Assembly (NCBI RefSeq): GCF_000708675.1
Contig: NZ_JELR01000002.1
Coordinates: 496,001 to 560,000 of the forward strand
Reading direction: 5' to 3'
Length of the DNA: 64,000 bases
Source of the DNA: Microbulbifer sp. HZ11
GTDB lineage: Bacteria; Pseudomonadota; Gammaproteobacteria; Pseudomonadales; Cellvibrionaceae
Shown here: positions 1-64,000 of the stretch, piece by piece
How positions within the stretch are numbered: position 1 is the stretch's first letter
Layout of the letters: each line of letters starts with the position of its first letter
Position numbers and translations under genes: made by a program
Notes under the pieces: generated by a model
Databases searched by the model: none
The model's input: the letters and a program-made list of their open reading frames with translations, nothing else
Told to the model about the DNA's origin: nothing

Positions 1-2
1 TG

Positions 3-104
3 ACGCTGCTGTTCTTGCCCGCCCTGTATGCAGCGTGGTTCCGGGTTGAGAAGTCAGAGGAAAGCGATGCGGCGGAAAGTGCCTTACCTGCAACCAGCAG
101 CTAA
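3..104 (+). CDS. C-terminal end of an RND efflux pump (partial)
   Basis: This is the last 33 codons of a gene that begins before the window. The frame opens at base 3 and stops at TAA 102-104. It reads TLLFLPALYAAWFRV followed by a short acidic, alanine-rich tail. That hydrophobic stretch matches the final transmembrane helix of HAE1/AcrB-type RND inner-membrane transporters, which usually end with such a helix and a polar cytoplasmic tail. A terminator follows immediately, so it is the last gene of its transcript. Substrate and partners lie outside the window. The family call rests on one short motif and is moderately sure. Confidence 0.65.
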   Translation, partial: TLLFLPALYAAWFRVEKSEESDAAESALPATSS

Positions 105-129
105 GTAAAAACAGCTATGTGAAAACAGC

Positions 130-160
130 AAAAAAGGCTTCCAGAACGGAAGCCTTTTTT
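130..160. terminator. Bidirectional rho-independent terminator
   Basis: A perfect 13-base inverted repeat (aaaaaaggcttcc / ggaagcctttttt) with a 5-base loop has A-runs on one side and T-runs on the other. It can end the efflux gene from the left and the phosphodiesterase gene from the right. Confidence 0.85.
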
Positions 161-189
161 GCTTCAGTGGCGGAAGAGCGCATGCTGGT

Positions 190-1113
190 TCAATCGCTCA
201 TCTCGTGAAACTCTTGCAACTCCTCAATCACCTGAAACAGCCGATCGGGCCTGTCGGTCATAATTCCATCCACACCCAGTTCAATCAGTCGGCGCATCTC
301 GGCCTCGTCATTCACCGTCCACACGTCGACGCGCACACCATGATCCTGCACCTGGCGCAGACTACTGCGATCCACCAGAGCAATACCATCGTACTCGGTG
401 GGAATATGCAGCGCCTGGTAGCGGGGGCTCAGTAACCGGAAGGCGCGTAACTTGCTGGCTACGGCAAAGATCTTCACCTCATCGGAACCGGCGCCGGTGG
501 CCACCTGCGGGCAGTCCGTGCGCAAGGCATCCACAGCGCTCTGATGGAAGGAGGACACAATCACCAGATTACTTTTGTTGTACGCCTTCAGCTTGCGACA
601 GAGTGAGCGTGCCGCTTCCGGATCCGGGGTTTTCAGCTCGATCACCATCGGGTAGCGAGGATAGGCCTTGAATACTTGATCCACAGTGAGAATACCCTGG
701 GGGTTGTCCCGATAGGGGTAGCTACTGCCATCCTTGCTCCAGTTGTACGCCACATTCAGCTGTCTGAGTTCGGCAAGGGTTTTATCGCGTATGCGCCCTT
801 TGCCGTCGCTGGTTCGGTCGACGGTATCGTCGTGCATCAGCACCAGTTCATCATCGATGGTGGCGTGCACATCCATTTCCAGTACATCCACCTTCATTTC
901 GGCCATTTTCCGTAAAAAAACCGGCGTGTTACCCGGGAAAAGCCCCAGACCGGAATCATCGGCGTGAGAAATCACCAGCGGACGCCGAAACCCCTCGGTC
1001 TGATAACTGGGGAACTGCAATCCGGTGTATGGCGCCGGGCGCGCGGCAAGATAGCGCCAGCCGACAAACACCAGCAGAGCGATCAGTAGCAACAACAATA
1101 GGCGCTTGATCAT
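190..1113 (-). CDS. Glycerophosphodiester phosphodiesterase family, membrane-anchored
   Basis: A 307-residue protein with an N-terminal membrane anchor (residues about 4-23, mostly Leu/Ile/Val) and a GDPD-type TIM barrel. Visible motifs are LEMDVH (metal-binding Glu/Asp), HDDTVDRTSDGKG, VIELK, VDVWTVN and the C-terminal GVDGIMTDRPD. Known members hydrolyse glycerophosphodiesters to glycerol-3-phosphate and an alcohol. The first motif is unusual: canonical HRG...PENT reads SHADDSG...PGNT, so both the conserved Arg and the metal-ligand Glu are replaced. Substrate may therefore differ. The next gene upstream on the same strand is a paralogue with the same changes, and the two may be co-transcribed (51-bp gap). 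It probably acts in the periplasm, anchored in the inner membrane. Confidence 0.82.
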   Translation of the reverse strand: MIKRLLLLLLIALLVFVGWRYLAARPAPYTGLQFPSYQTEGFRRPLVISHADDSGLGLFPGNTPVFLRKMAEMKVDVLEMDVHATIDDELVLMHDDTVDRTSDGKGRIRDKTLAELRQLNVAYNWSKDGSSYPYRDNPQGILTVDQVFKAYPRYPMVIELKTPDPEAARSLCRKLKAYNKSNLVIVSSFHQSAVDALRTDCPQVATGAGSDEVKIFAVASKLRAFRLLSPRYQALHIPTEYDGIALVDRSSLRQVQDHGVRVDVWTVNDEAEMRRLIELGVDGIMTDRPDRLFQVIEELQEFHEMSD

Positions 1114-1163
1114 TCAACCCTTCCCATTCCGGTATTGACCTGTAATACCCTGCCGCGGAGCTT

Positions 1164-1976
1164 TCATAACTTACCCTTTAGTATTGATAACAGTCTGTCG
1201 GGACGGTCGGTGACGACACCATCTATTCCAATGGTGATCATTTTTTTCATATCCCCAGGATGATTTACGGTCCAGGCGGAAAGGTGCAGGCCGCAGCGGT
1301 GTGCTGCCGAGACGAAACGCCGGGTGAAAACCGGGATGCCATAGTAGTGCATGGGTAATTGCATGGCCCGATAGGAAGGAGCGAGGCACCGCTCCGCAAA
1401 TACCAATTGCGCCATAAAGAACAGCAACGCCTCGGGCAAGGTAGCACCGGTCGCGACACGGGGGCAGATTCGTCGAAAAGTGCGAATCACTCCGTGGTGA
1501 AACGAAGACACAACCACCCGTTCATGGCAACGGGCATCCTCTATGGCTTTCGCCAAAGCGCACGCCGCACGTGAGTCGTCATTTTTTAATTCTATGATCA
1601 TCGGCGCCTGAGGGAATTCAGCAAACGCGTCATCAATGGAAATAAAAGGTTGTGGATTATCCCGGTAGGGGAAATGTTCACCGTCCGTAGACCAGTGATA
1701 GGCTGCATTAAGCTCCCGTAGCTCCGCCAGCGATTTATCGCTTACCAGCCCCCGGCCATCACTGGTTCGCTCCAGCGTATCGTCGTGAAGCAGAACAAGA
1801 TGGTCGTCCGCCGTAAGGTTGAGATCAACCTCCAGTGCATCCACTCCCAGCTCAAGCATTTTACGCAGGTACAGGGATGTATTGCCTGGGTACAAGCCGC
1901 GCCCTCGGTCATCCCCATGAGCAATCACCAACGGTCGTGTACCGGGTGATTTGAACCAGGAATTCGTATTACTCAA
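1164..1976 (-). CDS. Glycerophosphodiester phosphodiesterase family, paralogue
   Basis: A 270-residue soluble paralogue of the gene beside it. It lacks a signal peptide or anchor, so it is probably cytoplasmic. Barrel motifs are VIAHGDDRGRGLYPGNT at residues about 17-33, LEVDLNLT, HDDTLERTSDGRG, IIELK, SAWTVN and GIDGVVTDRPD. The first motif again lacks the usual Arg and has Gly in place of the Glu of PENT. The pair looks like a tandem duplication with divergent localisation. The GDPD fold is clear. Catalysis on ordinary glycerophosphodiesters is only inferred. Confidence 0.82.
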   Translation of the reverse strand: MSNTNSWFKSPGTRPLVIAHGDDRGRGLYPGNTSLYLRKMLELGVDALEVDLNLTADDHLVLLHDDTLERTSDGRGLVSDKSLAELRELNAAYHWSTDGEHFPYRDNPQPFISIDDAFAEFPQAPMIIELKNDDSRAACALAKAIEDARCHERVVVSSFHHGVIRTFRRICPRVATGATLPEALLFFMAQLVFAERCLAPSYRAMQLPMHYYGIPVFTRRFVSAAHRCGLHLSAWTVNHPGDMKKMITIGIDGVVTDRPDRLLSILKGKL

Positions 1977-2013
1977 TGGCGTAACACCCGACTCGCTGAA
2001 TAAAAATCGTCAC

Positions 2014-3432
2014 TCACTTCGCGGGCTCGATTCCAGGAAGTGCCTTTTTCGCTTTATCCGGTTGCGCCACCTGTTCTCGCCAACGCAGAAAGCGCGCCTC
2101 TAACCACAGAGGGAAGAATATGACGATATCGTAGATGCGTGCCGCGATGGAACCCGCACGTAATATGCCGGAACCGATAAGGCGCAGAGCCACGGATAAA
2201 AGTCGCAGGGAAAAAGAGATAGACACTCCCAACACCGTACGAGTGGCATTAACAAAGCTTTCCAATGGAATCGCCAGAAAGGCCAACACCAAGGGAAAAA
2301 CAAAGCCCATTACCAATTGTGCAGAGAGGACGACTCTAAATACGCTACTATCCGTGGCTCCCGCACCGGCGGCTACCGCCGAAGCCCCCTCCTGCAAAAG
2401 CAATTCACGGGTATACGCCAGGCCAGCGCCCAATGCAGCTAGTAAAATCAGCAGTGACAGTGATACCCACAATATACGGGCACGAACCCGATCACTGAGC
2501 GCACCGATGGCAGGGAAGAGTCTGGTGATTCGCAGGGATTCCATCGTAAAAATACCTAGAGTGATTTCTACCAGAATCACCACCAGTGCCGAAATGTCCG
2601 CGAAATGGTAATCACCGAAATAGCTCGCGCCCTCCCACATTGCCCCCATGGGTCGGGCAATCAAATGGAAGTTGATAAACACGCAACCCGCAGCAGCCAC
2701 CAGCAGCAACCCGGAAACAATGAACTGACTCATGGAGGAGGACGACAGTATACGCAGGGCGCGGTCAGTGCCTTGCACGATCTCCTCGTAGCGCTCCATA
2801 TGACGATCAACCTGTCGGGCGCGTTGCTGTACCGAGGAGACGGCCTTGTTCACTTTACCAAGACTGTTCAGGATAGAGCGCCATGCCGGCATCATGCGCT
2901 TAAGTAACTGGTGGCGCTCACGGGCCGATTCCCGATAGGCCTCCAGAGCCTTGCTTTCGGCTTTCCGCATGGAACCGTGAATGGTTTCCAATACATCGGC
3001 CACCACCGGATCCTGATTGGATGGGATTTCAGCAACTGCCTTGATGGCCTTGGCCCAGTTGCTGGGCGCCGGCGGTACTTCGGCGCTGCGTACATAGTCT
3101 TCATCAATGGCTGCGAGTTGCTCGCACAGACGGCGGTGCAATGCGGGATACTGCGCAAGCTCTTTTTTCATCGAGTGCTCAATGCGTTCAATGTCCCGCT
3201 CTATCTGCCGCTCGCTCGCTTCGCGTCCCAAGGCCAGTAATACCTCACGATTGCGTAGCTGCAAGCGCGCGTCAGCAGCAGCAACCGCGTTGGCGCCGAG
3301 CCGGAATGACTGGTGGAACAGGCGGGCTACCGCATAGATCCCCTGATGCACTGGCTTGCGAGCAAGAAACAGTGCGACCAGCCCAATCAAAAACCACAAC
3401 CACGGCGGTAAACTATAGAGTAACTCGGCCAT
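2014..3432 (-). CDS. Unknown inner-membrane protein with coiled coil
   Basis: A 472-residue protein I do not recognise. An N-terminal membrane segment (about residues 8-24) precedes a long charged, Ala/Arg/Glu-rich region (about 45-230) likely to form coiled coils. Four or so further membrane segments follow (about 235-258, 283-305, 325-347, 370-397) and then a basic tail. The layout, a cytoplasmic helical arm followed by a membrane bundle, fits a scaffold or channel-like protein better than an enzyme. No catalytic motif is visible. It lies upstream of the two phosphodiesterases on the same strand with a 37-bp gap, so it may share their transcript. Confidence 0.6.
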   Translation of the reverse strand: MAELLYSLPPWLWFLIGLVALFLARKPVHQGIYAVARLFHQSFRLGANAVAAADARLQLRNREVLLALGREASERQIERDIERIEHSMKKELAQYPALHRRLCEQLAAIDEDYVRSAEVPPAPSNWAKAIKAVAEIPSNQDPVVADVLETIHGSMRKAESKALEAYRESARERHQLLKRMMPAWRSILNSLGKVNKAVSSVQQRARQVDRHMERYEEIVQGTDRALRILSSSSMSQFIVSGLLLVAAAGCVFINFHLIARPMGAMWEGASYFGDYHFADISALVVILVEITLGIFTMESLRITRLFPAIGALSDRVRARILWVSLSLLILLAALGAGLAYTRELLLQEGASAVAAGAGATDSSVFRVVLSAQLVMGFVFPLVLAFLAIPLESFVNATRTVLGVSISFSLRLLSVALRLIGSGILRAGSIAARIYDIVIFFPLWLEARFLRWREQVAQPDKAKKALPGIEPAK

Positions 3433-3688
3433 GGTACAGCGTCCTCCCTGCTGGTATGCAGCAATATTATTCTGTTTTCAGACCCGTGAAACCTTCGGGT
3501 AACCGCTGTTGTCATCCTTTGTGCGGTAGGTGTAAATGCTACCAACTGTGCGAAAAGGATTCCCGTGGAGAATTCCACAAATGCTGTAAAAAGAAAGCCG
3601 GGCGCGCTGAAATAACGGACAGATCGGCATGTAAGTCAACCGGTAAATGCATTTCGCGCCAGCCGGCCCGGCGTCGCCGCCGGGAGGG

Positions 3689-4813
3689 TCAATCCAGACT
3701 TTTGTTGAAGCGCAGAATCGCGAGGCTCATCATCACTCCGATGAACACCAGAAGGGCCAGAAGGTCCGGCCACAACTCCAGAATATCCGCACCGCGCAAC
3801 ATCACCCCCCGAATCAGACGCAGAAAGTGTGTGAGCGGTAACACTTCCGCCAGCCACTGAGCCGCCTCAGGCATACCGTCAAACGGAAACATAAACCCGG
3901 AAAGCAGAATCGAAGGCAGAAATACAAAAAAAGTCATCTGCATCGCCTGGAACTGGGACTGGGCACGGGTAGAAATCAGCAGGCCCATTGCCAGATTGGC
4001 AAGGATCAACAACAGCGCAGCCAGGTACACATCAAGCAGACTTCCGCGAATAGGCACGCTGAACAGCAGCATCCCCAGTATCAGGATCAGGCTGGTCTGT
4101 ATGAGGCCGATCAACCCGTAAGGCAGTACCTTGCCAATCATCAGTTCCGCACTGCTTACAGGGGTGGCGATCAGCAACTCCATATTACCCCTTTCCCGCT
4201 CCCGCACGATTGCTACAGAGGTAAACATCACCATGGTCATGGTTAGAATGATACCGATCAATCCAGGGACAATATTGATGGCAGAAACCCGTTGCGGGTT
4301 GTAGAACGATACAATACGGATAGGCGTTTCCGGAAACGGAACCGAAGACTGCCGGTTCGGCAACAATATATTATTTTCCGGTGGCGGCTCGCCAATCGGC
4401 ATCTGGGCCAGCTGTGCCGCAGCGCTCTGCACTACCGTATCGCTACCATCCACCAGAATCTGTACCGCCTCCTGGCCAACCGCGAGGCGGCGCTCGTAGT
4501 CGAACGGAATGACCACGCCCACACTGATCTCGCCCCGCCGCAGCATATCCATCAGCTGCTCTGGAGTTCGCGCGGTCGCCACCGGTCGAATGACTTCCGT
4601 CGCAAGCATGTCCATAACAAGCTGACGTGAAGCGCTGGTGAGGGACTGGTCCGCAATCGCCGCTGGCAGATGCCTCAGATTCAGGTTAATCGCGTAGCCA
4701 AACAACACTAACTGCATGACCGGAATACCAACAATCATCGCCAGGGTCATCCGGTCACGTCGCAACTGGCGGAACTCCTTCAGCAACACCGCGTAAAGAC
4801 GACGCCAGTTCAC
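3689..4813 (-). CDS. ABC-2 type transporter permease (YhhJ/YbhR-like)
   Basis: A 374-residue permease of the ABC-2 family. It has an N-terminal helix just after LLKEFRQLRRDRMTL, a large periplasmic loop (about residues 45-170), then five hydrophobic segments ending near 370. This layout is typical of YhhJ/YbhR/DrrB-type exporters. The start overlaps the stop of the ATPase gene by 4 bases (ATGA), so the two are translationally coupled. Only one permease gene is present, unlike the ybhS-ybhR pair, so a homodimer is likely. It is the last gene of a seven-gene operon. Substrate is unknown. Confidence 0.88.
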   Translation of the reverse strand: MNWRRLYAVLLKEFRQLRRDRMTLAMIVGIPVMQLVLFGYAINLNLRHLPAAIADQSLTSASRQLVMDMLATEVIRPVATARTPEQLMDMLRRGEISVGVVIPFDYERRLAVGQEAVQILVDGSDTVVQSAAAQLAQMPIGEPPPENNILLPNRQSSVPFPETPIRIVSFYNPQRVSAINIVPGLIGIILTMTMVMFTSVAIVRERERGNMELLIATPVSSAELMIGKVLPYGLIGLIQTSLILILGMLLFSVPIRGSLLDVYLAALLLILANLAMGLLISTRAQSQFQAMQMTFFVFLPSILLSGFMFPFDGMPEAAQWLAEVLPLTHFLRLIRGVMLRGADILELWPDLLALLVFIGVMMSLAILRFNKSLD

Positions 4814-5784
4814 GACCGCGGTTCCGTATCCGCCGTGACGCCCCGCCGCGCAGGCCGTCGGTGAGTCACCGAGACAAACACATCCTCAAGGGTCGCACTG
4901 ACTGGCGCCACGCGTGCATCGCTTTCCTGTGCTCGCAAGGCTTCCTGCACGTGCTTCAGAATCTCGGCCGCGTTCTGCTGACCATCGGTCAGCACCCTCA
5001 GGTTGTTACCAATTTGCGCGGCGCTAATTACCCCCGGAACCCGTAATACCCGCTGGCGAGCTGCCCGCTGATTATGCGCTTCCACCAACAGGGTGCGCCC
5101 TTCCAATGCCCCGGTGAGTTCGCCGGGTGAACCGTCGGCCACGAGCCGCCCGCGGTCGAGAATTGCCAGCCGGTGGCAGCGTTCCGCCTCATCCATATAA
5201 TGCGTGGATACCAGAATTGTGGTGCCGCTGTCGGTGAGTTCGAACAGTTTTTCCCAGAAGTCCCGTCGCGACTCCGGATCCACTGCGCTGGTAGGTTCAT
5301 CCAGAAACAATAACTCAGGCTTGTGGATTACCGCTCCGGCAAGTGCCAGCCGCTGTTTCTGACCTCCGCTCATGGTGCCGGCCAATTGCCCGGCACGCTC
5401 CTCAAAATGGTATTCCACCAGTAATTCATCAATGCGCCGTCGCGCCTGGCGGGCCGGCATATTCTGCACTGCTGCGAGAAACTCCAGGTTTTCACGCACC
5501 GTAAGATCGGTAAACAGGGAGAACTGTTGTGTCATATAACCGATATGACGGCGCAACGCTTCCGCCTGTGCGGGGACCTCGAACCCCAGAACTTCCATTT
5601 CACCTGCCGAGGGTGTCAACAGCCCACACAACATGCGAATACTGGTGGACTTGCCGGAACCATTCGGCCCAAGGAACCCATAGATCTGTTGGCTGGGCAC
5701 CGTAAGATCGACCTGATCCACCGCCAGCAGTCTGCCAAATTGCTTGCTGAGCCCACGGGCACGGATGGCGATGTCATTTGCCAC
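4810..5784 (-). CDS. ABC exporter ATP-binding subunit
   Basis: A nucleotide-binding subunit with Walker A GPNGSGKST, signature MSGGQKQRLALAGA, Walker B ELLFLDEPTSAVDP and the switch His in ILVSTHYMDEAERC. It has a single ATPase domain of about 220 residues plus a C-terminal region typical of CcmA/YbhF exporters. I place the start at GTG 5784, preceded by a GGGAG Shine-Dalgarno sequence and overlapping the HlyD stop by 11 bases. An ATG at 5853 would add 23 residues without homology-like character and overlap the previous gene by 80 bases. It pairs with the adjacent permease. Confidence 0.88.
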   Translation of the reverse strand: MANDIAIRARGLSKQFGRLLAVDQVDLTVPSQQIYGFLGPNGSGKSTSIRMLCGLLTPSAGEMEVLGFEVPAQAEALRRHIGYMTQQFSLFTDLTVRENLEFLAAVQNMPARQARRRIDELLVEYHFEERAGQLAGTMSGGQKQRLALAGAVIHKPELLFLDEPTSAVDPESRRDFWEKLFELTDSGTTILVSTHYMDEAERCHRLAILDRGRLVADGSPGELTGALEGRTLLVEAHNQRAARQRVLRVPGVISAAQIGNNLRVLTDGQQNAAEILKHVQEALRAQESDARVAPVSATLEDVFVSVTHRRPARRGVTADTEPRS

Positions 5785-6964
5785 CGTCGTCGGACTCCCG
5801 GACTGCTGGCGCAGCACTCTCAGGGTTGTGTGAGGGGTGAAGGCTTCGCGCATTGGGCAGTGTATTGCCCCGGGCTTCAGGTAAGTATGAGGAGTCTGGA
5901 TCCAGCGCCCTGCTCATTGCCGCACTCTGCGGATACTCTTCCTCACTTACGGTCCCGGGCAGAAATATTACCTGAAGCGGGAGTCCCGCTGGTAACCGGT
6001 CAGCCCCCACACCTTTGCGCAACTGGATTTCCGCGATATAGCTGAGGCGCGCCACATCATCGCCAGTAAGCGCGTAGTACGGAGTGAAAGACGGTTCGTT
6101 ACGCACCATGCGTACCCGGCCGTCGAATACTGTGTGCCGGTTCTGTGCAGCATCCTTCTTTAAGGTATTAGCGCGCACAGCGCGGGAATCCAGTGTCACC
6201 CGTGCCCGCCCACCCACGGCGATATTCCGTCGTAGTGACTGGGGTACATATACACGCGCGTATGGTGTTACGCCGCTCAACAATATCACCAGCGCCCCAC
6301 CGACCGGTGCCTGATCGCCCAGTTTGAAGGGAATACTATCCACTACCCCGGCACGCGGCGCACGTAAACTTAACTTATCCAGAAGTACCCGCTGCGCATT
6401 TGCCTGAGCGCGTGCCGCAGCCAGAGATGCTTCGCCCTGATCGATATCTTCCACCCGCGTACCGCGCTCCAGCTCCTGTACCTGTTCGAGGGCTGCACGC
6501 ACCTGCGCTCGCGCGCTTTCCGCCGCCGCACGGGCGCCATCGATATCCGACCGGGATGCGTAATCCTTTTTACCGAGGGCTAGCAGGCGCTGATAATCCG
6601 CTTCGCTATCCACCTGATTTGCACGGGCCGCTGCAAGGTCGGCTTTAGCGCGCTCGATTTCCTCGATCCGGGGGCCCGCACGCAGTTCGATAAGTGCGGC
6701 CTGCTCCCGCGCGACCATGGCTTCGGCGCTGTTTAATTTTGCCAGGGCTTCCGAGGGGTCCAGATCGAGAAGCCGCTGACCAGCCTCGACACGCTCACCT
6801 TCCCGCACATATATCCGTACAATCTTTTCCGCGGCCGGAGCGGGCAGTGCGATTCGATCCCATTCCAGGGTGCCCAGTGCAATCTCATCCCGCTCTGCAC
6901 ACGCCGTCAGGCAAAGTACAACCGAAAGGACGATACCTTGTATGCTCAGGGGCGAAGTCCACAT
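5774..6964 (-). CDS. HlyD-family periplasmic adaptor lipoprotein
   Basis: A 396-residue membrane-fusion protein. The chosen ATG at 6964 gives a lipoprotein signal ending in the lipobox LTAC, so the mature protein is probably membrane-anchored through Cys. Next come a biotinyl-lipoyl-like half (KIVRIYVREGERVEAGQRL), an Ala/Glu/Arg-rich coiled-coil hairpin (about residues 70-190), the second half-motif (LRAPRAGVVDSIPFKLGDQ) and a beta-barrel. This matches YbhG/YhiI adaptors of ABC-2 exporters, which link the inner-membrane pump to an outer-membrane channel. No TolC-like gene lies nearby, but a Tsx-like porin lies directly upstream. A longer frame from 7027 would overlap the previous gene. Confidence 0.85.
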   Translation of the reverse strand: MWTSPLSIQGIVLSVVLCLTACAERDEIALGTLEWDRIALPAPAAEKIVRIYVREGERVEAGQRLLDLDPSEALAKLNSAEAMVAREQAALIELRAGPRIEEIERAKADLAAARANQVDSEADYQRLLALGKKDYASRSDIDGARAAAESARAQVRAALEQVQELERGTRVEDIDQGEASLAAARAQANAQRVLLDKLSLRAPRAGVVDSIPFKLGDQAPVGGALVILLSGVTPYARVYVPQSLRRNIAVGGRARVTLDSRAVRANTLKKDAAQNRHTVFDGRVRMVRNEPSFTPYYALTGDDVARLSYIAEIQLRKGVGADRLPAGLPLQVIFLPGTVSEEEYPQSAAMSRALDPDSSYLPEARGNTLPNARSLHPSHNPESAAPAVRESDDGGK

Positions 6965-6971
6965 TGCCGCA

Positions 6972-7754
6972 TCAGAAGCGCCACACAAGCAGCGCCTGTA
7001 CAGTGCTCTCGGTAATATCAACCCCAAGTTTGTTGCGCCAGTACTGATATTCTATGCCGACGAATATCTGCTTGGGGCTGTTGAACAATGTCTTCCCCAT
7101 ATCCCAGCGAAACTGGGGCTGAGCAAACACCCAGCTTTTTACATCGCCGAACTCACTGGTGCGATTGTGAATATATTCAATGTGCCCCTCGATACTGAAG
7201 TCCTGTTTACCAATACTGAACGGGAAGGCACCATTAAAATCGATCATGTAGCTATCACCCTCTTTGGGCGCGCTGTCGCCATAGCCGATGTCTTTGTATC
7301 CGGTAATATCGGTATTCAGAAAAGCCTCCCCCGGAAGCTTCCACGCCACACGAACGCCGGGAAGAAATTTTTCCACATTGGCATCCGCGGAATAGTTAAA
7401 TCCGGCAATAATTCCCAGATCCTTGACCGGCCCAAAGCTCAGGTCACATCCGGTTATTTTTCCGAGACTGAAATTCGGGTACCACTCTGCATACACATCG
7501 GTATCGTTAAAACCGTCGCGTTCCCCGTCATTGATAAAGTCCACGAAGAAAAAATTATCGCCGTACTTCCAACCACTGGCGTGCTGCAAGGTAAGAATCG
7601 TGGTGCTGGTTGTACCACCTGTAAACGGATTGTCCAGACGGCCATACTGTAGCTGTGCCTCGGTTGTCGACCATTCTGCCGCTATCCCGGGCAGGGAGGT
7701 GAGACACCCGAGAACAATGACCAAACGGCTGCCTAGATGCTGAATAGAATTCAC
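6972..7754 (-). CDS. Tsx/OmpK-type outer-membrane channel
   Basis: A 260-residue protein with a signal peptide (cleavage after about GIAA) and an alternating beta pattern ending in the outer-membrane signature ALLVWRF with terminal Phe. The stretch LTLQHASGWKYGDNFFFVD and a following aromatic-rich strand resemble the nucleoside-specific channel Tsx and OmpK family. It begins with GTG, overlapping the cytochrome stop by 4 bases (GTGA), and is followed after 7 bases by the HlyD gene. In this operon it could let the substrate of the periplasmic molybdenum enzyme enter. A nucleoside or purine-like substrate is a guess from the family. Confidence 0.75.
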   Translation of the reverse strand: MNSIQHLGSRLVIVLGCLTSLPGIAAEWSTTEAQLQYGRLDNPFTGGTTSTTILTLQHASGWKYGDNFFFVDFINDGERDGFNDTDVYAEWYPNFSLGKITGCDLSFGPVKDLGIIAGFNYSADANVEKFLPGVRVAWKLPGEAFLNTDITGYKDIGYGDSAPKEGDSYMIDFNGAFPFSIGKQDFSIEGHIEYIHNRTSEFGDVKSWVFAQPQFRWDMGKTLFNSPKQIFVGIEYQYWRNKLGVDITESTVQALLVWRF

Positions 7755-8986
7755 TTTTTCTCTCCGATAAAACCATGCTTGCGGAGATCTTCACGAATCT
7801 TTGCCACTTGATCCTCCGTTACTTCCCCGCCGGGATCGCCCCAGGCGGTCCGCATAAAATTGACCAGCCCGGCAACACGTGCATCACTGAGTTCACTGGC
7901 AAACCCAGGCATACCAGCGCGGGCATTGGTGCGACTCATCCGCTGAGCTGGCAACCCCCGCAGTATCACGGCAATAGTGTTATAGGGATTTTCACCGCGG
8001 ACGCCGGCATTGCGATCCATTGCCGGAGCGAAGGCAATCGTGGTGCCAGTACCTTCCCGCCCATGACAGGCGGCACAGTAGGCCACAAAATCCCCTCGGC
8101 CCTCGGGATAATTGTCGGCTGCGCTTCCTGGATTGCCGCCAACATCGCCACTCGCTTCGGCTGCGGTCTCGTTACCATCCAGAAGGTAGGTAATCATGGC
8201 GTCGAGATCACTGTCAGACAGGTGACTCAGACTGTGTTTCACCACACGGAACATTTCACCAAAAGCGGCCCCCGGCTCACTGGCTCCGGACCTGAACAAT
8301 TCCCGCAGGCTCGCCCTGTCCCAGCCCTGACGCTGAAGTGCCTGCGGGCGAATATCGACCGCATCCCACCCTTCGAGCACATTGCCTGCCAATGACTCGT
8401 CTCGTTTCAGGGCAAATGCAAAGTTCCGCGGCGTGTGGCACTCACCACAATGTCCCAGAGCATTGACCAGATAGTTACCCCGCTGCCACTCCGGGCTTTT
8501 GCCTGCAATCTCACTTACAGGCTGTCGGTCGAAAAATGCCAGATTCCAGGCTTTCAGACCAAAGCGCAGGTTTGCAGGAAAGAGCAGATCATTTTTCGGA
8601 GCGACATACTCGACCGCTGGCAGTTGCATGAAGTAGGCGTACAAGGCTGCTATGTCGTCATCAGTGATCCGGTAATAGGAGGTGTACGGCATCGCAGGGT
8701 ACAGATTGCCATGCAAGCCTACCCCCCGGCGCATGGAAGCTGCGAAATCCTGCAGGGTGTAATGACCAATACCCGTTTTCTTATCCGGGGTGATGTTTGT
8801 CGAATACAGTATTCCAAACGGGGTATGGAATGGCCGGCCGCCGACGAAGGGGCGTCCATTGGACGAGGTATGGCAGGCCACACAATCCGCCGCAGTCGCA
8901 AGATATCGCCCTGTCTCAATCGGCGTTTGTGCACCACTAAATCCGGCGCTCAGTACAGACAACAGTAGCAAAATGATCCGGCCCAT
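7751..8986 (-). CDS. Tri-heme cytochrome c, electron acceptor subunit
   Basis: A 411-residue exported cytochrome c with a signal peptide (about residues 1-19) and three heme sites: CVACH near 35, CGECH near 180 and CAACH near 305. The three-domain layout is that of cytochrome c subunits paired with membrane alcohol dehydrogenases and periplasmic molybdenum hydroxylases. Distal Met ligands are probably the Met residues in AMPYTSY-like and MPGFASEL-like segments. It abuts the 2Fe-2S subunit gene with no gap. The likely job is passing electrons from the molybdenum enzyme to the respiratory chain. Confidence 0.9.
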   Translation of the reverse strand: MGRIILLLLSVLSAGFSGAQTPIETGRYLATAADCVACHTSSNGRPFVGGRPFHTPFGILYSTNITPDKKTGIGHYTLQDFAASMRRGVGLHGNLYPAMPYTSYYRITDDDIAALYAYFMQLPAVEYVAPKNDLLFPANLRFGLKAWNLAFFDRQPVSEIAGKSPEWQRGNYLVNALGHCGECHTPRNFAFALKRDESLAGNVLEGWDAVDIRPQALQRQGWDRASLRELFRSGASEPGAAFGEMFRVVKHSLSHLSDSDLDAMITYLLDGNETAAEASGDVGGNPGSAADNYPEGRGDFVAYCAACHGREGTGTTIAFAPAMDRNAGVRGENPYNTIAVILRGLPAQRMSRTNARAGMPGFASELSDARVAGLVNFMRTAWGDPGGEVTEDQVAKIREDLRKHGFIGEKK

Positions 8987-9532
8987 TTAATCCGCCTCCT
9001 TGACCAGCCCCGGAGTGGATTCAATAACCTCACGCACCGCGCGAAAGTAGCGTACGTAACCGGTACAGCGACAAATGTGTTCTCCCAGTGCTTCTTCTAT
9101 CACCTGCTCGACCTTCCCCGCTGATACAGGTCTGCGCCGGAGGTCATCGATCAACGCAGTGGCAGCGTTCACAAAGCCGGCTGTACACCAGCCGCACTGG
9201 AAAGAAAAATTACGCAAGAATGCCTGCTGTACAGGAGACAAGGCCAATACCTCGCCATTGCTATTGCGCTGCGCCTGTCCCTCCACAGTGGTCACGCTGC
9301 TACCATTAAACCGACCTACATTGTTGATACAACTGCGCACCGGTTCCAGAGCACCGTCATTACCCTCAACGAGGATGGTGCAGGCCCGGCAAACACCAAT
9401 ACCACAACCAAGCTTGGTACCCGTGAGGTTCAGATACTCCTGCAGAAAGTCCAGCAGGGTGGTGTACTCATCCACCTGCACGGGCCCCACTCGTTCGCCA
9501 TTGACCACCATTGAAACTGGAATCTTCGCCAT
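8987..9532 (-). CDS. 2Fe-2S subunit of a molybdenum hydroxylase (IorA-like)
   Basis: A 181-residue small subunit with both iron-sulfur signatures: a plant-ferredoxin cluster (CGIGVCRACTILVEG, with a further Cys in RSCINN) and the helical-domain cluster (CGWCTAGF ... ICRCTGYVRY). Xanthine oxidase-family small subunits such as IorA and CoxS have this order. It has no signal peptide, so it would be carried across the membrane by the Tat signal of its partner. The gene sits 12 bases after the molybdenum subunit. An AGGA-type ribosome site precedes ATG 9532. Confidence 0.92.
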   Translation of the reverse strand: MAKIPVSMVVNGERVGPVQVDEYTTLLDFLQEYLNLTGTKLGCGIGVCRACTILVEGNDGALEPVRSCINNVGRFNGSSVTTVEGQAQRNSNGEVLALSPVQQAFLRNFSFQCGWCTAGFVNAATALIDDLRRRPVSAGKVEQVIEEALGEHICRCTGYVRYFRAVREVIESTPGLVKEAD

Positions 9533-9544
9533 AACCTGGTTTCC

Positions 9545-12355
9545 TCACAGTACCTGGGGGTTGAGTGCCCGGCGCAATTTTTCAGGTGATACCGGCGTTT
9601 CATGAAACCGCTTACCGGTCGCCTGGTAAATGGCCTCAACCAGTGCTGCAACGATGGGGATCATGACCACCTCCGCGATCCCCTTGTGCGGGTCCTGCTC
9701 CGATTCGGGGGGCAGAATGTCGTGCTGCTGATTCCATACCGGTACATGCCGGGCAAGCGGTACCTGGTAGCGATTGAGATTCCAGGTGCCATTACCTGCA
9801 CCCTCTCCCAAGGCCGGTAGCACCTCATAGAGCGCATGACCGATTCCCATGGCCACCCCACCCTCAATTTGCCCCTCCACCAATTGAGGAACAATGGCGC
9901 GCCCACAATCCATATAGTTCTGCAGCCCGTGGATGGTCACCTCCCCACTTCCCGGGTTAACCGCCACTTCCACCAGTGCCGCTGTCGGCGCATAGTAGGT
10001 AACCATGGCATTATTCAGCGCTGTGCTGGGGTAACGCACTGCTTTACGCTCTACCACCTCGTATTCGCCGCCAACGACTCTGTCGGAGCTACCGCCGTGT
10101 CGCAAAGCGAGCCCGTCCACTCCCCAGGTGTATTTCACACCGTCGAGCTCGAAATCCGCCTCCGCCCACTCCCAGCGGTTGAAGCTGTGTACCATGACAC
10201 CGGTAATCCCTCCGCTGCGATGCACCTCTTCTGCCAGCACCTTCAGTGGTAGGGGCTTATGTTGGCCATAGTGCAGCCGGCTATTACGCCACTCGATCTG
10301 CGCCGGATCGATAGGTCCGGTTTTCCACAAGCGTTGCGCGGCGGGCAAAAGTCCCTGCGCCAACAGAATTTCCGCAGCGCGGTGGGTCGCGTGACTCTGG
10401 AAATAGGCGGACATGGATGCTGCGCTGGCCATCGCCGTCACCGGTGTCCACAGAGGGTTGCGCGACATTTTATCCTGGTGATCCTGACTCATGGTGTAGG
10501 GGCTTTCAGTCTGGAACTGACGGAGCGCATGCCACGCATCCACCTCCCCGACGTCACACCGCTGCGCCGCCTGCCCCAGAACACTTTCCAGCAGCATCGA
10601 CTGGGAGGTACTGATACCCGTCCCCATTTCCATAAATTCCACCGCCATGGACAGGCGGCCTTCCTTATCAAACTGCACCGCAGCACTCGGAGCGGCAGCA
10701 CCGGTACCGTAGTCTTTGGTCGCAATCGCATAGCCGGTACCGAACAGCAAGCCGGGATTCTCCGCCTCGAAAGTCTGCTTACGTGTGGCGCGTTCCTGCC
10801 ACATGGGATGAGTCTTCGCCCGCTCGAGCAGTTCGGTGTAACGTACACCCACTCTTGGCACAGCGCCCTGGGTATTGCGCCAACCATTCTGAAAGGCGTT
10901 GCGCAAGCGAAGCTCAATCGGGTCAATATCCAGCTCTGCTGCCGCCTGATTGACCATCATTTCCATCGCGGACATTGTTTGCAGGGTGCCGTAACCACGC
11001 ATAGAACCGGAATCCACATTCATGGACTGGTTGGCAATTGCAGAAATATCGTTGCGTGGCAGGTAATAGATACTCTGTATCGCACTGGCACCGACCATTG
11101 ATACCGATGCACTGAAATTCTGACGCCCGCCACCGTCGACCTGCATTTCAGAAATCAGTGCCTGAAACTTTCCGCTGGTTCTGTCCACCGCCAGGATGTT
11201 GCGCATATGGAAAGGATGTCGCTTGAGCCCCGCCTGGAACTGTTCGAAACGATTATTGGCCAAGCGCACCGGGGCCTTGGCAAAGAGACCGGCAACCAAA
11301 CCGTAGTAAGGGAAAATAGAGTGATCCTTTGCTCCGAACCCACCACCGACCACCGATGAGTGCACCACAATACTTTTTATATGGTCAGCAAAGCCGCTCT
11401 CGGCAATCATGTGTGCCGCGAGCTCCTGAAAGTCCTGAGGGGATTGACTGGTCAATACCAGATGTAGAGCCTGCCGGGGTCGGTCAAACCATACGTTGGA
11501 CGCTTCCGGTTCCATCATCATCGGATCAATGATCTGTGTCTTGTATTCCCCCTCAACCAGATGCCAGTTTCCTGCACTGGACTCTTTCCGCGACTGAGCG
11601 CGAATTTCCTGAGCGTAATAGATGCCCCGTTCGCTGACATCTCCAGCTTTATCGGCTTCCGTCGGCCACTCCACTTTGCGATTTTTATAGCTGGGAAAGA
11701 AAAGGCCATCCTGCAGGGGGGAGTACAGGTCTTCACCACTCGGGCCATCCGGCCCTTCCACGCGGATAATTCGCCAGCTGGCATAGGGATCACGCACCAC
11801 CGGCGGCGTCGCATCGCCATAGCGGATCACCTTCCGATTGAACTGTAAAACCTGCTTGGCCCCATTGTATTTTGCAAAATCGTCAAACAGCAGAATGGCC
11901 ACCGCGTGCCCGTAGTAGTGGGGTGACGCACCTTCCGCCAGAAGCATGGCATCGCCGTAAAACGGCGGCAACTTCACCTTCTTCTCGGACAGAGATTGCG
12001 CGGTAATACGCTGATAAGGCTGGCAGTCCGAAGGTATCTGGCTCCAGTCAATGCCATCAAACCGACGCTCTACGCGGTTGCACCGCAAGACCAGTGCATA
12101 ATGCTGCTGCTTGTCCCAATCGGGCATGTCCATGGCGCGAAAGTCTCGCCCGAATATTTTTTGCCCGGTGACTTTGGCGATACCATCCATGCGGAAAGCC
12201 GGTGATTCACCTGAACCCCGCCAGTCCGTCACCGGAGTTCCCGTAGACGGTGCAGCAGTACTCTGTCGCCAAAATGCAGGCGCCGCAAATACACTGATGC
12301 CGGCAACGGTGCAGACTTTGATAAATTTTCGCCGATCCGAACGGAAACCTTGCAT
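9545..12355 (-). CDS. Tat-exported molybdopterin hydroxylase large subunit (IorB-like)
   Basis: A 936-residue large subunit of the xanthine oxidase family. The start is ATG 12355, preceded by AGGAAG. This leaves a Tat signal (SDRRKFIKV then a hydrophobic run ending near APAFW). A longer frame to 12565 has no domain content. Molybdopterin-domain motifs include VVGGGFGAKDHS, GSMRGYGTLQTMSAMEMM and, near the C-terminus, the MGIGHALYE region with the expected glutamate zone. The family oxidises aldehydes or N-heterocycles by adding water-derived oxygen. Split small and large subunits with a cytochrome c match periplasmic isoquinoline- or aldehyde-oxidoreductase-like complexes. The real substrate is unknown. 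It is the first gene of a seven-gene operon that continues into an ABC exporter. Confidence 0.88.
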   Translation of the reverse strand: MQGFRSDRRKFIKVCTVAGISVFAAPAFWRQSTAAPSTGTPVTDWRGSGESPAFRMDGIAKVTGQKIFGRDFRAMDMPDWDKQQHYALVLRCNRVERRFDGIDWSQIPSDCQPYQRITAQSLSEKKVKLPPFYGDAMLLAEGASPHYYGHAVAILLFDDFAKYNGAKQVLQFNRKVIRYGDATPPVVRDPYASWRIIRVEGPDGPSGEDLYSPLQDGLFFPSYKNRKVEWPTEADKAGDVSERGIYYAQEIRAQSRKESSAGNWHLVEGEYKTQIIDPMMMEPEASNVWFDRPRQALHLVLTSQSPQDFQELAAHMIAESGFADHIKSIVVHSSVVGGGFGAKDHSIFPYYGLVAGLFAKAPVRLANNRFEQFQAGLKRHPFHMRNILAVDRTSGKFQALISEMQVDGGGRQNFSASVSMVGASAIQSIYYLPRNDISAIANQSMNVDSGSMRGYGTLQTMSAMEMMVNQAAAELDIDPIELRLRNAFQNGWRNTQGAVPRVGVRYTELLERAKTHPMWQERATRKQTFEAENPGLLFGTGYAIATKDYGTGAAAPSAAVQFDKEGRLSMAVEFMEMGTGISTSQSMLLESVLGQAAQRCDVGEVDAWHALRQFQTESPYTMSQDHQDKMSRNPLWTPVTAMASAASMSAYFQSHATHRAAEILLAQGLLPAAQRLWKTGPIDPAQIEWRNSRLHYGQHKPLPLKVLAEEVHRSGGITGVMVHSFNRWEWAEADFELDGVKYTWGVDGLALRHGGSSDRVVGGEYEVVERKAVRYPSTALNNAMVTYYAPTAALVEVAVNPGSGEVTIHGLQNYMDCGRAIVPQLVEGQIEGGVAMGIGHALYEVLPALGEGAGNGTWNLNRYQVPLARHVPVWNQQHDILPPESEQDPHKGIAEVVMIPIVAALVEAIYQATGKRFHETPVSPEKLRRALNPQVL

Positions 12356-13048
12356 AGTCTTCCTGAATAATTTCCCGGGTTTCGCAGATTCGATCGTACC
12401 CCGCCGCCAGCACCGGGATACGTGTTGAACACCATCATGTAGCCGATGGTTGAGAAGCCTGCCGACACACTTATCATTTTCGGCGTTCAGAATATTTACG
12501 CGCCTAAACACACGCTCCACCCAAGAACTAATAGTCTGGCAGACGCAGAACGTCCATTGAGTCATACCCCGATGGCGTCACTTCATTCCTTACAGCGTAT
12601 TTTGACTTAGCACTGGTATCGTTTCTCACCTCGACACTCCCTGACGCCGAAAACTACAGCGGGAATAAGCGTGCATGATATTGCCGAAACCCTACACTCT
12701 GTACAGCCGCGTAGCGTGGGCGATAGAAATATATTCCATTAAATAATCAAAATTATATTTTTCTGATTTTCCATTATTAAAAATTCATTTTTTAATAAAA
12801 AATAGTCTTTTATATCTGTCACCGCATTCGTCAGCACTACCTCGCGCCCCGTCTACACTCCATACAAATTTCTCAAGGAATGAGATTTTCCACTTAAACG
12901 GACTTGCGTGAGCTCTCGAAAAAGGGGCAGAGATCAATTGGCCCCTGAAATAGAAGTAAGAGAGAGACCTGCAGCGGGGAACCTCCCGCCAGCACTGGCG
13001 CATGAATCTCTACCTGGGATCGTCTGAGGTTAATTACGGGGTACATTC
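12356..13048. promoter_or_regulatory. Divergent intergenic region between hydroxylase operon and curli locus
   Basis: About 690 bases without a convincing gene. The stretch 12720-12815 is very AT-rich. It contains a near match to an IHF site (AATCAAAATTATA at 12744-12756), the kind of bent DNA found before csgD in enteric bacteria. It should hold promoters for both divergent operons. A short open frame at 12785-13003 lacks coding character. Confidence 0.5.
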
Positions 13049-13642
13049 ATGCCGATTCTCTTTCTGAGCGATTCCGGCCTACACGGGGACTTATTGTTCT
13101 CACTTGTTTCGCAGTCACTCCCCTTCAGCTGGGAGAAATCAGACTTTGGCAAACAAAAGCACTGCCTTAAAACATACGATGCCATCGTGGTTGATTGCTT
13201 CGGCCTCTCTTCGAAATCAACACCCAGCGCGGAATTCAATTACCTCAAAAGCATCGATCATTCCAAGGTCATTCTTATCAATATCCCGCAGGGGCTACCC
13301 GCGCATATTACCCAGCCACTGGAAAGCAGGAAATTTTCCTTCCTGTGCGACAACCGCGCCAGCCAGAAAGAACTGATAAAAAAGCTGGAATATTCCATAC
13401 AGAATGCGCGCGCTCCATCCGAGGCAGACCCGCGCTCGCAACTGCTACTGACCAAACGGGAACAGGAGATCCTCGCACAGCTGACCACTGGCGACCCGAA
13501 TAGCATCATTGCCTCGCGACTGCACCTGAGTGAGCACACGGTAAAAAATCATATGTACAACATTTACCGGAAAATTGGGGTGAAAAACCGGCTTCAGGCG
13601 AGCAACTGGGCAAAGCTCCACCTACAGGTCGAGCGGATATGA
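13049..13642 (+). CDS. csgD: CsgD-like LuxR-family curli regulator
   Basis: A 197-residue transcription factor. The N-terminal half is a divergent receiver-like domain without an obvious phosphorylation Asp pocket. The C-terminal half is a LuxR helix-turn-helix: LTKREQEILAQLTTG, then LHLSEHTVKNHMYNIYRKIGV and KNRLQASNWA. CsgD proteins share this architecture and activate curlin genes. It is the first gene of the curli cluster, and its TGA overlaps the csgE ATG by 4 bases. In E. coli csgDEFG is likewise one operon. The family and context are clear; the target genes are inferred to be the curlin genes downstream. Confidence 0.85.
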   Translation: MPILFLSDSGLHGDLLFSLVSQSLPFSWEKSDFGKQKHCLKTYDAIVVDCFGLSSKSTPSAEFNYLKSIDHSKVILINIPQGLPAHITQPLESRKFSFLCDNRASQKELIKKLEYSIQNARAPSEADPRSQLLLTKREQEILAQLTTGDPNSIIASRLHLSEHTVKNHMYNIYRKIGVKNRLQASNWAKLHLQVERI

Positions 13643-14100
13643 AAGCCTCTTGTCATCTTGTATGTCATGCATTGATTGCGCTGCTCACCCTACCAGCGGT
13701 GCTCTGCTCGGCGCAGGATGATGGGCAGGGACTCGAAGAGGTCCCCACTCAGTCCGACACTGGCCAGATCGAAGACGAAATCAGCGGCTTCAATGTTGAC
13801 CAGACGATTACCCGAACAGGCCATGATTTTGCTCGCTATATGAGCGAGTACCGAAACCTGCACTATCCGGATAGCACCTACAACCTGACCATTCAGGAAC
13901 GTCCATCCGCTCGCTGGGGAAATCTGATCTGGGTGACCTATAACAACAAAACCGTATTTCGGCAGTTTATCAGTCCCAGCACCAACAATATTCGAGCAGT
14001 CGCGGAAGAAACCGCAAAGGCCATTCACGAAATGGTTCTTCAGGAAATGGTCCGTCAGGCACTAACCGATCATTTTGATCTAGGAAAGGATGAATTCTAA
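13639..14100 (+). CDS. csgE: Curli secretion specificity factor CsgE
   Basis: A 153-residue secreted protein with a signal peptide ending near LCSA. The mature part contains DQTITRTGHDFARYM, LTIQERPSARWGNLIWV and NKTVFRQFISP, the hallmark segments of CsgE. CsgE caps the periplasmic side of the CsgG pore and directs curlin substrates into it. The N-terminal acidic linker (about residues 25-50) is longer than in E. coli. It overlaps csgD by 4 bases and csgF by 1, so it is translationally coupled to both. Confidence 0.92.
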   Translation: MKASCHLVCHALIALLTLPAVLCSAQDDGQGLEEVPTQSDTGQIEDEISGFNVDQTITRTGHDFARYMSEYRNLHYPDSTYNLTIQERPSARWGNLIWVTYNNKTVFRQFISPSTNNIRAVAEETAKAIHEMVLQEMVRQALTDHFDLGKDEF

Positions 14101-14519
14101 TGAAAATTACCAGGCTGGCCGCCCTGGCCGCAGCTCCCGTCCTCGTTCTCATGGGCAGCCATGGCGTTGCATCTCAACTTGTCTATGAACCGGTAAACCC
14201 GAATTTTGGCGGGAATCCGCTGAACGGCAGTTATCTGATTCAGAACGCTCAATCACAGGATGACCATGAGGATCCGGATAACCCGGCGGACCTTTACCAG
14301 CAACCCAGCGCACTTGACCGTTTCACTGATTCACTGGAGACACGACTACTCAACCAGCTGCTTACCGACGTCGGTGATGGAAATAGTGGTGAGCTGGTCA
14401 CCGATGATTTCATCGTCCAGATCGTGGATAACGACGGTCAGCTCACGGTACTGATCACCGACCGTACAACCGGCGATAAGAGCGAAATTATCGTCAGTGG
14501 CCTGAACCCGTCAAACTGA
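14100..14519 (+). CDS. csgF: Curli assembly factor CsgF
   Basis: A 139-residue secreted protein. After the signal peptide (cleavage near GVAS) comes QLVYEPVNPNFGGNPLNG, the conserved CsgF N-terminus that inserts into the CsgG pore. The C-terminal part (FIVQIVDNDGQLTVLITD, then a serine/threonine strand) is the usual beta domain. CsgF couples secretion to nucleation at the cell surface. The gene begins in the TAATG junction with csgE and is followed by a 110-base gap before csgG. Confidence 0.93.
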   Translation: MKITRLAALAAAPVLVLMGSHGVASQLVYEPVNPNFGGNPLNGSYLIQNAQSQDDHEDPDNPADLYQQPSALDRFTDSLETRLLNQLLTDVGDGNSGELVTDDFIVQIVDNDGQLTVLITDRTTGDKSEIIVSGLNPSN

Positions 14520-14629
14520 TCGAAACAACACAGACAACGACGAGAGGAAGTAAAGCGATCGCGTCCTAGATGTACCCGGGAACGCCCCGTGACCCCAGAT
14601 AATCACGAATAATATTGGAGATAAACGTG

Positions 14630-15493
14630 ATGTTTTTAAGAGGTACAAAACTCGTTACCGCCCTGACATTTGCTACGGCATTGGCAGGATGTACAGCGGT
14701 CAAGAACACTGGAGATGCCCTTTTCGGACCTGGCGAAGAAGCGGCCAAGCTGACGCCGAGGGCGGAAACCTACCGGGACCTTCTCAACCTGCCACAGCCG
14801 AAAGGAAAGATTCTGGCTGCGGTATATAGCTTTCGCGACCAGACGGGACAGTACAAGCCCTCACCCGCAAGCAGTTTCTCTACCGCGGTAACCCAGGGCG
14901 CAGCGTCCATGCTGATGAATGTGCTCAACGAATCCGGCTGGTTTATTCCGCTCGAACGGGAAGGGCTGCAAAATCTCCTCACCGAGCGCAAGATCATTCG
15001 TGCGGCCCTGGCAAAACCCAATGCACCGGAAAACAATCTGGCTTTGCCCTCTCTGGTGGCTGCCAATATTCTTCTGGAAGGGGGTATCGTTGCCTACGAT
15101 ACCAATATAAAGACCGGTGGTGCGGGAGCGCGATACTTTGGTATAGGTGCCGATGAGCAATACCGCGTGGATCAGGTAACGGTCAACCTTCGAGCCATTG
15201 ATATTCGATCAGGAAGGGTTCTGCATACTGTATTGACGTCCAAGACGGTCTACTCAAAAGCAATCAGTGCCGATGTATTCCGCTATGTGAAATACAAACG
15301 TTTGCTTGAACTGGAAGCCGGAACCACCACCAATGAACCGGCGCAACTGGCCATGCTTTCAGCGATGGAATCCGCAGTCATTCATTTGATCGGCAAAGGC
15401 ATTGTCGACAACTCCTGGTCGCTGCAAAACCCGGATGACATTAACAGTCCCGTTCTCCAGTATTATCTCAACGAAAGCACGGCGATCATGTAA
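14630..15493 (+). CDS. csgG: Curli secretion pore lipoprotein CsgG
   Basis: A 287-residue lipoprotein with lipobox LAGC. Following are LTPRAETYRDLLNLPQPKGK, the YSFRDQTGQYKP segment and the GWFIPLEREGLQNLLTERK helix of the CsgG family. CsgG forms a nonameric outer-membrane channel for unfolded curlins. The ATG at 14630 is preceded by TTGGAG 9 bases upstream. A TTG at 14615 would only add part of the ribosome site to the protein. The final helices and length agree with E. coli CsgG (277 residues). Confidence 0.94.
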   Translation: MFLRGTKLVTALTFATALAGCTAVKNTGDALFGPGEEAAKLTPRAETYRDLLNLPQPKGKILAAVYSFRDQTGQYKPSPASSFSTAVTQGAASMLMNVLNESGWFIPLEREGLQNLLTERKIIRAALAKPNAPENNLALPSLVAANILLEGGIVAYDTNIKTGGAGARYFGIGADEQYRVDQVTVNLRAIDIRSGRVLHTVLTSKTVYSKAISADVFRYVKYKRLLELEAGTTTNEPAQLAMLSAMESAVIHLIGKGIVDNSWSLQNPDDINSPVLQYYLNESTAIM

Positions 15494-15537
15494 AAGCCCC
15501 ACACGATCCGGATAAAATTTTATAACCTGAGGTGAAC

Positions 15538-16080
15538 ATGAATTCTGGCACCGTCCTGCCAAAAGCCGCCTTGCGGACGATACTATTGGCACTTGCCATG
15601 GAACCTGTTTGCGCCGACGATTTTTCTCTGGCCCATGAGCTTTCAATGGCCAATGAACTGGACTTATATGCCGCGATCGGGTCGGCCAACCTGGCGGTTA
15701 TTCACCAGGAGGGGAATTTCAATCACGTCGCCGCAGACCAGACAGGTACGGTGAACTATCTATCCCTTCAACAAGCGGGCTATGGAAACCTGCAGGTAAT
15801 CGATCAGGTCGGCAAAAGTAACAGTATCATCGCCAGCCAGCAGGGCGAGAGTAATGTTGCAATACTCCTGCAGGCGGGCTATGAAAACCAGATTCTGCTC
15901 GACCAGATAGGTTTCGCCCATAAAGCGGGAATCACTCAGTACGGCATTCAAAACTCGGCCACCGTTGAGCAGATCGGTGTGGCACACCAGATCACCATCA
16001 ACCAACGGGGCAATGGACTGCATACGGCGGTCACCCAGACGGGCGTATCCATGACCACCACGATCAATCAATATGATTAA
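15538..16080 (+). CDS. Curlin-repeat protein 1, possible CsgB-like nucleator
   Basis: A 180-residue secreted protein with a signal peptide (cleavage near VCA). It has a non-repetitive linker (FSLAHELSMANELDLYAA) and then five to six curlin repeats of the form Q-x-G-x-x-N-x-x-x-x-x-Q, for example QEGNFNHVAADQ, QAGYGNLQVIDQ and QQGESNVAILLQ. E. coli CsgB is about this size (151 residues) and sits before csgA, so a nucleator role is plausible. ATG 15538 is preceded by GAGGTG. The reading frame overlaps the next gene by 8 bases. The role assignment is by size and order only. Confidence 0.82.
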   Translation: MNSGTVLPKAALRTILLALAMEPVCADDFSLAHELSMANELDLYAAIGSANLAVIHQEGNFNHVAADQTGTVNYLSLQQAGYGNLQVIDQVGKSNSIIASQQGESNVAILLQAGYENQILLDQIGFAHKAGITQYGIQNSATVEQIGVAHQITINQRGNGLHTAVTQTGVSMTTTINQYD

Positions 16081-17011
16081 GCGTAGAAACGATATCCGGA
16101 GCCATAACACTCACGAGCGTGCATTTGTCCATGCCCGTATTGGGGCGCTTTGTTTCGCGGTTATCACTCACTCTGCCATTGCGGAAGAACTGGGCAATTA
16201 TCGGCACCAGGTTACCGCGTCCGACGTGCAGGCGATTACTGCGCAAACCAGCACCGGTGCCGATAATTCGATCCAGCAGTCGCAGGAGGGTAACGTCAAT
16301 ACGGCTGACGGTATTCAGCACAGTGAATCCGGAAGCTCGATTGTACAAACTCAGGATGGGGCCCTGAACAATGCCCATGCGTGGCAGGCATACGGCGTAA
16401 ACAACACAGTGGCAACCCAGCAATATGGCGCCCAGAACTCGATAGAGGTCACACAGGTCTACAGCTATGAAAGCGCTACTGCCAGTCAGCAAGTTGGATT
16501 TGGCAATGAGCTATCAGTTGAGCAGACAACCGGAGGCCTGAACCGTGTGCAAACATTTCAGCGCGGTGTGATAAACCAGATCGATATTTCTCAGACACAA
16601 AGTATCAATGCTCGCAGTTATGTAGAGCAGAGCGGTAATGATAATGTGACTGCGGTTCAGCAGATGGGCAGTGGCAGCTTCTCTGCAACCTCTCAGGAGG
16701 GCGCATTCAATTATGCGGGTACACGACAGTCCGGACTATTACAGGACGCAGAAATTATCCAGGTGGGTATTGCCAACCAGATGGATCTTCTTCAGGAGGA
16801 TAATTACAGCAATATCAGCGCCTTCCAGAATGGCTCATTCAACCAGATCGCGGTATCGCAAAGCGGCATCTTCGGTTTGGGCGGCAGTCACCAGGCGCTT
16901 ATCAATCAGGTCGGTAACCTGAATGCGACCTCGATTACTCAGAACGGGGTTTCATCGACGGCCATTATCACTCAATTCGGACACGGCAACTCGGTTTCAC
17001 TCAACCACTGA
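16073..17011 (+). CDS. Curlin-repeat protein 2
   Basis: A 312-residue curlin-repeat protein starting inside the stop region of the preceding gene (ATGATTAA). An atypically long N-region with several Arg/His precedes a hydrophobic signal core ending near AIAEE. About ten repeats follow with Q-x-G/S-x-x-N spacing (QEGNVNTADG, QYGAQNSIEVTQ, QVGFGNELSVEQ and others). Repeats are more degenerate than in the protein at 17562. It is translationally coupled to repeat protein 1, suggesting a minor subunit or co-nucleator. There is no counterpart in the E. coli csgBAC operon. Confidence 0.8.
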   Translation: MIKRRNDIRSHNTHERAFVHARIGALCFAVITHSAIAEELGNYRHQVTASDVQAITAQTSTGADNSIQQSQEGNVNTADGIQHSESGSSIVQTQDGALNNAHAWQAYGVNNTVATQQYGAQNSIEVTQVYSYESATASQQVGFGNELSVEQTTGGLNRVQTFQRGVINQIDISQTQSINARSYVEQSGNDNVTAVQQMGSGSFSATSQEGAFNYAGTRQSGLLQDAEIIQVGIANQMDLLQEDNYSNISAFQNGSFNQIAVSQSGIFGLGGSHQALINQVGNLNATSITQNGVSSTAIITQFGHGNSVSLNH

Positions 17012-17561
17012 CCGAAGAACCTCTGTAACAGCCACCAGGTGTACCTTCTATACACGGCACTTCAGTCTAATTTTTGCTTCAGCCAAATTTCGCCCTTCCC
17101 CATACACCTCTGAACATTTTTCCTATACGCCCCTTCTATTTGAGGCGATGTAACTCCCGCCGCGAAGGGCTTTTCCCGCCAAAACACAATCTTTCAGTTA
17201 TCAAACCGGGCTAACCAGAATCAATACTGATTAAAAACTGTACTTTCTTCCTACTCTTTCATGACTTCCCTCCTATAGCGACCCTCCCCCCAACCGACAA
17301 CAATCAATAGCAAGGTGAACATTTTTTGCTCTTTTAGATTAAAAACCAACCTAACGGTTTAAGGTTTAGACAGAGGAAATGACATGTGTGCCACAGCACA
17401 CTGATTCGTTCACCGGGTTACTGAACATGTTCGGCAGGGACCTGCCACCTGTTCAGCCAAAAGACCCGAAAAGAAATATGGCGCTGCCCTCAGCACCATT
17501 GAAGATCAGTTCCACCCTTGGGGCTGGTTGGATTCTAACGTCCGAAGTAAAGGAGCAACTC
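17012..17561. promoter_or_regulatory. Long leader and promoter region before the major curlin-like gene
   Basis: About 550 bases between two curlin genes on the same strand. The middle is pyrimidine-rich and shows no coding character. Near the end is an AT-rich stretch (about 17325-17375, with attaaaaacc and ggtttaaggt half-repeats) that could hold a promoter and regulator sites. An in-frame upstream extension of the next gene (17379-17561) lacks any signal-peptide or repeat character, so I treat it as non-coding. A separate promoter here would let the following gene be expressed much more strongly than the secretion genes. Confidence 0.5.
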
Positions 17562-18449
17562 ATGAAGACGTTTTCCCGTATCGCTGCTGCCATCGCACTT
17601 GCAACCAGCGGCAGTGTTTTCGCAGACGACAATATTGCGGTTCAAACCCAAGTTGGTGCTTTCAACGTAGCTTCCTCTACCCAGCTGGAGCTGATTGGTG
17701 GCTTCAACGAGGTTTATCAAACCCAAGTCGGTTTTGTGAACCTGTCTACCGCTCTGCAGGTTGGTCTGATCAGCGCGTTCAACGACATCAACCACTTTCA
17801 GTTTGGTGCCCTGAACAACGCATTCTCTCTGCAAAACGGCATTATCAGCATCGACAGTGATGCCACTATCAACCAGGTTGGTGTTCTCAACAACGCGACA
17901 ACCTTCCAGAGCAACTCCTTCTTCAACGACGCTACCATCAATCAGGTAGGCGTACTGAACAACGGTAACATTGGTCAGAATGAGTCTGCATTCAACGACG
18001 CCACCATCAACCAGGATGGCCTGTTGAACCAAGCCAACATCAACCAGTCTGCAAGCCTGTTCAACACCGCAGTTGCCAACCAGTTTGGCATTGCCAACCT
18101 GGCCAACCACCTGCAACAAGGCAACGGCAATACCTCCGTGTCCAACCAGTTTGGTGTTCTGAACGTGGCTGACGTTCTGCAAACCGGTAATGGCAACGAC
18201 TCCATGATCACTCAGGTAGGTGCGCTGAACGTTGCGGATCACGATCAGCTCGGTGATGACAACCTGGCCTCTACCTTGCAGGTTGGTGTACTCAACGTTG
18301 CGTTGGTTGGTCAAACTGGTGACGGCAACGCCGCATTCACCGCTCAAGGCGGCGCACTGAACTTGCACATCACTGCGCAAGGCAGCGACAACAACGTTGC
18401 TGTTGGCACCCAGATCGGTGTTGCAAACCTCGGTGTAATCGTTCAGTAA
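17562..18449 (+). CDS. Curlin-repeat protein 3, probable major subunit (CsgA-like)
   Basis: A 295-residue protein from ATG 17562 (AAAGGAG upstream). Its signal peptide ends SVFA-DDN. It then consists almost entirely of about 17 curlin half-repeats Q-x-G-x-x-N, for example QVGAFN, QVGFVN, QFGALN, QVGVLN, QFGIAN and QLGDDN, in paired units of about 22-23 residues. The repeats are more regular than in its neighbours. Codons are strongly biased to AAC, CTG, GGT and GTT forms typical of highly expressed genes. Own promoter region, regular repeats and codon bias make it the best candidate for the bulk fibre subunit. It is about twice the length of E. coli CsgA (151 residues). Confidence 0.85.
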   Translation: MKTFSRIAAAIALATSGSVFADDNIAVQTQVGAFNVASSTQLELIGGFNEVYQTQVGFVNLSTALQVGLISAFNDINHFQFGALNNAFSLQNGIISIDSDATINQVGVLNNATTFQSNSFFNDATINQVGVLNNGNIGQNESAFNDATINQDGLLNQANINQSASLFNTAVANQFGIANLANHLQQGNGNTSVSNQFGVLNVADVLQTGNGNDSMITQVGALNVADHDQLGDDNLASTLQVGVLNVALVGQTGDGNAAFTAQGGALNLHITAQGSDNNVAVGTQIGVANLGVIVQ

Positions 18450-18465
18450 GACACCAGTTGAAGTT

Positions 18466-18487
18466 TCGGCGGCCGGAAGGCCGCCGA
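18466..18487 (+). other. Strong intergenic hairpin after the major curlin gene
   Basis: A perfect 9-bp stem (tcggcggcc / ggccgccga) with a GGAA tetraloop begins 17 bases after the stop. No T-run follows, so it is more likely an mRNA stabiliser or partial attenuator than a full terminator. A second hairpin (gttcagga / tcctgaac, 18502-18520) follows. Confidence 0.7.
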
Positions 18488-18551
18488 TTACTGCATCAGG
18501 TGTTCAGGATAATCCTGAACCTCCTTTGAAGTAAGCAGTAGAGGGTTTCCA

Positions 18552-19424
18552 ATGAAAGCTTTCCACTATTGTGCGTTAGCTGCTGCATTGGCGACGAGCG
18601 GTTTAGCCTCAGCGTCAGACAACGTTGCCATCCTTACACAAACAGGGTTCGGCAACGCAGCGCTCATCGATCAGACGGGCATGGATGGCAGTGTCATTAT
18701 CAAGACACAGACTGGTGGCCTTAACCAAAGTAACTCGGTTGTAGCCTCATTCGGTAGTATTACCCAGCACACCCAGTTCGGGCTATTTAATGACGCCTAC
18801 TCTTTCCAGATTGGCGGACAGGATAATAGCAATGCAATTTTTCAATTGGGCGTGGATAACTGGGGTACCGTACTTCAGATTGATGTCACCAACAGTGATG
18901 CCTACATTTTCCAGGTAGGCGACAACAACAGCGCCAATATTTTGCAGCTTGCCGGCAGCGATAACCTGGCCACCATTACTCAATTCGGTTCTTTGCACAA
19001 CGGGAATATCGGGCAGATTGCTGCTCAGGATTCCGATGCGCATATTACCCAGTTTGGTATTGGCCAACAGGCTTTTATCACGCAGACAGGCATGGGGCAG
19101 TACTCCAATATTCTGCAAAGCGGTACCTACAACGTCGCACTTAGCACGCAGGCCGGTCAAGGGAACAGCTCTGACATCAGTCAGGACGGTGTTGCCAACT
19201 TCGCCAGCGTGACACAGACGTCGAATTTCAATACTGCCTTGGTAACACAAGATGGCATTGCGAACATGGCCGTTATTTCCCAGGCTGGTGTACTTGGCGG
19301 TAACTCCGCCACTATCAGCCAAAATGGACTGCTCAACAGTGCTTATATCAGCCAGATTTCCGCATCGAATACTGCGATCGTTTCGCAGATCGGTATCGGA
19401 AACCAGGCCAATATCTTGCAATAG
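18552..19424 (+). CDS. Curlin-repeat protein 4
   Basis: A 290-residue protein with signal peptide (cleavage near ASA-SDN) and about ten curlin repeats, for example QTGFGNAALIDQ, QVGDNNSANILQ, QAGQGNSSDISQ, QDGIANMAVISQ and QIGIGNQANILQ at the end. Spacing is less regular and contains short insertions. It shares N-terminal style with repeat protein 3 and follows it by 100 bases containing two hairpins, so it may be made at a lower level. It could be a second structural subunit, a cap or a length controller; the sequence does not decide this. Confidence 0.82.
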   Translation: MKAFHYCALAAALATSGLASASDNVAILTQTGFGNAALIDQTGMDGSVIIKTQTGGLNQSNSVVASFGSITQHTQFGLFNDAYSFQIGGQDNSNAIFQLGVDNWGTVLQIDVTNSDAYIFQVGDNNSANILQLAGSDNLATITQFGSLHNGNIGQIAAQDSDAHITQFGIGQQAFITQTGMGQYSNILQSGTYNVALSTQAGQGNSSDISQDGVANFASVTQTSNFNTALVTQDGIANMAVISQAGVLGGNSATISQNGLLNSAYISQISASNTAIVSQIGIGNQANILQ

Positions 19425-19462
19425 TTCCAGTTGTCCGCAGCGGAATAGGTTTGCTCAAAATT

Positions 19463-19493
19463 AAAAGGGCGGTCAATTTGACCGCCCTTTTTT
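19463..19493. terminator. Bidirectional terminator between curli locus and greA
   Basis: A 13-base inverted repeat (aaaagggcggtca / tgaccgccctttt) with a 3-base loop and flanking A/T runs lies between two convergent genes. Confidence 0.9.
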
Positions 19494-19510
19494 ATTCTTA
19501 CGAGACTGGG

Positions 19511-19987
19511 TTAGATGTGTTCGACCGAGTCAATCTCGTACTCGATGGCACCTGACGGAGTGTTTACCACAACAATATCTCCCTCCTCTTTACCAATCAG
19601 CGCGCGGGCGATTGGGGAGTTCACTGAGATCTTCTTGTTTTTCACATCAGACTCGTCGTCACCCACAATTTTGTAGGTCACTTCACTGTCGTCTTCCAGG
19701 TGAATGATGGTCACGGTAGTACCAAAAATCACCTTTCCAGACGGCTCAATCGCTTTTACGTCGATGACCTGTGCCAATGACAACTTGCCTTCAATTTCCT
19801 GAATGCGGCCTTCGATAAACCCTTGCTTCTCGCGGGCAGCATGGTACTCGGCATTCTCCTTCAGATCGCCGTGCTCGCGCGCTTCGGCAATGGCCTGCAC
19901 CACAGCCGGGCGCTGTACTTTTTTCAGATCTTCCAATTCGGCACGCAGTGCTTCTGCGCCTTCGACGGTCATGGGTACGCGGTTCAT
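19511..19987 (-). CDS. greA: Transcript cleavage factor GreA
   Basis: A 158-residue GreA, the same length as in E. coli. It has an N-terminal coiled coil ([15 protein letters not shown] to [11 protein letters not shown], with the acidic tip [13 protein letters not shown]) and a C-terminal FKBP-like domain ([25 protein letters not shown]). GreA rescues backtracked RNA polymerase by stimulating RNA cleavage in the secondary channel. ATG 19987 is preceded by GGAGG at 6 bases; an ATG four codons upstream is less well placed. It follows carB on the same strand after a terminator. Confidence 0.96.
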
Positions 19988-20061
19988 GGGAACCTCCACA
20001 TTTTCAGTATTTCACGGCCGCACAATATGGGCCGCAATGGTTTTTAATGTTTTCCTTAACG

Positions 20062-20088
20062 AAAAAGCTCCGCCAAACGGCGGAGCTC
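20062..20088 (-). terminator. Terminator after carB
   Basis: On the minus strand a 9-bp stem (agctccgcc / ggcggagct) with a GTTT loop is followed by TTTTTC. It lies between carB and greA. Confidence 0.8.
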
Positions 20089-20132
20089 TTCCGGTGCACC
20101 ACTCCGGCAAGCGGTGCAGATTGGCTCGCTGA

Positions 20133-23100
20133 TCAGCCCTGCAGACGCACTACACGCTGGTGCAGCTCTTGCAGGCTGCGCACCTTGTGCGGCTCGGCAA
20201 TCTGCATGGCCATGGCCATGGCACGTGCCGCCGCCAGGGTGGTGGTGTAGCAAACCTGGTGGTTTTCCGCACTGCGGCGGATATCTGCGGAATCGCGAAT
20301 GGCCTGACGGCCTTCGGTGGTGTTGACCACCAGGGCGATTTCGTCGTTTTTGATCATGTCGACGATATGCGGGCGCCCCTCGCTCATCTTGTTCACCGTT
20401 TTAACGGGAATATCCGCTTCTTGCAAGACCTTGGCGGTTCCGCGGGTAGCCACCAGCTCGAATCCGAGACCGGCCAGCTCGCGGGCCACGTCTACTACAC
20501 CAGGCTTGTCCACATCGCGCACGGAGATGAACACCTTGCCGGACTCCGGCAGGGCATCGCCGGCGCCGATCAGACCTTTGTCGAAGGCTTCAGCGAAGGT
20601 TTCGCCCACGCCCATGACTTCACCGGTGGACTTCATTTCCGGGCCGAGAATCGGGTCGACTTTCGGGAACTTGTTGAACGGGAACACCGACTCTTTCACG
20701 GAGTAGTAGTCCGGTACGATTTCCGTGGTAAAGCCCTGCTCTTTCAGGCTGATACCGGCCTGACAGCGAGCGGCGATCTTGGCCAGTGAAGTACCGATGC
20801 ACTTGGACACGAAAGGTACGGTACGGGACGCGCGTGGGTTCACTTCGATCACATAGATCTCGCCGTCCTGATAGGCCAGCTGGGTGTTCATCAGGCCAAC
20901 CACACCCAGTTCGCGGGCCATGGCTTTGACCTGCTCGCGCATCTTGTCCTGCACGTCCGCCGGCAGACTGTAGGGCGGCAGGGAGCAGGCGGAGTCACCG
21001 GAATGCACGCCACACTGTTCGATGTGCTGCATGATCGCGCCGATCACCACGTCCTGGCCGTCGGACACCGCATCAATGTCCACCTCGATGGCGGAGTGCA
21101 GGAAGTGATCCAGCAGCACAGGTGCGTCCTCGGAGACTTCCACCGCTTCCTTCATGTAGGTCTTGAGTTCGTCCTCCTTGTAGACGATCTCCATGGCGCG
21201 GCCGCCCAATACGTAGGATGGGCGCACCACCAGTGGGTAACCCACTTCTTTCGCGCGCTGGATGGCTTCAAACTCGGAGCGCACGATGGCGTTCTGTGGC
21301 TGTTTGAGGCCGAGGCGCATGATCATCTGCTGGAAGCGCTCACGGTCTTCCGCGCGGTCGATCTGCTCCGGCGTAGTACCGATAATCGGCACACCTTCGT
21401 TGGCCAGGTAGCGCGCCAGGTTCAGCGGGGTCTGGCCACCGAACTGTACGATCACGCCCACCGGTTTTTCCTTGCGCACGATTTCCAGCACGTCTTCCAG
21501 GGTTACCGGCTCGAAGTAGAGGCGGTCGGAAGTGTCGTAGTCGGTGGAAACGGTCTCCGGGTTACAGTTGACCATGATGGTCTCGTAACCGTCTTCACGC
21601 ATGGCCAGTGCCGCGTGCACACAGCAGTAGTCAAACTCGATACCCTGGCCAATACGGTTTGGACCGCCGCCGAGTACCATGATTTTTTTCTTGTCCGTGG
21701 GCTCCGCTTCACACTCCTCATCGTAGGTGGAGTACATGTAGGCGGTGCTGGTGGCGAACTCGGCAGCACAGGTGTCCACTCGCTTATAGGCGGGGAAGAC
21801 ACCCATTTTATGGCGGAATTCCCGCACGGTTTTCTGGCTCACCCCCAGCAGGTCCGCAAGGCGCTTGTCGGAGAAGCCCTTGCGCTTCAGGAAGCGCATG
21901 GTCTCGGCATTCAGCGCCGAAGTCGGCATGGTCTTCAGCGGCTCTTCGATATCCATCAGTTCCTTGATCTGTACCAGGAACCAGGGGTCGATACCGGAAA
22001 GTTCGTAGACTTCGTCAATGCTCATGCCTACACGGAAGGCATCGCCCACGTACCAGATACGCTCGGCGCCCGGAACGGACAGTTCGCGACGCAGGCGCTC
22101 CATGGAGCCCACTTCTGCGGCGTCGATCTTCGGCTCGAAACCGAAGGAGCCCACTTCCAGACCGCGCAGGGCTTTCTGCATGGACTCTTGAAAGTTGCGG
22201 CCGATGGCCATGACTTCACCCACGGATTTCATCTGGGTGGTCAGTCGCGCGTCCGCTTCACCGAACTTCTCGAAGGTGAAGCGCGGAATTTTGGTCACAA
22301 CGTAGTCGATGGACGGCTCGAAAGACGCCGGCGTGGCACCGCCGGTGATGTCGTTCTGCAGTTCGTCCAGGGTGTAACCCACCGCCAGCTTGGCCGCGAC
22401 TTTGGCGATCGGGAAGCCGGTGGCCTTGGAGGCCAGTGCGGAGGAGCGGGATACCCGCGGGTTCATCTCGATCACCACCATGCGGCCGGTCTTCGGATCC
22501 ATACCGAACTGCACGTTAGAACCGCCGGTTTCCACACCAATCTCACGCAATACCGCGATGGATGCGTTCCGCATCAGCTGGTATTCCTTGTCGGTGAGGG
22601 TTTGTGCCGGGGCTACGGTGATGGAGTCACCGGTGTGGACCCCCATGGGATCGAAGTTCTCGATGGCACAGACGATGATGCAGTTGTCGTTTTTGTCACG
22701 CACAACTTCCATCTCGTACTCTTTCCAGCCGAGCAGGGATTCGTCGATCAGAAGCTCATTGGTGGGAGACAGATCGAGACCGCGTTTGCAGATCTCTTCA
22801 AATTCTGGCCAGTTGTAAGCCACACCGCCGCCGGAACCACCCATGGTGAAAGACGGGCGAATAATCACCGGGAAGCCGAACTCTTCCGGTACCTTTTTCG
22901 CTTCCTCCATGGAGTGAACGATCTTGGCCCGCGGGGTTTCCAGGCCGATGGCCTTCATCGCCTTGTCGAACAGGTCGCGGTCTTCCGCTTTTTCGATGGC
23001 GTTTTTGTCCGCACCGATCAGCTCACAACCGAATTCCTTCAGCACGCCGTGCTTGTCCAGCGCCAGCGCACAGTTCAGTGCGGTCTGGCCGCCCATGGTG

Positions 23101-23363
23101 GGCAGGATCGCGTCGGGGCGCTCTTTCTCGATGATCTTGGCAACGGTCTTCCACTCCACCGGTTCGATGTAAGTGGCGTCCGCCATGGCCGGGTCGGTCA
23201 TGATGGTGGCCGGGTTGGAGTTCACCAGGATTACCCGGAACCCCTCTTCCCGCAGGGCCTTACAGGCCTGAGCGCCGGAGTAGTCAAATTCACAGGCCTG
23301 ACCGATGACGATGGGGCCCGCGCCGATGATCAGAATGCTTTTAATGTCTGTGCGTTTTGGCAT
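20133..23363 (-). CDS. carB: Carbamoyl-phosphate synthase large subunit
   Basis: A 1076-residue CarB beginning [14 protein letters not shown]. It has two homologous ATP-grasp halves: the first phosphorylates bicarbonate, the second carbamate ([12 protein letters not shown] in the first, [14 protein letters not shown] in the second). A C-terminal regulatory domain of the MGS type (about residues 935-1076) binds effectors. With CarA it makes carbamoyl phosphate from glutamine, bicarbonate and two ATP for arginine and pyrimidine synthesis. It lies 68 bases after carA in an operon. E. coli CarB has 1073 residues. Confidence 0.98.
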
Positions 23364-23431
23364 CTTTCTTCCGTATCTAGCCGGCCGCGGCCGGTGGATA
23401 AAATTCTGGTCTTCGTTTCAGTAGAGGCGGC

Positions 23432-24601
23432 TTAGCGGCGCGCTTCCATCATCTCGATAAACTGGTCGAACAGCGGCGCCACATCGTGTGGGCCCGGGCT
23501 CGCTTCCGGGTGACCCTGGAAGCTGAACGCCGGCTTGTCCTTCAGGCGGATGCCTTGCAGAGTGCCATCGAACAGGGATTTGTGGGTAACTTCCACATTC
23601 TCCGGCAGGGAATCCATATCCACCGCAAAACCGTGGTTCTGCGCAGTGATCATCACCTTGGTGGAGTTCAGGTCCTGTACCGGGTGGTTGCCGCCGTGGT
23701 GGCCGAATTTCATTTTTGCGGTCTTGGCGCCTACCGCCAGGCCCAACAGCTGGTGGCCCAGGCAGATGCCGTAAGTGGGCAGACCGGCATCAAGGACTTC
23801 CCGGATCGCCTTGATGGCGTAGTCGCAGGGCTCGGGGTCGCCGGGGCCGTTGGACAGGAAGACACCGTCCGGGTTCATTGCCAGCACTTCTGATGCCGGG
23901 GTTTCCGCCGGTACCACAGTGATGCTGCAGCCGCGATCTACCAGCATGCGCAGGATGTTGCGCTTAACGCCGAAGTCGTAGGCCACCACTTTGTAGGGCT
24001 GCGCCGCCGGTGCCGGCTTGTGCCCCTGCCCCAATTCCCAGGTGCCTTCGTTGAAGTCGTACTTCTCCTTGGTGGAGACGACCTTCGCCAGATCCATGCC
24101 TTTGAGGCCGGCAAATTCCTGGGCCTTTTTCAGTGCTTCTGCTTCGTCGATGCCTTCGCCGGCAATGATGCAACCGCTCTGGGCGCCCTTGTCCCGCAGG
24201 ATGCGGGTCAGCCGGCGGGTGTCGATATCGGCGATGCCGACGATATTGCGCGCCTTCAGATAGTCTTCCAGAGACTGCTCACTGCGGAAGCTGGAAGCCA
24301 GCAGCGGCAGATCGCGGATCACCAGTCCGGCAGACCAGGTTTCACCACACTCTTCATCTTCGGAGTTGGTGCCGGTATTGCCGATATGGGGATAAGTCAA
24401 GGTAACGATCTGGCGGGCGTAAGACGGGTCTGTCAGGATTTCCTGGTAACCGGTCATGGAGGTGTTGAAAACCACCTCACCAACGGTTGAGCCTTCCGCG
24501 CCGATAGCGCGACCGCGAAAGACACTGCCATCGGCGAGCACCAGCAGTGCCGGGGTGGTGCTGGGCATCAGGGATTCCGGCGTGGGAACGGCGTTGTTCA
24601 A
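23432..24601 (-). CDS. carA: Carbamoyl-phosphate synthase small (glutaminase) subunit
   Basis: A 389-residue CarA. The N-terminal domain starts at [11 protein letters not shown]. The C-terminal class I amidotransferase has the nucleophile in [15 protein letters not shown] and the His/Glu pair in [12 protein letters not shown]. It supplies ammonia from glutamine to CarB through a tunnel. I keep the TTG start at 24601 because GGAG lies 8 bases upstream; an ATG at 24568 lacks a ribosome site. That makes a rare start codon likely, which may limit expression. It precedes carB in the operon. Confidence 0.95.
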
Positions 24602-25050
24602 TTCAATCTCCAGTCGTCAGAACAGCTTCCGGGCAGGGTGAGAGGGTGCACGTTCAGTGAAGTTACAGCTGCAACTTTTTACTCTGCGCCCTTTATAAAA
24701 AAGCGAGATGAAACTTCAGCTTCATCTCGCTTATTTATAGAGTTCTTCTCGGGCGCTCACTGAGGCATTTACCTAGGCTCTCACGGTGTGGCCGGCAACC
24801 AGTATTACGGTTGAATTGGCGGAAAAATCCGCCGGCACCGGCGCAATTCGAGGCTGGAAAGCCACGGGCCCTTGCTGCCTGCCTCCCCGTTCCTGATCGG
24901 ACAGCGGGGACGCCATATGGCGCGGGAAACTACGGTGGGACCTTTCCAAGCCGGGCGCAGATTCTACGGGAAAACGGCGCAGATCGCCAGTACAAATTTG
25001 CGCCAGCTTGAGATCTCCGACACGCCTGTTCGAGGAATGGAAAATGCTCG
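24602..25050. promoter_or_regulatory. carA leader and intergenic region
   Basis: About 450 bases with no gene. Besides the terminator listed separately, a TATAAA box near 24694-24699 on the minus strand could be a carA promoter element. I see no convincing ArgR operator pair by eye. Confidence 0.4.
24694..24733 (-). terminator. Terminator upstream of carA
   Basis: On the minus strand a 12-bp stem (aagcgagatgaa / ttcatctcgctt) is followed by TTTTTTATAAA. It ends the YfiR-family gene's transcript before carA. Confidence 0.8.
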
Positions 25051-25641
25051 TTAGTTCGCGGTGCGCGTGAGTCGAAACAGGCTGGTGCCCATTTTCAGCT
25101 CGGCGCGATCCAGGCGGGTTTTGTTCAGCTGCAGCGACATGTTGGCACCACTGCCGGAGAACTCCACCATGCCCCCCAACAGGGTAAAGCGACTGACATC
25201 ACTCACAGTCAGCACCGGAAAGAACTCCAGAGCACCGATAGTCTTGGCCATCGGCTCTTTACCCAGCTCATCACCCATCACCACAATCTGGCAGCTGCGC
25301 GCGCGCATGTTCTCACCATCGTTTACGGTTTCCAGGGCGACCATACGCCCCTGGATACGATGGCGGTGAAAGCGCACCGCCAGTGGAGACATCAGGGCAT
25401 CATCGCCCATCACGCAGATCCGGAAAGGGGCGGCGGAACCACTGAACACCTCGATGGGCCACTGGAAGTGGTGGGCAAAATGGACGATATAGTCAACCAT
25501 GACCTTACGGCCAAGATCTGTATCGGAGAGGTAATCCGCGCGGGCGGGACTGATGGCCAGCGCGCTGAGTAAAAGACCGCAGCACAGCAAACGACAGCAT
25601 GCCGACGTCTTAGGGGAAATTAATTGACTGAGGCTATACAT
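25051..25641 (-). CDS. YfiR-family (DUF4154) periplasmic protein
   Basis: A 196-residue exported protein from ATG 25641, with a signal peptide ending near PARA. The mature part has VDYIVHFAHHFQWP, FRICVMGDDALMSPL, and a Cys in RARSCQIVVMGDE. These segments match the DUF4154/YfiR fold. YfiR in Pseudomonas represses the diguanylate cyclase YfiN from the periplasm, but no yfiN or yfiB lies nearby. A TTG start at 25701 would remove the signal peptide from the N-terminus and is rejected. Its function here is open; a link to envelope signalling is plausible. Confidence 0.75.
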   Translation of the reverse strand: MYSLSQLISPKTSACCRLLCCGLLLSALAISPARADYLSDTDLGRKVMVDYIVHFAHHFQWPIEVFSGSAAPFRICVMGDDALMSPLAVRFHRHRIQGRMVALETVNDGENMRARSCQIVVMGDELGKEPMAKTIGALEFFPVLTVSDVSRFTLLGGMVEFSGSGANMSLQLNKTRLDRAELKMGTSLFRLTRTAN

Positions 25642-25788
25642 CTCTGGGGTCACCGGCGCGAATGATGGCCCCACCGGTAAATCAGCGGTGAGGCTCCCCA
25701 AAGACTAGTCTCGACCAGCCTCCCCCACCACGGGCGGAGCGCAAGCCGGGCGCCAGAAAACGTACACCGCCGGCGCCGGGGCAGTCAC

Positions 25789-27189
25789 TCAGTCTTCTAC
25801 GTCCCCAACAGGAATCGTCGGGCGCCACTTCAACGCCTTTTCGATCGCCATGATCATGGAGCCCGCCACATCTTTGCGAGTAGCGCTCTCGATCCCCTCA
25901 AGGCCCGGTGAGGAGTTCACCTCCAGCAGCAGAGGCCCCTTCTTGGAACGGATGATATCCACACCGGCCACTTTCAGGCCCAGGGTTTTTGCCGCCTTGA
26001 TCGCCAGTTTGCGCTCTTCCGGCAGAATCTTTACTACCGACGCGGTACCGCCCTGATGAATATTGGCACGGAACTCGCCCGGTGCCGCTTCCCGCTGGAT
26101 GGCGGCGAATACCTTGCCATCCACCACAAACAGCCGCAGATCCTTGCCCTGGGCCTCGCGAATAAACTCCTGCACCAGCAAGTTTACTTTCAGCGACTTG
26201 AACGCATTGATCACCGACTCTGCCGCCTTGCGGGTCTCCGCCAGCACCACACCGCGCCCCTGGGTGCCTTCGAGCAGCTTTACGATCAGCGGTGCGCCGC
26301 CGACCATTTCAATCAGCTCATTGGTGTCCATCGGTGAGTTGGCGAAACCGGAAATCGGAATATTCAAACCGCCTTCCTGCAGCAATTGCAGGGAATAGAG
26401 CTTGTCCCGGGACTGACTGATGGCCTGAGAACCGTTTAGCGCGTAAACACCGATACTTTCAAAGTGACGGGTCAGGGCGCAGCCGTAAAACGTCTGGCTC
26501 GGGCGAATACGCGGGATGACCGCATCCAGATTGTTGAGAATCCGGCCGTCCCGGTAGTGCACTTCTGGCTCAGCGGAATCCAACTTCATGTAACACTGGC
26601 GAATATTCAGGAAGGTCATGCGGTGGCCGCGCTCGGCGCCGGCTTCCATAATCCGCTGATTACTGTACAGATCCGGGTTCGACGCCAGAACACCGATACG
26701 CAGGCCGGTACCCGCTATATGGTGCTCATCGTGGTAATACTCTTCGATCTGACTGGGAGGGATCTCGCCCAGGCAAAAGCTCTCCGAGGGGTCCACCAGC
26801 ATCCGCCCCATCATTGCCTCACGACCAAGCAGCATGCGGTAACCCATGGAATCGCGATTGGTCAGGGTCAGCTCGATGTCCCATACACTGCCGCCAATGC
26901 TGATACTGGTTTTGATAACCAGGCGCTTCTCGGCGTCTCCGGAAGAGCTGCGTATGGTTCTGCGGTCCAGCACGCGCGCTTCGCAGCGTACTCGCGGGCG
27001 ACGCAGGTTCTGCAGCGGGTGTGCTTCAAAGCTCACCCACGGCTCACCGCCCCGATTGAATTGCTGGATGTTGTAGGCGTGCAAACAGGAGGTCTTGGCT
27101 CCGGAGTCCACCCGAGCCTTGATCGCGGGAATTCCCAGACTCGGAAAGGCACACCACTCCTCACTGCCGACAATGATCTTTTTATCCAA
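25789..27189 (-). CDS. rimK: Fused RimB-like protease and RimK-type glutamate ligase
   Basis: A 466-residue two-domain protein. Residues about 1-150 form an ATP-dependent zinc protease/RimB-like retropepsin domain, with the aspartic-protease motif [12 protein letters not shown]. Residues about 165-460 are RimK ATP-grasp, with [37 protein letters not shown], a His-containing ANIHQGG loop and [15 protein letters not shown]. RimK adds glutamates to the C-terminus of ribosomal protein S6; in pseudomonads a separate RimB protein regulates it. RimK alone is about 300 residues, so this is a genuine fusion in one frame. It lies upstream of the YfiR-like gene (87-bp gap) and 44 bases after dapB. Confidence 0.88.
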
Positions 27190-27233
27190 GTGTCGCTCCT
27201 TAAAAGCGTGTAGTGACGCAACCGGACGTCGCG

Positions 27234-28073
<840 letters not shown>

Positions 28074-28293
28074 TTATCGGTCACCCAATCGACCCTGTCT
28101 GGTCCCGCGGGCGAAAGCGGCGGATTCTACCCCGGTTTTCCAGCACACCCTACCAAAATGCGAGCCCACCCTACACGGCCCCGATGTGCCAACACCCCAG
28201 CAAACCTACCAGACAAATGACCCGAGAGTTCACCTTGTGACACAAGATTCCTCCACTAGACTTTGAGTAGCCCGAATGAATGGAGCGCCTCCG

Positions 28294-28746
28294 ATGTTTA
28301 GTGACTCGCAAAACTCTCTCTGGTCCAACCTGTCCGCCGCCATCCTGGCGATCCTCCTCTCCAGTATCCTGTCCTTTCCAAGCCACGCGTCCGACGAAAA
28401 GCTGGGCTCGATGGACGACTTCTGGGAAAAGTACGATGACATCGCTGACTGGATGACCATCCGCTTGAAACTAACGCCCGAACAGGAGGATAAGTTACTG
28501 CCACTCATGGAAAAAAACTTCGAACTGAAGATGGCGGTGCTTAAAGAATATGGAATCGAGCCTGGAAAAGAGATACCAGAACTCACCCGGGAGCAAAAAG
28601 AAGAGCTGGATGCCAAGCTGATTGCAATCCGCGCGGCCACCAGAGTCGAGGCAATTACTGTACTCAACGAACAACAGCTTAAAGAACTCAAGGCCGTTCA
28701 ACGGGAGTATCATGAAGACTTCAGAAGCCAGTTGGCGGAGAATTGA
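28294..28746 (+). CDS. Small periplasmic protein, CpxP/Spy-like in style
   Basis: A 150-residue protein with a signal peptide (cleavage near SHA-SDE) and an all-helical, highly charged mature part. Two segments, LTPEQEDKLLPLMEKN and LNEQQLKELKAVQREY, resemble the LTxxQ motifs of CpxP/Spy/ZraP periplasmic chaperones. The homology is weak and the length is short of certainty. ATG 28294 is preceded by GGAG; another ATG lies six codons upstream. It is convergent with the siderophore receptor gene. It may be an envelope-stress or metal-related protein. Confidence 0.6.
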   Translation: MFSDSQNSLWSNLSAAILAILLSSILSFPSHASDEKLGSMDDFWEKYDDIADWMTIRLKLTPEQEDKLLPLMEKNFELKMAVLKEYGIEPGKEIPELTREQKEELDAKLIAIRAATRVEAITVLNEQQLKELKAVQREYHEDFRSQLAEN

Positions 28747-28816
28747 TTAGCGCTGATGTGGAACGCCCCCTCACCGCCAAATGCGGACGAGAGGGGCACC
28801 GAAAAATGCGGGGCGA

Positions 28817-30940
28817 TCAGAAAAGGTACTTGATCTCGGCACTGAGTGAACGCGCCGGCGCCGGGTAACGACCGGAAGGACTGACATCAATACCTCGGAA
28901 GTAATACTCATCGTTCAATAGATTGTTCACCGAGAGACCGGTATACAATTCCGAGCCATTCCCCTGGGTAAACACCTTGCTCACCTGCAAATTCCACACA
29001 GTGTAGGCCGGAAGCTTTCCGGTAATACCCGAGGCCGACTCCTCTTCCGTGTTGGCCTGATCACTGTAGGCACTGCTGAAATAGAAACCAGACAGAGTGA
29101 AGTCGATACCGGCCATGGCGTAGCTCGCATCCCAGCTCAGTTGATGTTCAGAAGCGTAGGGCAATTCCTTGCCGATATTGGCGCCCTCGCGCTGCTCACT
29201 ATCGAGATAGTTGTAGGCCACATGCAACTGCAATGCCGGCAGGCTACTGGGGGAAATCGCACCTTCAAGCTCCAAGCCCTGGTGACGAGTCTCACCCACA
29301 TTGTCGAAGCTCTGCTCGCTGCTGTTGTAGAGCAGCTGATCGGTAAAATCGATACGATAGAGTGAGGCACTCACACTCGCACTTTCCGCCGGCTCGAATC
29401 GTATTCCCGCCTCATAATTCCACGCCAGCTCCGCCCCCTCGTCGCCAGTGCCGCGGATGACGGCGATTTGTGGCGCGCGCAAAGAGCGCTGGGTATTGGC
29501 GTAGAGGAAGAGCTTGTCGCTGGCCTCAAAGCCCACACTGATACCCGGCAGTAGCTCCGTGATGCGGTTATCCGTGGCAGAGTCATTACCCACATCGGTG
29601 AAATCCATGTCGACGCTTTCGTAGCGCAGCCCCGGTGTAACGCTCAGGCGCATACCCAGCAGGCGAATCTCGTCACTGACAAAGGCGGCAATCGCACTGG
29701 TTTCCAGCAACCAGTCCCGCGGAGTCGCGGTAACCCCGGTATCGATCACTGTCTGGACCAGCTTGTAATCTACCTCTTCTTTGACCAGACGCGAACCGAA
29801 AGTCAGGGTATGTGAAACATCGCCAGCGAACTGGAGGCTCACCCGCGGCTCAGTGCCCCATACTTCAAACTCGCGGGGTGAACTGCGTAGCAGGGTAGCG
29901 GGCGCTGCCGGGTCCGCCCAGTGATTGGCACTGGGATCGGTGCTGAAATCCCACTGAAAATTACGCGTTGAGTTGTGCGCAAACGTCATCCACTCAAAGG
30001 TGCCCGCATCGGCGAAGCCCAGCTCACCCAGCTGCTGCTTGTAGTGCGCGCTAAAGCGGGTGGTATCCCCCTGGAATTCATCGTTGGGCCGCAGCGACTG
30101 CTCCCGATTTTTGGCATAAGCCTCCGCAGTCAATGCACCCGGCATTTCGGTATCGGCGTCGTAGCGCTGCAGTGTCAGATCCAATTGCTTGCCAGCATCG
30201 ATATTCCAGCGACTTTTTACCAGCCAGTTCTCGACACTGGTATCCGAATGATCGCGAAAGGAATCACCAGCGATCAGATTACCTTCGAGCTGAATGGCAA
30301 ACTGGTCGTTTAGCGCACCACCGGTACGGGCATAGGTATCGGTCAGCATATTGCCACCAGAAAAAATGGTGAGCTTCTCCTGCAAACTGGTTTCCCACTG
30401 CTGCGGAATCGGCTTGGTAACCAGGTTGATTACACCACCGACGTTATTGGGACCGTATTGCACCGCCGCACCACCGCGCACAATATCAATACGATCGAGG
30501 CTTTTCAGGGCAGCGGGAAACAGTGATTGACCGGTGTGGCCATAGGGAGCCAGTGTCAGTGGAATCCCATCAACCAGAAATTGGGTATAACCGGAGCGAC
30601 TGGCGTTGAGGCCGCGCACGGCTACATTGGGTAAAACACCGGTGCCGCTTTCATCCTGGATCTTGACACCCGGCACCCGCTGCAGGCCATCATCAATGGA
30701 CAGAGTGGCCATTTTCTGCAGTTGCTCGGCGGTCAACAGACTGCGATTACCGGGATAAGTGAGCACTTCTTCCGGCAGCGAGTTGCCCAACACATTGCCG
30801 GTAACCTGAACCTCTTCCAGCTCGGCTTTTGTGGGCTCGCCCTCACGATCTGCAGCTTGCACTCCGACAGCGCCGATAGCGGAAGCGAAGATAGCGCAGC
30901 TCAGCATTGAGCGCGGAAAGAATTTCGACGTATTTTGCAT
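28817..30940 (-). CDS. TonB-dependent siderophore receptor (PvuA/FecA-like)
   Basis: A 707-residue outer-membrane receptor with a signal peptide (ends near VQA), a plug domain (about residues 50-170: VPGVKIQDESGTGVLPNV, VRGLNASRSGY, IDIVRGGAAVQYGPNNVGG) and a 22-strand barrel ending with YLF. The plug is close in style to FecA and PvuA, receptors for ferric citrate-type ligands. There is no N-terminal signalling extension, so it does not control an ECF sigma factor directly. An AAGGA site precedes the ATG. It lies downstream of the aldolase gene in the minus-strand arm of the siderophore locus. The ligand is inferred to be ferric vibrioferrin. Confidence 0.9.
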   Translation of the reverse strand: MQNTSKFFPRSMLSCAIFASAIGAVGVQAADREGEPTKAELEEVQVTGNVLGNSLPEEVLTYPGNRSLLTAEQLQKMATLSIDDGLQRVPGVKIQDESGTGVLPNVAVRGLNASRSGYTQFLVDGIPLTLAPYGHTGQSLFPAALKSLDRIDIVRGGAAVQYGPNNVGGVINLVTKPIPQQWETSLQEKLTIFSGGNMLTDTYARTGGALNDQFAIQLEGNLIAGDSFRDHSDTSVENWLVKSRWNIDAGKQLDLTLQRYDADTEMPGALTAEAYAKNREQSLRPNDEFQGDTTRFSAHYKQQLGELGFADAGTFEWMTFAHNSTRNFQWDFSTDPSANHWADPAAPATLLRSSPREFEVWGTEPRVSLQFAGDVSHTLTFGSRLVKEEVDYKLVQTVIDTGVTATPRDWLLETSAIAAFVSDEIRLLGMRLSVTPGLRYESVDMDFTDVGNDSATDNRITELLPGISVGFEASDKLFLYANTQRSLRAPQIAVIRGTGDEGAELAWNYEAGIRFEPAESASVSASLYRIDFTDQLLYNSSEQSFDNVGETRHQGLELEGAISPSSLPALQLHVAYNYLDSEQREGANIGKELPYASEHQLSWDASYAMAGIDFTLSGFYFSSAYSDQANTEEESASGITGKLPAYTVWNLQVSKVFTQGNGSELYTGLSVNNLLNDEYYFRGIDVSPSGRYPAPARSLSAEIKYLF

Positions 30941-30975
30941 AGGAATGTCCTTGGCCTATATCAGGAAATCAAACA

Positions 30976-31006
30976 TTGGGATTAGTTGGGATTAGCAGGG
31001 ATTAAG
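30976..31006. repeat. Short tandem repeat (3 copies of about 10 bp)
   Basis: Three copies of (t)tgggatta(g) in a row lie between the aldolase stop and the receptor gene. The last copy overlaps the end of the aldolase gene. It may have arisen by slippage; no function is evident. Confidence 0.6.
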
Positions 31007-31757
31007 GGGACCGCGCGGAGGCTGGTGATTTGAAATCATTGAGGTGTGCCTTCAACTGGCGAAACAGAATTCCACGATCCTCGCCGGTAACGAAGGTATG
31101 CACACCCATTTCCCGCCACGCATCGAGCTGGGCTGGCTGCCGGGGAATGGCACAGAATGGAATGCCGGCTTCAAAGCAAGCGCCCGCCATGGTCTGGAGT
31201 GCCGCTTGTACGGATGCATGCTGGACCTGGCTGCCATGGCCCATTGCAATACTGAGATCCAGCGCCCCTTCGAGAATCATGTCGATGCCACCGAGCGTGA
31301 GAATCTCTGGCAGCGCGCTGACGCCTTCAGGATCCTCGATCATCAACACCAGTAAAACTTCGCGGTCGGCCCGCGCCATATACTCATCGAGATTCAGGGC
31401 TCCAAAGCCCGTATTACGCCCTCCGGTAATTCCGCGTCGCCCACGGGGAGGAAACCGCACCGCCTCAATTGCTGTACGCGCCTGAGCCACACTGCTAACA
31501 CGCGGAATCACTATGCCCTGGGCACCAGCATCCAATGCGCGTGCAATCAGGGCGTTGTCACTACTCGGCACACGCACCAGGGGCGTTATATTGAAAGACT
31601 CCGCAGCACGAATACAGTGCTGCAGCTCCGCGGGATTCACCAGCAGATGCTCGGTATCGAGAATAATAAAGTCGTAGCCTGCAGCGCCGATCATTTCGCA
31701 AACTAGCGGCGAGGGCACAGAATTCAGAATGCCATACACTTCTTGCCGGCGAAGCAT
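31002..31757 (-). CDS. HpcH/HpaI aldolase family, SbnG-like citrate synthase candidate
   Basis: A 251-residue member of the HpcH/HpaI aldolase family. Motifs include DTEHLLVNPAELQ, the metal-binding Glu in LMIEDPEGV and Asp in EGALDLSIAMG, and the Arg region near PPRGRRGITGG. SbnG of the staphyloferrin B cluster belongs to this fold and makes citrate from oxaloacetate and acetyl-CoA. Vibrioferrin contains citrate, so an equivalent dedicated citrate supply is the best inference here. I use ATG 31757, preceded by AAGGA; a GTG at 31838 would add 27 charged residues. It is divergent from pvsA, with the Fur box between. Confidence 0.75.
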   Translation of the reverse strand: MLRRQEVYGILNSVPSPLVCEMIGAAGYDFIILDTEHLLVNPAELQHCIRAAESFNITPLVRVPSSDNALIARALDAGAQGIVIPRVSSVAQARTAIEAVRFPPRGRRGITGGRNTGFGALNLDEYMARADREVLLVLMIEDPEGVSALPEILTLGGIDMILEGALDLSIAMGHGSQVQHASVQAALQTMAGACFEAGIPFCAIPRQPAQLDAWREMGVHTFVTGEDRGILFRQLKAHLNDFKSPASARSP

Positions 31758-31909
31758 TTTTTCCTTGGCCGAATTTTTTTGAAGCACGGCTTCGACTTCC
31801 TTTTCCCGTATTACTTTTCGTAAATAACCTGCTGCCACCTGCCTGAGGTTTGATCCAGCAAGCCGCCCGACAACAGCAATTGGGACACACGTCCCGAACC
31901 AATTAACTC

Positions 31910-31930
31910 AAATGATAAACATTTTCATTT
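31910..31930. promoter_or_regulatory. Fur box between the two siderophore operons
   Basis: A 21-bp palindromic sequence with arms AAATGATAA and TTTTCATTT resembles the Fur consensus (GATAATGATAATCATTATC). A possible pvsA -10 (TAGATA) begins at 31930, so bound Fur would block it. One box can control both divergent operons. Confidence 0.8.
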
Positions 31931-32143
31931 AGATATACAAGCAGGGTTTCCCTATGTATGCTCCGTCACCGTTACCTGTACCGACGGATTGGCACAGAGG
32001 AAATAATTTTGTCATCAGTTTGAAAACCCCTGAAAAAATGGGGAATTAAATTCATCTGATGACGGCGTAATCCGACGGTGCGGCAGCCGAGCTTTGGGGG
32101 GCAATTTGCTCCCCGGTTTCCACAATCTGCAAAGGAGATCGCA

Positions 32144-33343
32144 ATGTCCCGTCAAATGGTATTGATTACGCACATCCTCCATCCCGCTATCGTGCGCGGC
32201 TTCCTCCCCGCGAGCCTGGAACTGGGCTATGAAGTCACACTTGTGACCGATTGCGGCCTGGCGCACAAACAGCACCTTGTCGAACAGTCAGTAGAGCTAC
32301 CCATCACCATTCTCGAATGTGATGTATTCAATCCCCTTGCCGTGATTGACCTCCTGAGCAGTCACGACCTCTCACCGGATATGGTGTTCAGCAATAGTGA
32401 CCACTTGCAGACGGTCACCGCCCTGGTGGCCGAGTATTTCTCTCTACCCGGAAAAAACTGGCGCCGCTGCTATTCCGCCAAGAACAAGGCGTCTATGCGC
32501 AATCGCCTGGAAAAACTAGGACTCCCGACACCCCGCTCTGAATTGCTACTGCCAACCCAGAGTCTTCCCACACAGCTCAGCTATCCGGTCGTCGCAAAAC
32601 CCCGCGAGGGCGTGGCAAGCATGCATGTGCGCATGTGTCAGAACGCGGAAGAGCTCACCGAATACCTGAAAGTATTCCGTCGCGCCAATCCGATCACTCC
32701 CGTTCTGCTGGAGGAATATATGCAGGGAGACCTGTTCACACTGGAAACCCTGGGTGACGGGCATGACTTGATTGCGGTTGGTGGTTTTGATGTAACACTT
32801 TCCGAGCCACCGGATTTCATCGAGCACAGCGCGGTATGGAATGGAAAAAACAGTATGCGGTACCGCGAGCAGGCACTGGCACAACTGCGGGAATTCGGTA
32901 TGCACTTCGGCGTCTGCCACAGCGAATTCATTGCGACCGAATCCGGGCCGAAACTGGTAGAAATCAATTACCGGAGCATCGGCGATGGCCGTGAATTTCT
33001 ACTCGATGAACTGCTGCCCGGAGGATGGTTCATACCCATCCTGCAACTCCACCAAGGTGAACCGCTCCCCGCATTTAGCGCGCCAAAGGACCAGGCAATC
33101 ATTCACTATCTGATAGCGGAACAAGAAGGTGAAGTGGTCGAGCAGACAAGAGAAATTCAACGGCAGGAAAACGGTGTGAAATTCAGCTACCAGCCACTCC
33201 GTAAACAAGGGGAAACCATCCGCTTATCGCGCTCCAACAAAGACTACATTGGCGTGGTAACCGCTATCGCCAGCGCCTCTATCGACCTCCACAGCGCCGT
33301 CGAGGAATTCTGCAGCACTCTCGAGTGGAGAATCCAAGCATGA
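32144..33343 (+). CDS. pvsA: Vibrioferrin biosynthesis ATP-grasp protein (PvsA-like)
   Basis: A 399-residue ATP-grasp ligase. Segments are YPVVAKPREGVASMHVRM (nucleotide loop), VLLEEYMQGDLFTLETL and HSEFIATESGPKLVEINYR (metal-binding Glu/Asn). Vibrio parahaemolyticus PvsA has nearly the same length and stands first in pvsABCDE. It is thought to ligate an amino-acid building block. ATG 32144 is preceded by AAGGAG; a frame opening at 32078 has no homology-like residues. It overlaps pvsB by 4 bases. Confidence 0.82.
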   Translation: MSRQMVLITHILHPAIVRGFLPASLELGYEVTLVTDCGLAHKQHLVEQSVELPITILECDVFNPLAVIDLLSSHDLSPDMVFSNSDHLQTVTALVAEYFSLPGKNWRRCYSAKNKASMRNRLEKLGLPTPRSELLLPTQSLPTQLSYPVVAKPREGVASMHVRMCQNAEELTEYLKVFRRANPITPVLLEEYMQGDLFTLETLGDGHDLIAVGGFDVTLSEPPDFIEHSAVWNGKNSMRYREQALAQLREFGMHFGVCHSEFIATESGPKLVEINYRSIGDGREFLLDELLPGGWFIPILQLHQGEPLPAFSAPKDQAIIHYLIAEQEGEVVEQTREIQRQENGVKFSYQPLRKQGETIRLSRSNKDYIGVVTAIASASIDLHSAVEEFCSTLEWRIQA

Positions 33344-35094
33344 GCGAAGCGGCCGAAAGCTACATTACGCAACGTATCATCAACGCCTGTATTCGCGAAC
33401 AAATTGGTGACCTTGCCCACGCCACTGTCACGCGCGAATGTCCAACATCGGCAGTGCGATCTACAGTAGCGCTATATAGCGACTACTGGCTGACATTTAC
33501 CACCGGCAAGGGCACGGTTTATCTGCCAGTTGAACAACATGAATTTATGCAAAGCTGGCGCGCTACTGGCGACCAGTGGCTGGTGCAAAGCAAGGACCAA
33601 TGGCTGCAGCAGCGAGGCTATCGTCACTGGTTGTCCCTACTTGCATGTTCGCAGGATGAAGAAACACAGGCACTTTTTTCCGCGTACAGCCAAGAATCGG
33701 AGACCGCGGTACGTCATCGCGATTTATGTCTCGAGGCGTACCGAAACCAAGAGGTGGTGTTAAGCCTGCCTCTATCCGCACGACCACACTGGTGGCAGCG
33801 ACTGCTTTACAGCGAGCAGGTGGCCTCGTACCTCGACCACCCCTTTTACCCGACTGCCAGGGCAAAGCACGGCCTAGACGACGAGGACCTGCACCGCTAC
33901 GCCCCGGAATTTATGTCGAGCTTTGCACTGCGGTGGCTGGCCGTAGAAAAACCCCTACTTACCCTGACCGCGCCACTGCCATCCGTTTGGCCATCATTTA
34001 GCGAGGTCGGTTTACCGGAAGACTTTTCACACAGCCACTATCTGCTACCGGTACACCCGTTGACCTGGGAGCATCTGACGCTTCCGCACGCAGGGGTCAT
34101 CCGGGCCCCCAATAGCGCACGGGAAGTCCTGCCTACCCTCTCGGTTCGAACGGTCATGTTTGTAGACCAGCCGGATCTGCATATCAAAATACCCCTCAGC
34201 ATGAGTACGCTGGGGGCCAAAAATATCCGTTCGATCAAACCCTCAACCCTGTATGACGGCCATACTTTTTCCCGCCTACTGACGGAGATAGCAAAGCGCG
34301 ACCCGGTATTACGCGGCAGCTATCTGCACTGCGACGAACAGACCGGTGGACATTGCGGAGAATCTCGCGAGCTTGCGTTCATCCTGCGCCGCTACCCCGC
34401 CGAGCAACTGCAGGAATCGACGCTGGTACCGGTAGCAGCGCTGGCGAGCCCGATGCCTGATGGGAGGCTGTATCTCGAACATCTGGCCGACCAATTTTAC
34501 CGAGGAGACCTGCACGCCTGGCTCGATGCATATCTATCCCTGATGCTCAAGGTGCACTTGCGCCTGTGGCTTGTTTACGGCATCGCACTTGAGGCCAACC
34601 AGCAAAACGCCGTACTGAACTTTTGTGAGGGCAAGCCCCTCGGCCTGATCATGAAAGACAATGACTCGGCCCGCATCTTGTCTTCTCGCTGTATTTCCGC
34701 GGCACCCGAGTTGCAATCAGCCATCGAAGATCTGCGTGATGCACGTATTCGGGTTGACGAAGAACTGCCACTGGCACAAATGTTCTGCACCATCACGTTA
34801 CAGTTGAATATTGCGGTCATTATCGAGGCGGTTTGCCAGCGCGGTCTGGCCAGTCGGCGCCCCCTGTATGAAAAATTAAGAAAATATTTACAGGTAGAGC
34901 TCGACTGCTTGCAACGTGACGGAGTGGACACCACTTTCGCGACTCAATCCTTGCTGCGACAGGAATTCCTCCCCATAAAGTACCTGCTCAGCGCCGGAAG
35001 CCTGCTCAGCAAAAGTCGTTCAGGTGCCGCTGACATCAACAAGCATTACGGTCAATCTGCACCAAATTTCCTGAGGTTGACCAATGCGCAGTAA
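33340..35094 (+). CDS. pvsB: NIS siderophore synthetase (PvsB-like)
   Basis: A 584-residue member of the IucA/IucC NRPS-independent synthetase family. Motifs are the ATP-binding HPLTWEH, LSVRTVMF and IKIPLSMSTLGAKNIRS. In the C-terminal FhuF-like part, ALEANQQNAVLNF stands where the more common E-x-H-x-Q-N occurs. These enzymes adenylate a citrate or dicarboxylate carboxyl and condense it with an amine or alcohol. The ATGA overlap with pvsA sets the start at 33340; the ATG at 33325 is unneeded. It is probably one of two ligases that join citrate, alanine-ethanolamine and 2-ketoglutarate units. Confidence 0.86.
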   Translation: MSEAAESYITQRIINACIREQIGDLAHATVTRECPTSAVRSTVALYSDYWLTFTTGKGTVYLPVEQHEFMQSWRATGDQWLVQSKDQWLQQRGYRHWLSLLACSQDEETQALFSAYSQESETAVRHRDLCLEAYRNQEVVLSLPLSARPHWWQRLLYSEQVASYLDHPFYPTARAKHGLDDEDLHRYAPEFMSSFALRWLAVEKPLLTLTAPLPSVWPSFSEVGLPEDFSHSHYLLPVHPLTWEHLTLPHAGVIRAPNSAREVLPTLSVRTVMFVDQPDLHIKIPLSMSTLGAKNIRSIKPSTLYDGHTFSRLLTEIAKRDPVLRGSYLHCDEQTGGHCGESRELAFILRRYPAEQLQESTLVPVAALASPMPDGRLYLEHLADQFYRGDLHAWLDAYLSLMLKVHLRLWLVYGIALEANQQNAVLNFCEGKPLGLIMKDNDSARILSSRCISAAPELQSAIEDLRDARIRVDEELPLAQMFCTITLQLNIAVIIEAVCQRGLASRRPLYEKLRKYLQVELDCLQRDGVDTTFATQSLLRQEFLPIKYLLSAGSLLSKSRSGAADINKHYGQSAPNFLRLTNAQ

Positions 35095-36250
35095 CATGAA
35101 TGCCTTCGTGGGCAGCGTCCTGTTATGCCACTTCCTCTCAGCCTTCAGCGTGCTGGGCATGACGCTGTTTATTCCGCGAATATTGCAAAACCTGGATGCC
35201 AACCTTCCGGGCTACTGGGTTGGCCTGCTGTTTACCCTGCCAAGTGTGTGTACCGCCCTGAGCGCGCCTCTCTGGGGCCGCTTTGCGGATCGCTTTGGCA
35301 AGCGTACGTCGCTGCTTCGCGCGCAACTGGGGCTGATCATTGGCTTCCTCTTGTGCGGTTTTGCGGAATCCATCTCCACATTCGCCATCGGGCTTCTTGT
35401 GCAGGGCGCATGTGGCGGGACCATAGCCGCGTCCAATGCATTTTTATCTACCCAACAGAAAGGCGAGACACTCGCAAAGAGTCTGAACCTCACTCAGGTT
35501 TCCGCACGAATGGCTCTCATAATTGCGCCGATACTGCTCGGGGTCACGTTGCAATGGATAGCGCCGTTACAGGTCTATCGCTATCTCGCTCTGCTGCCAT
35601 TTACCGCAGTACTCATTACGCTGAACCTACCGGCGGACACGCCACATACGAGCTCCAACAGGAGAGCGGGAGCCATTCCTCTCCCCCGGGCACTACACCT
35701 GCTTTTCATTCTCCAGTTCCTGTTCTGCTTCGCCATGGTCGCTACCTACCCCTATTTTTTGCCCTATGCCAATACGCTGGGTGTGACAACAGAGGGACTT
35801 GTTGGCCTCCTATATAGCCTGCCACACGTCGTGTACATCCTACTGATTGTACCCGCTGGAAAAATACGGCTGCCTGCGCAGGGCCAGGCGTTACTTGGCT
35901 TGTTGTGCCTGGGATTGTCCTGTACAGGGCAATACCTGGCGGTATCACTCGAACAGCTTTGGCCGTTGAGGCTCCTGTTCGGTATCGGCGTAGTGTTTGC
36001 GTATACCGGACTCAATCGCCTGTTGAGCGCTCAAGTCGACAAAGCTCAGGCCGGACGTACTTTTGGCCTTATCGATTCTGCCGGCAAGTGGGGCGGCGTC
36101 TTGGCAGGGCTTGGTGCCGCCACCTCGACGTCAATCCAGCACAGTGCCACGCCTTTCCTCCTATCCGCAGTAAGTTGCGGGATAGCTATTACCCTGCTTG
36201 CATTCAAAACCGGGAGTATGAAAATCCATGGAAATACGGAAGTTTATTGA
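35084..36250 (+). CDS. pvsC: MFS siderophore exporter (PvsC-like)
   Basis: A 388-residue major-facilitator protein with about 12 membrane segments and the MFS loop motif GRFADRFGKRTSLLRAQ between helices 2 and 3. It sits third in the operon, overlapping pvsB by 11 bases and pvsD by 23. In Vibrio, PvsC exports vibrioferrin across the inner membrane. The same role is inferred from position. Confidence 0.85.
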   Translation: MRSNMNAFVGSVLLCHFLSAFSVLGMTLFIPRILQNLDANLPGYWVGLLFTLPSVCTALSAPLWGRFADRFGKRTSLLRAQLGLIIGFLLCGFAESISTFAIGLLVQGACGGTIAASNAFLSTQQKGETLAKSLNLTQVSARMALIIAPILLGVTLQWIAPLQVYRYLALLPFTAVLITLNLPADTPHTSSNRRAGAIPLPRALHLLFILQFLFCFAMVATYPYFLPYANTLGVTTEGLVGLLYSLPHVVYILLIVPAGKIRLPAQGQALLGLLCLGLSCTGQYLAVSLEQLWPLRLLFGIGVVFAYTGLNRLLSAQVDKAQAGRTFGLIDSAGKWGGVLAGLGAATSTSIQHSATPFLLSAVSCGIAITLLAFKTGSMKIHGNTEVY

Positions 36251-38096
36251 GTCAGTTCAGACCCAGATCAATGCAGAGCTCTCTGACAAAAATGCCACCA
36301 CCTGCCTGCTGAACTGCTATATCCGCGAGCGCGCAATGAACGCCAATGAAGTGTCGTTTCATCACGAACTTGCCGATTGCCCACTTTCGCTGAGATCACT
36401 CAAAGCGCAATCCAGTGGCCAATGGGTCCTGCTCAATTTTCCACAGTCCGGCGCCCGTTTGCTCGCCGTTGCCGAACAGGTCAGTAACATCGGCCGCTGT
36501 CGTTTCCTGGGAAAGCCCTTCGTGAAAAAGGAAGGCTCTCCCTGGCTCGCAATGGAAACCCTGGAGCTATGTACCTTCCTTCTGAACCACCTTTCATTGA
36601 TATTGCCCGCAGAGTTCAATGAAGAGTTGCTCGAGCAGGTACAAAATAGCCGAGACATTACCCAGGCATTTCTCGGCAGCAGCAAAGTCAATCCAGATCA
36701 AACTGGAAATAGCTTTATCCGTGCCGAGCAAAGCCTGCTTTGGGGGCATGCACTGCACCCCAGCCCGAAAAGCCGGCACGGTGTGCCTCTCGAGACCCTC
36801 CTGCAGTGTTCGCCTGAAATCTCTGCAAGCTTTCCGCTTTTCTGGTTTGAAGTCTCACCGGAGCTGATCCGAATTTTGGGGAATCAGACCGAAAAGGCAG
36901 AGAATGTATTGCGAAATTTACACGGCCAAAGTGGGTATCTCTATCCCTGTCATCCCTGGGAGGCGGAATACCTGTTGAAGCAGCCGCTAATACTGGCGGC
37001 AATCAAACAGGGATTACTCAAGCCTCGAGGCGAGCTGGGCAATCCCGTACAGCCAACGTCATCGGTGCGAACGGTTTATCGGGAAGACCTTGATCTACAG
37101 ATGAAATTTTCCATTCATGTGAGACTGACCAACTGCATTCGAAAAAATGCCTGGTATGAGCTGCACAGTGCGGTATCGCTGACAGGCTTGCTACGACCGC
37201 TTGCTACTGAAGCCCGTGAATACTGTCCGGACTTCCAGGTGATGTACGAACCACTGGCAAGCACGCTAGACCTGGGTGCCCTGGCCAGGGAGCTCGGCAT
37301 GAATGAATCTTCTGCAAGAGATTGCATGGAATCATTCGGTATCCTTTTCCGGGAAAACCTGAGCGCCCGCGCTAATAAAAACCTGCGACCGCAACTGGCC
37401 GCCAGCCTGTTCACCTGTGACGCTCGCGGAAACAGCATCATTGCCACTCAACTAGCGTACCACTGCCGCCAGTCAGGTATTAGCTATCGAGAAATCGCAC
37501 TGGACTGGTTCCAGCGATACATAGAAATAAGCCTGCGCGGTATCTTTTATTACTTTTTCAAGCAGGGGGTCGTATTTGAGCCTCACCTGCAAAATACGGT
37601 AATCGGGTTTCACAATGGCCTTCCCCATAAAATCTGGATTCGCGATCTCGAAGGCACCAAGCTGTTACCCGAGTTCTGGCCTGCTACACAGCTCTCCGAA
37701 TTACAAGCGCGGGCGCGACAGTCGGTCTATTACGAGCGGGAAAAGGGATGGAAGCGCATCGCTTACTGCCTGCTGGTGAATAATTTTAGCGAGGCCATCT
37801 TCCACCTTGCGGCAGGGCATGATGAAGATAACTGCCAGGAAAACATAAGACTCGAGTGCGAGCTTTGGCAACTTCTAAGAACGGCCGTTGAGCAGTGGCA
37901 GGATGAAAATGGTGCTCAGCCTGAGCTGGACCAACTACTGCTCGGGGAGACGATACCATCCAAAAATAACTTTACGACACGGTTGTTAAAGCAAGCGGAT
38001 TTCCAGGCGGGCTACACCAATCTGAAAAACCCGCTGTTGCTGTTGCCCATAAGCCAGAACCATCAAAGCTCAGAACACACATTGCGCACCAGATAG
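36228..38096 (+). CDS. pvsD: NIS siderophore synthetase (PvsD-like)
   Basis: A 622-residue IucA/IucC family enzyme with the full motif set: CHPWEAEYLL, TSSVRTVYRED, MKFSIHVRLTNCIRKN and FEPHLQNTVIGF. It probably catalyses the second amide or ester bond of the siderophore. The two synthetases in the locus are only distantly alike, as expected for PvsB and PvsD, which act on different substrates. The start overlaps pvsC by 23 bases. Confidence 0.88.
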   Translation: MEIRKFIESVQTQINAELSDKNATTCLLNCYIRERAMNANEVSFHHELADCPLSLRSLKAQSSGQWVLLNFPQSGARLLAVAEQVSNIGRCRFLGKPFVKKEGSPWLAMETLELCTFLLNHLSLILPAEFNEELLEQVQNSRDITQAFLGSSKVNPDQTGNSFIRAEQSLLWGHALHPSPKSRHGVPLETLLQCSPEISASFPLFWFEVSPELIRILGNQTEKAENVLRNLHGQSGYLYPCHPWEAEYLLKQPLILAAIKQGLLKPRGELGNPVQPTSSVRTVYREDLDLQMKFSIHVRLTNCIRKNAWYELHSAVSLTGLLRPLATEAREYCPDFQVMYEPLASTLDLGALARELGMNESSARDCMESFGILFRENLSARANKNLRPQLAASLFTCDARGNSIIATQLAYHCRQSGISYREIALDWFQRYIEISLRGIFYYFFKQGVVFEPHLQNTVIGFHNGLPHKIWIRDLEGTKLLPEFWPATQLSELQARARQSVYYEREKGWKRIAYCLLVNNFSEAIFHLAAGHDEDNCQENIRLECELWQLLRTAVEQWQDENGAQPELDQLLLGETIPSKNNFTTRLLKQADFQAGYTNLKNPLLLLPISQNHQSSEHTLRTR

Positions 38097-38111
38097 AAAC
38101 AGGTAATTAAT

Positions 38112-39287
38112 GTGAAACACCGATTAAAACAGGCCATTGAATCCGTGGCTTCTGCATCGCAGCCTGTCTGCGCATATATTTACGATTTGGCAGACCTCCA
38201 GCGGCATATCGCAGCCATGCGTTCAGTAATGCCGGAAAATACGCAGCTGTACTACGCCGCAAAAGCCAACCCAGACCGCAGGATCCTCGCAGCACTTGCC
38301 CCCTGGGTGGAAGGCTTTGAAGCGGCGTCCGGAGGCGAGCTCGATTGGCTTTATGAAACCCACCCGGAGATGTCACTGATTTTCGGCGGGCCGGGGAAAC
38401 TGGAAAGCGAACTTGCCAGTGCTCTGGACAAGCAAGTCGAATACTTTCATGTTGAAAGCCTCACCGAGTTGCACAGGCTCGCTCAGCTCAGCACGCAAAG
38501 AGACCAGCAGGTTCCCATTCTGTTACGAATGAACATTCCACTGGAAGGGATCGCCCTCACCAAGCTCGCCATGGGCGGCAAGCCCAGTCCTTTCGGACTC
38601 GATCCGCAGGATCTGGACAACGCGCTCACCCTGATCCGCGACAATCCGGGGCTGTCACTGCAGGGGTTTCACTTCCACATGATGTCACATCAATTGTGTG
38701 CAGATACCCATCTCCAGTTGATTGAGCTTTACTTCTCCACGTTCCGACGGTGGTGTGAAGGATATGGCTTGCACTTGCCAATACTGAATGTCGGCGGCGG
38801 CATGGGAATAGACTATGGCGAACAGGCAAATCATTTCGACTGGGAGAGATTCTGCCGGGGGCTGGCAGTATTGATGGAACAGGCAAACCTGGGGGATACC
38901 AAGGTACGCTTTGAGTGCGGCCGCTTCATTTCCGCGGCCTGTGGTTACTACGTGATGGAAGTATTAGATATCAAGCACAATCACGGGGAGTACTTCGCAA
39001 TCGGGCACGGCGGCACCCACCATTTTCGTACACCGGCGGCGCAATCCCATGACCATCCATTTTTTGTGCTGGAAGGCCGCAAACGGGGTAAGGCCATTAG
39101 TCACGAGTCCGTTACACTCGTCGGGCAGCTTTGTACACCAAAGGATGTGCTGGCGGCACGGCAACCGGTTAACGAACTGGCTATCGGGGACTATCTGGTA
39201 TTTCCTCTGGCCGGTGCATACGCGTGGAATATTTCACATCAGAATTTCCTGATGCACGCGCCGCCACAGGTATGCTATCTGGACTAG
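38112..39287 (+). CDS. pvsE: PLP-dependent decarboxylase (PvsE-like)
   Basis: A 391-residue fold-III decarboxylase related to diaminopimelate and carboxynorspermidine decarboxylases. The PLP Lys is in YYAAKANPDRRIL. Other motifs are HFHMMSHQL, VGGGMGIDYG and FECGRFISAACG. In vibrioferrin synthesis PvsE is thought to release the ethanolamine unit by decarboxylating a serine-derived intermediate. It starts with GTG 38112; an overlapping ATG at 38110 is out of frame and immediately stopped. It is last in the operon and followed by a terminator. Confidence 0.85.
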   Translation: MKHRLKQAIESVASASQPVCAYIYDLADLQRHIAAMRSVMPENTQLYYAAKANPDRRILAALAPWVEGFEAASGGELDWLYETHPEMSLIFGGPGKLESELASALDKQVEYFHVESLTELHRLAQLSTQRDQQVPILLRMNIPLEGIALTKLAMGGKPSPFGLDPQDLDNALTLIRDNPGLSLQGFHFHMMSHQLCADTHLQLIELYFSTFRRWCEGYGLHLPILNVGGGMGIDYGEQANHFDWERFCRGLAVLMEQANLGDTKVRFECGRFISAACGYYVMEVLDIKHNHGEYFAIGHGGTHHFRTPAAQSHDHPFFVLEGRKRGKAISHESVTLVGQLCTPKDVLAARQPVNELAIGDYLVFPLAGAYAWNISHQNFLMHAPPQVCYLD

Positions 39288-39320
39288 CGGAATAAGTGTT
39301 GCAGCCGACCCTTGCCCCAT

Positions 39321-39350
39321 AAAAAAACCCGGCTAATTTGCCGGGTTTTT
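39321..39350. terminator. Bidirectional terminator between pvsE and dnaJ
   Basis: An inverted repeat (aaacccggc / gccgggttt) with a 6-base loop and flanking A7/T5 runs lies between convergent genes. Confidence 0.9.
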
Positions 39351-39364
39351 ACTGCGCTGCTGAG

Positions 39365-40489
39365 TTACAGCTTCATGTCACCAAAGAAGTTCTTCACCCC
39401 TTCAAACCAGCCGGTCTGACGTGGGGAGTTCTTCTTTTCGCTGAGCGTGCCCGCGAACTCTTCCAGCAATTCTTTCTGCTTGGCGGTGAGATTTACCGGT
39501 GTTTCCACCACCACACGACATAACAGATCACCCGGTGCGCCGCCGCGCACCGGGGTGACACCCTTGCCGCGCAGGCGGAACAGTTTGCCGGTCTGGCTCT
39601 CTGCCGGAATCTTCAGTTTGACCTTGCCATCCAGGGTCGGCACTTCCATCTCGCCACCGAGGGCAGCGGTGGCAAAGCTGATGGGTACTTCGCAATACAG
39701 GTTTTTGCCATCGCGCTGGAACAGCTCGTGCTCGCGCACCATGACCTGCACATACAGGTCACCGGCCGGGCCGCCATCGGGACCGGCTTCACCTTCGCCG
39801 GCAAGGCGGATGCGATCACCGGTATCCACACCCGGCGGCACCTTGACCGACAGGGTTTTGGTTTCTTCCACGCGACCGCGACCGTGACAGCTGCCACAGG
39901 GATCGGTGATTACGGTACCGCGTCCGCGACAGTTGGGGCAGGTCTGCTGGACAGAGAAAAAGCCCTGCTGCATACGCACCTGACCGGCACCACCACAGGT
40001 GCCGCAGGTCTGGGGTTTGGAACCGGCCTTGGCACCGGAGCCATGACAGGTGCCACAGTTGGCCAGGGTCGGCACCTTGATCTTGACGGTGGTGCCGCGC
40101 ACCGCGTCTTCCAGATCCAGGTCCAGGTCGTAGCGCAGGTCGGAACCGCGCGCCGGTCCGCGGCGGCCGCCACCGGCACCACCACCAAAGATATCGCCAA
40201 ACACGTCGCCGAAGATATCGGAGAAGCCACCGAAGCCGCCGGCACCGGCGCCGCCCGCCTGGCCGTCAACGCCGGCATGGCCGAACTGATCGTAGGCCGC
40301 TTTCTTTTGCGGATCGGAAAGCACTTCGTAGGCCTCGTTGGCCTCTTTGAATTTGTTTTCCGCCTCTTTGTCGTCGGGGTTGCGGTCCGGGTGATATTTC
40401 ATCGCCACCCGGCGGTAAGCTTTTTTCAGCTCCTTTTCGTCCGCGCCTTTGCTGACGCCAAGGACTTCGTAGTAATCGCGTTTGGACAT
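39365..40489 (-). CDS. dnaJ: Hsp40 co-chaperone DnaJ
   Basis: A 374-residue DnaJ. It has the J domain with the HPD motif ([15 protein letters not shown]), a Gly/Phe-rich linker, four zinc-binding CxxCxGxG-type repeats ([32 protein letters not shown]) and the C-terminal substrate-binding domains. It delivers unfolded proteins to DnaK and stimulates its ATPase. It is the last gene of the grpE-dnaK-dnaJ block. E. coli DnaJ has 376 residues. Confidence 0.98.
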
Positions 40490-40518
40490 AGCTCTGTGTG
40501 TTCTTCTTAAAACTGCAG

Positions 40519-40552
40519 AAGGCGCGAAAGCTCAAGCTAGCCCCCGCGCCTT
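40519..40552. other. Hairpin between dnaK and dnaJ
   Basis: An 8-bp stem (aaggcgcg / cgcgcctt) encloses a further small palindrome. Its T-run lies on the plus strand, so it is not a good terminator for dnaK. It may slow or stabilise the dnaK-dnaJ message. Confidence 0.5.
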
Positions 40553-40614
40553 TTTTACAACCCGCCCGGAGCCAGCTCCGCGCGGGTTAGGACAAGTCGT
40601 TGACTCGTGAAGAG

Positions 40615-42549
40615 TTACTTGTCTTCTTTCTTGTCGTCTTTGACTTCTTCGAACTCAGCGTCCACTGCATCATCACCGCCAGAAGACTGAGCCTGCTCGG
40701 CCTGTTCTGCGGCGGCTTCGCCGGCTTGCGCCTGCTCTGCGTACATCTTCTGGGCAACCGGGCCGGAGGCTTCGGTCAGCTTGGTGGTAGCCGCTTCCAT
40801 GGCCGCCTTGTCGTTGCCTTTCACCGCTTCCTCGGCTTCTGCAAGCGCAGCGTCGATGGCCGCCTTTTCTTCCGCAGTCGCCTTGTCACCGGCTTCTTCC
40901 AGAGTTTTCTTGGTGGCAGAGATCAGGCCGTCGAGAGTGTTGCGGGTGGTCACCAGCTCCTCGAACTGCTTGTCCGCTTCGGCGTTGGCCTCGGCGTCCT
41001 GCACCATTTTTTCGATCTCCTCATCGGACAGGCCGGAAGAGGCCTTGATCACGATGGACTGTTCTTTGCCGGTGGCCTTGTCTTTGGCGTGCACGTGCAG
41101 GATGCCGTTGGCATCGATGTCGAAGGTCACTTCGATCTGCGGCATGCCGCGCGGTGCCGGCGGGATATCGGCCAGGTCGAAACGACCCAGGGACTTGTTC
41201 TGCGCCGCCTGCTTGCGCTCACCCTGCACCACATGAATGGTCACGGCAGTCTGGTTGTCGTCAGCGGTGGAGAACACCTGGGACTTTTTGGTCGGGATGG
41301 TGGTGTTCTTGTCGATCAGCGGAGTCGCCACGCCACCCATGGTTTCGATACCCAGGGTCAGCGGAGTTACGTCCAGCAGCAGTACGTCTTTCACGTCACC
41401 GCCCAGCACCGCGCCCTGAATCGCTGCACCAACGGCAACGGCTTCATCCGGGTTCACGTCTTTGCGCGGCTCTTTGCCGAAGAATTCGGTGACCTTGGAC
41501 TGTACCAGCGGCATGCGGGTCTGACCGCCCACCAGGATCACTTCATCGATGCCAGAGGCAGACAGGTCGGCGTCGGCCAGGGCAGTTTTTACCGGCTCCA
41601 GGGAACGGGTAACCAGGTCTTCTACCAGGCTTTCCAGCTTGGCGCGGGTCAGTTTTACAACCAGGTGCTTGGGACCGGTGGCATCTGCGGTGATGTACGG
41701 CAGGTTCACTTCGGTCTGCTGGCTGGACGACAGCTCGATCTTGGCTTTTTCAGCGGCTTCTTTCAGGCGCTGCATGGCCAGTGGGTCGCCTTTCAGGTCG
41801 ATGCCCTGCTCTTTCTTGAACTGCTCTGCCAGGTAGTCGATCAGGCGCAGGTCGAAGTCTTCACCACCGAGGAAGGTGTCACCATTGGTGGACAGTACTT
41901 CAAACTGCTTCTCGCCATCGACGTCGGCGATTTCAATGATGGAGATATCGAAGGTACCACCACCCAGGTCGTAAACCGCGATGGTGCGGTCACCGCCGGC
42001 TTTGTCCATGCCGTAGGCCAGCGCAGCCGCAGTCGGCTCGTTAATGATGCGCTTCACGTCCAGACCGGCAATGCGGCCGGCGTCTTTGGTAGCCTGGCGC
42101 TGGGAGTCGTTGAAGTAGGCCGGTACGGTGATTACCGCCGCGTCTACTTTCTCACCGAGGAAGTCTTCCGCGGTTTTCTTCATTTTCTTCAGCACTTCGG
42201 CAGAGATCTGCGGCGGTGCTTTCTTGTCGCCCTTCACTTCTACCCAGGCGTCGCCGTTCTCGGCTTCAACGATGGAGTAAGGCACCATTTTGATGTCTTT
42301 CTGCACAACGTCGTCTTTGAACTTGCGACCGATCAGACGCTTGACGGCGTACAGGGTATTATTGGGGTTGGTGACGGACTGGCGCTTGGCGGACTGGCCA
42401 ACCAGCACTTCGTTGTCGTCGGTGAACGCAACGATGGATGGGGTGGTGCGGTCGCCTTCCGCGTTCTCGATAACGCGGGCCTTGTCGCCGTCGAGTACCG
42501 CCACACAGCTGTTGGTGGTACCCAGGTCGATGCCGATGATTTTACCCAT
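40615..42549 (-). CDS. dnaK: Hsp70 chaperone DnaK
   Basis: A 644-residue DnaK. The nucleotide-binding domain starts [17 protein letters not shown] and contains [20 protein letters not shown] and [15 protein letters not shown]. The substrate domain has [13 protein letters not shown], and the C-terminal lid ends in an Ala/Gln-rich acidic tail finishing VKDDKKEDK. It refolds proteins in an ATP cycle with DnaJ and GrpE. It lies 151 bases after grpE, with its own likely heat-shock promoter. Confidence 0.99.
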
Positions 42550-42633
42550 GTTCTAATTCCTCACTTTGCTGCGCGCGCCGCTGCTCTGTTCTGTGTGGCC
42601 GGGTGCTGCGCGGTTTAATTCGGTTGCCTGCTT

Positions 42634-42661
42634 ATATTGGTGCCGCCGTTCACATTTCAAG
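42634..42661 (-). promoter_or_regulatory. Possible sigma-32 promoter for dnaK
   Basis: On the minus strand CTTGAA (-35) is followed, after about 13 bases, by CACCAATAT, a partial match to the sigma-32 -10 (CCCCATnT). It would add dnaK transcription apart from grpE. Confidence 0.5.
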
Positions 42662-42700
42662 GGCGCCGCCGCAGGGTTTCTGGTGAAAAAGCGAAAGGCC

Positions 42701-43315
42701 TTATGGCGCTTTGCTGACAACCACCATGGCCGGACGCACCAGGCGGCCGTTCAGGCGGTAGCCTTTCTGGAAGCAGTCCAGAACAGTGTTTGGCTCCACA
42801 TCCGGGTTGGGCACCTGGGTCATGGCCTGGTGCAGCTCGGGGTCGAAGGGCTCACCCGCCGGGTCGATCACTTCCACGCCGGACTTGGTCAGGGTGTCGA
42901 TAAAAGACTTTTGGGTCAGCTCAATGCCTTCCGCAACCGCCTTTTGCGCCTCATCATCGCTATTGATAGAGGAGAGTGCGCGCTCCAGGTTATCCACAAC
43001 CGGCAGCAGCTCCTTGATCAACTTTTCCACGCCGAACTTGTGGGCCTTTTCCACATCCTGCTGGGCGCGACGGCGGGCGTTCTGTACCTCCGCCTGGGCG
43101 CGCAGCACCATGTCTTTATGGTCCGCCAGCTGTTGTTGCAGGGAGGCGATTTCTTCCTCCAGTGCACTTTCTTCACCGGTGTCACCGGCCAGTTCTTCCG
43201 CCAGCGCTTCTTCTGCGGCTTGCTGCTCTTCAGCGCTCGGGGTTTCCACCTCGGCGGCCTGCTCCACCTGATCGCCAGTCTCGATCTGTTCTTCTTCGCT
43301 GCGCTCTTTGGCCAC
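42701..43315 (-). CDS. grpE: Nucleotide exchange factor GrpE
   Basis: A 204-residue GrpE with an acidic N-terminal tail, a long coiled coil (about residues 60-130: LQQQLADHKDMVLRAQAEVQ, NARRRAQQDVEKA) and the C-terminal beta-wing (PELHQAMTQVPNPDVEPNTV, KGYRLNGRLVRPAMVVVS). It releases ADP from DnaK. I set the start at GTG 43315, with GGAG 7 bases upstream. A GTG at 43390 would sit only about 14 bases after the heat-shock -10 and has no ribosome site. Confidence 0.95.
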   Translation of the reverse strand: MAKERSEEEQIETGDQVEQAAEVETPSAEEQQAAEEALAEELAGDTGEESALEEEIASLQQQLADHKDMVLRAQAEVQNARRRAQQDVEKAHKFGVEKLIKELLPVVDNLERALSSINSDDEAQKAVAEGIELTQKSFIDTLTKSGVEVIDPAGEPFDPELHQAMTQVPNPDVEPNTVLDCFQKGYRLNGRLVRPAMVVVSKAP

Positions 43316-43403
43316 TGCTTTCTCCGTCTGTGTCCGTCGGACTACTGCCAATTGGTCAAAATGGATATACACCGTCAGCGACACCGCCACCGGTGAGGTG
43401 GCT

Positions 43404-43431
43404 ATATGGGGGCATCAGCAGCCACTTCAAG
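43404..43431 (-). promoter_or_regulatory. Sigma-32 heat-shock promoter for grpE
   Basis: On the minus strand CTTGAA and CCCCCATAT are separated by 13 bases, an excellent match to the heat-shock consensus. Transcription would start near 43397 and give a leader of about 80 bases before the chosen grpE start. Confidence 0.85.
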
Positions 43432-43542
43432 TGATCGTCCCATACCGAGTGATGCTGGGAGGATAATGTGGCACTCGCCCCGTGACTAAGTTGATTACCT
43501 CTCAATTAGCCCGCGGGGAGATTGAAACCCCCTCGATAAATA

Positions 43543-43558
43543 CTGTATAAACAACCAC
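43543..43558 (+). promoter_or_regulatory. LexA (SOS) box before recN
   Basis: CTGTATAAACAACCAC, preceded by TA, is close to the E. coli recN SOS box (CTGTATATAAAACCAG). It lies 36 bases before the recN start. The last base of the CTGT-N8-ACAG pattern deviates. Confidence 0.6.
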
Positions 43559-43593
43559 TACTTATCCAATCTACCAACGGCGATCACATTTCC

Positions 43594-45246
43594 ATGTTGC
43601 TGCATCTGTCTATCAGTCAGTTCACCCTCGTCGACCAGCTGGAACTGGAGTTTGGTCCGGGCACCAGCACCCTCACTGGGGAGACCGGCGCGGGCAAGTC
43701 CATCACCCTCGATGCCCTTGGCCTCGCCCTGGGGGACCGCGGCAACGGTGAGCTGGTCCGAGCCGGCGCCAAACGGGCAGACATCCACGCCACTTTCGAT
43801 ATCAGCGCACATGAGGATGCCCGCAGCTGGCTGGAAGAGCAGGAAATGGACGCCGGGCGCGAAGTGATCCTGCGCCGCACCATCAGTGCCGACGGTCGCT
43901 CCCGCGCCTATATCAATGGCCAGCCGGTGACCCTGATGCAGCTGCGCACTCTCGGTGAACAGCTGATCGATATCCACAGCCAGCACGAGCACCAGTCACT
44001 ACTGAAGAAAGACACTCATCGCCGCCTGCTGGACGAATACGCCCACGCCGAGGCGCAGAGCGCCGAAGTGCGCATTCACTACAAAACCTGGCAGGACCAG
44101 TACCGTCGCTACCGCAAGCTGGCCGACAGCGCCGAGGAAACCCAGGCCCGCCGGGACCTGCTGGAATATCAGCTGCAGGAGCTGGAACAACTGGACCTGA
44201 AACCGCACGAGCTGGAAGAGCTGGAGAGCGAGCAGCGCCAGCTGGCCAACGCCGGTGACATTCTGAACGGCAGCTACCAGTTGGCCGCCCTGCTGAACGG
44301 CGGCGAAGGCGATATCGCCGAACAGCTCCACCGCGCCCTGCAACTGGTCAGTGCCATGCCGGAACAGAGCCCGGCACTGGCGGAAGTGGCGCAGATGCTC
44401 GACAGCGCGCGTATCCAGATCGACGAGGCCGGCAGCACCCTGTCGCGGCATATCGATCGCTTTGAAATGGACCCGGAACGACTGGCAGAAGTGGAAGAAC
44501 GTCTGTCCGCGATCTATTCCATCGCCCGTAAACACCGCGTCCAGCCGGATCAGCTGCCGGAACTGCAACAGCAGTGGCAGCAGGAGCTGGAAGAAATCGG
44601 CGCGCCGGACGCCCTCGACAAACTCGCTGGGGAGTGCGAGCGCCTGGAGCAGGATTTCCGCAAGGCCGCCGGCAAGCTCAGCAAACTGCGCACCGCCGCT
44701 GCGAAAAAGCTGGCGGATGCGGTAAACAGCCAGCTGGCGGATCTGGCCATGCCCCACGCGCGGGTAGAACTGGCACTCACCGCACTGGAGAAGCCCAGCG
44801 CTACCGGCCTGGAAGAAGTGGAAATCCTGATCGCCACCAACCCCGGCCAACCGCCGCGGGCGCTGGGCAAGATCGCCTCCGGCGGCGAGCTGTCCCGGGT
44901 CAGCCTGGCGATTCAAGTGGTTACTGCACAGACCTCCCGCACCCCTACCCTGGTGTTCGACGAGGTAGACGTAGGCATCGGTGGTGCCACCGGCGATGTA
45001 GTGGGCAAGTTGTTGCGCCAACTGGGAGAACGGGGCCAGGTGATTTGTGTTACCCACCTGGCACAGGTGGCCGCCCGCGCACACCGGCAGTATCTGGTGG
45101 AGAAACACAGCGATGGAGAAGCCGCGTTCGTCGCCCTGCGGGAACTGAAGAATGGCGAACGCAGCGCGGAAGTGGCACGTATGCTGGGCGGTGAAGCCAC
45201 CGCACAGTCCCTCGCTCACGCCGAAGAGATGCTGGCGCGGGCCTGA
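43594..45246 (+). CDS. recN: DNA repair protein RecN
   Basis: A 550-residue SMC-like ATPase. Walker A is GETGAGKSITLDALGLALG. A long central coiled coil (about residues 155-365) is rich in Glu, Leu and Gln. The C-terminal signature and Walker B read IASGGELSRVSLAIQ and TLVFDEVDVGIGG. RecN tethers broken DNA ends for recombinational repair and is usually SOS-induced; an upstream LexA-like box agrees. Length matches E. coli RecN (553). Confidence 0.97.
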   Translation: MLLHLSISQFTLVDQLELEFGPGTSTLTGETGAGKSITLDALGLALGDRGNGELVRAGAKRADIHATFDISAHEDARSWLEEQEMDAGREVILRRTISADGRSRAYINGQPVTLMQLRTLGEQLIDIHSQHEHQSLLKKDTHRRLLDEYAHAEAQSAEVRIHYKTWQDQYRRYRKLADSAEETQARRDLLEYQLQELEQLDLKPHELEELESEQRQLANAGDILNGSYQLAALLNGGEGDIAEQLHRALQLVSAMPEQSPALAEVAQMLDSARIQIDEAGSTLSRHIDRFEMDPERLAEVEERLSAIYSIARKHRVQPDQLPELQQQWQQELEEIGAPDALDKLAGECERLEQDFRKAAGKLSKLRTAAAKKLADAVNSQLADLAMPHARVELALTALEKPSATGLEEVEILIATNPGQPPRALGKIASGGELSRVSLAIQVVTAQTSRTPTLVFDEVDVGIGGATGDVVGKLLRQLGERGQVICVTHLAQVAARAHRQYLVEKHSDGEAAFVALRELKNGERSAEVARMLGGEATAQSLAHAEEMLARA

Positions 45247-45436
45247 TCCGCACAACAGAACCCGCACCGCATCAGTAGGCCATCAGCCAGCAATCCGTCT
45301 GGCCGGTCACAACTAACCCGGCTGCGGGACCGAAATTGACCGAAAGTGGCGGCAGATTCACTTTATACTGCCCGGCCCGCAACCAAGCCCCACCGGGGAT
45401 ACAACTACACTGACGGGCAAAGAACTCGGTCTCAGC

Positions 45437-46030
45437 ATGCAAACCACCATATTCAACACCCCTATTCTCACCCCCTGTCTGCGGCTACTGGCGCGCCTGC
45501 TGCTCCGGCTGCACGGCTGGAAGGTCGTCGCTGACGAGCGCGCACTGAAACTGAAAAAATACGTGATGCTGGCCGCTCCCCACACTTCCAACTGGGACGG
45601 CTACTTCTTTATCCTTGCGGCGCTGAAGCTGAAGGTAAATCCACAGTGGATGGGCAAAGACAAGCTATTTCCGTTTCCTCTGGGTGGCGTCATGCGCTGG
45701 TTTGGCGGTATTGCGGTGGATCGCAGCAAAGCCAACAATCTGGTGGAGGCCACCATCAACCAGTATAAGGCGCGCGACCAACTGGTGATCGCGGTGCCGC
45801 CGGAGGGCACCCGCGGCAAAGCCGAGCGCTGGAAAACCGGCTTCTACCATATCGCCCGCGGCGCCGCGGTGCCCGTGGTGTGTGGCTTTATCGATTTCGC
45901 ACGCAAGGAGGCTGGACTGGGACCGGTCATGGAGATGGGGGAAAACCTGGCCCGGGAGCTGGCACGCTTTGGCGAGTTCTATGGGACCAAAGTGGGTAAA
46001 TATCCCGGAGACTACACCCCCCCGGTGTAG
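45437..46030 (+). CDS. PlsC-type 1-acyl-glycerophosphate acyltransferase family
   Basis: A 197-residue acyltransferase. Motif I is HTSNWDGYF (the H-x4-D catalytic pair), motif II GGIAVDR and motif III PPEGTRGK, followed by KTGFYHIARGAAVPVV. The family transfers acyl groups to lysophospholipids or related acceptors at the inner membrane. It is shorter than PlsC of E. coli (245) and has a brief hydrophobic N-terminus. It stands alone between recN and the terminator before fur. The acceptor is unknown. Confidence 0.85.
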   Translation: MQTTIFNTPILTPCLRLLARLLLRLHGWKVVADERALKLKKYVMLAAPHTSNWDGYFFILAALKLKVNPQWMGKDKLFPFPLGGVMRWFGGIAVDRSKANNLVEATINQYKARDQLVIAVPPEGTRGKAERWKTGFYHIARGAAVPVVCGFIDFARKEAGLGPVMEMGENLARELARFGEFYGTKVGKYPGDYTPPV

Positions 46031-46065
46031 CGAGCGGGTGCTCGCGGGCATTACAGAACAGGTAT

Positions 46066-46095
46066 TAAAAAGGGAGCGATCTGCTCCCTTTTTTA
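46066..46095. terminator. Bidirectional terminator between acyltransferase gene and fur
   Basis: Inverted repeat aaaaagggagc / gctcccttttt with a short loop and flanking A/T runs between convergent genes. Confidence 0.9.
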
Positions 46096-46122
46096 ATGCC
46101 GCAAAGAATCAACTGAGCCTGA

Positions 46123-46533
46123 TCAGCTCTCTTTCTTCTTCACGTACAGGACCAGGCTGTGGCCGGTCAGCTCGTAGCCGTGCTCTTCAGCGATCTGGTG
46201 CTGCAGCTCTTCGATCTGCTCATTGTGAAACTCGATCACCTTGCCGGAATCGGTGCATACCATATGGTCGTGGTGGTCGCCGCGGTCCAGCTCGAATACC
46301 GAGTGACCGCCATCGAAGTTATGACGCATAACCAGGCCGGCGCTCTCAAACTGGGTCAGAACCCGGTAAACAGTCGCCAGGCCAACATCCTCACCGGCTT
46401 CCAGCAGCATTTTGTACACATCCTCAGCGCTGAGATGCTGTTCGCTGGCGCCCTCAAGCAGCTGCAGAATTTTTACGCGCGGCAGGGTGACCTTGAGGCC
46501 AGCCTTACGCAGTTCCTGATTTTCGTTCGACAT
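46123..46533 (-). CDS. fur: Ferric uptake regulator Fur
   Basis: A 136-residue Fur. The winged helix (LKVTLPRVKILQLLEG, HLSAEDVYKMLLEAGEDV, LATVYRVLTQFESAGLV) is followed by the metal-binding HHDHMVCTDSGKVIEFHNE. The usual CxxC structural zinc pair is reduced to a single Cys (C-T-D-S), as in pseudomonad Fur proteins. With Fe2+ it represses iron-uptake genes and probably acts at the box at 31910. It is divergent from bamE, as is common. Confidence 0.97.
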   Translation of the reverse strand: MSNENQELRKAGLKVTLPRVKILQLLEGASEQHLSAEDVYKMLLEAGEDVGLATVYRVLTQFESAGLVMRHNFDGGHSVFELDRGDHHDHMVCTDSGKVIEFHNEQIEELQHQIAEEHGYELTGHSLVLYVKKKES

Positions 46534-46827
46534 GGGTATTCAGATTCCGGATGTGTTTTCTCTATCGGTGTTTCGCCTGTTGGCAGGCGAATAGTTCGGG
46601 TATTATCCACGCCCAGTGTGGGCAGCGAAACCCCAACTGCCGAAATCGCCAATGTGCCGCGGGCACTCCCGGTGAGGAATCTTCCGCTCCTCGGGGAACT
46701 TATTCCCCCAAATGGCGACTATTCTGTGTTGAGGCTGGGCGCTGGACGCCCGGGCCACCTGCTCCCCACCAGATCCCCGCGATCATGGGGGCACGACGGA
46801 ACCATAAAAATCCAGATGGAGCATTCA

Positions 46828-47172
46828 ATGCCATCAGTTGTACGTATTCTGCTGATCGCCGGGCTGGTTAGCCTAGTTACCGGTTGCAGCCTGTTCAAAT
46901 TCCCCGGGGTGCACCGCATTCAGGTTCAGCAGGGCAATATCATTACCCAGGAAATGGTCGACAAGCTGCAGCCAGGTATGACCCGCCGCCAAGTGCGCTT
47001 TGTGCTGGGCACCCCGCTGGTTGAAGACACCTTCAACCCCAACCGCTGGGATTACATCAACCGTGTGCGCAGCCCCAAAGGGGAAGAAACCCAACAGCGT
47101 TTCACCGTTTACTTCAATGGCGACCAATTGATCGAGACCAGCGGCGACTGGCAGCCGTCTAACTGGCCCTGA
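46828..47172 (+). CDS. bamE: Outer-membrane assembly lipoprotein BamE
   Basis: A 114-residue lipoprotein with lipobox VTGC and the BamE/SmpA fold segments VQQGNIITQEMVDKLQPGMT, RRQVRFVLGTPLVEDTFNP and NRWDYINR. BamE stabilises the BAM complex that inserts outer-membrane barrels. ATG 46828 is preceded by GGAG; longer open sequence upstream is antisense to fur and not coding. The length matches E. coli BamE (113). Confidence 0.95.
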   Translation: MPSVVRILLIAGLVSLVTGCSLFKFPGVHRIQVQQGNIITQEMVDKLQPGMTRRQVRFVLGTPLVEDTFNPNRWDYINRVRSPKGEETQQRFTVYFNGDQLIETSGDWQPSNWP

Positions 47173-47194
47173 TTTTTACGTCGCGAAGGCGCTG

Positions 47195-47524
47195 TCAGCC
47201 GCCTTCCGCCTGACGCTTCGCCTTAGCCGCCCGCTGCTTGCGCGCCTCCTTGGGGTCAGCAATCAGCGGCCGGTATACCTCCACCCGATCCCCCGGCTGC
47301 AGCACATATTCCGACGCCACTGCCAGCCCCTTGGTACCGAGCGCCTGGCCAAATATCCCGAGTTTCGCAGTTGCCGGATCCACTTCCGGGTATTCCCGTG
47401 GTATGCCTGAGAGCTCCAGGGCCTGCAGCGCCGTTGTGCCCGGCTCTACCAGCAGACTCATCAGCCGCTGCTCATGGGGCAGCGCATAAACCACCTCTAC
47501 CGCGATGGTTTTCTGTTTGCTCAT
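47195..47524 (-). CDS. rnfH: RnfH family protein
   Basis: A 109-residue beta-grasp (ubiquitin-like) protein of the RnfH/UPF0125 family. Segments are VEVVYALPHEQRLMSLLVEPG, TALQALELSGI, LGIFGQALGTKGLA and DRVEVYRPLIADPKEARKQRA. It overlaps ratA by 4 bases. The pair ratA-rnfH is conserved beside bamE and smpB. The molecular role is not established. Confidence 0.93.
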   Translation of the reverse strand: MSKQKTIAVEVVYALPHEQRLMSLLVEPGTTALQALELSGIPREYPEVDPATAKLGIFGQALGTKGLAVASEYVLQPGDRVEVYRPLIADPKEARKQRAAKAKRQAEGG

Positions 47525-47979
47525 CCGTTCCCTCCATCCAATCCGTTCTGTTCATAGACCTGCTTCGCCCGCTCGCACATGGCATCCACCATCTGGTTGG
47601 CAATTCCGCTAAACAGCTTGCCGACCGCGGCACCCAACAGGCGGTTTTCCACGCTGAACGACAAGGTAAAAGCCACCTTGCAGGCATTCTCGGCCAGGGG
47701 CGTAAACGTCCAGCAGCCATTGAAACTGCTGAAGGGACCGTCCACCAGCACCAACTCCATCCTTTCCGGCCGCTGTAACCGGTTGCGCGTGGTAAAGCTC
47801 TGGCTGATTCCCGCCCGGGAAAGATCCAGCCGCGCCTCCAGGGTTTCCTCGTCCCGGTGCAGTACTTCCGCCCCCCGGCAACCGGGTAAAAACTGCGGGT
47901 AACTGGCCACATCATTGACCAGGTCAAACATCTGTTCCGCACTGAACATCACCAGCGCGCTGCGCTCAATTTTCGTCAT
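47521..47979 (-). CDS. ratA: RatA/YfjG family SRPBCC protein
   Basis: A 152-residue START-like protein beginning MTKIERSALVMFSAEQMFDL, with VNDVASYPQFLPGCRGAEVL and a C-terminal helix that lines a hydrophobic pocket. E. coli RatA was described as blocking 70S ribosome formation, and homologues (Coq10-like) bind ubiquinone. It is the first gene of a two-gene unit with rnfH. Confidence 0.93.
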   Translation of the reverse strand: MTKIERSALVMFSAEQMFDLVNDVASYPQFLPGCRGAEVLHRDEETLEARLDLSRAGISQSFTTRNRLQRPERMELVLVDGPFSSFNGCWTFTPLAENACKVAFTLSFSVENRLLGAAVGKLFSGIANQMVDAMCERAKQVYEQNGLDGGNG

Positions 47980-48225
47980 CGATTAAATTTTATTCATCAT
48001 TTATGGATTGCCCCACGGAGGCGGAATTCTTGCCTATCCTGTGTGGCACGGGGCAATTTTCGCTCACGACGCTACTCAAGGCGGATAAATCCTGCAACAA
48101 TCGGTTTTTATCCGCCCGGGTGTTCCGGGCCCGAAACTGTTAGATAGTTCGGTCACCACCTCCACAACCGGCGGCCAGGGCCGCAATCATTCAGACGACA
48201 AGAATAAAAGGCAAGCGAGAAACCC

Positions 48226-49644
48226 ATGTCTGCAGCTCGAGAACATTTTGGATCCCGCATTGGATTTATCCTGGCCGCCGCAGGCTCTGCGGTAGGCATT
48301 GGCAACCTGGTGGCCTTCCCGGTAGCCGCAACCAAAAGCGGGGGCGGCGCTTTTCTGCTGGTATATGCCCTGTTCGTCTTTCTGATCTGCCTGCCGGTGA
48401 TGATGGCGGAGCTGGCACTTGGCCGCAAAACCGATAAAGATCCGGTAGGCGCCTACCGACAGCTCTCCGGCGGGTCCAGACTCTGGCATATTCCCGGCTG
48501 GCTGGCACTCATAACCCCGTTTATGATCGCCGTATTCTATATGGTGGTCACCGTATGGGTCCTGGGCTATCTGGTAGAAATCTTCAAAGGCAATCTGACC
48601 AGTCTTACCACCGAAGCCTACTTCGGCGCCTTCATCAATTCCAAAACTGTATTCTTCTATCTCATCGCGCTGATGCTGATCATCAATGGCGTACTCTCCA
48701 TGGGCGTGAAAGACGGTATCGAGCGCGCAGCAAAGACCCTGATGCCGCTGCTGTTTGTGATGCTGCTGGTACTGGTACTGTTTGTACTGACCCGGGAAAA
48801 CGCCATGATCGGGGTGAAATACTACCTGATCCCCGATTTCTCGAAGCTCAGCGGCGAAGTCATCAGCAAGGCAATGGCTCAGGCATTCTTCTCACTGTCG
48901 CTGGGAATGGGCATCATGATCACCTACGGCTCATATATGAAGAAGCGGGACTCTATTCCCGGTTCCGCCAAGGCGGTAGCCCTCACCGATACCATGGTCG
49001 CGTTTACCGCCGGCCTGCTGATTCTGCCGAGCATCTTCCACTTCAACCCACAGATCGACACCGCATCCCTGAGCGATTCCTCTGCCGGGATGATCTTCCT
49101 GTTCCTGCCGAAGATTTTCCTCTCACTGCAGGACAGCATTGGCTACACCGGCGCCAGCGTGTTTGCCGCCGCGTTCTTTTTCCTGGTCTTTGTGGCGGCA
49201 CTCACCTCACTGGTGTCCATTATCGAGGTGCCCATTGCCACCCTGCGCGACGAACGCGGCATGAGTCGCAAAAAAGCCATCTACACCGTGGCGGCGGTAC
49301 AGTTTGTACTCGCGGTAGGCTGTGCCATGTCGTTTGGCATGGCAGACTGGCTGACCCAGTTCATCAGCCTCGCCGGCAGCGATAAATCCTTCTTCGATCT
49401 GGTAGAAATCCTGTTTTACGATACCATCCTGCCCCTGAACGGCCTGCTGGTATGCATCTTCGTGATCTACAAGTGGAAGCGGGCCAATTTTGACCAGGAG
49501 CTGCACGAGGGTGACAGCGGCTTTGCCGGCTCCCTGTCGCAGAAATATGTAAACTTCGCCCTCGGGACCTTTATCCCGGCAATCCTGCTGTTGATCTTCA
49601 TCAACACTGTTGCACTGAAGTTCTTTGACTCCAGCATTCTTTAA
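48226..49644 (+). CDS. Sodium-dependent NSS-family transporter
   Basis: A 472-residue neurotransmitter:sodium symporter (SNF) family protein with about 11-12 membrane segments. The first helix FILAAAGSAVGIGNLVAFP forms the LeuT-like Na+ and substrate site; the usual Trp-Arg of GNxWRFP is replaced by Val-Ala. Such bacterial members import amino acids with Na+, consistent with a marine cell. It precedes smpB by 41 bases and may share its transcript. A second NSS gene follows smpB. Substrate is unknown. Confidence 0.9.
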   Translation: MSAAREHFGSRIGFILAAAGSAVGIGNLVAFPVAATKSGGGAFLLVYALFVFLICLPVMMAELALGRKTDKDPVGAYRQLSGGSRLWHIPGWLALITPFMIAVFYMVVTVWVLGYLVEIFKGNLTSLTTEAYFGAFINSKTVFFYLIALMLIINGVLSMGVKDGIERAAKTLMPLLFVMLLVLVLFVLTRENAMIGVKYYLIPDFSKLSGEVISKAMAQAFFSLSLGMGIMITYGSYMKKRDSIPGSAKAVALTDTMVAFTAGLLILPSIFHFNPQIDTASLSDSSAGMIFLFLPKIFLSLQDSIGYTGASVFAAAFFFLVFVAALTSLVSIIEVPIATLRDERGMSRKKAIYTVAAVQFVLAVGCAMSFGMADWLTQFISLAGSDKSFFDLVEILFYDTILPLNGLLVCIFVIYKWKRANFDQELHEGDSGFAGSLSQKYVNFALGTFIPAILLLIFINTVALKFFDSSIL

Positions 49645-49685
49645 AAGACACGACATTCGCCTGAGAAAGGCACACAGAAGTATTC

Positions 49686-50165
49686 ATGGCAAAAAAGAAA
49701 AAGGCCCCGTCCTCAAACACCATCGCCCTCAACAAGAAGGCCAAGCACGATTATTTTATCGAGGAAAAGTTTGAGGCGGGCATGGAATTGCAGGGCTGGG
49801 AAGTCAAATCCTGCCGCGAGGGCAAGGCTCAGCTCACCGACAGTTATGTGCTGTTCAAAGACGGCCAGGCGTGGCTACTGGGAGCGCGGATCCAGCCGCT
49901 GCCCAGCGCCTCCACCCATTTTGTCACCGAGCCGGATCGCACCCGACGCCTGCTGCTGAATAAGCGCGAGATTGCCAAACTGGTCGCCGCAGTGAACCAG
50001 AAGGGCTACGCCTGCGTGTGTACCGCCATCTACTGGAAAAAACACCTGATTAAATGCGAGATCGCGCTGGCCAAGGGTAAAGCCTCCCACGACAAGCGCG
50101 ACACCCTGAAAGAACGGGACTGGAACCGCCAGAAGCAGCGAGTGATGCGCACCGAACACCGCTAA
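49686..50165 (+). CDS. smpB: tmRNA-binding protein SmpB
   Basis: A 159-residue SmpB. Segments are [39 protein letters not shown] and the C-terminal basic tail [20 protein letters not shown]. It delivers tmRNA to stalled ribosomes and mimics part of tRNA. Its partner ssrA lies 3.4 kb downstream on the same strand. Confidence 0.97.
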
Positions 50166-50186
50166 TGTATTCGCCTGCCCTGCAGG

Positions 50187-50251
50187 GCCAATCAGATCGA
50201 ATAGCGAGCGTCGTTCGCTGATCGGATTGGCGACCGGCCATGAATGGCCGG
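50187..50251. repeat. REP-like intergenic palindromes
   Basis: Between smpB and the next transporter are a bulged palindrome (gccaatcagatc ... gatcggattggc, 50187-50231) and a perfect one (ccggccat/atggccgg type, 50234-50251), just after another small palindrome gccctgcagggc (50177-50188). Such clusters are typical of extragenic palindromic repeats. Whether it recurs in the genome cannot be seen here. Confidence 0.55.
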
Positions 50252-50355
50252 GCCGGACTGAGCTCCATGGACGGCGGCTTGCGATGAGCCCAAATTCGTC
50301 GACAGGCAGGCTCCTACAGAAACTAAAAACAGAAGAATAACGACGAGATTCACCA

Positions 50356-51702
50356 ATGAGTGCACCGCGAGGACAGTTCAGTTCCAATTTCGGCTTTCTG
50401 ATGGCCGCTGCCGGCTCCGCCGTCGGCCTGGGCAATATCTGGGGGTTTCCCACCAATGTGGCCGCCAATGGCGGCGCCGCCTTTGTAGTGGTCTACCTGC
50501 TGCTGGCGTTTATGCTGGCCTATCCGGTACTGATGGCAGAACTCGCCATCGGCCGCCACGCCCGCAGCAATATGGTGAAAGCACTGCGCGGGATCTCCAC
50601 CGGCCCGGTAAGCCGCGGCGTCGGCACCCTGGCGGGCTTCGGTGGTATCGCGGTTGCCTCCCTGATCCTCAGTTTTTACGCCATTGTCGCCGGCTGGATG
50701 GTGGCGCATCTGGCCGACCCATTCGCCACTCTGGTGGGCGCCAGCGACACCGCAAACTGGCTCACCGGCGACAGCGCCACCCGCAACTTCACCTTCACCG
50801 CCATCTTCAGCGGTCTCACCATGCTGATTATCGCCAGTGGTGTGGAAAAGGGGATCGAGCGCTGGTCCACCCTGCTGATGCCAGCACTGATCATCCTGTT
50901 ACTGCTGCTGATCGTCTACGTGCTCACCCAGCCCGGCGCCATGCAGGGCCTGGAAGCCTACCTGATTCCGGACTTCAGCAAGCTGTCGCCGCAACTGCTG
51001 CTGTCCGCCATGGGGCAGGCGTTTTTCTCGCTTTCTCTGGGCGTGGGCACCATGCTGATTTACGGCTCCTATCTCAGCAAACAGGAAAGCCTGCCGCGCC
51101 TGGGGGCGCTGGTGACCCTGATCGATGTGGGCATCGCGTTCACCGCCGGCCTGTTGATTCTGCCGGCCATGTACGTGGCTCAGGAGGCCGGCACCCAGAT
51201 CTTTTCCGAGGCGGGCGACCTGATCGCCGGCCCAGGCCTGATTCTGCAGGTACTGCCGGCTCTATTCGATACCATGGGCACCAGTGGCCTGTTTGTGGCC
51301 ATCGCCTTCTTTGCCCTGATGACAATTGCCTCCCTCACCTCTTCCATTTCCATGCTGGAAGTACCGGTGGCATTTTCCATTGAAAACCTTGGGCTCAAAC
51401 GCAAGCCCGCCACCCTGATGATGGGCGCGGTGATTTTTGCCATCAGCAGCCTGATCATTTTCAATTTTAACGCGCTGTTTAGCCTGGTGATTTCCATCAG
51501 CACCGAATACGGTCAGCCGCTGCTGGGCGTGGCCCTGTGTGTCTTTGCAGGCTGGATCTGGCGCCGCGACCAGCTGCTGGCGGAACTGCAGGAAGGCCAC
51601 CCGGGTATCGAGAAGACCCTGTTCTGGAAGATCTGGCCCTGGTACGTGCGCATTGTCTGCCCATTGCTGATCCTCGCCGCTTTTGCGCAGACCGTACTGT
51701 AA
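50356..51702 (+). CDS. Sodium-dependent NSS-family transporter
   Basis: A 448-residue second NSS protein, related to that at 48226. The first helix reads FLMAAAGSAVGLGNIWGFP, and QAFFSLSLGVGTMLIYGSY is the conserved helix 6-7 zone. About 11-12 membrane segments are visible. The two paralogues bracket smpB, suggesting a local duplication with smpB caught between. Substrate is unknown; amino acid uptake is the family norm. Confidence 0.9.
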   Translation: MSAPRGQFSSNFGFLMAAAGSAVGLGNIWGFPTNVAANGGAAFVVVYLLLAFMLAYPVLMAELAIGRHARSNMVKALRGISTGPVSRGVGTLAGFGGIAVASLILSFYAIVAGWMVAHLADPFATLVGASDTANWLTGDSATRNFTFTAIFSGLTMLIIASGVEKGIERWSTLLMPALIILLLLLIVYVLTQPGAMQGLEAYLIPDFSKLSPQLLLSAMGQAFFSLSLGVGTMLIYGSYLSKQESLPRLGALVTLIDVGIAFTAGLLILPAMYVAQEAGTQIFSEAGDLIAGPGLILQVLPALFDTMGTSGLFVAIAFFALMTIASLTSSISMLEVPVAFSIENLGLKRKPATLMMGAVIFAISSLIIFNFNALFSLVISISTEYGQPLLGVALCVFAGWIWRRDQLLAELQEGHPGIEKTLFWKIWPWYVRIVCPLLILAAFAQTVL

Positions 51703-51814
51703 CCACCTGTTCTAAACTACCGTCTTAAAGAGACCTTGATGTACCGGCCGGGCTGCCACAAAACAGCCCGGTCTTCTATCCCTCCAACCTCCCCTAGTTT
51801 CCCCATAGTCTTCC

Positions 51815-53212
51815 ATGCCAGCCAGAAAACCACCCTCGTTCGTCCGCAATCGTCCCGCCAACGGCAGTAAGCGCCCCGGGAAACCGAAACCCGTACAGGG
51901 CACTCCGGAACTGCAAATAGAGCGCTTCAGCCACGAGGTGCGCGGTATCGCCCGTCACCAGGGCAAAACCGTGTTTGTGGATAACGCACTACCGGGGGAG
52001 AAGGTACGCGCACGCTTTACCGCGCAGCGCGCCAAATTTGATGAGGCCGTGGCGGTAGAAATCCTCGAGCCTTCGCCCCAGCGCCTGTCGCCGCCCTGCC
52101 CCCACGCCGAGGTATGCGGCGGCTGTGCACTACAACAGATGGCTCCCGAGGCACAGATCCAGGCTAAACAGCAGGTACTCCTGGAGCAGCTACAGCGCTT
52201 TGCCAAGGCCGTTCCGGACCAGGTCATTCCGCCCCTGAGTGGCGCAACCCTGGGTTATCGCCACAAGGCGCGCCTGGGCGTGCGTTTTGTAAAACCCAAG
52301 AGCGGAGGCAAGCCCCAGCTGGTGCTCGGGTTCCGGGAAAAGGGCTCCAACGATCTCACCGAGATTGACCTGTGCCTGGTACTGCCGACGTCCGCCTCGG
52401 CACTGATCCCGGGATTAAAGGAAACCGTTCTGCAATGCGAAGGTCGCCGGGCAATTTCCCATATCGAAATCGCAGTTGGTGATGACCATACCGCCCTGGT
52501 GATCCGGCACCTGCAACCGCTTTCTACAAGCGACCTGGCTCACTGGCGCGCATTCGCCGAATTCCACGATCTTCACCTGTACCTGCAGGGGGAAGCGGGC
52601 GACGACAGCACCCGCAAGGTCTGGCCGGAATCCAGTCCCGATCGCCTGAGTTACGGACTGCCCGCATTCGACCTGAAACTGGATTTTCATCCCCAGGACT
52701 TTATCCAGGTCAACTTCGACATCAACCGGCAGATGGTCTCCCAGGCCCTCGAACTGCTCGACGTACAACCGGAGGACCGGGTGCTGGATCTGTTCTGCGG
52801 TCTCGGCAATTTCACCCTGCCACAGGCCACCCGCGCCAAGGAAGTGGTTGCCGTAGAAGGTTTGCTGTCGCTCACCCAGCGCGGCCGCGAGAATGCCGAG
52901 GCGAACGGACTGAGTAACATCCAGTTCCAGGCCGCCGACCTCAGCGCGGACTTTACCCGCAGCCCCTGGGCCCGCGGCGGCTTCGACCGCATCCTGCTGG
53001 ACCCACCGCGCAGTGGCGCCCTGGAAGTAGTACGCAACATCCGCCACTTCAACGCCAAAGCCATCCTCTACATCTCCTGCAACCCCGCCACCCTGGCCCG
53101 GGACGCCGGGGAACTTCTGCAGGCCGGTTACCGTCTAAGCAAAGCGGGTGTAATGGACATGTTCCCCCACACTACTCACGTGGAGTCCATCGCCCTGTTC
53201 GAAAAGGCCTGA
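51815..53212 (+). CDS. rlmD: 23S rRNA (uracil-1939-C5)-methyltransferase RlmD
   Basis: A 465-residue RlmD/RumA. It has a TRAM domain (about residues 30-85), an iron-sulfur Cys set (CPHAEVCGGCALQQM), the SAM-binding LDLFCGLGNFTLP and the catalytic Cys in YISCNPATLARDAGEL. It methylates U1939 of 23S rRNA. It is longer than E. coli RlmD (433) because of a basic N-terminal extension (about residues 1-30), likely RNA-binding. It precedes ssrA. Confidence 0.94.
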   Translation: MPARKPPSFVRNRPANGSKRPGKPKPVQGTPELQIERFSHEVRGIARHQGKTVFVDNALPGEKVRARFTAQRAKFDEAVAVEILEPSPQRLSPPCPHAEVCGGCALQQMAPEAQIQAKQQVLLEQLQRFAKAVPDQVIPPLSGATLGYRHKARLGVRFVKPKSGGKPQLVLGFREKGSNDLTEIDLCLVLPTSASALIPGLKETVLQCEGRRAISHIEIAVGDDHTALVIRHLQPLSTSDLAHWRAFAEFHDLHLYLQGEAGDDSTRKVWPESSPDRLSYGLPAFDLKLDFHPQDFIQVNFDINRQMVSQALELLDVQPEDRVLDLFCGLGNFTLPQATRAKEVVAVEGLLSLTQRGRENAEANGLSNIQFQAADLSADFTRSPWARGGFDRILLDPPRSGALEVVRNIRHFNAKAILYISCNPATLARDAGELLQAGYRLSKAGVMDMFPHTTHVESIALFEKA

Positions 53213-53244
53213 ACCGACAGTCAAACTTTTTTGAGTCACGTCTA

Positions 53245-53271
53245 TTGTGACAATCCGGCTTCAGGTATAAT
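53245..53271 (+). promoter_or_regulatory. Probable ssrA promoter
   Basis: A perfect TATAAT (53266-53271) is preceded at 15 bases by TTGTGA. It lies about 300 bases before mature tmRNA, on the far side of the inverted-repeat element, so the precursor would carry that element as leader. Confidence 0.6.
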
Positions 53272-53300
53272 GATCGATACGCAAACGTGCTTTGGCACTA

Positions 53301-53563
53301 GGGGAACTCTGAATAAGTCCGCAATGCCTCAGCGTGACCTGAAGGCTGCAACTGTAAGGCGCAGCTCGCAGTGAATGGCTAGCCCTTTACAAGAGCTGCA
53401 ACGCAGCAGATGCTGTCTTCAGGTCGCGCCCTCCGGGGCTTTCAGAGCGATTCACACTCTGCGTTGTGACTTCTTGAAATGTCTAGACATTCCTGCGAAG
53501 CCACGCCTTGATTGTGAGCCGCTCTGAAAGCCTGAGGCATCGCGGACTTAATCAGAGTTCCCC
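53301..53563. mobile_element. 263-bp inverted-repeat element (MITE-like) upstream of tmRNA
   Basis: Terminal inverted repeats of 31 bp (starting ggggaactctga) match at 29 positions. Inside are two more inverted pairs: gacctgaag (53336) with cttcaggtc (53417), and ctttcagagcg (53439) with cgctctgaaag (53520). The whole could fold as a stem with two branches. There is no coding frame and no clear target-site duplication. The size and termini suggest a non-autonomous transposable element, perhaps of an IS5-like family, but I could not confirm this. Confidence 0.65.
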
Positions 53564-53571
53564 CGAAATTC

Positions 53572-53960
53572 GGGGATGACTTGGATTCGACGCCGGTAAC
53601 AAAACCATGGGTGCATGCCGTGATGGTAGCGAATCACGTAAATCAAAAGCTGCATTTTATTAGTTGCCAACGACGACAACTACGGTGCCCAACTGGCTGC
53701 GTAAGCAGCCCGTAAAGCACTACTAAGGGTTCGCCCCTTAGCGGCCTTCAGTAAGGTGCCAGTACCGCGCTGATGGCTGTCATACAGAACTGGATCGCCG
53801 TGAACCGTGCCTGTCGGGGATCGGTTAAAACTTTTACAGGTTCGCCAATTACGTCCTGCCCATCGGGCTGTATGCGGCTAAATCAATAGATGGATCTAAG
53901 CATGTAGAGCCTCTGGCGGAGTGCTGACGGACGCGGGTTCGACTCCCGCCATCTCCACCA
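53572..53960 (+). ncRNA. ssrA: Transfer-messenger RNA (tmRNA)
   Basis: A 389-base tmRNA. The 5' end GGGGATGACTTGGATTCGAC pairs with the 3' end CATCTCC before the encoded CCA. The tRNA-like T-arm is GGGTTCGACTCCC. The tag reading frame (53666-53704) gives ANDDNYGAQLAA then TAA, a typical degradation tag ending LAA. It rescues stalled ribosomes with SmpB. An integrative island has inserted at its 3' end and regenerated the sequence. Confidence 0.97.
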
Positions 53961-53962
53961 AA
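53938..53962 (+). other. attL: left island attachment site in the tmRNA 3' end
   Basis: A 25-base segment from TTCGACT to CCACCAAA is repeated at 63556-63580 with two mismatches; the last 17 bases (ccgccatctccaccaaa) are identical. tmRNA 3' ends are common integration targets for this integrase class. Confidence 0.8.
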
Positions 53963-53993
53963 TGACAATCTGAGAACACCTCAGAAAGCCACG

Positions 53994-54027
53994 AAAGCCG
54001 CACCCCGCAAGGGTTTGCGGCTTTTTT
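53994..54027 (+). terminator. Terminator just inside the island's left end
   Basis: A stem aaagccgca / tgcggcttt is followed by a T7 run. It would end tmRNA transcription in the integrated state. Confidence 0.85.
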
Positions 54028-54069
54028 TATGCCTCAGCAAGACTAGGGAAATCTTGTTGTGACTCAGGC

Positions 54070-54098
54070 TTTTTGCAACACTAGACGTAACACTGCCG
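54070..54098 (+). repeat. 29-bp direct repeat, left copy
   Basis: Starts tttttgcaacac and contains gtaacactg; 26 of 29 bases match the copy at 63478-63506. A related inverted gtgttaca lies at 54113-54120. The placement near both island ends suggests integrase arm-binding sites. Confidence 0.65.
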
Positions 54099-54125
54099 AT
54101 AACAGCCCATTCTGGTGTTACACCC

Positions 54126-55409
54126 ATGCCGAAAAAAGTTGCCCCCCTGACCCACAAGCAAGCCGCCGCCGCAAAGCCCAAAGACCGGGAATACAACCTG
54201 TCCGACGGTGACGGTCTCCAGCTCCGCATTAAACCCAGCGGGGCCAAGTTCTGGATTTTCGTCTACAGCCACCCCCACACGAAGAAGCGTACACCACTGG
54301 GATTTGGCCCCTTTCCGGATGTAACACTGGTGGCAGCCAGAGAACGGCGTAGAGAAGCCCGTGAGCTGATCCAGCAGGGTATCGACCCCAAAGAACACCA
54401 AATGGAAATGAGCCATCGAGAAGCCGAGCGGTACTCGAACACCCTCCACGCAGTAGTTGAGAAATGGCTTCCGGTTAAGAGCAGTCAAGTAACGCCGGAC
54501 ACCCTGCACGATATTCGCCGGTCGCTTGAGCTGCACATTTTCCCCCAATTGGGGGCCACCCCAATTCACAAGCTCACCGCACAAGGCACCATTGCCGCTT
54601 TGCAGCCACTCTACGCGAAAGGCAGCAAGGAATCGGTCAAGCGCATCTGTCAGCGTTTAAATGAAGTGATGACGTGGGCGATGAACGTTGGCCTTGTCAC
54701 AGCGAACCCACTGGCTGGGATCGGAGAGGCATTTTCTGCACCTGACGTGCGCCATCTGCCATCTATCCAACCCGAGCAGCTGCCTGAGCTGATGCACACC
54801 CTCGCCACAGCGTCGATCAAACCAATCATCCGGCATCTGGCCCTGTGGCAGCTCCACACGGTGGTAAGGCCCGGAGAAGCCGCCCAGGCTCGCTGGTGTG
54901 AGATTGACGAAGTAAACCGCACATGGCTTGTACCGGGGGAAACCATGAAGATGAAGGAGCGCCACCGCGTCCCATTGACCGCCTCCACGTTGGCGATTCT
55001 GGAAGCAATGCGACCAATCAGTGGGCACCGTGAATACATATTCCCCGGCGACCGAAATCCCCTCACCCACGCTAATCGCCAGAGCGTGAACACCGCACTC
55101 AAGCGCCACGGATTCAAAGGCAAGTTGGTAGCCCACGGCTTTAGGTCGATTTTCAAGACTGCCGCTGGTGAGAAGGGTATTTTCAGTTTTGAAGCGCTGG
55201 AGCGGGCATTGGCTCACACCGAAAAAAGCAAAGTGGTTCGAGCCTACGACCGTGGTGATTATCTGGAGCAGCGCCGGGAAGTGATGGCGTGGTGGAGCAA
55301 CCTGCTTGAAAGGGCAGCTAAAGGCACCCTGACTGCTGCTGACCTGGCCCCTATGGATAACGTGGTTTCGGCAGACTTCCGAAAAGCGGTATCATCCGAG
55401 GAAGTCTAA
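54126..55409 (+). CDS. int: P4-type tyrosine integrase
   Basis: A 427-residue integrase. The N-terminal DUF4102-type arm-binding domain (LSDGDGLQLRIKPSGAKFW, GFGPFPDVTLVAARERR) is followed by a core-binding domain and the catalytic domain: Arg in HTVVRPGEAAQARW, the HGFRSIFKTAA box, LAHTEKSKVVRAYDR with catalytic His and Tyr. It inserts the island into ssrA and, with a directionality factor, excises it. It starts 163 bases after the tmRNA end. Confidence 0.95.
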   Translation: MPKKVAPLTHKQAAAAKPKDREYNLSDGDGLQLRIKPSGAKFWIFVYSHPHTKKRTPLGFGPFPDVTLVAARERRREARELIQQGIDPKEHQMEMSHREAERYSNTLHAVVEKWLPVKSSQVTPDTLHDIRRSLELHIFPQLGATPIHKLTAQGTIAALQPLYAKGSKESVKRICQRLNEVMTWAMNVGLVTANPLAGIGEAFSAPDVRHLPSIQPEQLPELMHTLATASIKPIIRHLALWQLHTVVRPGEAAQARWCEIDEVNRTWLVPGETMKMKERHRVPLTASTLAILEAMRPISGHREYIFPGDRNPLTHANRQSVNTALKRHGFKGKLVAHGFRSIFKTAAGEKGIFSFEALERALAHTEKSKVVRAYDRGDYLEQRREVMAWWSNLLERAAKGTLTAADLAPMDNVVSADFRKAVSSEEV

Positions 55410-55466
55410 GGAAATCAACTACCCCCAGCCCTGCGCCCTGCACTGGGGGTGTTACTGGGGGACTGG

Positions 55467-56144
55467 ATGCCCGATACCACAACTGACTATTCCGCCGTCG
55501 CGCACTTCATGCGCATGGATCACTGGCTGCTGGAAGATGCGGCACTCTTGCTGCTGGGGTTAGACCCACGCGGCACCTATTTCCCAAAACGTCACTTTGA
55601 AGAGGGCACCGGCACCCTCGCTTTTCTGGATGGTCGCCACCCACGCACCGGCCTGTATTCCGACGATCCTGAGCTAGTCGAGTACCGGCGACGCTACCAA
55701 GATATTCTCGACCTGCGGGAAAACTGTACTCACCCCACCGACGCCACGGAGCGCGGTAAAGTGCGGCTACCCTACTTCCTTCGCTGGGCAGAATCCAAGG
55801 GGATCACACCACCGTGGCAGCAGTGGGCGATTGACCACAACCTTTGGCTTGCCGAGAGTGACGAAACCCCACTGAGGCATCCGGCAAAAGACAGCACCGG
55901 CAAGCAATATGCACACCTGCTGCACTTGTGTATTTTTGTTTGGGAATCGCTCTACGGCAGCGGTAAGCCCCCTCCTCGCTCGCATGGCGCTGCCGTGGAT
56001 CAACTACTTGCTGACAGCAATATCAGGCTAGGGAAATCCGAGCTGACCCATGTGAAGGCTGTCACCAACCCGACCCGCAACAAGGCAAAAGACGGCAACC
56101 GCCCTAAAAATTGGGTCGCCCCAAAAATCCCCGACCCCGCGTAG
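55467..56144 (+). CDS. Unknown island protein
   Basis: A 225-residue protein I do not recognise. The N-terminal region (MRMDHWLLEDAALLLLGLDP) looks like a short helical domain seen in several integrative-element proteins that begin with a W-x-x-x-A-L-L-x-x-G pattern. The rest is charged and Pro/Trp-rich without a catalytic motif. ATG 55467 is preceded by a GGGGG run. It sits between the integrase and the AlpA regulator. Confidence 0.6.
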   Translation: MPDTTTDYSAVAHFMRMDHWLLEDAALLLLGLDPRGTYFPKRHFEEGTGTLAFLDGRHPRTGLYSDDPELVEYRRRYQDILDLRENCTHPTDATERGKVRLPYFLRWAESKGITPPWQQWAIDHNLWLAESDETPLRHPAKDSTGKQYAHLLHLCIFVWESLYGSGKPPPRSHGAAVDQLLADSNIRLGKSELTHVKAVTNPTRNKAKDGNRPKNWVAPKIPDPA

Positions 56145-56254
56145 ATACTGGCCTCAAATGGGTAGCCCCAAAATAGTTTGGGTCGCCCCTTTGCCCCCAC
56201 CCTCCTGCCGCGCATATTTTTCGTGTCGTTCAAGAAAAACCAAGGACGACCACA

Positions 56255-56479
56255 ATGCACACTTCAGATACAACCCCCTCCCCCACCGATCCCGACCAGT
56301 TTGTCCGCGCAAAGGAAGCCGCCCGCTATCTGGGCGTTGGACTCAGCTCTTTTTGGAAATTGGTTGCAGATGGTCGAATCGAGCGCCCGATTAAGCTGGC
56401 ACCAAAAACTTCGGTATGGCGCGTCTCTACTATCCGGCAATTCCAGCAGCAACTGATCGACAGCTCTGAAAATAAATGA
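56255..56479 (+). CDS. AlpA-family transcriptional regulator or excisionase
   Basis: A 74-residue MerR-like helix-turn-helix protein. The pattern VRAKEAARYLGVGLSSFW and RIERPIKLAPKTSVWRVSTI matches AlpA proteins of P4-like elements, which activate integrase expression or act as excisionases. It is placed before the replication gene, as in other P4-like islands. Confidence 0.88.
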   Translation: MHTSDTTPSPTDPDQFVRAKEAARYLGVGLSSFWKLVADGRIERPIKLAPKTSVWRVSTIRQFQQQLIDSSENK

Positions 56480-56578
56480 CCCGCGCCGGTGTCCGGGGCG
56501 AGCCACAGAATGATGCTCTGCACTGGGGGTGCAAGCACATTTTACCACCTACCGCTCCACTATACCGGTGCGCACGAA

Positions 56579-59086
56579 ATGGAAATTGTGCGCATGAACT
56601 CACCTACTGATGATTTTCGGCAGGCGATGCTTGCCGCTGGGCTAGAGCCGCCCGACCACATCAACGCCGACGGCGAGCTTCACAGGTTCGGCATGAACGG
56701 CGATACCGGCACGCCGTGCTGGTACTCGCTGCACATCGACGATAACCCGGCTGGTGCCTTTGGTTGCCACAAGCGCGACATAAACGAAGGGTGGAGCTAT
56801 CGCAACCCCTCAGAATTGACGCCTGCCGAGCGCCAGCAGCTTCGCGAGCGCGCCGAGGCGTCCCGCCAGCAGGCAGCCGCCGAACGTCGCGAGAAGCAGG
56901 CACAGGCAGCCCAGAAGGCCGAAAAATTCTGGCGAGAGTCCAGCCCTGCCGACCCGGATCATCCCTACCTCAAGCGCAAGGGTATAGCGCCCCACGGTGC
57001 CCGCCAGATACATGACAGCCTGCAGGTGCCGCTGTTTGATGCCGACGGCAAGCTGACGAATTTGCAGCGAATCAACTCGGACGGCACAAAGCGCTACCTA
57101 CCCGATGCCGCAAAGCGTAGTCACTTTTGTCCACTGGGGAAGATCCGTCCTGATGGCCGGGTGCTCATTGCCGAGGGTTTCGCAACTGCCGCGAGTGTGC
57201 ACGAATCCACGGGTGAAACTGCGATAGTCGCTTTCGATTGCGGTAACCTTCGGCCTGTGGCCGAGGCGCTGCGGAATAAATATCCTGACCTGAAAATCGA
57301 CTTCGTCGCCGACAACGATCACCTCACCGATGGTAACCCCGGAATACGTCACGCTGTTAAGACGGCCCGCGCCGTTGGGGGTGCCATCTATTTTCCAGTA
57401 TTTCCCGAGGGCGCAAGCGGCAGCGATTTTAATGATCTGGCTCGCCTTACCGAGAGCGGCCCCGACCTTGATGCCGTACGCCAGCAGCTCGAACACCCCC
57501 GCACTGAAACTGAAATCAGCTTTTTACTTAACAGGACTGGCGGAAACGGCGGATTGGCGGATTCCCAGCAATCACGGGGGTTAGAGGCGGCGGATGAAGT
57601 GGCGGACGAGTGGCGGACGAGCCCCGAGCCGCTAGCGGAAAGGCCCCGAACGCCTGAGTTTCCGGCTGACGCACTGGGGCAATTGCTCGGATCAGCCGCG
57701 CAAAAAATCGCGTATTTCGTGCAGGCGCCACTGGCCATGTGCGGTGCGGCGGCATTGGCTGCCGCCGCACTATCTGTGCAGCAGTACATCAACGTGCGCC
57801 GTGGGGGTGTTGGCACGGGGCCCGTGAGTTTATATGTCTTGACCGTCTCCGGTAGTGGCGACCGGAAAACTTCTGTCGACAAACTCGCGCTCCGAGGTGT
57901 ACGCGAAGTCGAAGGCGAGCGGATTGAGGCTCACAAGCAGGAGCAATCCGACTATCGAGCCCAACTAACAGCGTGGCAAACCCGTCGGGATTCAATCGCG
58001 GCCACTGACAAGGGCAAGGTGCTGTCGCAGGACGCGCAGACCAAACTGGAAGAAAAGCTGGAAGCCCACGAAGCCGAACGCCCTGAGCCACCCCAGCGCC
58101 CGAATTTCACGTTTTCCGAACCAACTGCGGAAGGCATTTATCGTCATTTTGAAAATGGCCACCCGAGTGCCGGGCTGTTTTCTGATGAGGGGATCGGGTT
58201 TTTCGGCGGCCACGGCATGATGCCTGAGTCGAGGGGGCGGATGCTCGCCACGCTGTCGAGTTGCTGGGATGGCTCGCCGTTTACACGCACCCGATCCACT
58301 GAGGGCCAGTCAGGAATCCTCGCCAATCGCCGCCTATCTTGTCACCTGATGTGCCAGCCCGTTGTCGCCGCCCAGGTACTTGCCGATCCGGTGATGGTCG
58401 GTCAGGGATTTTTGCCGAGATTTTTAATCACTCGCGCCGATAGTCTCGCGGGCAGCCGCTTTATTCAGCCGCGACCAATCGACGAAAATCCCGAGCACGA
58501 CCCGGATTTACAAAAATTCTGGAGCCGACAAAAAGCGTTAATCAGCGGCAAGCCCGAGGTGGACGACAACGGCGGGCTGAAGCTCAAAACGCTGGAAATC
58601 AGGGGCGAAGCACTGACGACGTGGCGAGCACTCCACGATGGCATAGAGGCGGAAATGGGCGAGGATGGCGCTTACAGGGATATTCGCCCCTTCGCCTCGA
58701 AGGCCGCCGAGAATGCCGCCCGGATCGCCGCTGTACTGGCGTATTTCGAGCACGACCCGGAAAGCCGTCACGATCCAGAAATCACCACTGCGCACGTTGA
58801 GCGCGCCGGGAAGTTGATCGCCTACTTTCTCGCGCTAATTTCAGCTCGCGAGCAGGAGGCCGAGCAGGACGCACAGGAAATCGCCTGCACTGATTTACTG
58901 ACGTGGATCAGGAATCACGGCGGCGAATTGGCGTCAGTGGATTTCAAAAAGTTGCCTCGCGGTTTTCGCATGGCCCGGCAGTGCCGCCCGCTTCTCGGGA
59001 TTCTGGTCGAGCGCGGCTATCTGAAAATCAGCCAGTACAGCGACAACGATCATCCGCAAAAATGGCAGGTGATCGAAAATGCTTGA
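56579..59086 (+). CDS. Toprim and DUF3987 replication protein (primase-helicase-like)
   Basis: An 835-residue protein from ATG 56579. A short zinc-finger-like region (CWYSLHIDDNPAGAFGCHK) comes first, then a charged Ala/Gln/Glu linker (about residues 75-125). A Toprim-like domain (VLIAEGFATAASVHESTGE, IDFVADNDH) follows, then a DUF3987/YfjI-like helicase domain (residues about 360-830) with a P-loop-like VSGSGDRKTSVDK. Such proteins initiate replication of satellites and plasmids. No clear ribosome site marks the start; ATG 56594 or one near 56510 are alternatives. Confidence 0.8.
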   Translation: MEIVRMNSPTDDFRQAMLAAGLEPPDHINADGELHRFGMNGDTGTPCWYSLHIDDNPAGAFGCHKRDINEGWSYRNPSELTPAERQQLRERAEASRQQAAAERREKQAQAAQKAEKFWRESSPADPDHPYLKRKGIAPHGARQIHDSLQVPLFDADGKLTNLQRINSDGTKRYLPDAAKRSHFCPLGKIRPDGRVLIAEGFATAASVHESTGETAIVAFDCGNLRPVAEALRNKYPDLKIDFVADNDHLTDGNPGIRHAVKTARAVGGAIYFPVFPEGASGSDFNDLARLTESGPDLDAVRQQLEHPRTETEISFLLNRTGGNGGLADSQQSRGLEAADEVADEWRTSPEPLAERPRTPEFPADALGQLLGSAAQKIAYFVQAPLAMCGAAALAAAALSVQQYINVRRGGVGTGPVSLYVLTVSGSGDRKTSVDKLALRGVREVEGERIEAHKQEQSDYRAQLTAWQTRRDSIAATDKGKVLSQDAQTKLEEKLEAHEAERPEPPQRPNFTFSEPTAEGIYRHFENGHPSAGLFSDEGIGFFGGHGMMPESRGRMLATLSSCWDGSPFTRTRSTEGQSGILANRRLSCHLMCQPVVAAQVLADPVMVGQGFLPRFLITRADSLAGSRFIQPRPIDENPEHDPDLQKFWSRQKALISGKPEVDDNGGLKLKTLEIRGEALTTWRALHDGIEAEMGEDGAYRDIRPFASKAAENAARIAAVLAYFEHDPESRHDPEITTAHVERAGKLIAYFLALISAREQEAEQDAQEIACTDLLTWIRNHGGELASVDFKKLPRGFRMARQCRPLLGILVERGYLKISQYSDNDHPQKWQVIENA

Positions 59087-59405
59087 TCTGATCTCCCGAG
59101 GCCGAAATCTCGCGGATTCACTGGCGGTGAACGGCTATCCGCCACCTATCCGCCAGCCGTCCGCCAGCGCAAACCCGTATGAAACCTCACTTTCCGCCAA
59201 TCCGCCGAATCCGCCACCCCCTGAGCCTGTATTCCGGGTTTGGCAGATTATTTTGCCGGATGGACGGCAGGTGCGGATGACGGGCCAGCCCTGCGACCAT
59301 GCCGAGGCGCTGGAGGCTGCCAAATTCCATTGGCCGGGCGCAACTGTCGATCCATACCAGCCGGGCAAGGACGCCCGCTCAACCTGCACAAGGGGTGCAC
59401 CATGA
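59079..59405 (+). CDS. Small unknown island protein, proline-rich
   Basis: A 108-residue protein that overlaps the replication gene by 8 bases. The N-terminal half is Ser/Pro/Asn-rich and probably disordered. The C-terminal half (VWQIILPDGRQVRMTGQP, then AKFHWPGATVDPY) may form a small folded domain. Translational coupling suggests a job linked to replication. No homology is recognised. Confidence 0.55.
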   Translation: MLDLISRGRNLADSLAVNGYPPPIRQPSASANPYETSLSANPPNPPPPEPVFRVWQIILPDGRQVRMTGQPCDHAEALEAAKFHWPGATVDPYQPGKDARSTCTRGAP

Positions 59406-59857
59406 AAAGACCACTGAGCCGCGAGGCAGAGCTTCACCTTGCGCATCAACTTCACCAACTAAATCAAAACCTCACCATCCGCGCTGACGGTACGGTACAG
59501 GAATTTTCCGCACTCCGAGCTTGTTACACGGATCATTCCCTTGCCGATCTTGAATATGGCGTTGAGGGGGCTATGGCCCTACAGCGAGCGGCAGGGGCAG
59601 AACTGGCAGCATTTGCGCAAAGCCTCCTTGACCTGCTTACCGAGAATTGCCGGAAAGGTTTTGCCCCCGACGATGTGCGCAACCTGAAAGTGCCGCGCAC
59701 CATATCTGGTTGCCTGTATCGCGGGAAAATACGCTCGCTGTCAGAGCTTTCCAAGGCTACGGATCAGCGGATTCTGGATTGCCCAGGTATCGGGCCGCAC
59801 CGGCTCAGTATCATCAAGGCCGCTATTCATGCGAGGGGGTACTGTCATGCCAATTAA
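59402..59857 (+). CDS. Small protein with a helix-hairpin-helix C-terminus like alpha-CTD
   Basis: A 151-residue protein from ATG 59402, with an ATGA overlap with the previous gene. An N-terminal helical region is followed by a C-terminal segment GKIRSLSELSKATDQRILD then CPGIGPHRLSIIKAAIHARG. That resembles the DNA-binding C-terminal domain of RNA polymerase alpha, a helix-hairpin-helix. It might bind DNA or contact transcription regulators. The likeness is by eye only. Confidence 0.55.
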   Translation: MKRPLSREAELHLAHQLHQLNQNLTIRADGTVQEFSALRACYTDHSLADLEYGVEGAMALQRAAGAELAAFAQSLLDLLTENCRKGFAPDDVRNLKVPRTISGCLYRGKIRSLSELSKATDQRILDCPGIGPHRLSIIKAAIHARGYCHAN

Positions 59858-60068
59858 GATTATCCGGCTACCTGTCGCTGCCGTGGAGTCGCTGAATCGG
59901 TACTTGAGTGATGGGGGTGCACACGGGCGGGTGCCACTCAGGGCGCGGGTTCACCAATGCCGAGAGTCGGTGTGGCAGAGGTACAAGAGGGCGCGGGAAA
60001 AGCAATCAGGCGACAGGTTTTTACTCGGGCTGGATCTGGCCGCCAGCCTGCAACGGCATAGCAAGTGA
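59847..60068 (+). CDS. Small basic island protein
   Basis: A 73-residue protein from ATG 59847, overlapping the previous gene by 11 bases, with GAGGGGG upstream. It is Arg-rich (RVPLRARVHQCRESVWQRYK) and likely binds nucleic acid. It is the last of a tightly coupled four-gene run after the replication protein. Function is unknown. Confidence 0.5.
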   Translation: MPIKIIRLPVAAVESLNRYLSDGGAHGRVPLRARVHQCRESVWQRYKRAREKQSGDRFLLGLDLAASLQRHSK

Positions 60069-60299
60069 TGGCGCAGGATCGCAGGTAGTTTTTTCCGATA
60101 TTGTGCGGTTTGTGTCGATTTTTGCGAAGGCGTTACTTTTGGCGTGCTGGATCACATTCGAGAGCAAGGGTAGTCGGGTGGATACAGGCCGCTTAAACAA
60201 TTTTTCAGGCGCCAATTCCGTTTGGCGTGGTTTTGTGGTTTGTGGGGTGGGATCGCTCTTACATCGAAATAAATGCCACAGAAAAACACCCCTCACACT

Positions 60300-60857
60300 T
60301 TACGCCACCTCAGCTTTCAGGGCCTCGTAAATCGTGGTTTTCCCCACGCCGTACTCTGACATCAAATCCTTGATAAGAACGCCCTGAGCGCGCTTTCTCT
60401 GAACCTCTGCTATCTGTTCGGCAGTGAGTGCCGCTTTCCGCCCGAACTGAACGCCACGGCTCTTTGCTGAAGCGATTCCGTCCAGCTGCCGCTCTTTGCG
60501 AAGTTCAGTTTCAAACTGAGCAATGGCACCCAGCATCGAGAACATCAATCGGCCCGTGGGGGTTCCAGTGTCGATTTGCTGATCCAGCACAACCAGCTCC
60601 ACGCCCTTTTCGTGCAGTTGGTCGGCAATCTGACAAAGGTGGCTCGTACTGCGCGCCAACCGATCTAGCCGAACGATAATCAACTTATCCCCGTGGCGCA
60701 GATACTTAAGGCAGTTCGCCAGTTCAGGACGCGCTCCATCAAGGCCGCTTTTCTTTTCCTCGAAGATTGTGGTCGCGCCGTAGTCCAGAACTCGGTCACG
60801 CTGTGACTCCAAGCTCTGCCCGGTGCTGCTGACCCGGATGTAGGCTACTGCCGTCAT
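60300..60857 (-). CDS. Serine resolvase/invertase family recombinase
   Basis: A 185-residue resolvase-type recombinase. The catalytic Ser is in AYIRVSSTGQSLESQRD, followed by the conserved LIIVRLDRLARS and MLGAIAQFETELRKER. A C-terminal helix-turn-helix (TAEQIAEVQRKRAQGV, YGVGKTTIYEAL) binds DNA. ATG 60857 is preceded by GGGGA. It may resolve multimers or invert DNA; a 12-bp palindrome lies upstream. It is convergent with the gene before it. Confidence 0.93.
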   Translation of the reverse strand: MTAVAYIRVSSTGQSLESQRDRVLDYGATTIFEEKKSGLDGARPELANCLKYLRHGDKLIIVRLDRLARSTSHLCQIADQLHEKGVELVVLDQQIDTGTPTGRLMFSMLGAIAQFETELRKERQLDGIASAKSRGVQFGRKAALTAEQIAEVQRKRAQGVLIKDLMSEYGVGKTTIYEALKAEVA

Positions 60858-61372
60858 ATTGTTCCCCAATGTCCAGATAAGTCTAAAGACGTTTACGGAA
60901 ACATATTAACGGACATAAAAACGAACATCAATGCCGAACGTTCGGGTTTGTATACTTTTCCGGACGCGAGTCCGGGCCGGTACGATGGGGTACTGGCCTG
61001 CTGGCCCACCTATGCCGATGTGCTGTGCCCTACCTGCCGGGCGTGGCGCTAGATGTGTTGGGATTGCCCTGCCAGCCGTGGGGGTGGCTCGCTTGAGCGG
61101 CAGCCAACAGGGTGTGGGATCGGCAGCGGATGCTATGGATTGGAGCGGGTGCCAGCCTCAGGCCTATTGCACATTGTGAGTTGCTGGCCGGGCTGGACGT
61201 GGAGTTGTCAGAATCAATTCAGTTTCTGGAATCCAGCCCGGTGCCCTGATAGCGTTTAAACGAATAGGCGGCAATGGACGAAGGCCCCCGGGGGTGTCTT
61301 GAACTCGCACAGGCGCTCTGATCTGACTGGAGTCCCACACGCATAACACCCCCTCAAACCCACAGTTCGCAC
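60858..61372. other. GC-rich intergenic stretch after the resolvase
   Basis: The first 100 bases include a palindrome (ccgaacgttcgg, 60934-60945), a candidate resolvase or operator site. The segment 60960-61250 is unusually GC-rich, with short open frames in several phases but none with a ribosome site or protein-like composition across its length. It could be a decayed gene. Confidence 0.45.
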
Positions 61373-61738
61373 TCAGGGTTGTTCGATGCAATTTCCATAG
61401 TACTGGGAAGCAATCAACCCCTCATACCCAACGCTGTTGCGGCTATGCACTGCCTTAAGGTCGTTATCCATAGTCGTGGACGTGATGCCAGCCATGCCAG
61501 TTACCTCAATGAAAGATTTCGCATAAGGTCTTTCAATGTAAGCAACAGGGTTACTGCCGGTGTTTCCGACCATATATGCCTTCTCTCCGTCCACTATATA
61601 AGTCAGCTCAATAACCTCTTTCCCTTGACTACCGTCCATGCTGTAACGGTCAAACTTGCATTTGTATGTATCAGCACTCGCGACGTTGGCTGTGAATATG
61701 ACTGTAAGGGCTGCGGGTAGCATTAAGTAATGTTTCAC
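61373..61738 (-). CDS. Small secreted protein of unknown function
   Basis: A 121-residue protein with a signal peptide ending near ASA-DTYKCKF, and one more Cys near the C-terminus (YYGNCIEQP) that could pair with the first. The middle is beta-rich with several Gly/Thr turns. It starts with GTG preceded by AGAGG. No family is recognised. It may be cargo of the island. Confidence 0.55.
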   Translation of the reverse strand: MKHYLMLPAALTVIFTANVASADTYKCKFDRYSMDGSQGKEVIELTYIVDGEKAYMVGNTGSNPVAYIERPYAKSFIEVTGMAGITSTTMDNDLKAVHSRNSVGYEGLIASQYYGNCIEQP

Positions 61739-62207
61739 GGGAACCTCTGGAAACTAAACTGGAAGAGCTGGTCATTTTTTAATCAAAAAAAAAGGATACC
61801 ACACCGCTCCTAGTTGTGACAGATAAGTGAGGAGTACGCATACCCCGCAATTGGTCTCGCAGTTGTTGAAATACGAAGGACTTCCTACACGCACCAACAG
61901 CCTGCACAAAGTGCGACTACCTCAGGAGGAAGGTTAAGGGGGGGGAATCAATCAGAACAAAATCTATTAAAAATCAATAACTTAATATACTTTTCGACAA
62001 CAACCTGAGCTCCAGGCACCATCTACGGCTAAAAGGTGTCCTCCGAAAAAAAGTGCTCTCAGTCACAAAATTTCTTCGCGATATTGACACCGTAGTAGCC
62101 ACTGCATAGTATCAATACAGCCCTGCTATCACGAAGGCTCACGTTCCTACGTGGGTCACAGTTAAAAGGTTGCATAGCAACCTATTAGCCTAGTGAGACG
62201 CGGGGTT
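61739..62207. other. AT-rich intergenic region
   Basis: About 470 bases without a gene. It contains A- and T-runs (61775-61795) that may hold the promoter of the secreted-protein gene on the minus strand. A small hairpin (aggttgc / gcaacct, 62168-62184) lies just past the DUF3800 stop and may end that transcript. Confidence 0.45.
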
Positions 62208-63047
62208 TTATTTTTTCCCCTTAACTCGTTCTGGGTTATATACAGATCCGTTGGATACGAAGTTCCAATGTCGGTAAGGATGGTGCCACTTGTTAGCACT
62301 GTCGCCCTGCATACCTGTTGAAACTCCAATATTGAAGCCCGGGTATAAATCCCTTATCCGCGCGTTGATGTATTTATACAGCTGCTCCTTGGCAACCGTT
62401 CTTTTACCCCGGCGATGCTGACCCGGTGGCTTTTCCCGATGCTTATCATTCAATCTAAAAGCCATACTTCCCAGAATCACATCCATGCACTGCAAAATCG
62501 GATGGTCATGTGACTCGACTTCGTAGATATCCTCAGGCGTTATTTTGACTTTGCCCGCACGAAAATCAGTAGTAGCTGACAGGGCAGCTATATATGCCTT
62601 GAAACGCTCGGACTGTTCATTGTTTTCAGGCAGTCGGTCAAAATTTATACGCACCCGAGTTGGGGCAGTTGGGGCAAAATGCGGCAAGCCGAAAGCGTGC
62701 TTAAGGAACTGGTAATAGAGCAGGTAGTATTCATTTTCCCGTTGTTGCTTCGAAAGGTGCCGTGCCTCATTACAGTTCTGGGTAAACATGATCCTCACTT
62801 TGACCAAACCTTCCTTGATTAAGTCAAAAAAGTGGCACATTAGCTCTCGATACTTTTCCAAGTAATTTGCCGTTACTTTTTGCCACTTTACTTCGCCATT
62901 CAGGTTCAACTCTTTCATTTTTTCAGCGATAGAATGTGCCACTATCTCCAGATCAGTGGATTTTATGAGCACACCACCATAGAAGTTTGAATAAAACTTG
63001 CCATCGATTACCGACTCATCACAGTAAATGACTAATTCGTTTGCCAT
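62208..63047 (-). CDS. DUF3800 family protein
   Basis: A 279-residue DUF3800 protein. It opens LVIYCDESVIDGKFYSNFYG with the acidic pair D-E-S expected for an RNase H-like active site, then has the GEVKWQKVTANYL segment and a later acidic zone near QCMDVILGSMAF. The family is frequent on mobile elements and near defence genes but its activity is not settled. It stands alone near the right island end and is the best cargo candidate. Confidence 0.8.
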   Translation of the reverse strand: MANELVIYCDESVIDGKFYSNFYGGVLIKSTDLEIVAHSIAEKMKELNLNGEVKWQKVTANYLEKYRELMCHFFDLIKEGLVKVRIMFTQNCNEARHLSKQQRENEYYLLYYQFLKHAFGLPHFAPTAPTRVRINFDRLPENNEQSERFKAYIAALSATTDFRAGKVKITPEDIYEVESHDHPILQCMDVILGSMAFRLNDKHREKPPGQHRRGKRTVAKEQLYKYINARIRDLYPGFNIGVSTGMQGDSANKWHHPYRHWNFVSNGSVYNPERVKGKK

Positions 63048-63555
63048 CCTTCCAGGGATCCTTGTATCTCATTATGCGAGGTGTTCCCTCACGTCTATGG
63101 CCACATTTTGTCTCAGGTAGCACTCTGTACCGTATTTGGGCCCAATTGATATGGCGTTAGGATACGAACTAATTTGCTGTATAAGCAACCAGTAAAAACT
63201 GATTAAACAAACTCCAACCGCAACCTTGATTCATAGCCGGCATTACACGCCAAAGATTTTTTAGGTTAAAAAGTAGACAAGTTTACGTTTTCAGATGCTG
63301 TATCAAAAATGAGCAAGTAATTATCCCTGTCGGAGTTTTAACGATGTGCATCAGGAGCAGTATTCTTTTTACCTCGAGAGTGACAGCCCCCTTAAAATGG
63401 CCTCAAAGTTTTGGCGTATAATGTTTTACAACAGGAGTCGAACCAGCATCCGCCACCCGTGCTACCTCAACCGTTGTTTTTTGCAACACCAGATGTAACA
63501 CTGACGGCCATGATTCGGCGACTTAAACAGAGAAATAAGGCCTTGTAGGTGGCGA
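63048..63555. other. Right-end intergenic region of the island
   Basis: About 500 bases with no gene. It holds the right copy of the 29-bp repeat and, on the minus strand, a T-arm-like fragment (gctggttcgactcctg, about 63431-63446) that may be a relic of an RNA gene. The rest is AT-rich and probably contains the DUF3800 promoter. Confidence 0.45.
63478..63506 (+). repeat. 29-bp direct repeat, right copy
   Basis: Matches 54070-54098 at 26 of 29 positions in the same orientation and ends 49 bases before attR. Confidence 0.65.
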
Positions 63556-63580
63556 TTCAACTTCCGCCATCTCCACCAAA
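63556..63580 (+). other. attR: right island attachment site
   Basis: TTCAACTTCCGCCATCTCC followed by ACCAAA repeats the tmRNA 3' end with two differences. The preceding sequence is not tmRNA, as expected of the duplicated target half. Confidence 0.8.
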
Positions 63581-63630
63581 CAAAAAAGCCCGCAACCGAA
63601 AGGTTGCGGGCTTTTTTGTTTGGTGGAGAT
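63569..63630. terminator. 62-bp perfect palindrome containing the original ssrA terminator
   Basis: Perfect 29-bp arms surround a GAAA loop. The inner part (aaaaaagcccgcaacc / ggttgcgggctttttt) is a textbook terminator; the outer part copies the attachment core atctccaccaaac in inverted orientation. It was probably the chromosomal tmRNA terminator before integration. Confidence 0.9.
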
Positions 63631-64000
63631 GATGCGAGTGGAATGCAAAGCGCCGGGTTCGATCAGCGCGCCCCGCGCGCTAAGACAGCCGCAGGCTGCC
63701 CCAAAGGGGTGAGGAGCGTAGCGACGAATCACTCCCACCACCGGGAAGTCAGCATGTGGCCCAACTCCTTTGAGCCCCCGTGTTTGTATATATTCCTGCC
63801 AAAACTTTACTCTGCCCAGGTATTGAAAAAGGTGAGCGAATCTCAGCTCACCTTTTTATCCGCGCATCCCGTGCTACAACCCTTGCGTGGTAAGGGATTA
63901 CGGAATTGGCCCCATTTGGAGCCACAAACTATCTGAGACAAATTTTTTCTGACTGGCCGAATACGCAAAATTTCAAAAACCTCTTTATAAATTTGGCGAG
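63631..64000. other. Sequence right of the island
   Basis: No convincing gene. An open frame at 63604-63936 begins inside the terminator palindrome and has no protein-like pattern. A terminator at 63826-63857 suggests transcription passing through. Confidence 0.4.
63826..63857. terminator. Bidirectional rho-independent terminator
   Basis: Inverted repeat aaaaaggtgagc / gctcacctttttat with an 8-base loop and flanking A/T runs. No gene that it would serve is visible inside the window. Confidence 0.8.

Follow-up and report, generated by a model that had tools for sequence, protein, structure and literature searches.

Within the window, the 64,000-nt stretch of the Microbulbifer sp. HZ11 genome analysed here, we identified a curli locus that probably builds its amyloid from four unequal curlins, with the third of these (C3) as the abundant shaft subunit, made from an mRNA presumably controlled through its leader. 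The locus runs csgD-csgE-csgF-csgG, followed by four curlin-repeat genes, C1–C4; the eight genes share the plus strand with the other elements of the locus given below. First comes the gene for a csgD-like LuxR-type HTH regulator (13049..13642; PF00196, 7.2e-19), for which CsgD was the top NCBIfam match, at 81 bits below the cut-off of 250. It is followed by csgE (13639..14100; PF10627, 8e-29, 100.5 bits against a cut-off of 25), csgF (14100..14519; PF10614, 3.1e-31, 108.7 bits against 25.8) and csgG, encoding the secretion pore lipoprotein (14630..15493; PF03783, 2.5e-76, 256 bits against 20.8). The csgG product matched CsgG in the PDB at 4.3e-84 and carries, as judged by eye, a LAGC lipobox; its start was placed at ATG 14630, the listed ORF beginning at TTG 14615. 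None of CsgE, CsgF and CsgG reaches its NCBIfam equivalog cut-off; all three, together with the curlin-repeat subunits, are present above Pfam cut-offs, placing the locus among curli (type VIII secretion) systems. A terminator-like hairpin with a 13-pair stem and a T-run lies 3' of C4 (19463..19491), and no further curlin or csgG-family gene was found elsewhere in the genome at E 0.001.

The preliminary description had read this region as csgD, csgE, csgF and csgG plus four curlin-repeat proteins of 180, 312, 295 and 290 aa on one strand, and the ORFs and Pfam matches bear this out. The profile check that it proposed also came out in its favour, as all four proteins score above the PF07012 cut-off of 20.7 bits, far beyond chance: C1, a CsgB-like curlin and putative nucleator (15538..16080), at 61.7 bits; C2 (16073..17011), whose start overlaps the end of C1 by 8 nt, at 39.4 bits; C3, the likely major subunit (17562..18449), at 51.3 bits; and C4 (18552..19424) at 112.4 bits. 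Signal peptides on the curlins were judged by eye. The NCBI models for CsgA and CsgB both match all four proteins, under cut-off in every case, and for C1 the CsgB model scores above the CsgA model. C4, as well as C1, fits the CsgB model better (123.8 versus 106.5 bits, both under cut-off). When compared with 38 other loci, reciprocal best matches were obtained in 38 for C1, 35 for C4, 33 for C3 and 27 for C2, suggesting that the four paralogs have been kept as orthologs across Microbulbifer. A longer, 356-aa form of C3, in a frame open from 17379, was considered and rejected; the Shine-Dalgarno sequence and the signal peptide favour the start at 17562, and the upstream frame is not kept in relatives. 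The predicted model of C3 is an all-beta solenoid (pLDDT 84.8), with PDB entry 8c50 as its closest match by profile (3.7e-56) and by fold (E 1.4e-6, TM 0.49/0.42). C2 matches the same entry by profile at 6.7e-44; a Foldseek search with its model found beta-helix enzymes, none better than E 0.016, and no curli protein.

Curli of E. coli and Salmonella are encoded by divergent csgBAC and csgDEFG operons and rely on type VIII secretion. The preliminary description was right that the gene order here is non-divergent and that a csgC-like gene is missing: CsgC (PF10610) was detected in none of 48 Microbulbifer genomes, this one included, with an E. coli control positive. On both counts, CsgC and divergent operons, the locus falls outside the enteric csgBAC type. 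Its portrayal of an unusual multi-subunit amyloid holds for the multiple, larger subunits; 'unusual' is mostly unsupported, because the contrast had been drawn with E. coli alone. Nor is the layout distinctive, as this cluster type is present in 39 of the 48 genomes (2–8 curlins each, mode 4), and published accounts available to us in part already contain curlins that are several in number, larger and codirectional, with no csgC. The same description had held that its case would be refuted if identical layouts were described in many relatives; the count in the genus therefore largely removes the layout from that case, although we found nothing on Microbulbifer curli in the open-licence PMC literature. 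What distinguishes the locus is instead a set of features that it missed: unequal subunits, a promoter block at C3 and a structured C3 leader.

The inequality of the subunits is visible in codon usage. C3 has a codon adaptation (CAI) z-score of +7.2, compared with −2.2 to −3.1 for C1, C2 and C4, and since it is the only one of the four with the codons of highly expressed genes, it is probably the major subunit. Across loci with four curlins, C3 is the best adapted in 14 of 17, and another curlin in the remaining three.

C3 is also set apart by its position, as a 550-bp gap separates it from C2. This gap contains a promoter-like block (17242..17279) composed of a direct repeat, ACTTNNNTCCTA, at 17242 and 17264 (copies 22 bp apart), and a −10-like TATAGC at 17274–17279. 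The block is found 5' of some curlin in 38 of the 39 clusters, and we infer that C3 is transcribed from its own promoter at this site. A sigma-70 scan gave no promoter at C3; it listed two sites where 7.3 were expected, and both of these are on the minus strand. A sigma-54 promoter in the leader was rejected, as the GG..GC spacing, judged by eye, varies between species. Between C3 and C4 (18450..18551) RNAfold predicts a G+C-rich hairpin, which was strong in all of the 15 loci folded; in this genome it has no T-run, and the terminator scan does not list it.

Transcription from this block would give C3 an mRNA leader of about 280 nt (17280..17561), the last ~100 nt of which constitute its structured part. 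Hairpin H1 (17478..17499) pairs 17478–17484 with 17493–17499, with one mismatch in this genome; hairpin H2 (17504..17529) pairs 17504–17509 with 17524–17529, plus 17513 with 17523; and a probable stem, H3 (17537..17572), pairs 17537–17542 with 17567–17572, enclosing the Shine-Dalgarno sequence (17549–17555) and the ATG at 17562. In an alignment of 33 C3-type leaders (A2), RNAalifold recovered all three elements unprompted, with 94.5 % of cells paired. Compensatory double changes were found at 12 of the 20 pairs (shuffled mean 5.6; 0 of 500 shuffles as high), comprising 7/7 pairs of H1 and 5/7 of H2, and covariation was 0.302, as opposed to 0.040–0.091 when slid. For 24 matches outside the model, the corresponding values were 0.498 and at most 0.117. 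H1 and H2 thus covary at a fixed place 5' of curlin genes, as expected of a structured cis-acting RNA. H3 is conserved, yet shows no double changes, and so no covariation support, in A2; an ACG codon there is kept in 29 of 30 cases, and the conservation of H3 could stem from coding or initiation constraints instead. A CsrA site in the H3 loop is possible from the sequence, although its GGA belongs to any Shine-Dalgarno sequence. With all 50 leaders of both groups aligned (A1), RNAalifold returned only four pairs, all in H1, and the leader of this genome folded alone was no more stable than shuffles (z −0.31), its best fold lacking H3. Rfam searches found only tmRNA in the window at gathering score; the one weak match in the C2–C3 gap, to DUF805b on the other strand, falls below it (E 0.43, 14.1 of 35.6 bits).

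The leader model matches 39 of the 48 Microbulbifer genomes, exactly those with this cluster type, and none of 74 genomes from other genera of the family. Of 75 inspected matches, 73 precede ORFs with at least three curlin motifs, orphan copies included; for the 13 off-locus matches that were fetched, this was true of 12, the other preceding an ORF with two motifs. No match lies upstream of C4. The model can thus serve as a finder for curlin genes distant from csg clusters. The best-adapted curlin carries the leader in 32 of 37 loci, and the mean excess of codon adaptation over csgG is 0.129 for leader-bearing curlins (n=54) versus 0.023 for others (n=127).

Taken as a working system, the regulator would act as a CsgD-type activator, and CsgE, CsgF and CsgG would export the four curlins unfolded for assembly into a fibre. 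C1 would be the CsgB-like nucleator and C2 a minor subunit whose translation keeps pace with that of C1; C3, with its own promoter and long leader, would form the bulk of the shaft, while C4 would play an accessory part, its lower level resulting from transcription that reads through the C3–C4 hairpin. The two leader hairpins and the start-site stem may set or switch C3 translation, mRNA stability or both, so that amyloid in bulk would appear only on demand, in an organism for which the CsgC search was negative. Where CsgC is not found, the timing and place of amyloid formation would need other control, and a dedicated leader, if real, would supply it at the mRNA level; one abundant and three minor subunits, if confirmed, would make a testable multi-component functional amyloid. 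More tentatively, and with less confidence than in the above, the leader and promoter may represent a new class of cassette dedicated to amyloid subunit genes, including curlins outside csg clusters, in which the start-site stem responds to a ligand, a protein, a small RNA or temperature as its signal and coordinates translation of major-type curlins, with alleles exchanged between species.

It is somewhat unlikely that this is an ordinary expanded curli cluster, with largely redundant duplicates and a leader that merely stabilizes the mRNA or aids ribosome loading, sensing and switching nothing. Multiple csgA copies are indeed common elsewhere, in the sources available in part, curlin number varies from two to eight within the genus, and the better codon adaptation of leader-bearing curlins is what simple high-expression devices would give; against this, positional orthologs persist in most of the 38 loci, and a start-site stem, if H3 is real, would be odd for pure enhancement. 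Surface variation, in which C3 (and C4) exist as discrete alleles that species exchange, as with pilin or flagellin types, with the promoter-leader and the greA-carB flanks as exchange homology, can be reconciled with the leader-controlled, unequal-subunit system that we favour, and is in itself unlikely. C3 is 92 %, 83 % and 72 % identical to its counterparts in loci L136, L139 and L119, and 41–44 % in 12 other compared loci, whilst in L139 and L119 csgDEFG, C1 and C2 are no closer to this locus than their counterparts in other loci, and the C3 grouping is rejected on csgDEFG by an AU test (p 1.2e-5). However, that group was defined after the C3 identities were seen, carB gives no rejection (p 0.078), C4 identities are graded (82, about 60 and 42–46 %) rather than falling into two classes, and a pattern resembling exchange could also arise if old paralogs were lost differentially or rates were uneven. 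That the inverted repeats act as DNA, serving a dimeric regulator as operators, is very improbable: H1 is a compact inverted repeat 5' of a gene, but its letters vary between species with complementarity kept (double changes at all seven pairs), unlike a fixed-sequence operator, and two repeats plus a third around the start codon are aligned in one transcript.

Our favoured system shares with the curli of E. coli and Salmonella CsgE, CsgF, CsgG, a csgD-like regulator and curlin subunits including a CsgB-like one, and differs from them in its single direction, its four curlins (three of about twice the size), the lack of a detectable CsgC, and the structured leader and apparently separate promoter of C3. 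In its length and centrosymmetric-looking repeats, C3 resembles the Pontibacter korlensis CsgA of 8c50 ('R15.5' class), although it comes from another phylum and shares 25 % identity in the fold alignment. The accessible portion of Dueholm 2012 (PMC3521004), which also gives the E. coli curli gene arrangement, restricts csgC to Enterobacteriales and Aeromonadales, describes codirectional operons in Aeromonadales and Oceanospirillales, and puts the maximum at six csgA/B homologs and, for CsgA, at 529 aa and 22 repeats; that of Sleutel 2023 (PMC10192328) reports up to 30 csgA homologues per genome, with 4–62 repeats. The present locus is like these multi-subunit operons in its non-identical csgA-like genes, long subunits, lack of csgC and variable order; in those same portions, however, neither a conserved leader RNA or promoter block nor a partition of the subunits, one highly expressed and the others minor, is described. 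No account of a leader RNA at curlin subunit genes turned up in the open-licence PMC literature; closest comes PMC9481103, in whose available text tandem glycine/c-di-GMP-I riboswitches stand upstream of csgG and of a second gene related to curlin. These, like the C3 leader, are structured RNAs in cis to curli genes; they are, however, known aptamers, whereas the C3 leader matches no Rfam family above cut-off and precedes the genes of the subunits themselves.

The plus-strand cluster at 13049-19424 consists of eight consecutive genes encoding a CsgD-like LuxR-type regulator, CsgE, CsgF, CsgG and four curlin-repeat proteins, C1 to C4 (180, 312, 295 and 290 aa, respectively). CsgE, CsgF and CsgG scored far above their Pfam cut-offs, and C1, C2, C3 and C4 all exceeded the curlin-repeat cut-off of 20.7 bits (61.7, 39.4, 51.3 and 112.4 bits), confirming the content and single orientation given in the preliminary description; NCBI equivalog models matched the correct genes with scores under their cut-offs. 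All 10 curlin-repeat matches in the whole genome (4.2 Mb, 7 contigs; E 0.001) lay inside this locus, and a single CsgG-family match was found, with Microbulbifer proteins as its closest named relatives. We conclude that the system belongs to curli. A tmRNA was also observed, at 53572-53960 (RF00023, 197 bits).

We surveyed 48 Microbulbifer genomes, finding CsgG-family matches in 41 and curlin matches likewise in 41, and at least one locus was inspected from each of the 41 genomes with such matches. The window type, csgDEFG followed by curlins in the same direction, was present in 39 genomes, with four curlins in 17, five in 15, six in three, and two, three, seven and eight in one each (two is a lower bound, as that cluster runs into a contig end, and so is the L160 count). 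All ten loci from named Microbulbifer, a set overlapping the unnamed ones, were of this type, with three to six curlins. A greA match lay 3' of the curlin array in 37 of the 39 loci (∼1.6 kb off in one), and the same 37 had a carB match, covering more than half of carB in 36; the stretches for L122 and L160 stop too early to show either gene. The layout is therefore ordinary within the genus. A second type, in which csgEFG precedes two curlins, was found in 11 genomes (L121, L124, L126, L127, L130, L142, L147, L153, L154, L161 and L168), two of which had this type alone; no csgD match was found in 10 of these 11 stretches, and the larger curlin is 392-410 aa with 22-23 strict motifs. Two of these genomes bear altered csgG genes: an inverted copy with an internal stop in G042 (L153) and a gene split in two pieces in G044 (L168). 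The latter has 54 curlin-repeat matches, many of them at 4120265-4147085, away from its csgG copies (L222, G044:C1:4119000-4138900, continuing to 4147085), and some of these genes bear leader-like RNAs.

The four subunits are not equal. Across 38 other loci, reciprocal best hits were found for C1 in 38, C4 in 35, C3 in 33 and C2 in 27. C2 starts inside C1 with an 8-nt overlap, which some relatives share, whereas others have 8-63 nt between the two genes, and 550 bp of non-coding DNA precede C3. Measured against a ribosomal-protein region of the same genome that includes a few other genes, the codon usage of C3 is that of a gene with high expression (CAI 0.738; z +7.2 relative to sequences resampled from background usage); z values were -3.1, -2.6 and -2.2 for C1, C2 and C4, and -3.0, -1.8, -0.6 and -2.8 for csgD, csgE, csgF and csgG. 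With a cleaned reference from the same genome, C3 was the best-adapted curlin in 14 of the 17 four-curlin loci. Mature C3 (cut after residue 21) contains neither Lys nor Arg. Its predicted structure is all-beta, the top-ranked of five models reaching a pLDDT of 84.8 and the rest 70.0-79.6, with Pontibacter CsgA (8c50) as the top PDB match (E 1.4e-6, TM 0.49/0.42, rmsd 14), followed by E. coli CsgA (E 0.02). A fold search of the C2 model (pLDDT 80.6) against the PDB returned no curli match; profile matches to 8c50 were obtained for C3 (3.7e-56), C2 (6.7e-44) and C1 (6.1e-29). Non-first curlins across the genus are mostly 290-297 aa, even among diverged paralogs, and this uniformity points to a solenoid of fixed length.

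A conserved cassette, initially noticed in eight species, lies in the gap upstream of C3. Its first part is promoter-like, with two copies of ACTTNNNTCCTA at a 22-bp interval and a TATAGC resembling a -10 box. The 12-mer occurs twice in the window (0.21 expected), and the pair has one match in the genome. Allowing up to three mismatches, the block gave 64 matches in the 39 clusters, 62 of them no more than 520 nt 5' of a curlin, and 38 clusters had a curlin-upstream block (the exception being L129); none occurred in 21 other csg loci or in one mononucleotide shuffle, all of which is descriptive, as the pattern was derived from the loci scanned.

The second part is a leader, in which 212-443 nt separate the -10 box and the ATG (omitting one doubled match at 628). 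RNAalifold, unprompted, predicted three helices in an alignment of 33 C3-type leaders: H1 (17478-17499), H2 (17504-17529) and H3 (17537-17572). Of the cells in helix pairs 94.5 % were paired, compared with 88.5 % after shuffling; double changes occurred in 12 of 20 pairs (shuffled mean 5.6, 0/500 as high), and the covariation score was 0.302 against 0.040-0.091 when slid. All double changes fell in H1 and H2, and none in H3, the stem around the Shine-Dalgarno sequence and start codon. H3 is supported instead by a conserved 5' arm (AACGTC in 29/33 leaders) and by ACG preference in its 3' arm, where 29 of 30 leaders with Thr at that site use this codon (31/220 Thr codons in eight window genes), although independent-draw probabilities mean little among related species. 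The window leader alone folded no better than shuffles (z -0.31), its best fold lacking H3, and aligning all 50 leaders of both groups together gave only four pairs. Among 24 matches outside the model, some weak and one on the wrong strand, 19 of 20 pairs showed double changes (covariation 0.498 vs at most 0.117 slid) in an alignment fitted to the structure.

A covariance model of the 33 leaders matched exactly the 39 genus genomes with a window-type cluster and none of 74 genomes of other genera (family sample of 81). It gave 76 matches, 33 being model members; 73 of the 75 inspectable in context lay upstream of an ORF with at least three curlin motifs, one preceded a 114-aa curlin-like ORF with two motifs, and one an 18-codon ORF (L166, G036:C1:490345-490461), perhaps left over from a curlin gene that has since been lost. 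Thirteen matches inspected off csg clusters all preceded curlin-like ORFs, with at least three motifs in 12, and five had the promoter block ∼300 nt upstream. Across 60 csg stretches, second-type loci had no match to the model, nor was a promoter block or leader otherwise found in them, and beyond the genus L173 alone gave a match, a marginal one (E 0.046); Rfam gave no leader match above cut-off. Curlins with a leader of at least 35 bits were better codon-adapted (mean excess over csgG 0.129, n=54, vs 0.023 for the others, n=127), the loci not being independent.

By sequence identity, C3 falls into classes: L136, L139 and L119 share 92, 83 and 72 % with the window, and the other 12 compared loci 41-44 %. 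C4 identities are graded and do not form two classes. The csgDEFG, C1 and C2 genes of L139 and L119 are no closer to the window than those of other loci, and the C3 grouping is rejected by csgDEFG (AU p 1.2e-5) but not by carB (p 0.078). Differential loss could also have produced this pattern; our preferred reading is that subunit genes have been exchanged between species.

In the arrangement we propose, C1 would nucleate, C2 would be a minor partner, C3 the shaft and C4 an accessory. As H3 lies at the ribosome binding site it may serve as a switch, and a role in mRNA protection or in binding a regulator is possible for H1 and H2. All 15 loci folded have a G+C-rich hairpin 3' of C3 that would hold C4 below C3; in the window genome this hairpin lacks a T-run and is not called by a terminator scan. 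CsgD may be the activator, consistent with csgD occurring in all 39 clusters, yet these were selected by csgD.

The reported absence of csgC was borne out, with no CsgC found in any of the 48 genus genomes, that of the window included (E. coli control positive). Across 96 genomes there were two matches, both in other families; one, above the Pfam cut-off (31.2 bits), belongs to another family of the same order and lies ∼2 kb from csgG (L177, G126:C263:34000-46714; match at G126:C263:41616-41840), in contrast to the account of csgC in Dueholm 2012 (PMC3521004), which gives it for Enterobacteriales and Aeromonadales only. The same paper describes codirectional curli operons, as many as six csgA/B homologs and CsgA lengths reaching 529 aa, and a later survey (PMC10192328) gives a maximum of 30 csgA homologues per genome and 4-62 repeats, and calls an N22-like segment the outlier. 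Since published curli systems already vary likewise, the earlier judgement of the system as unusual stood mostly on contrast with E. coli, and was largely not upheld for the layout. The variant features of the system are the proposed subunit specialisation and the leader, which may be regulatory; the subunits would form fibres. Simiduia and other relatives carry csgDEFG followed by two curlins, compared with four in the window.
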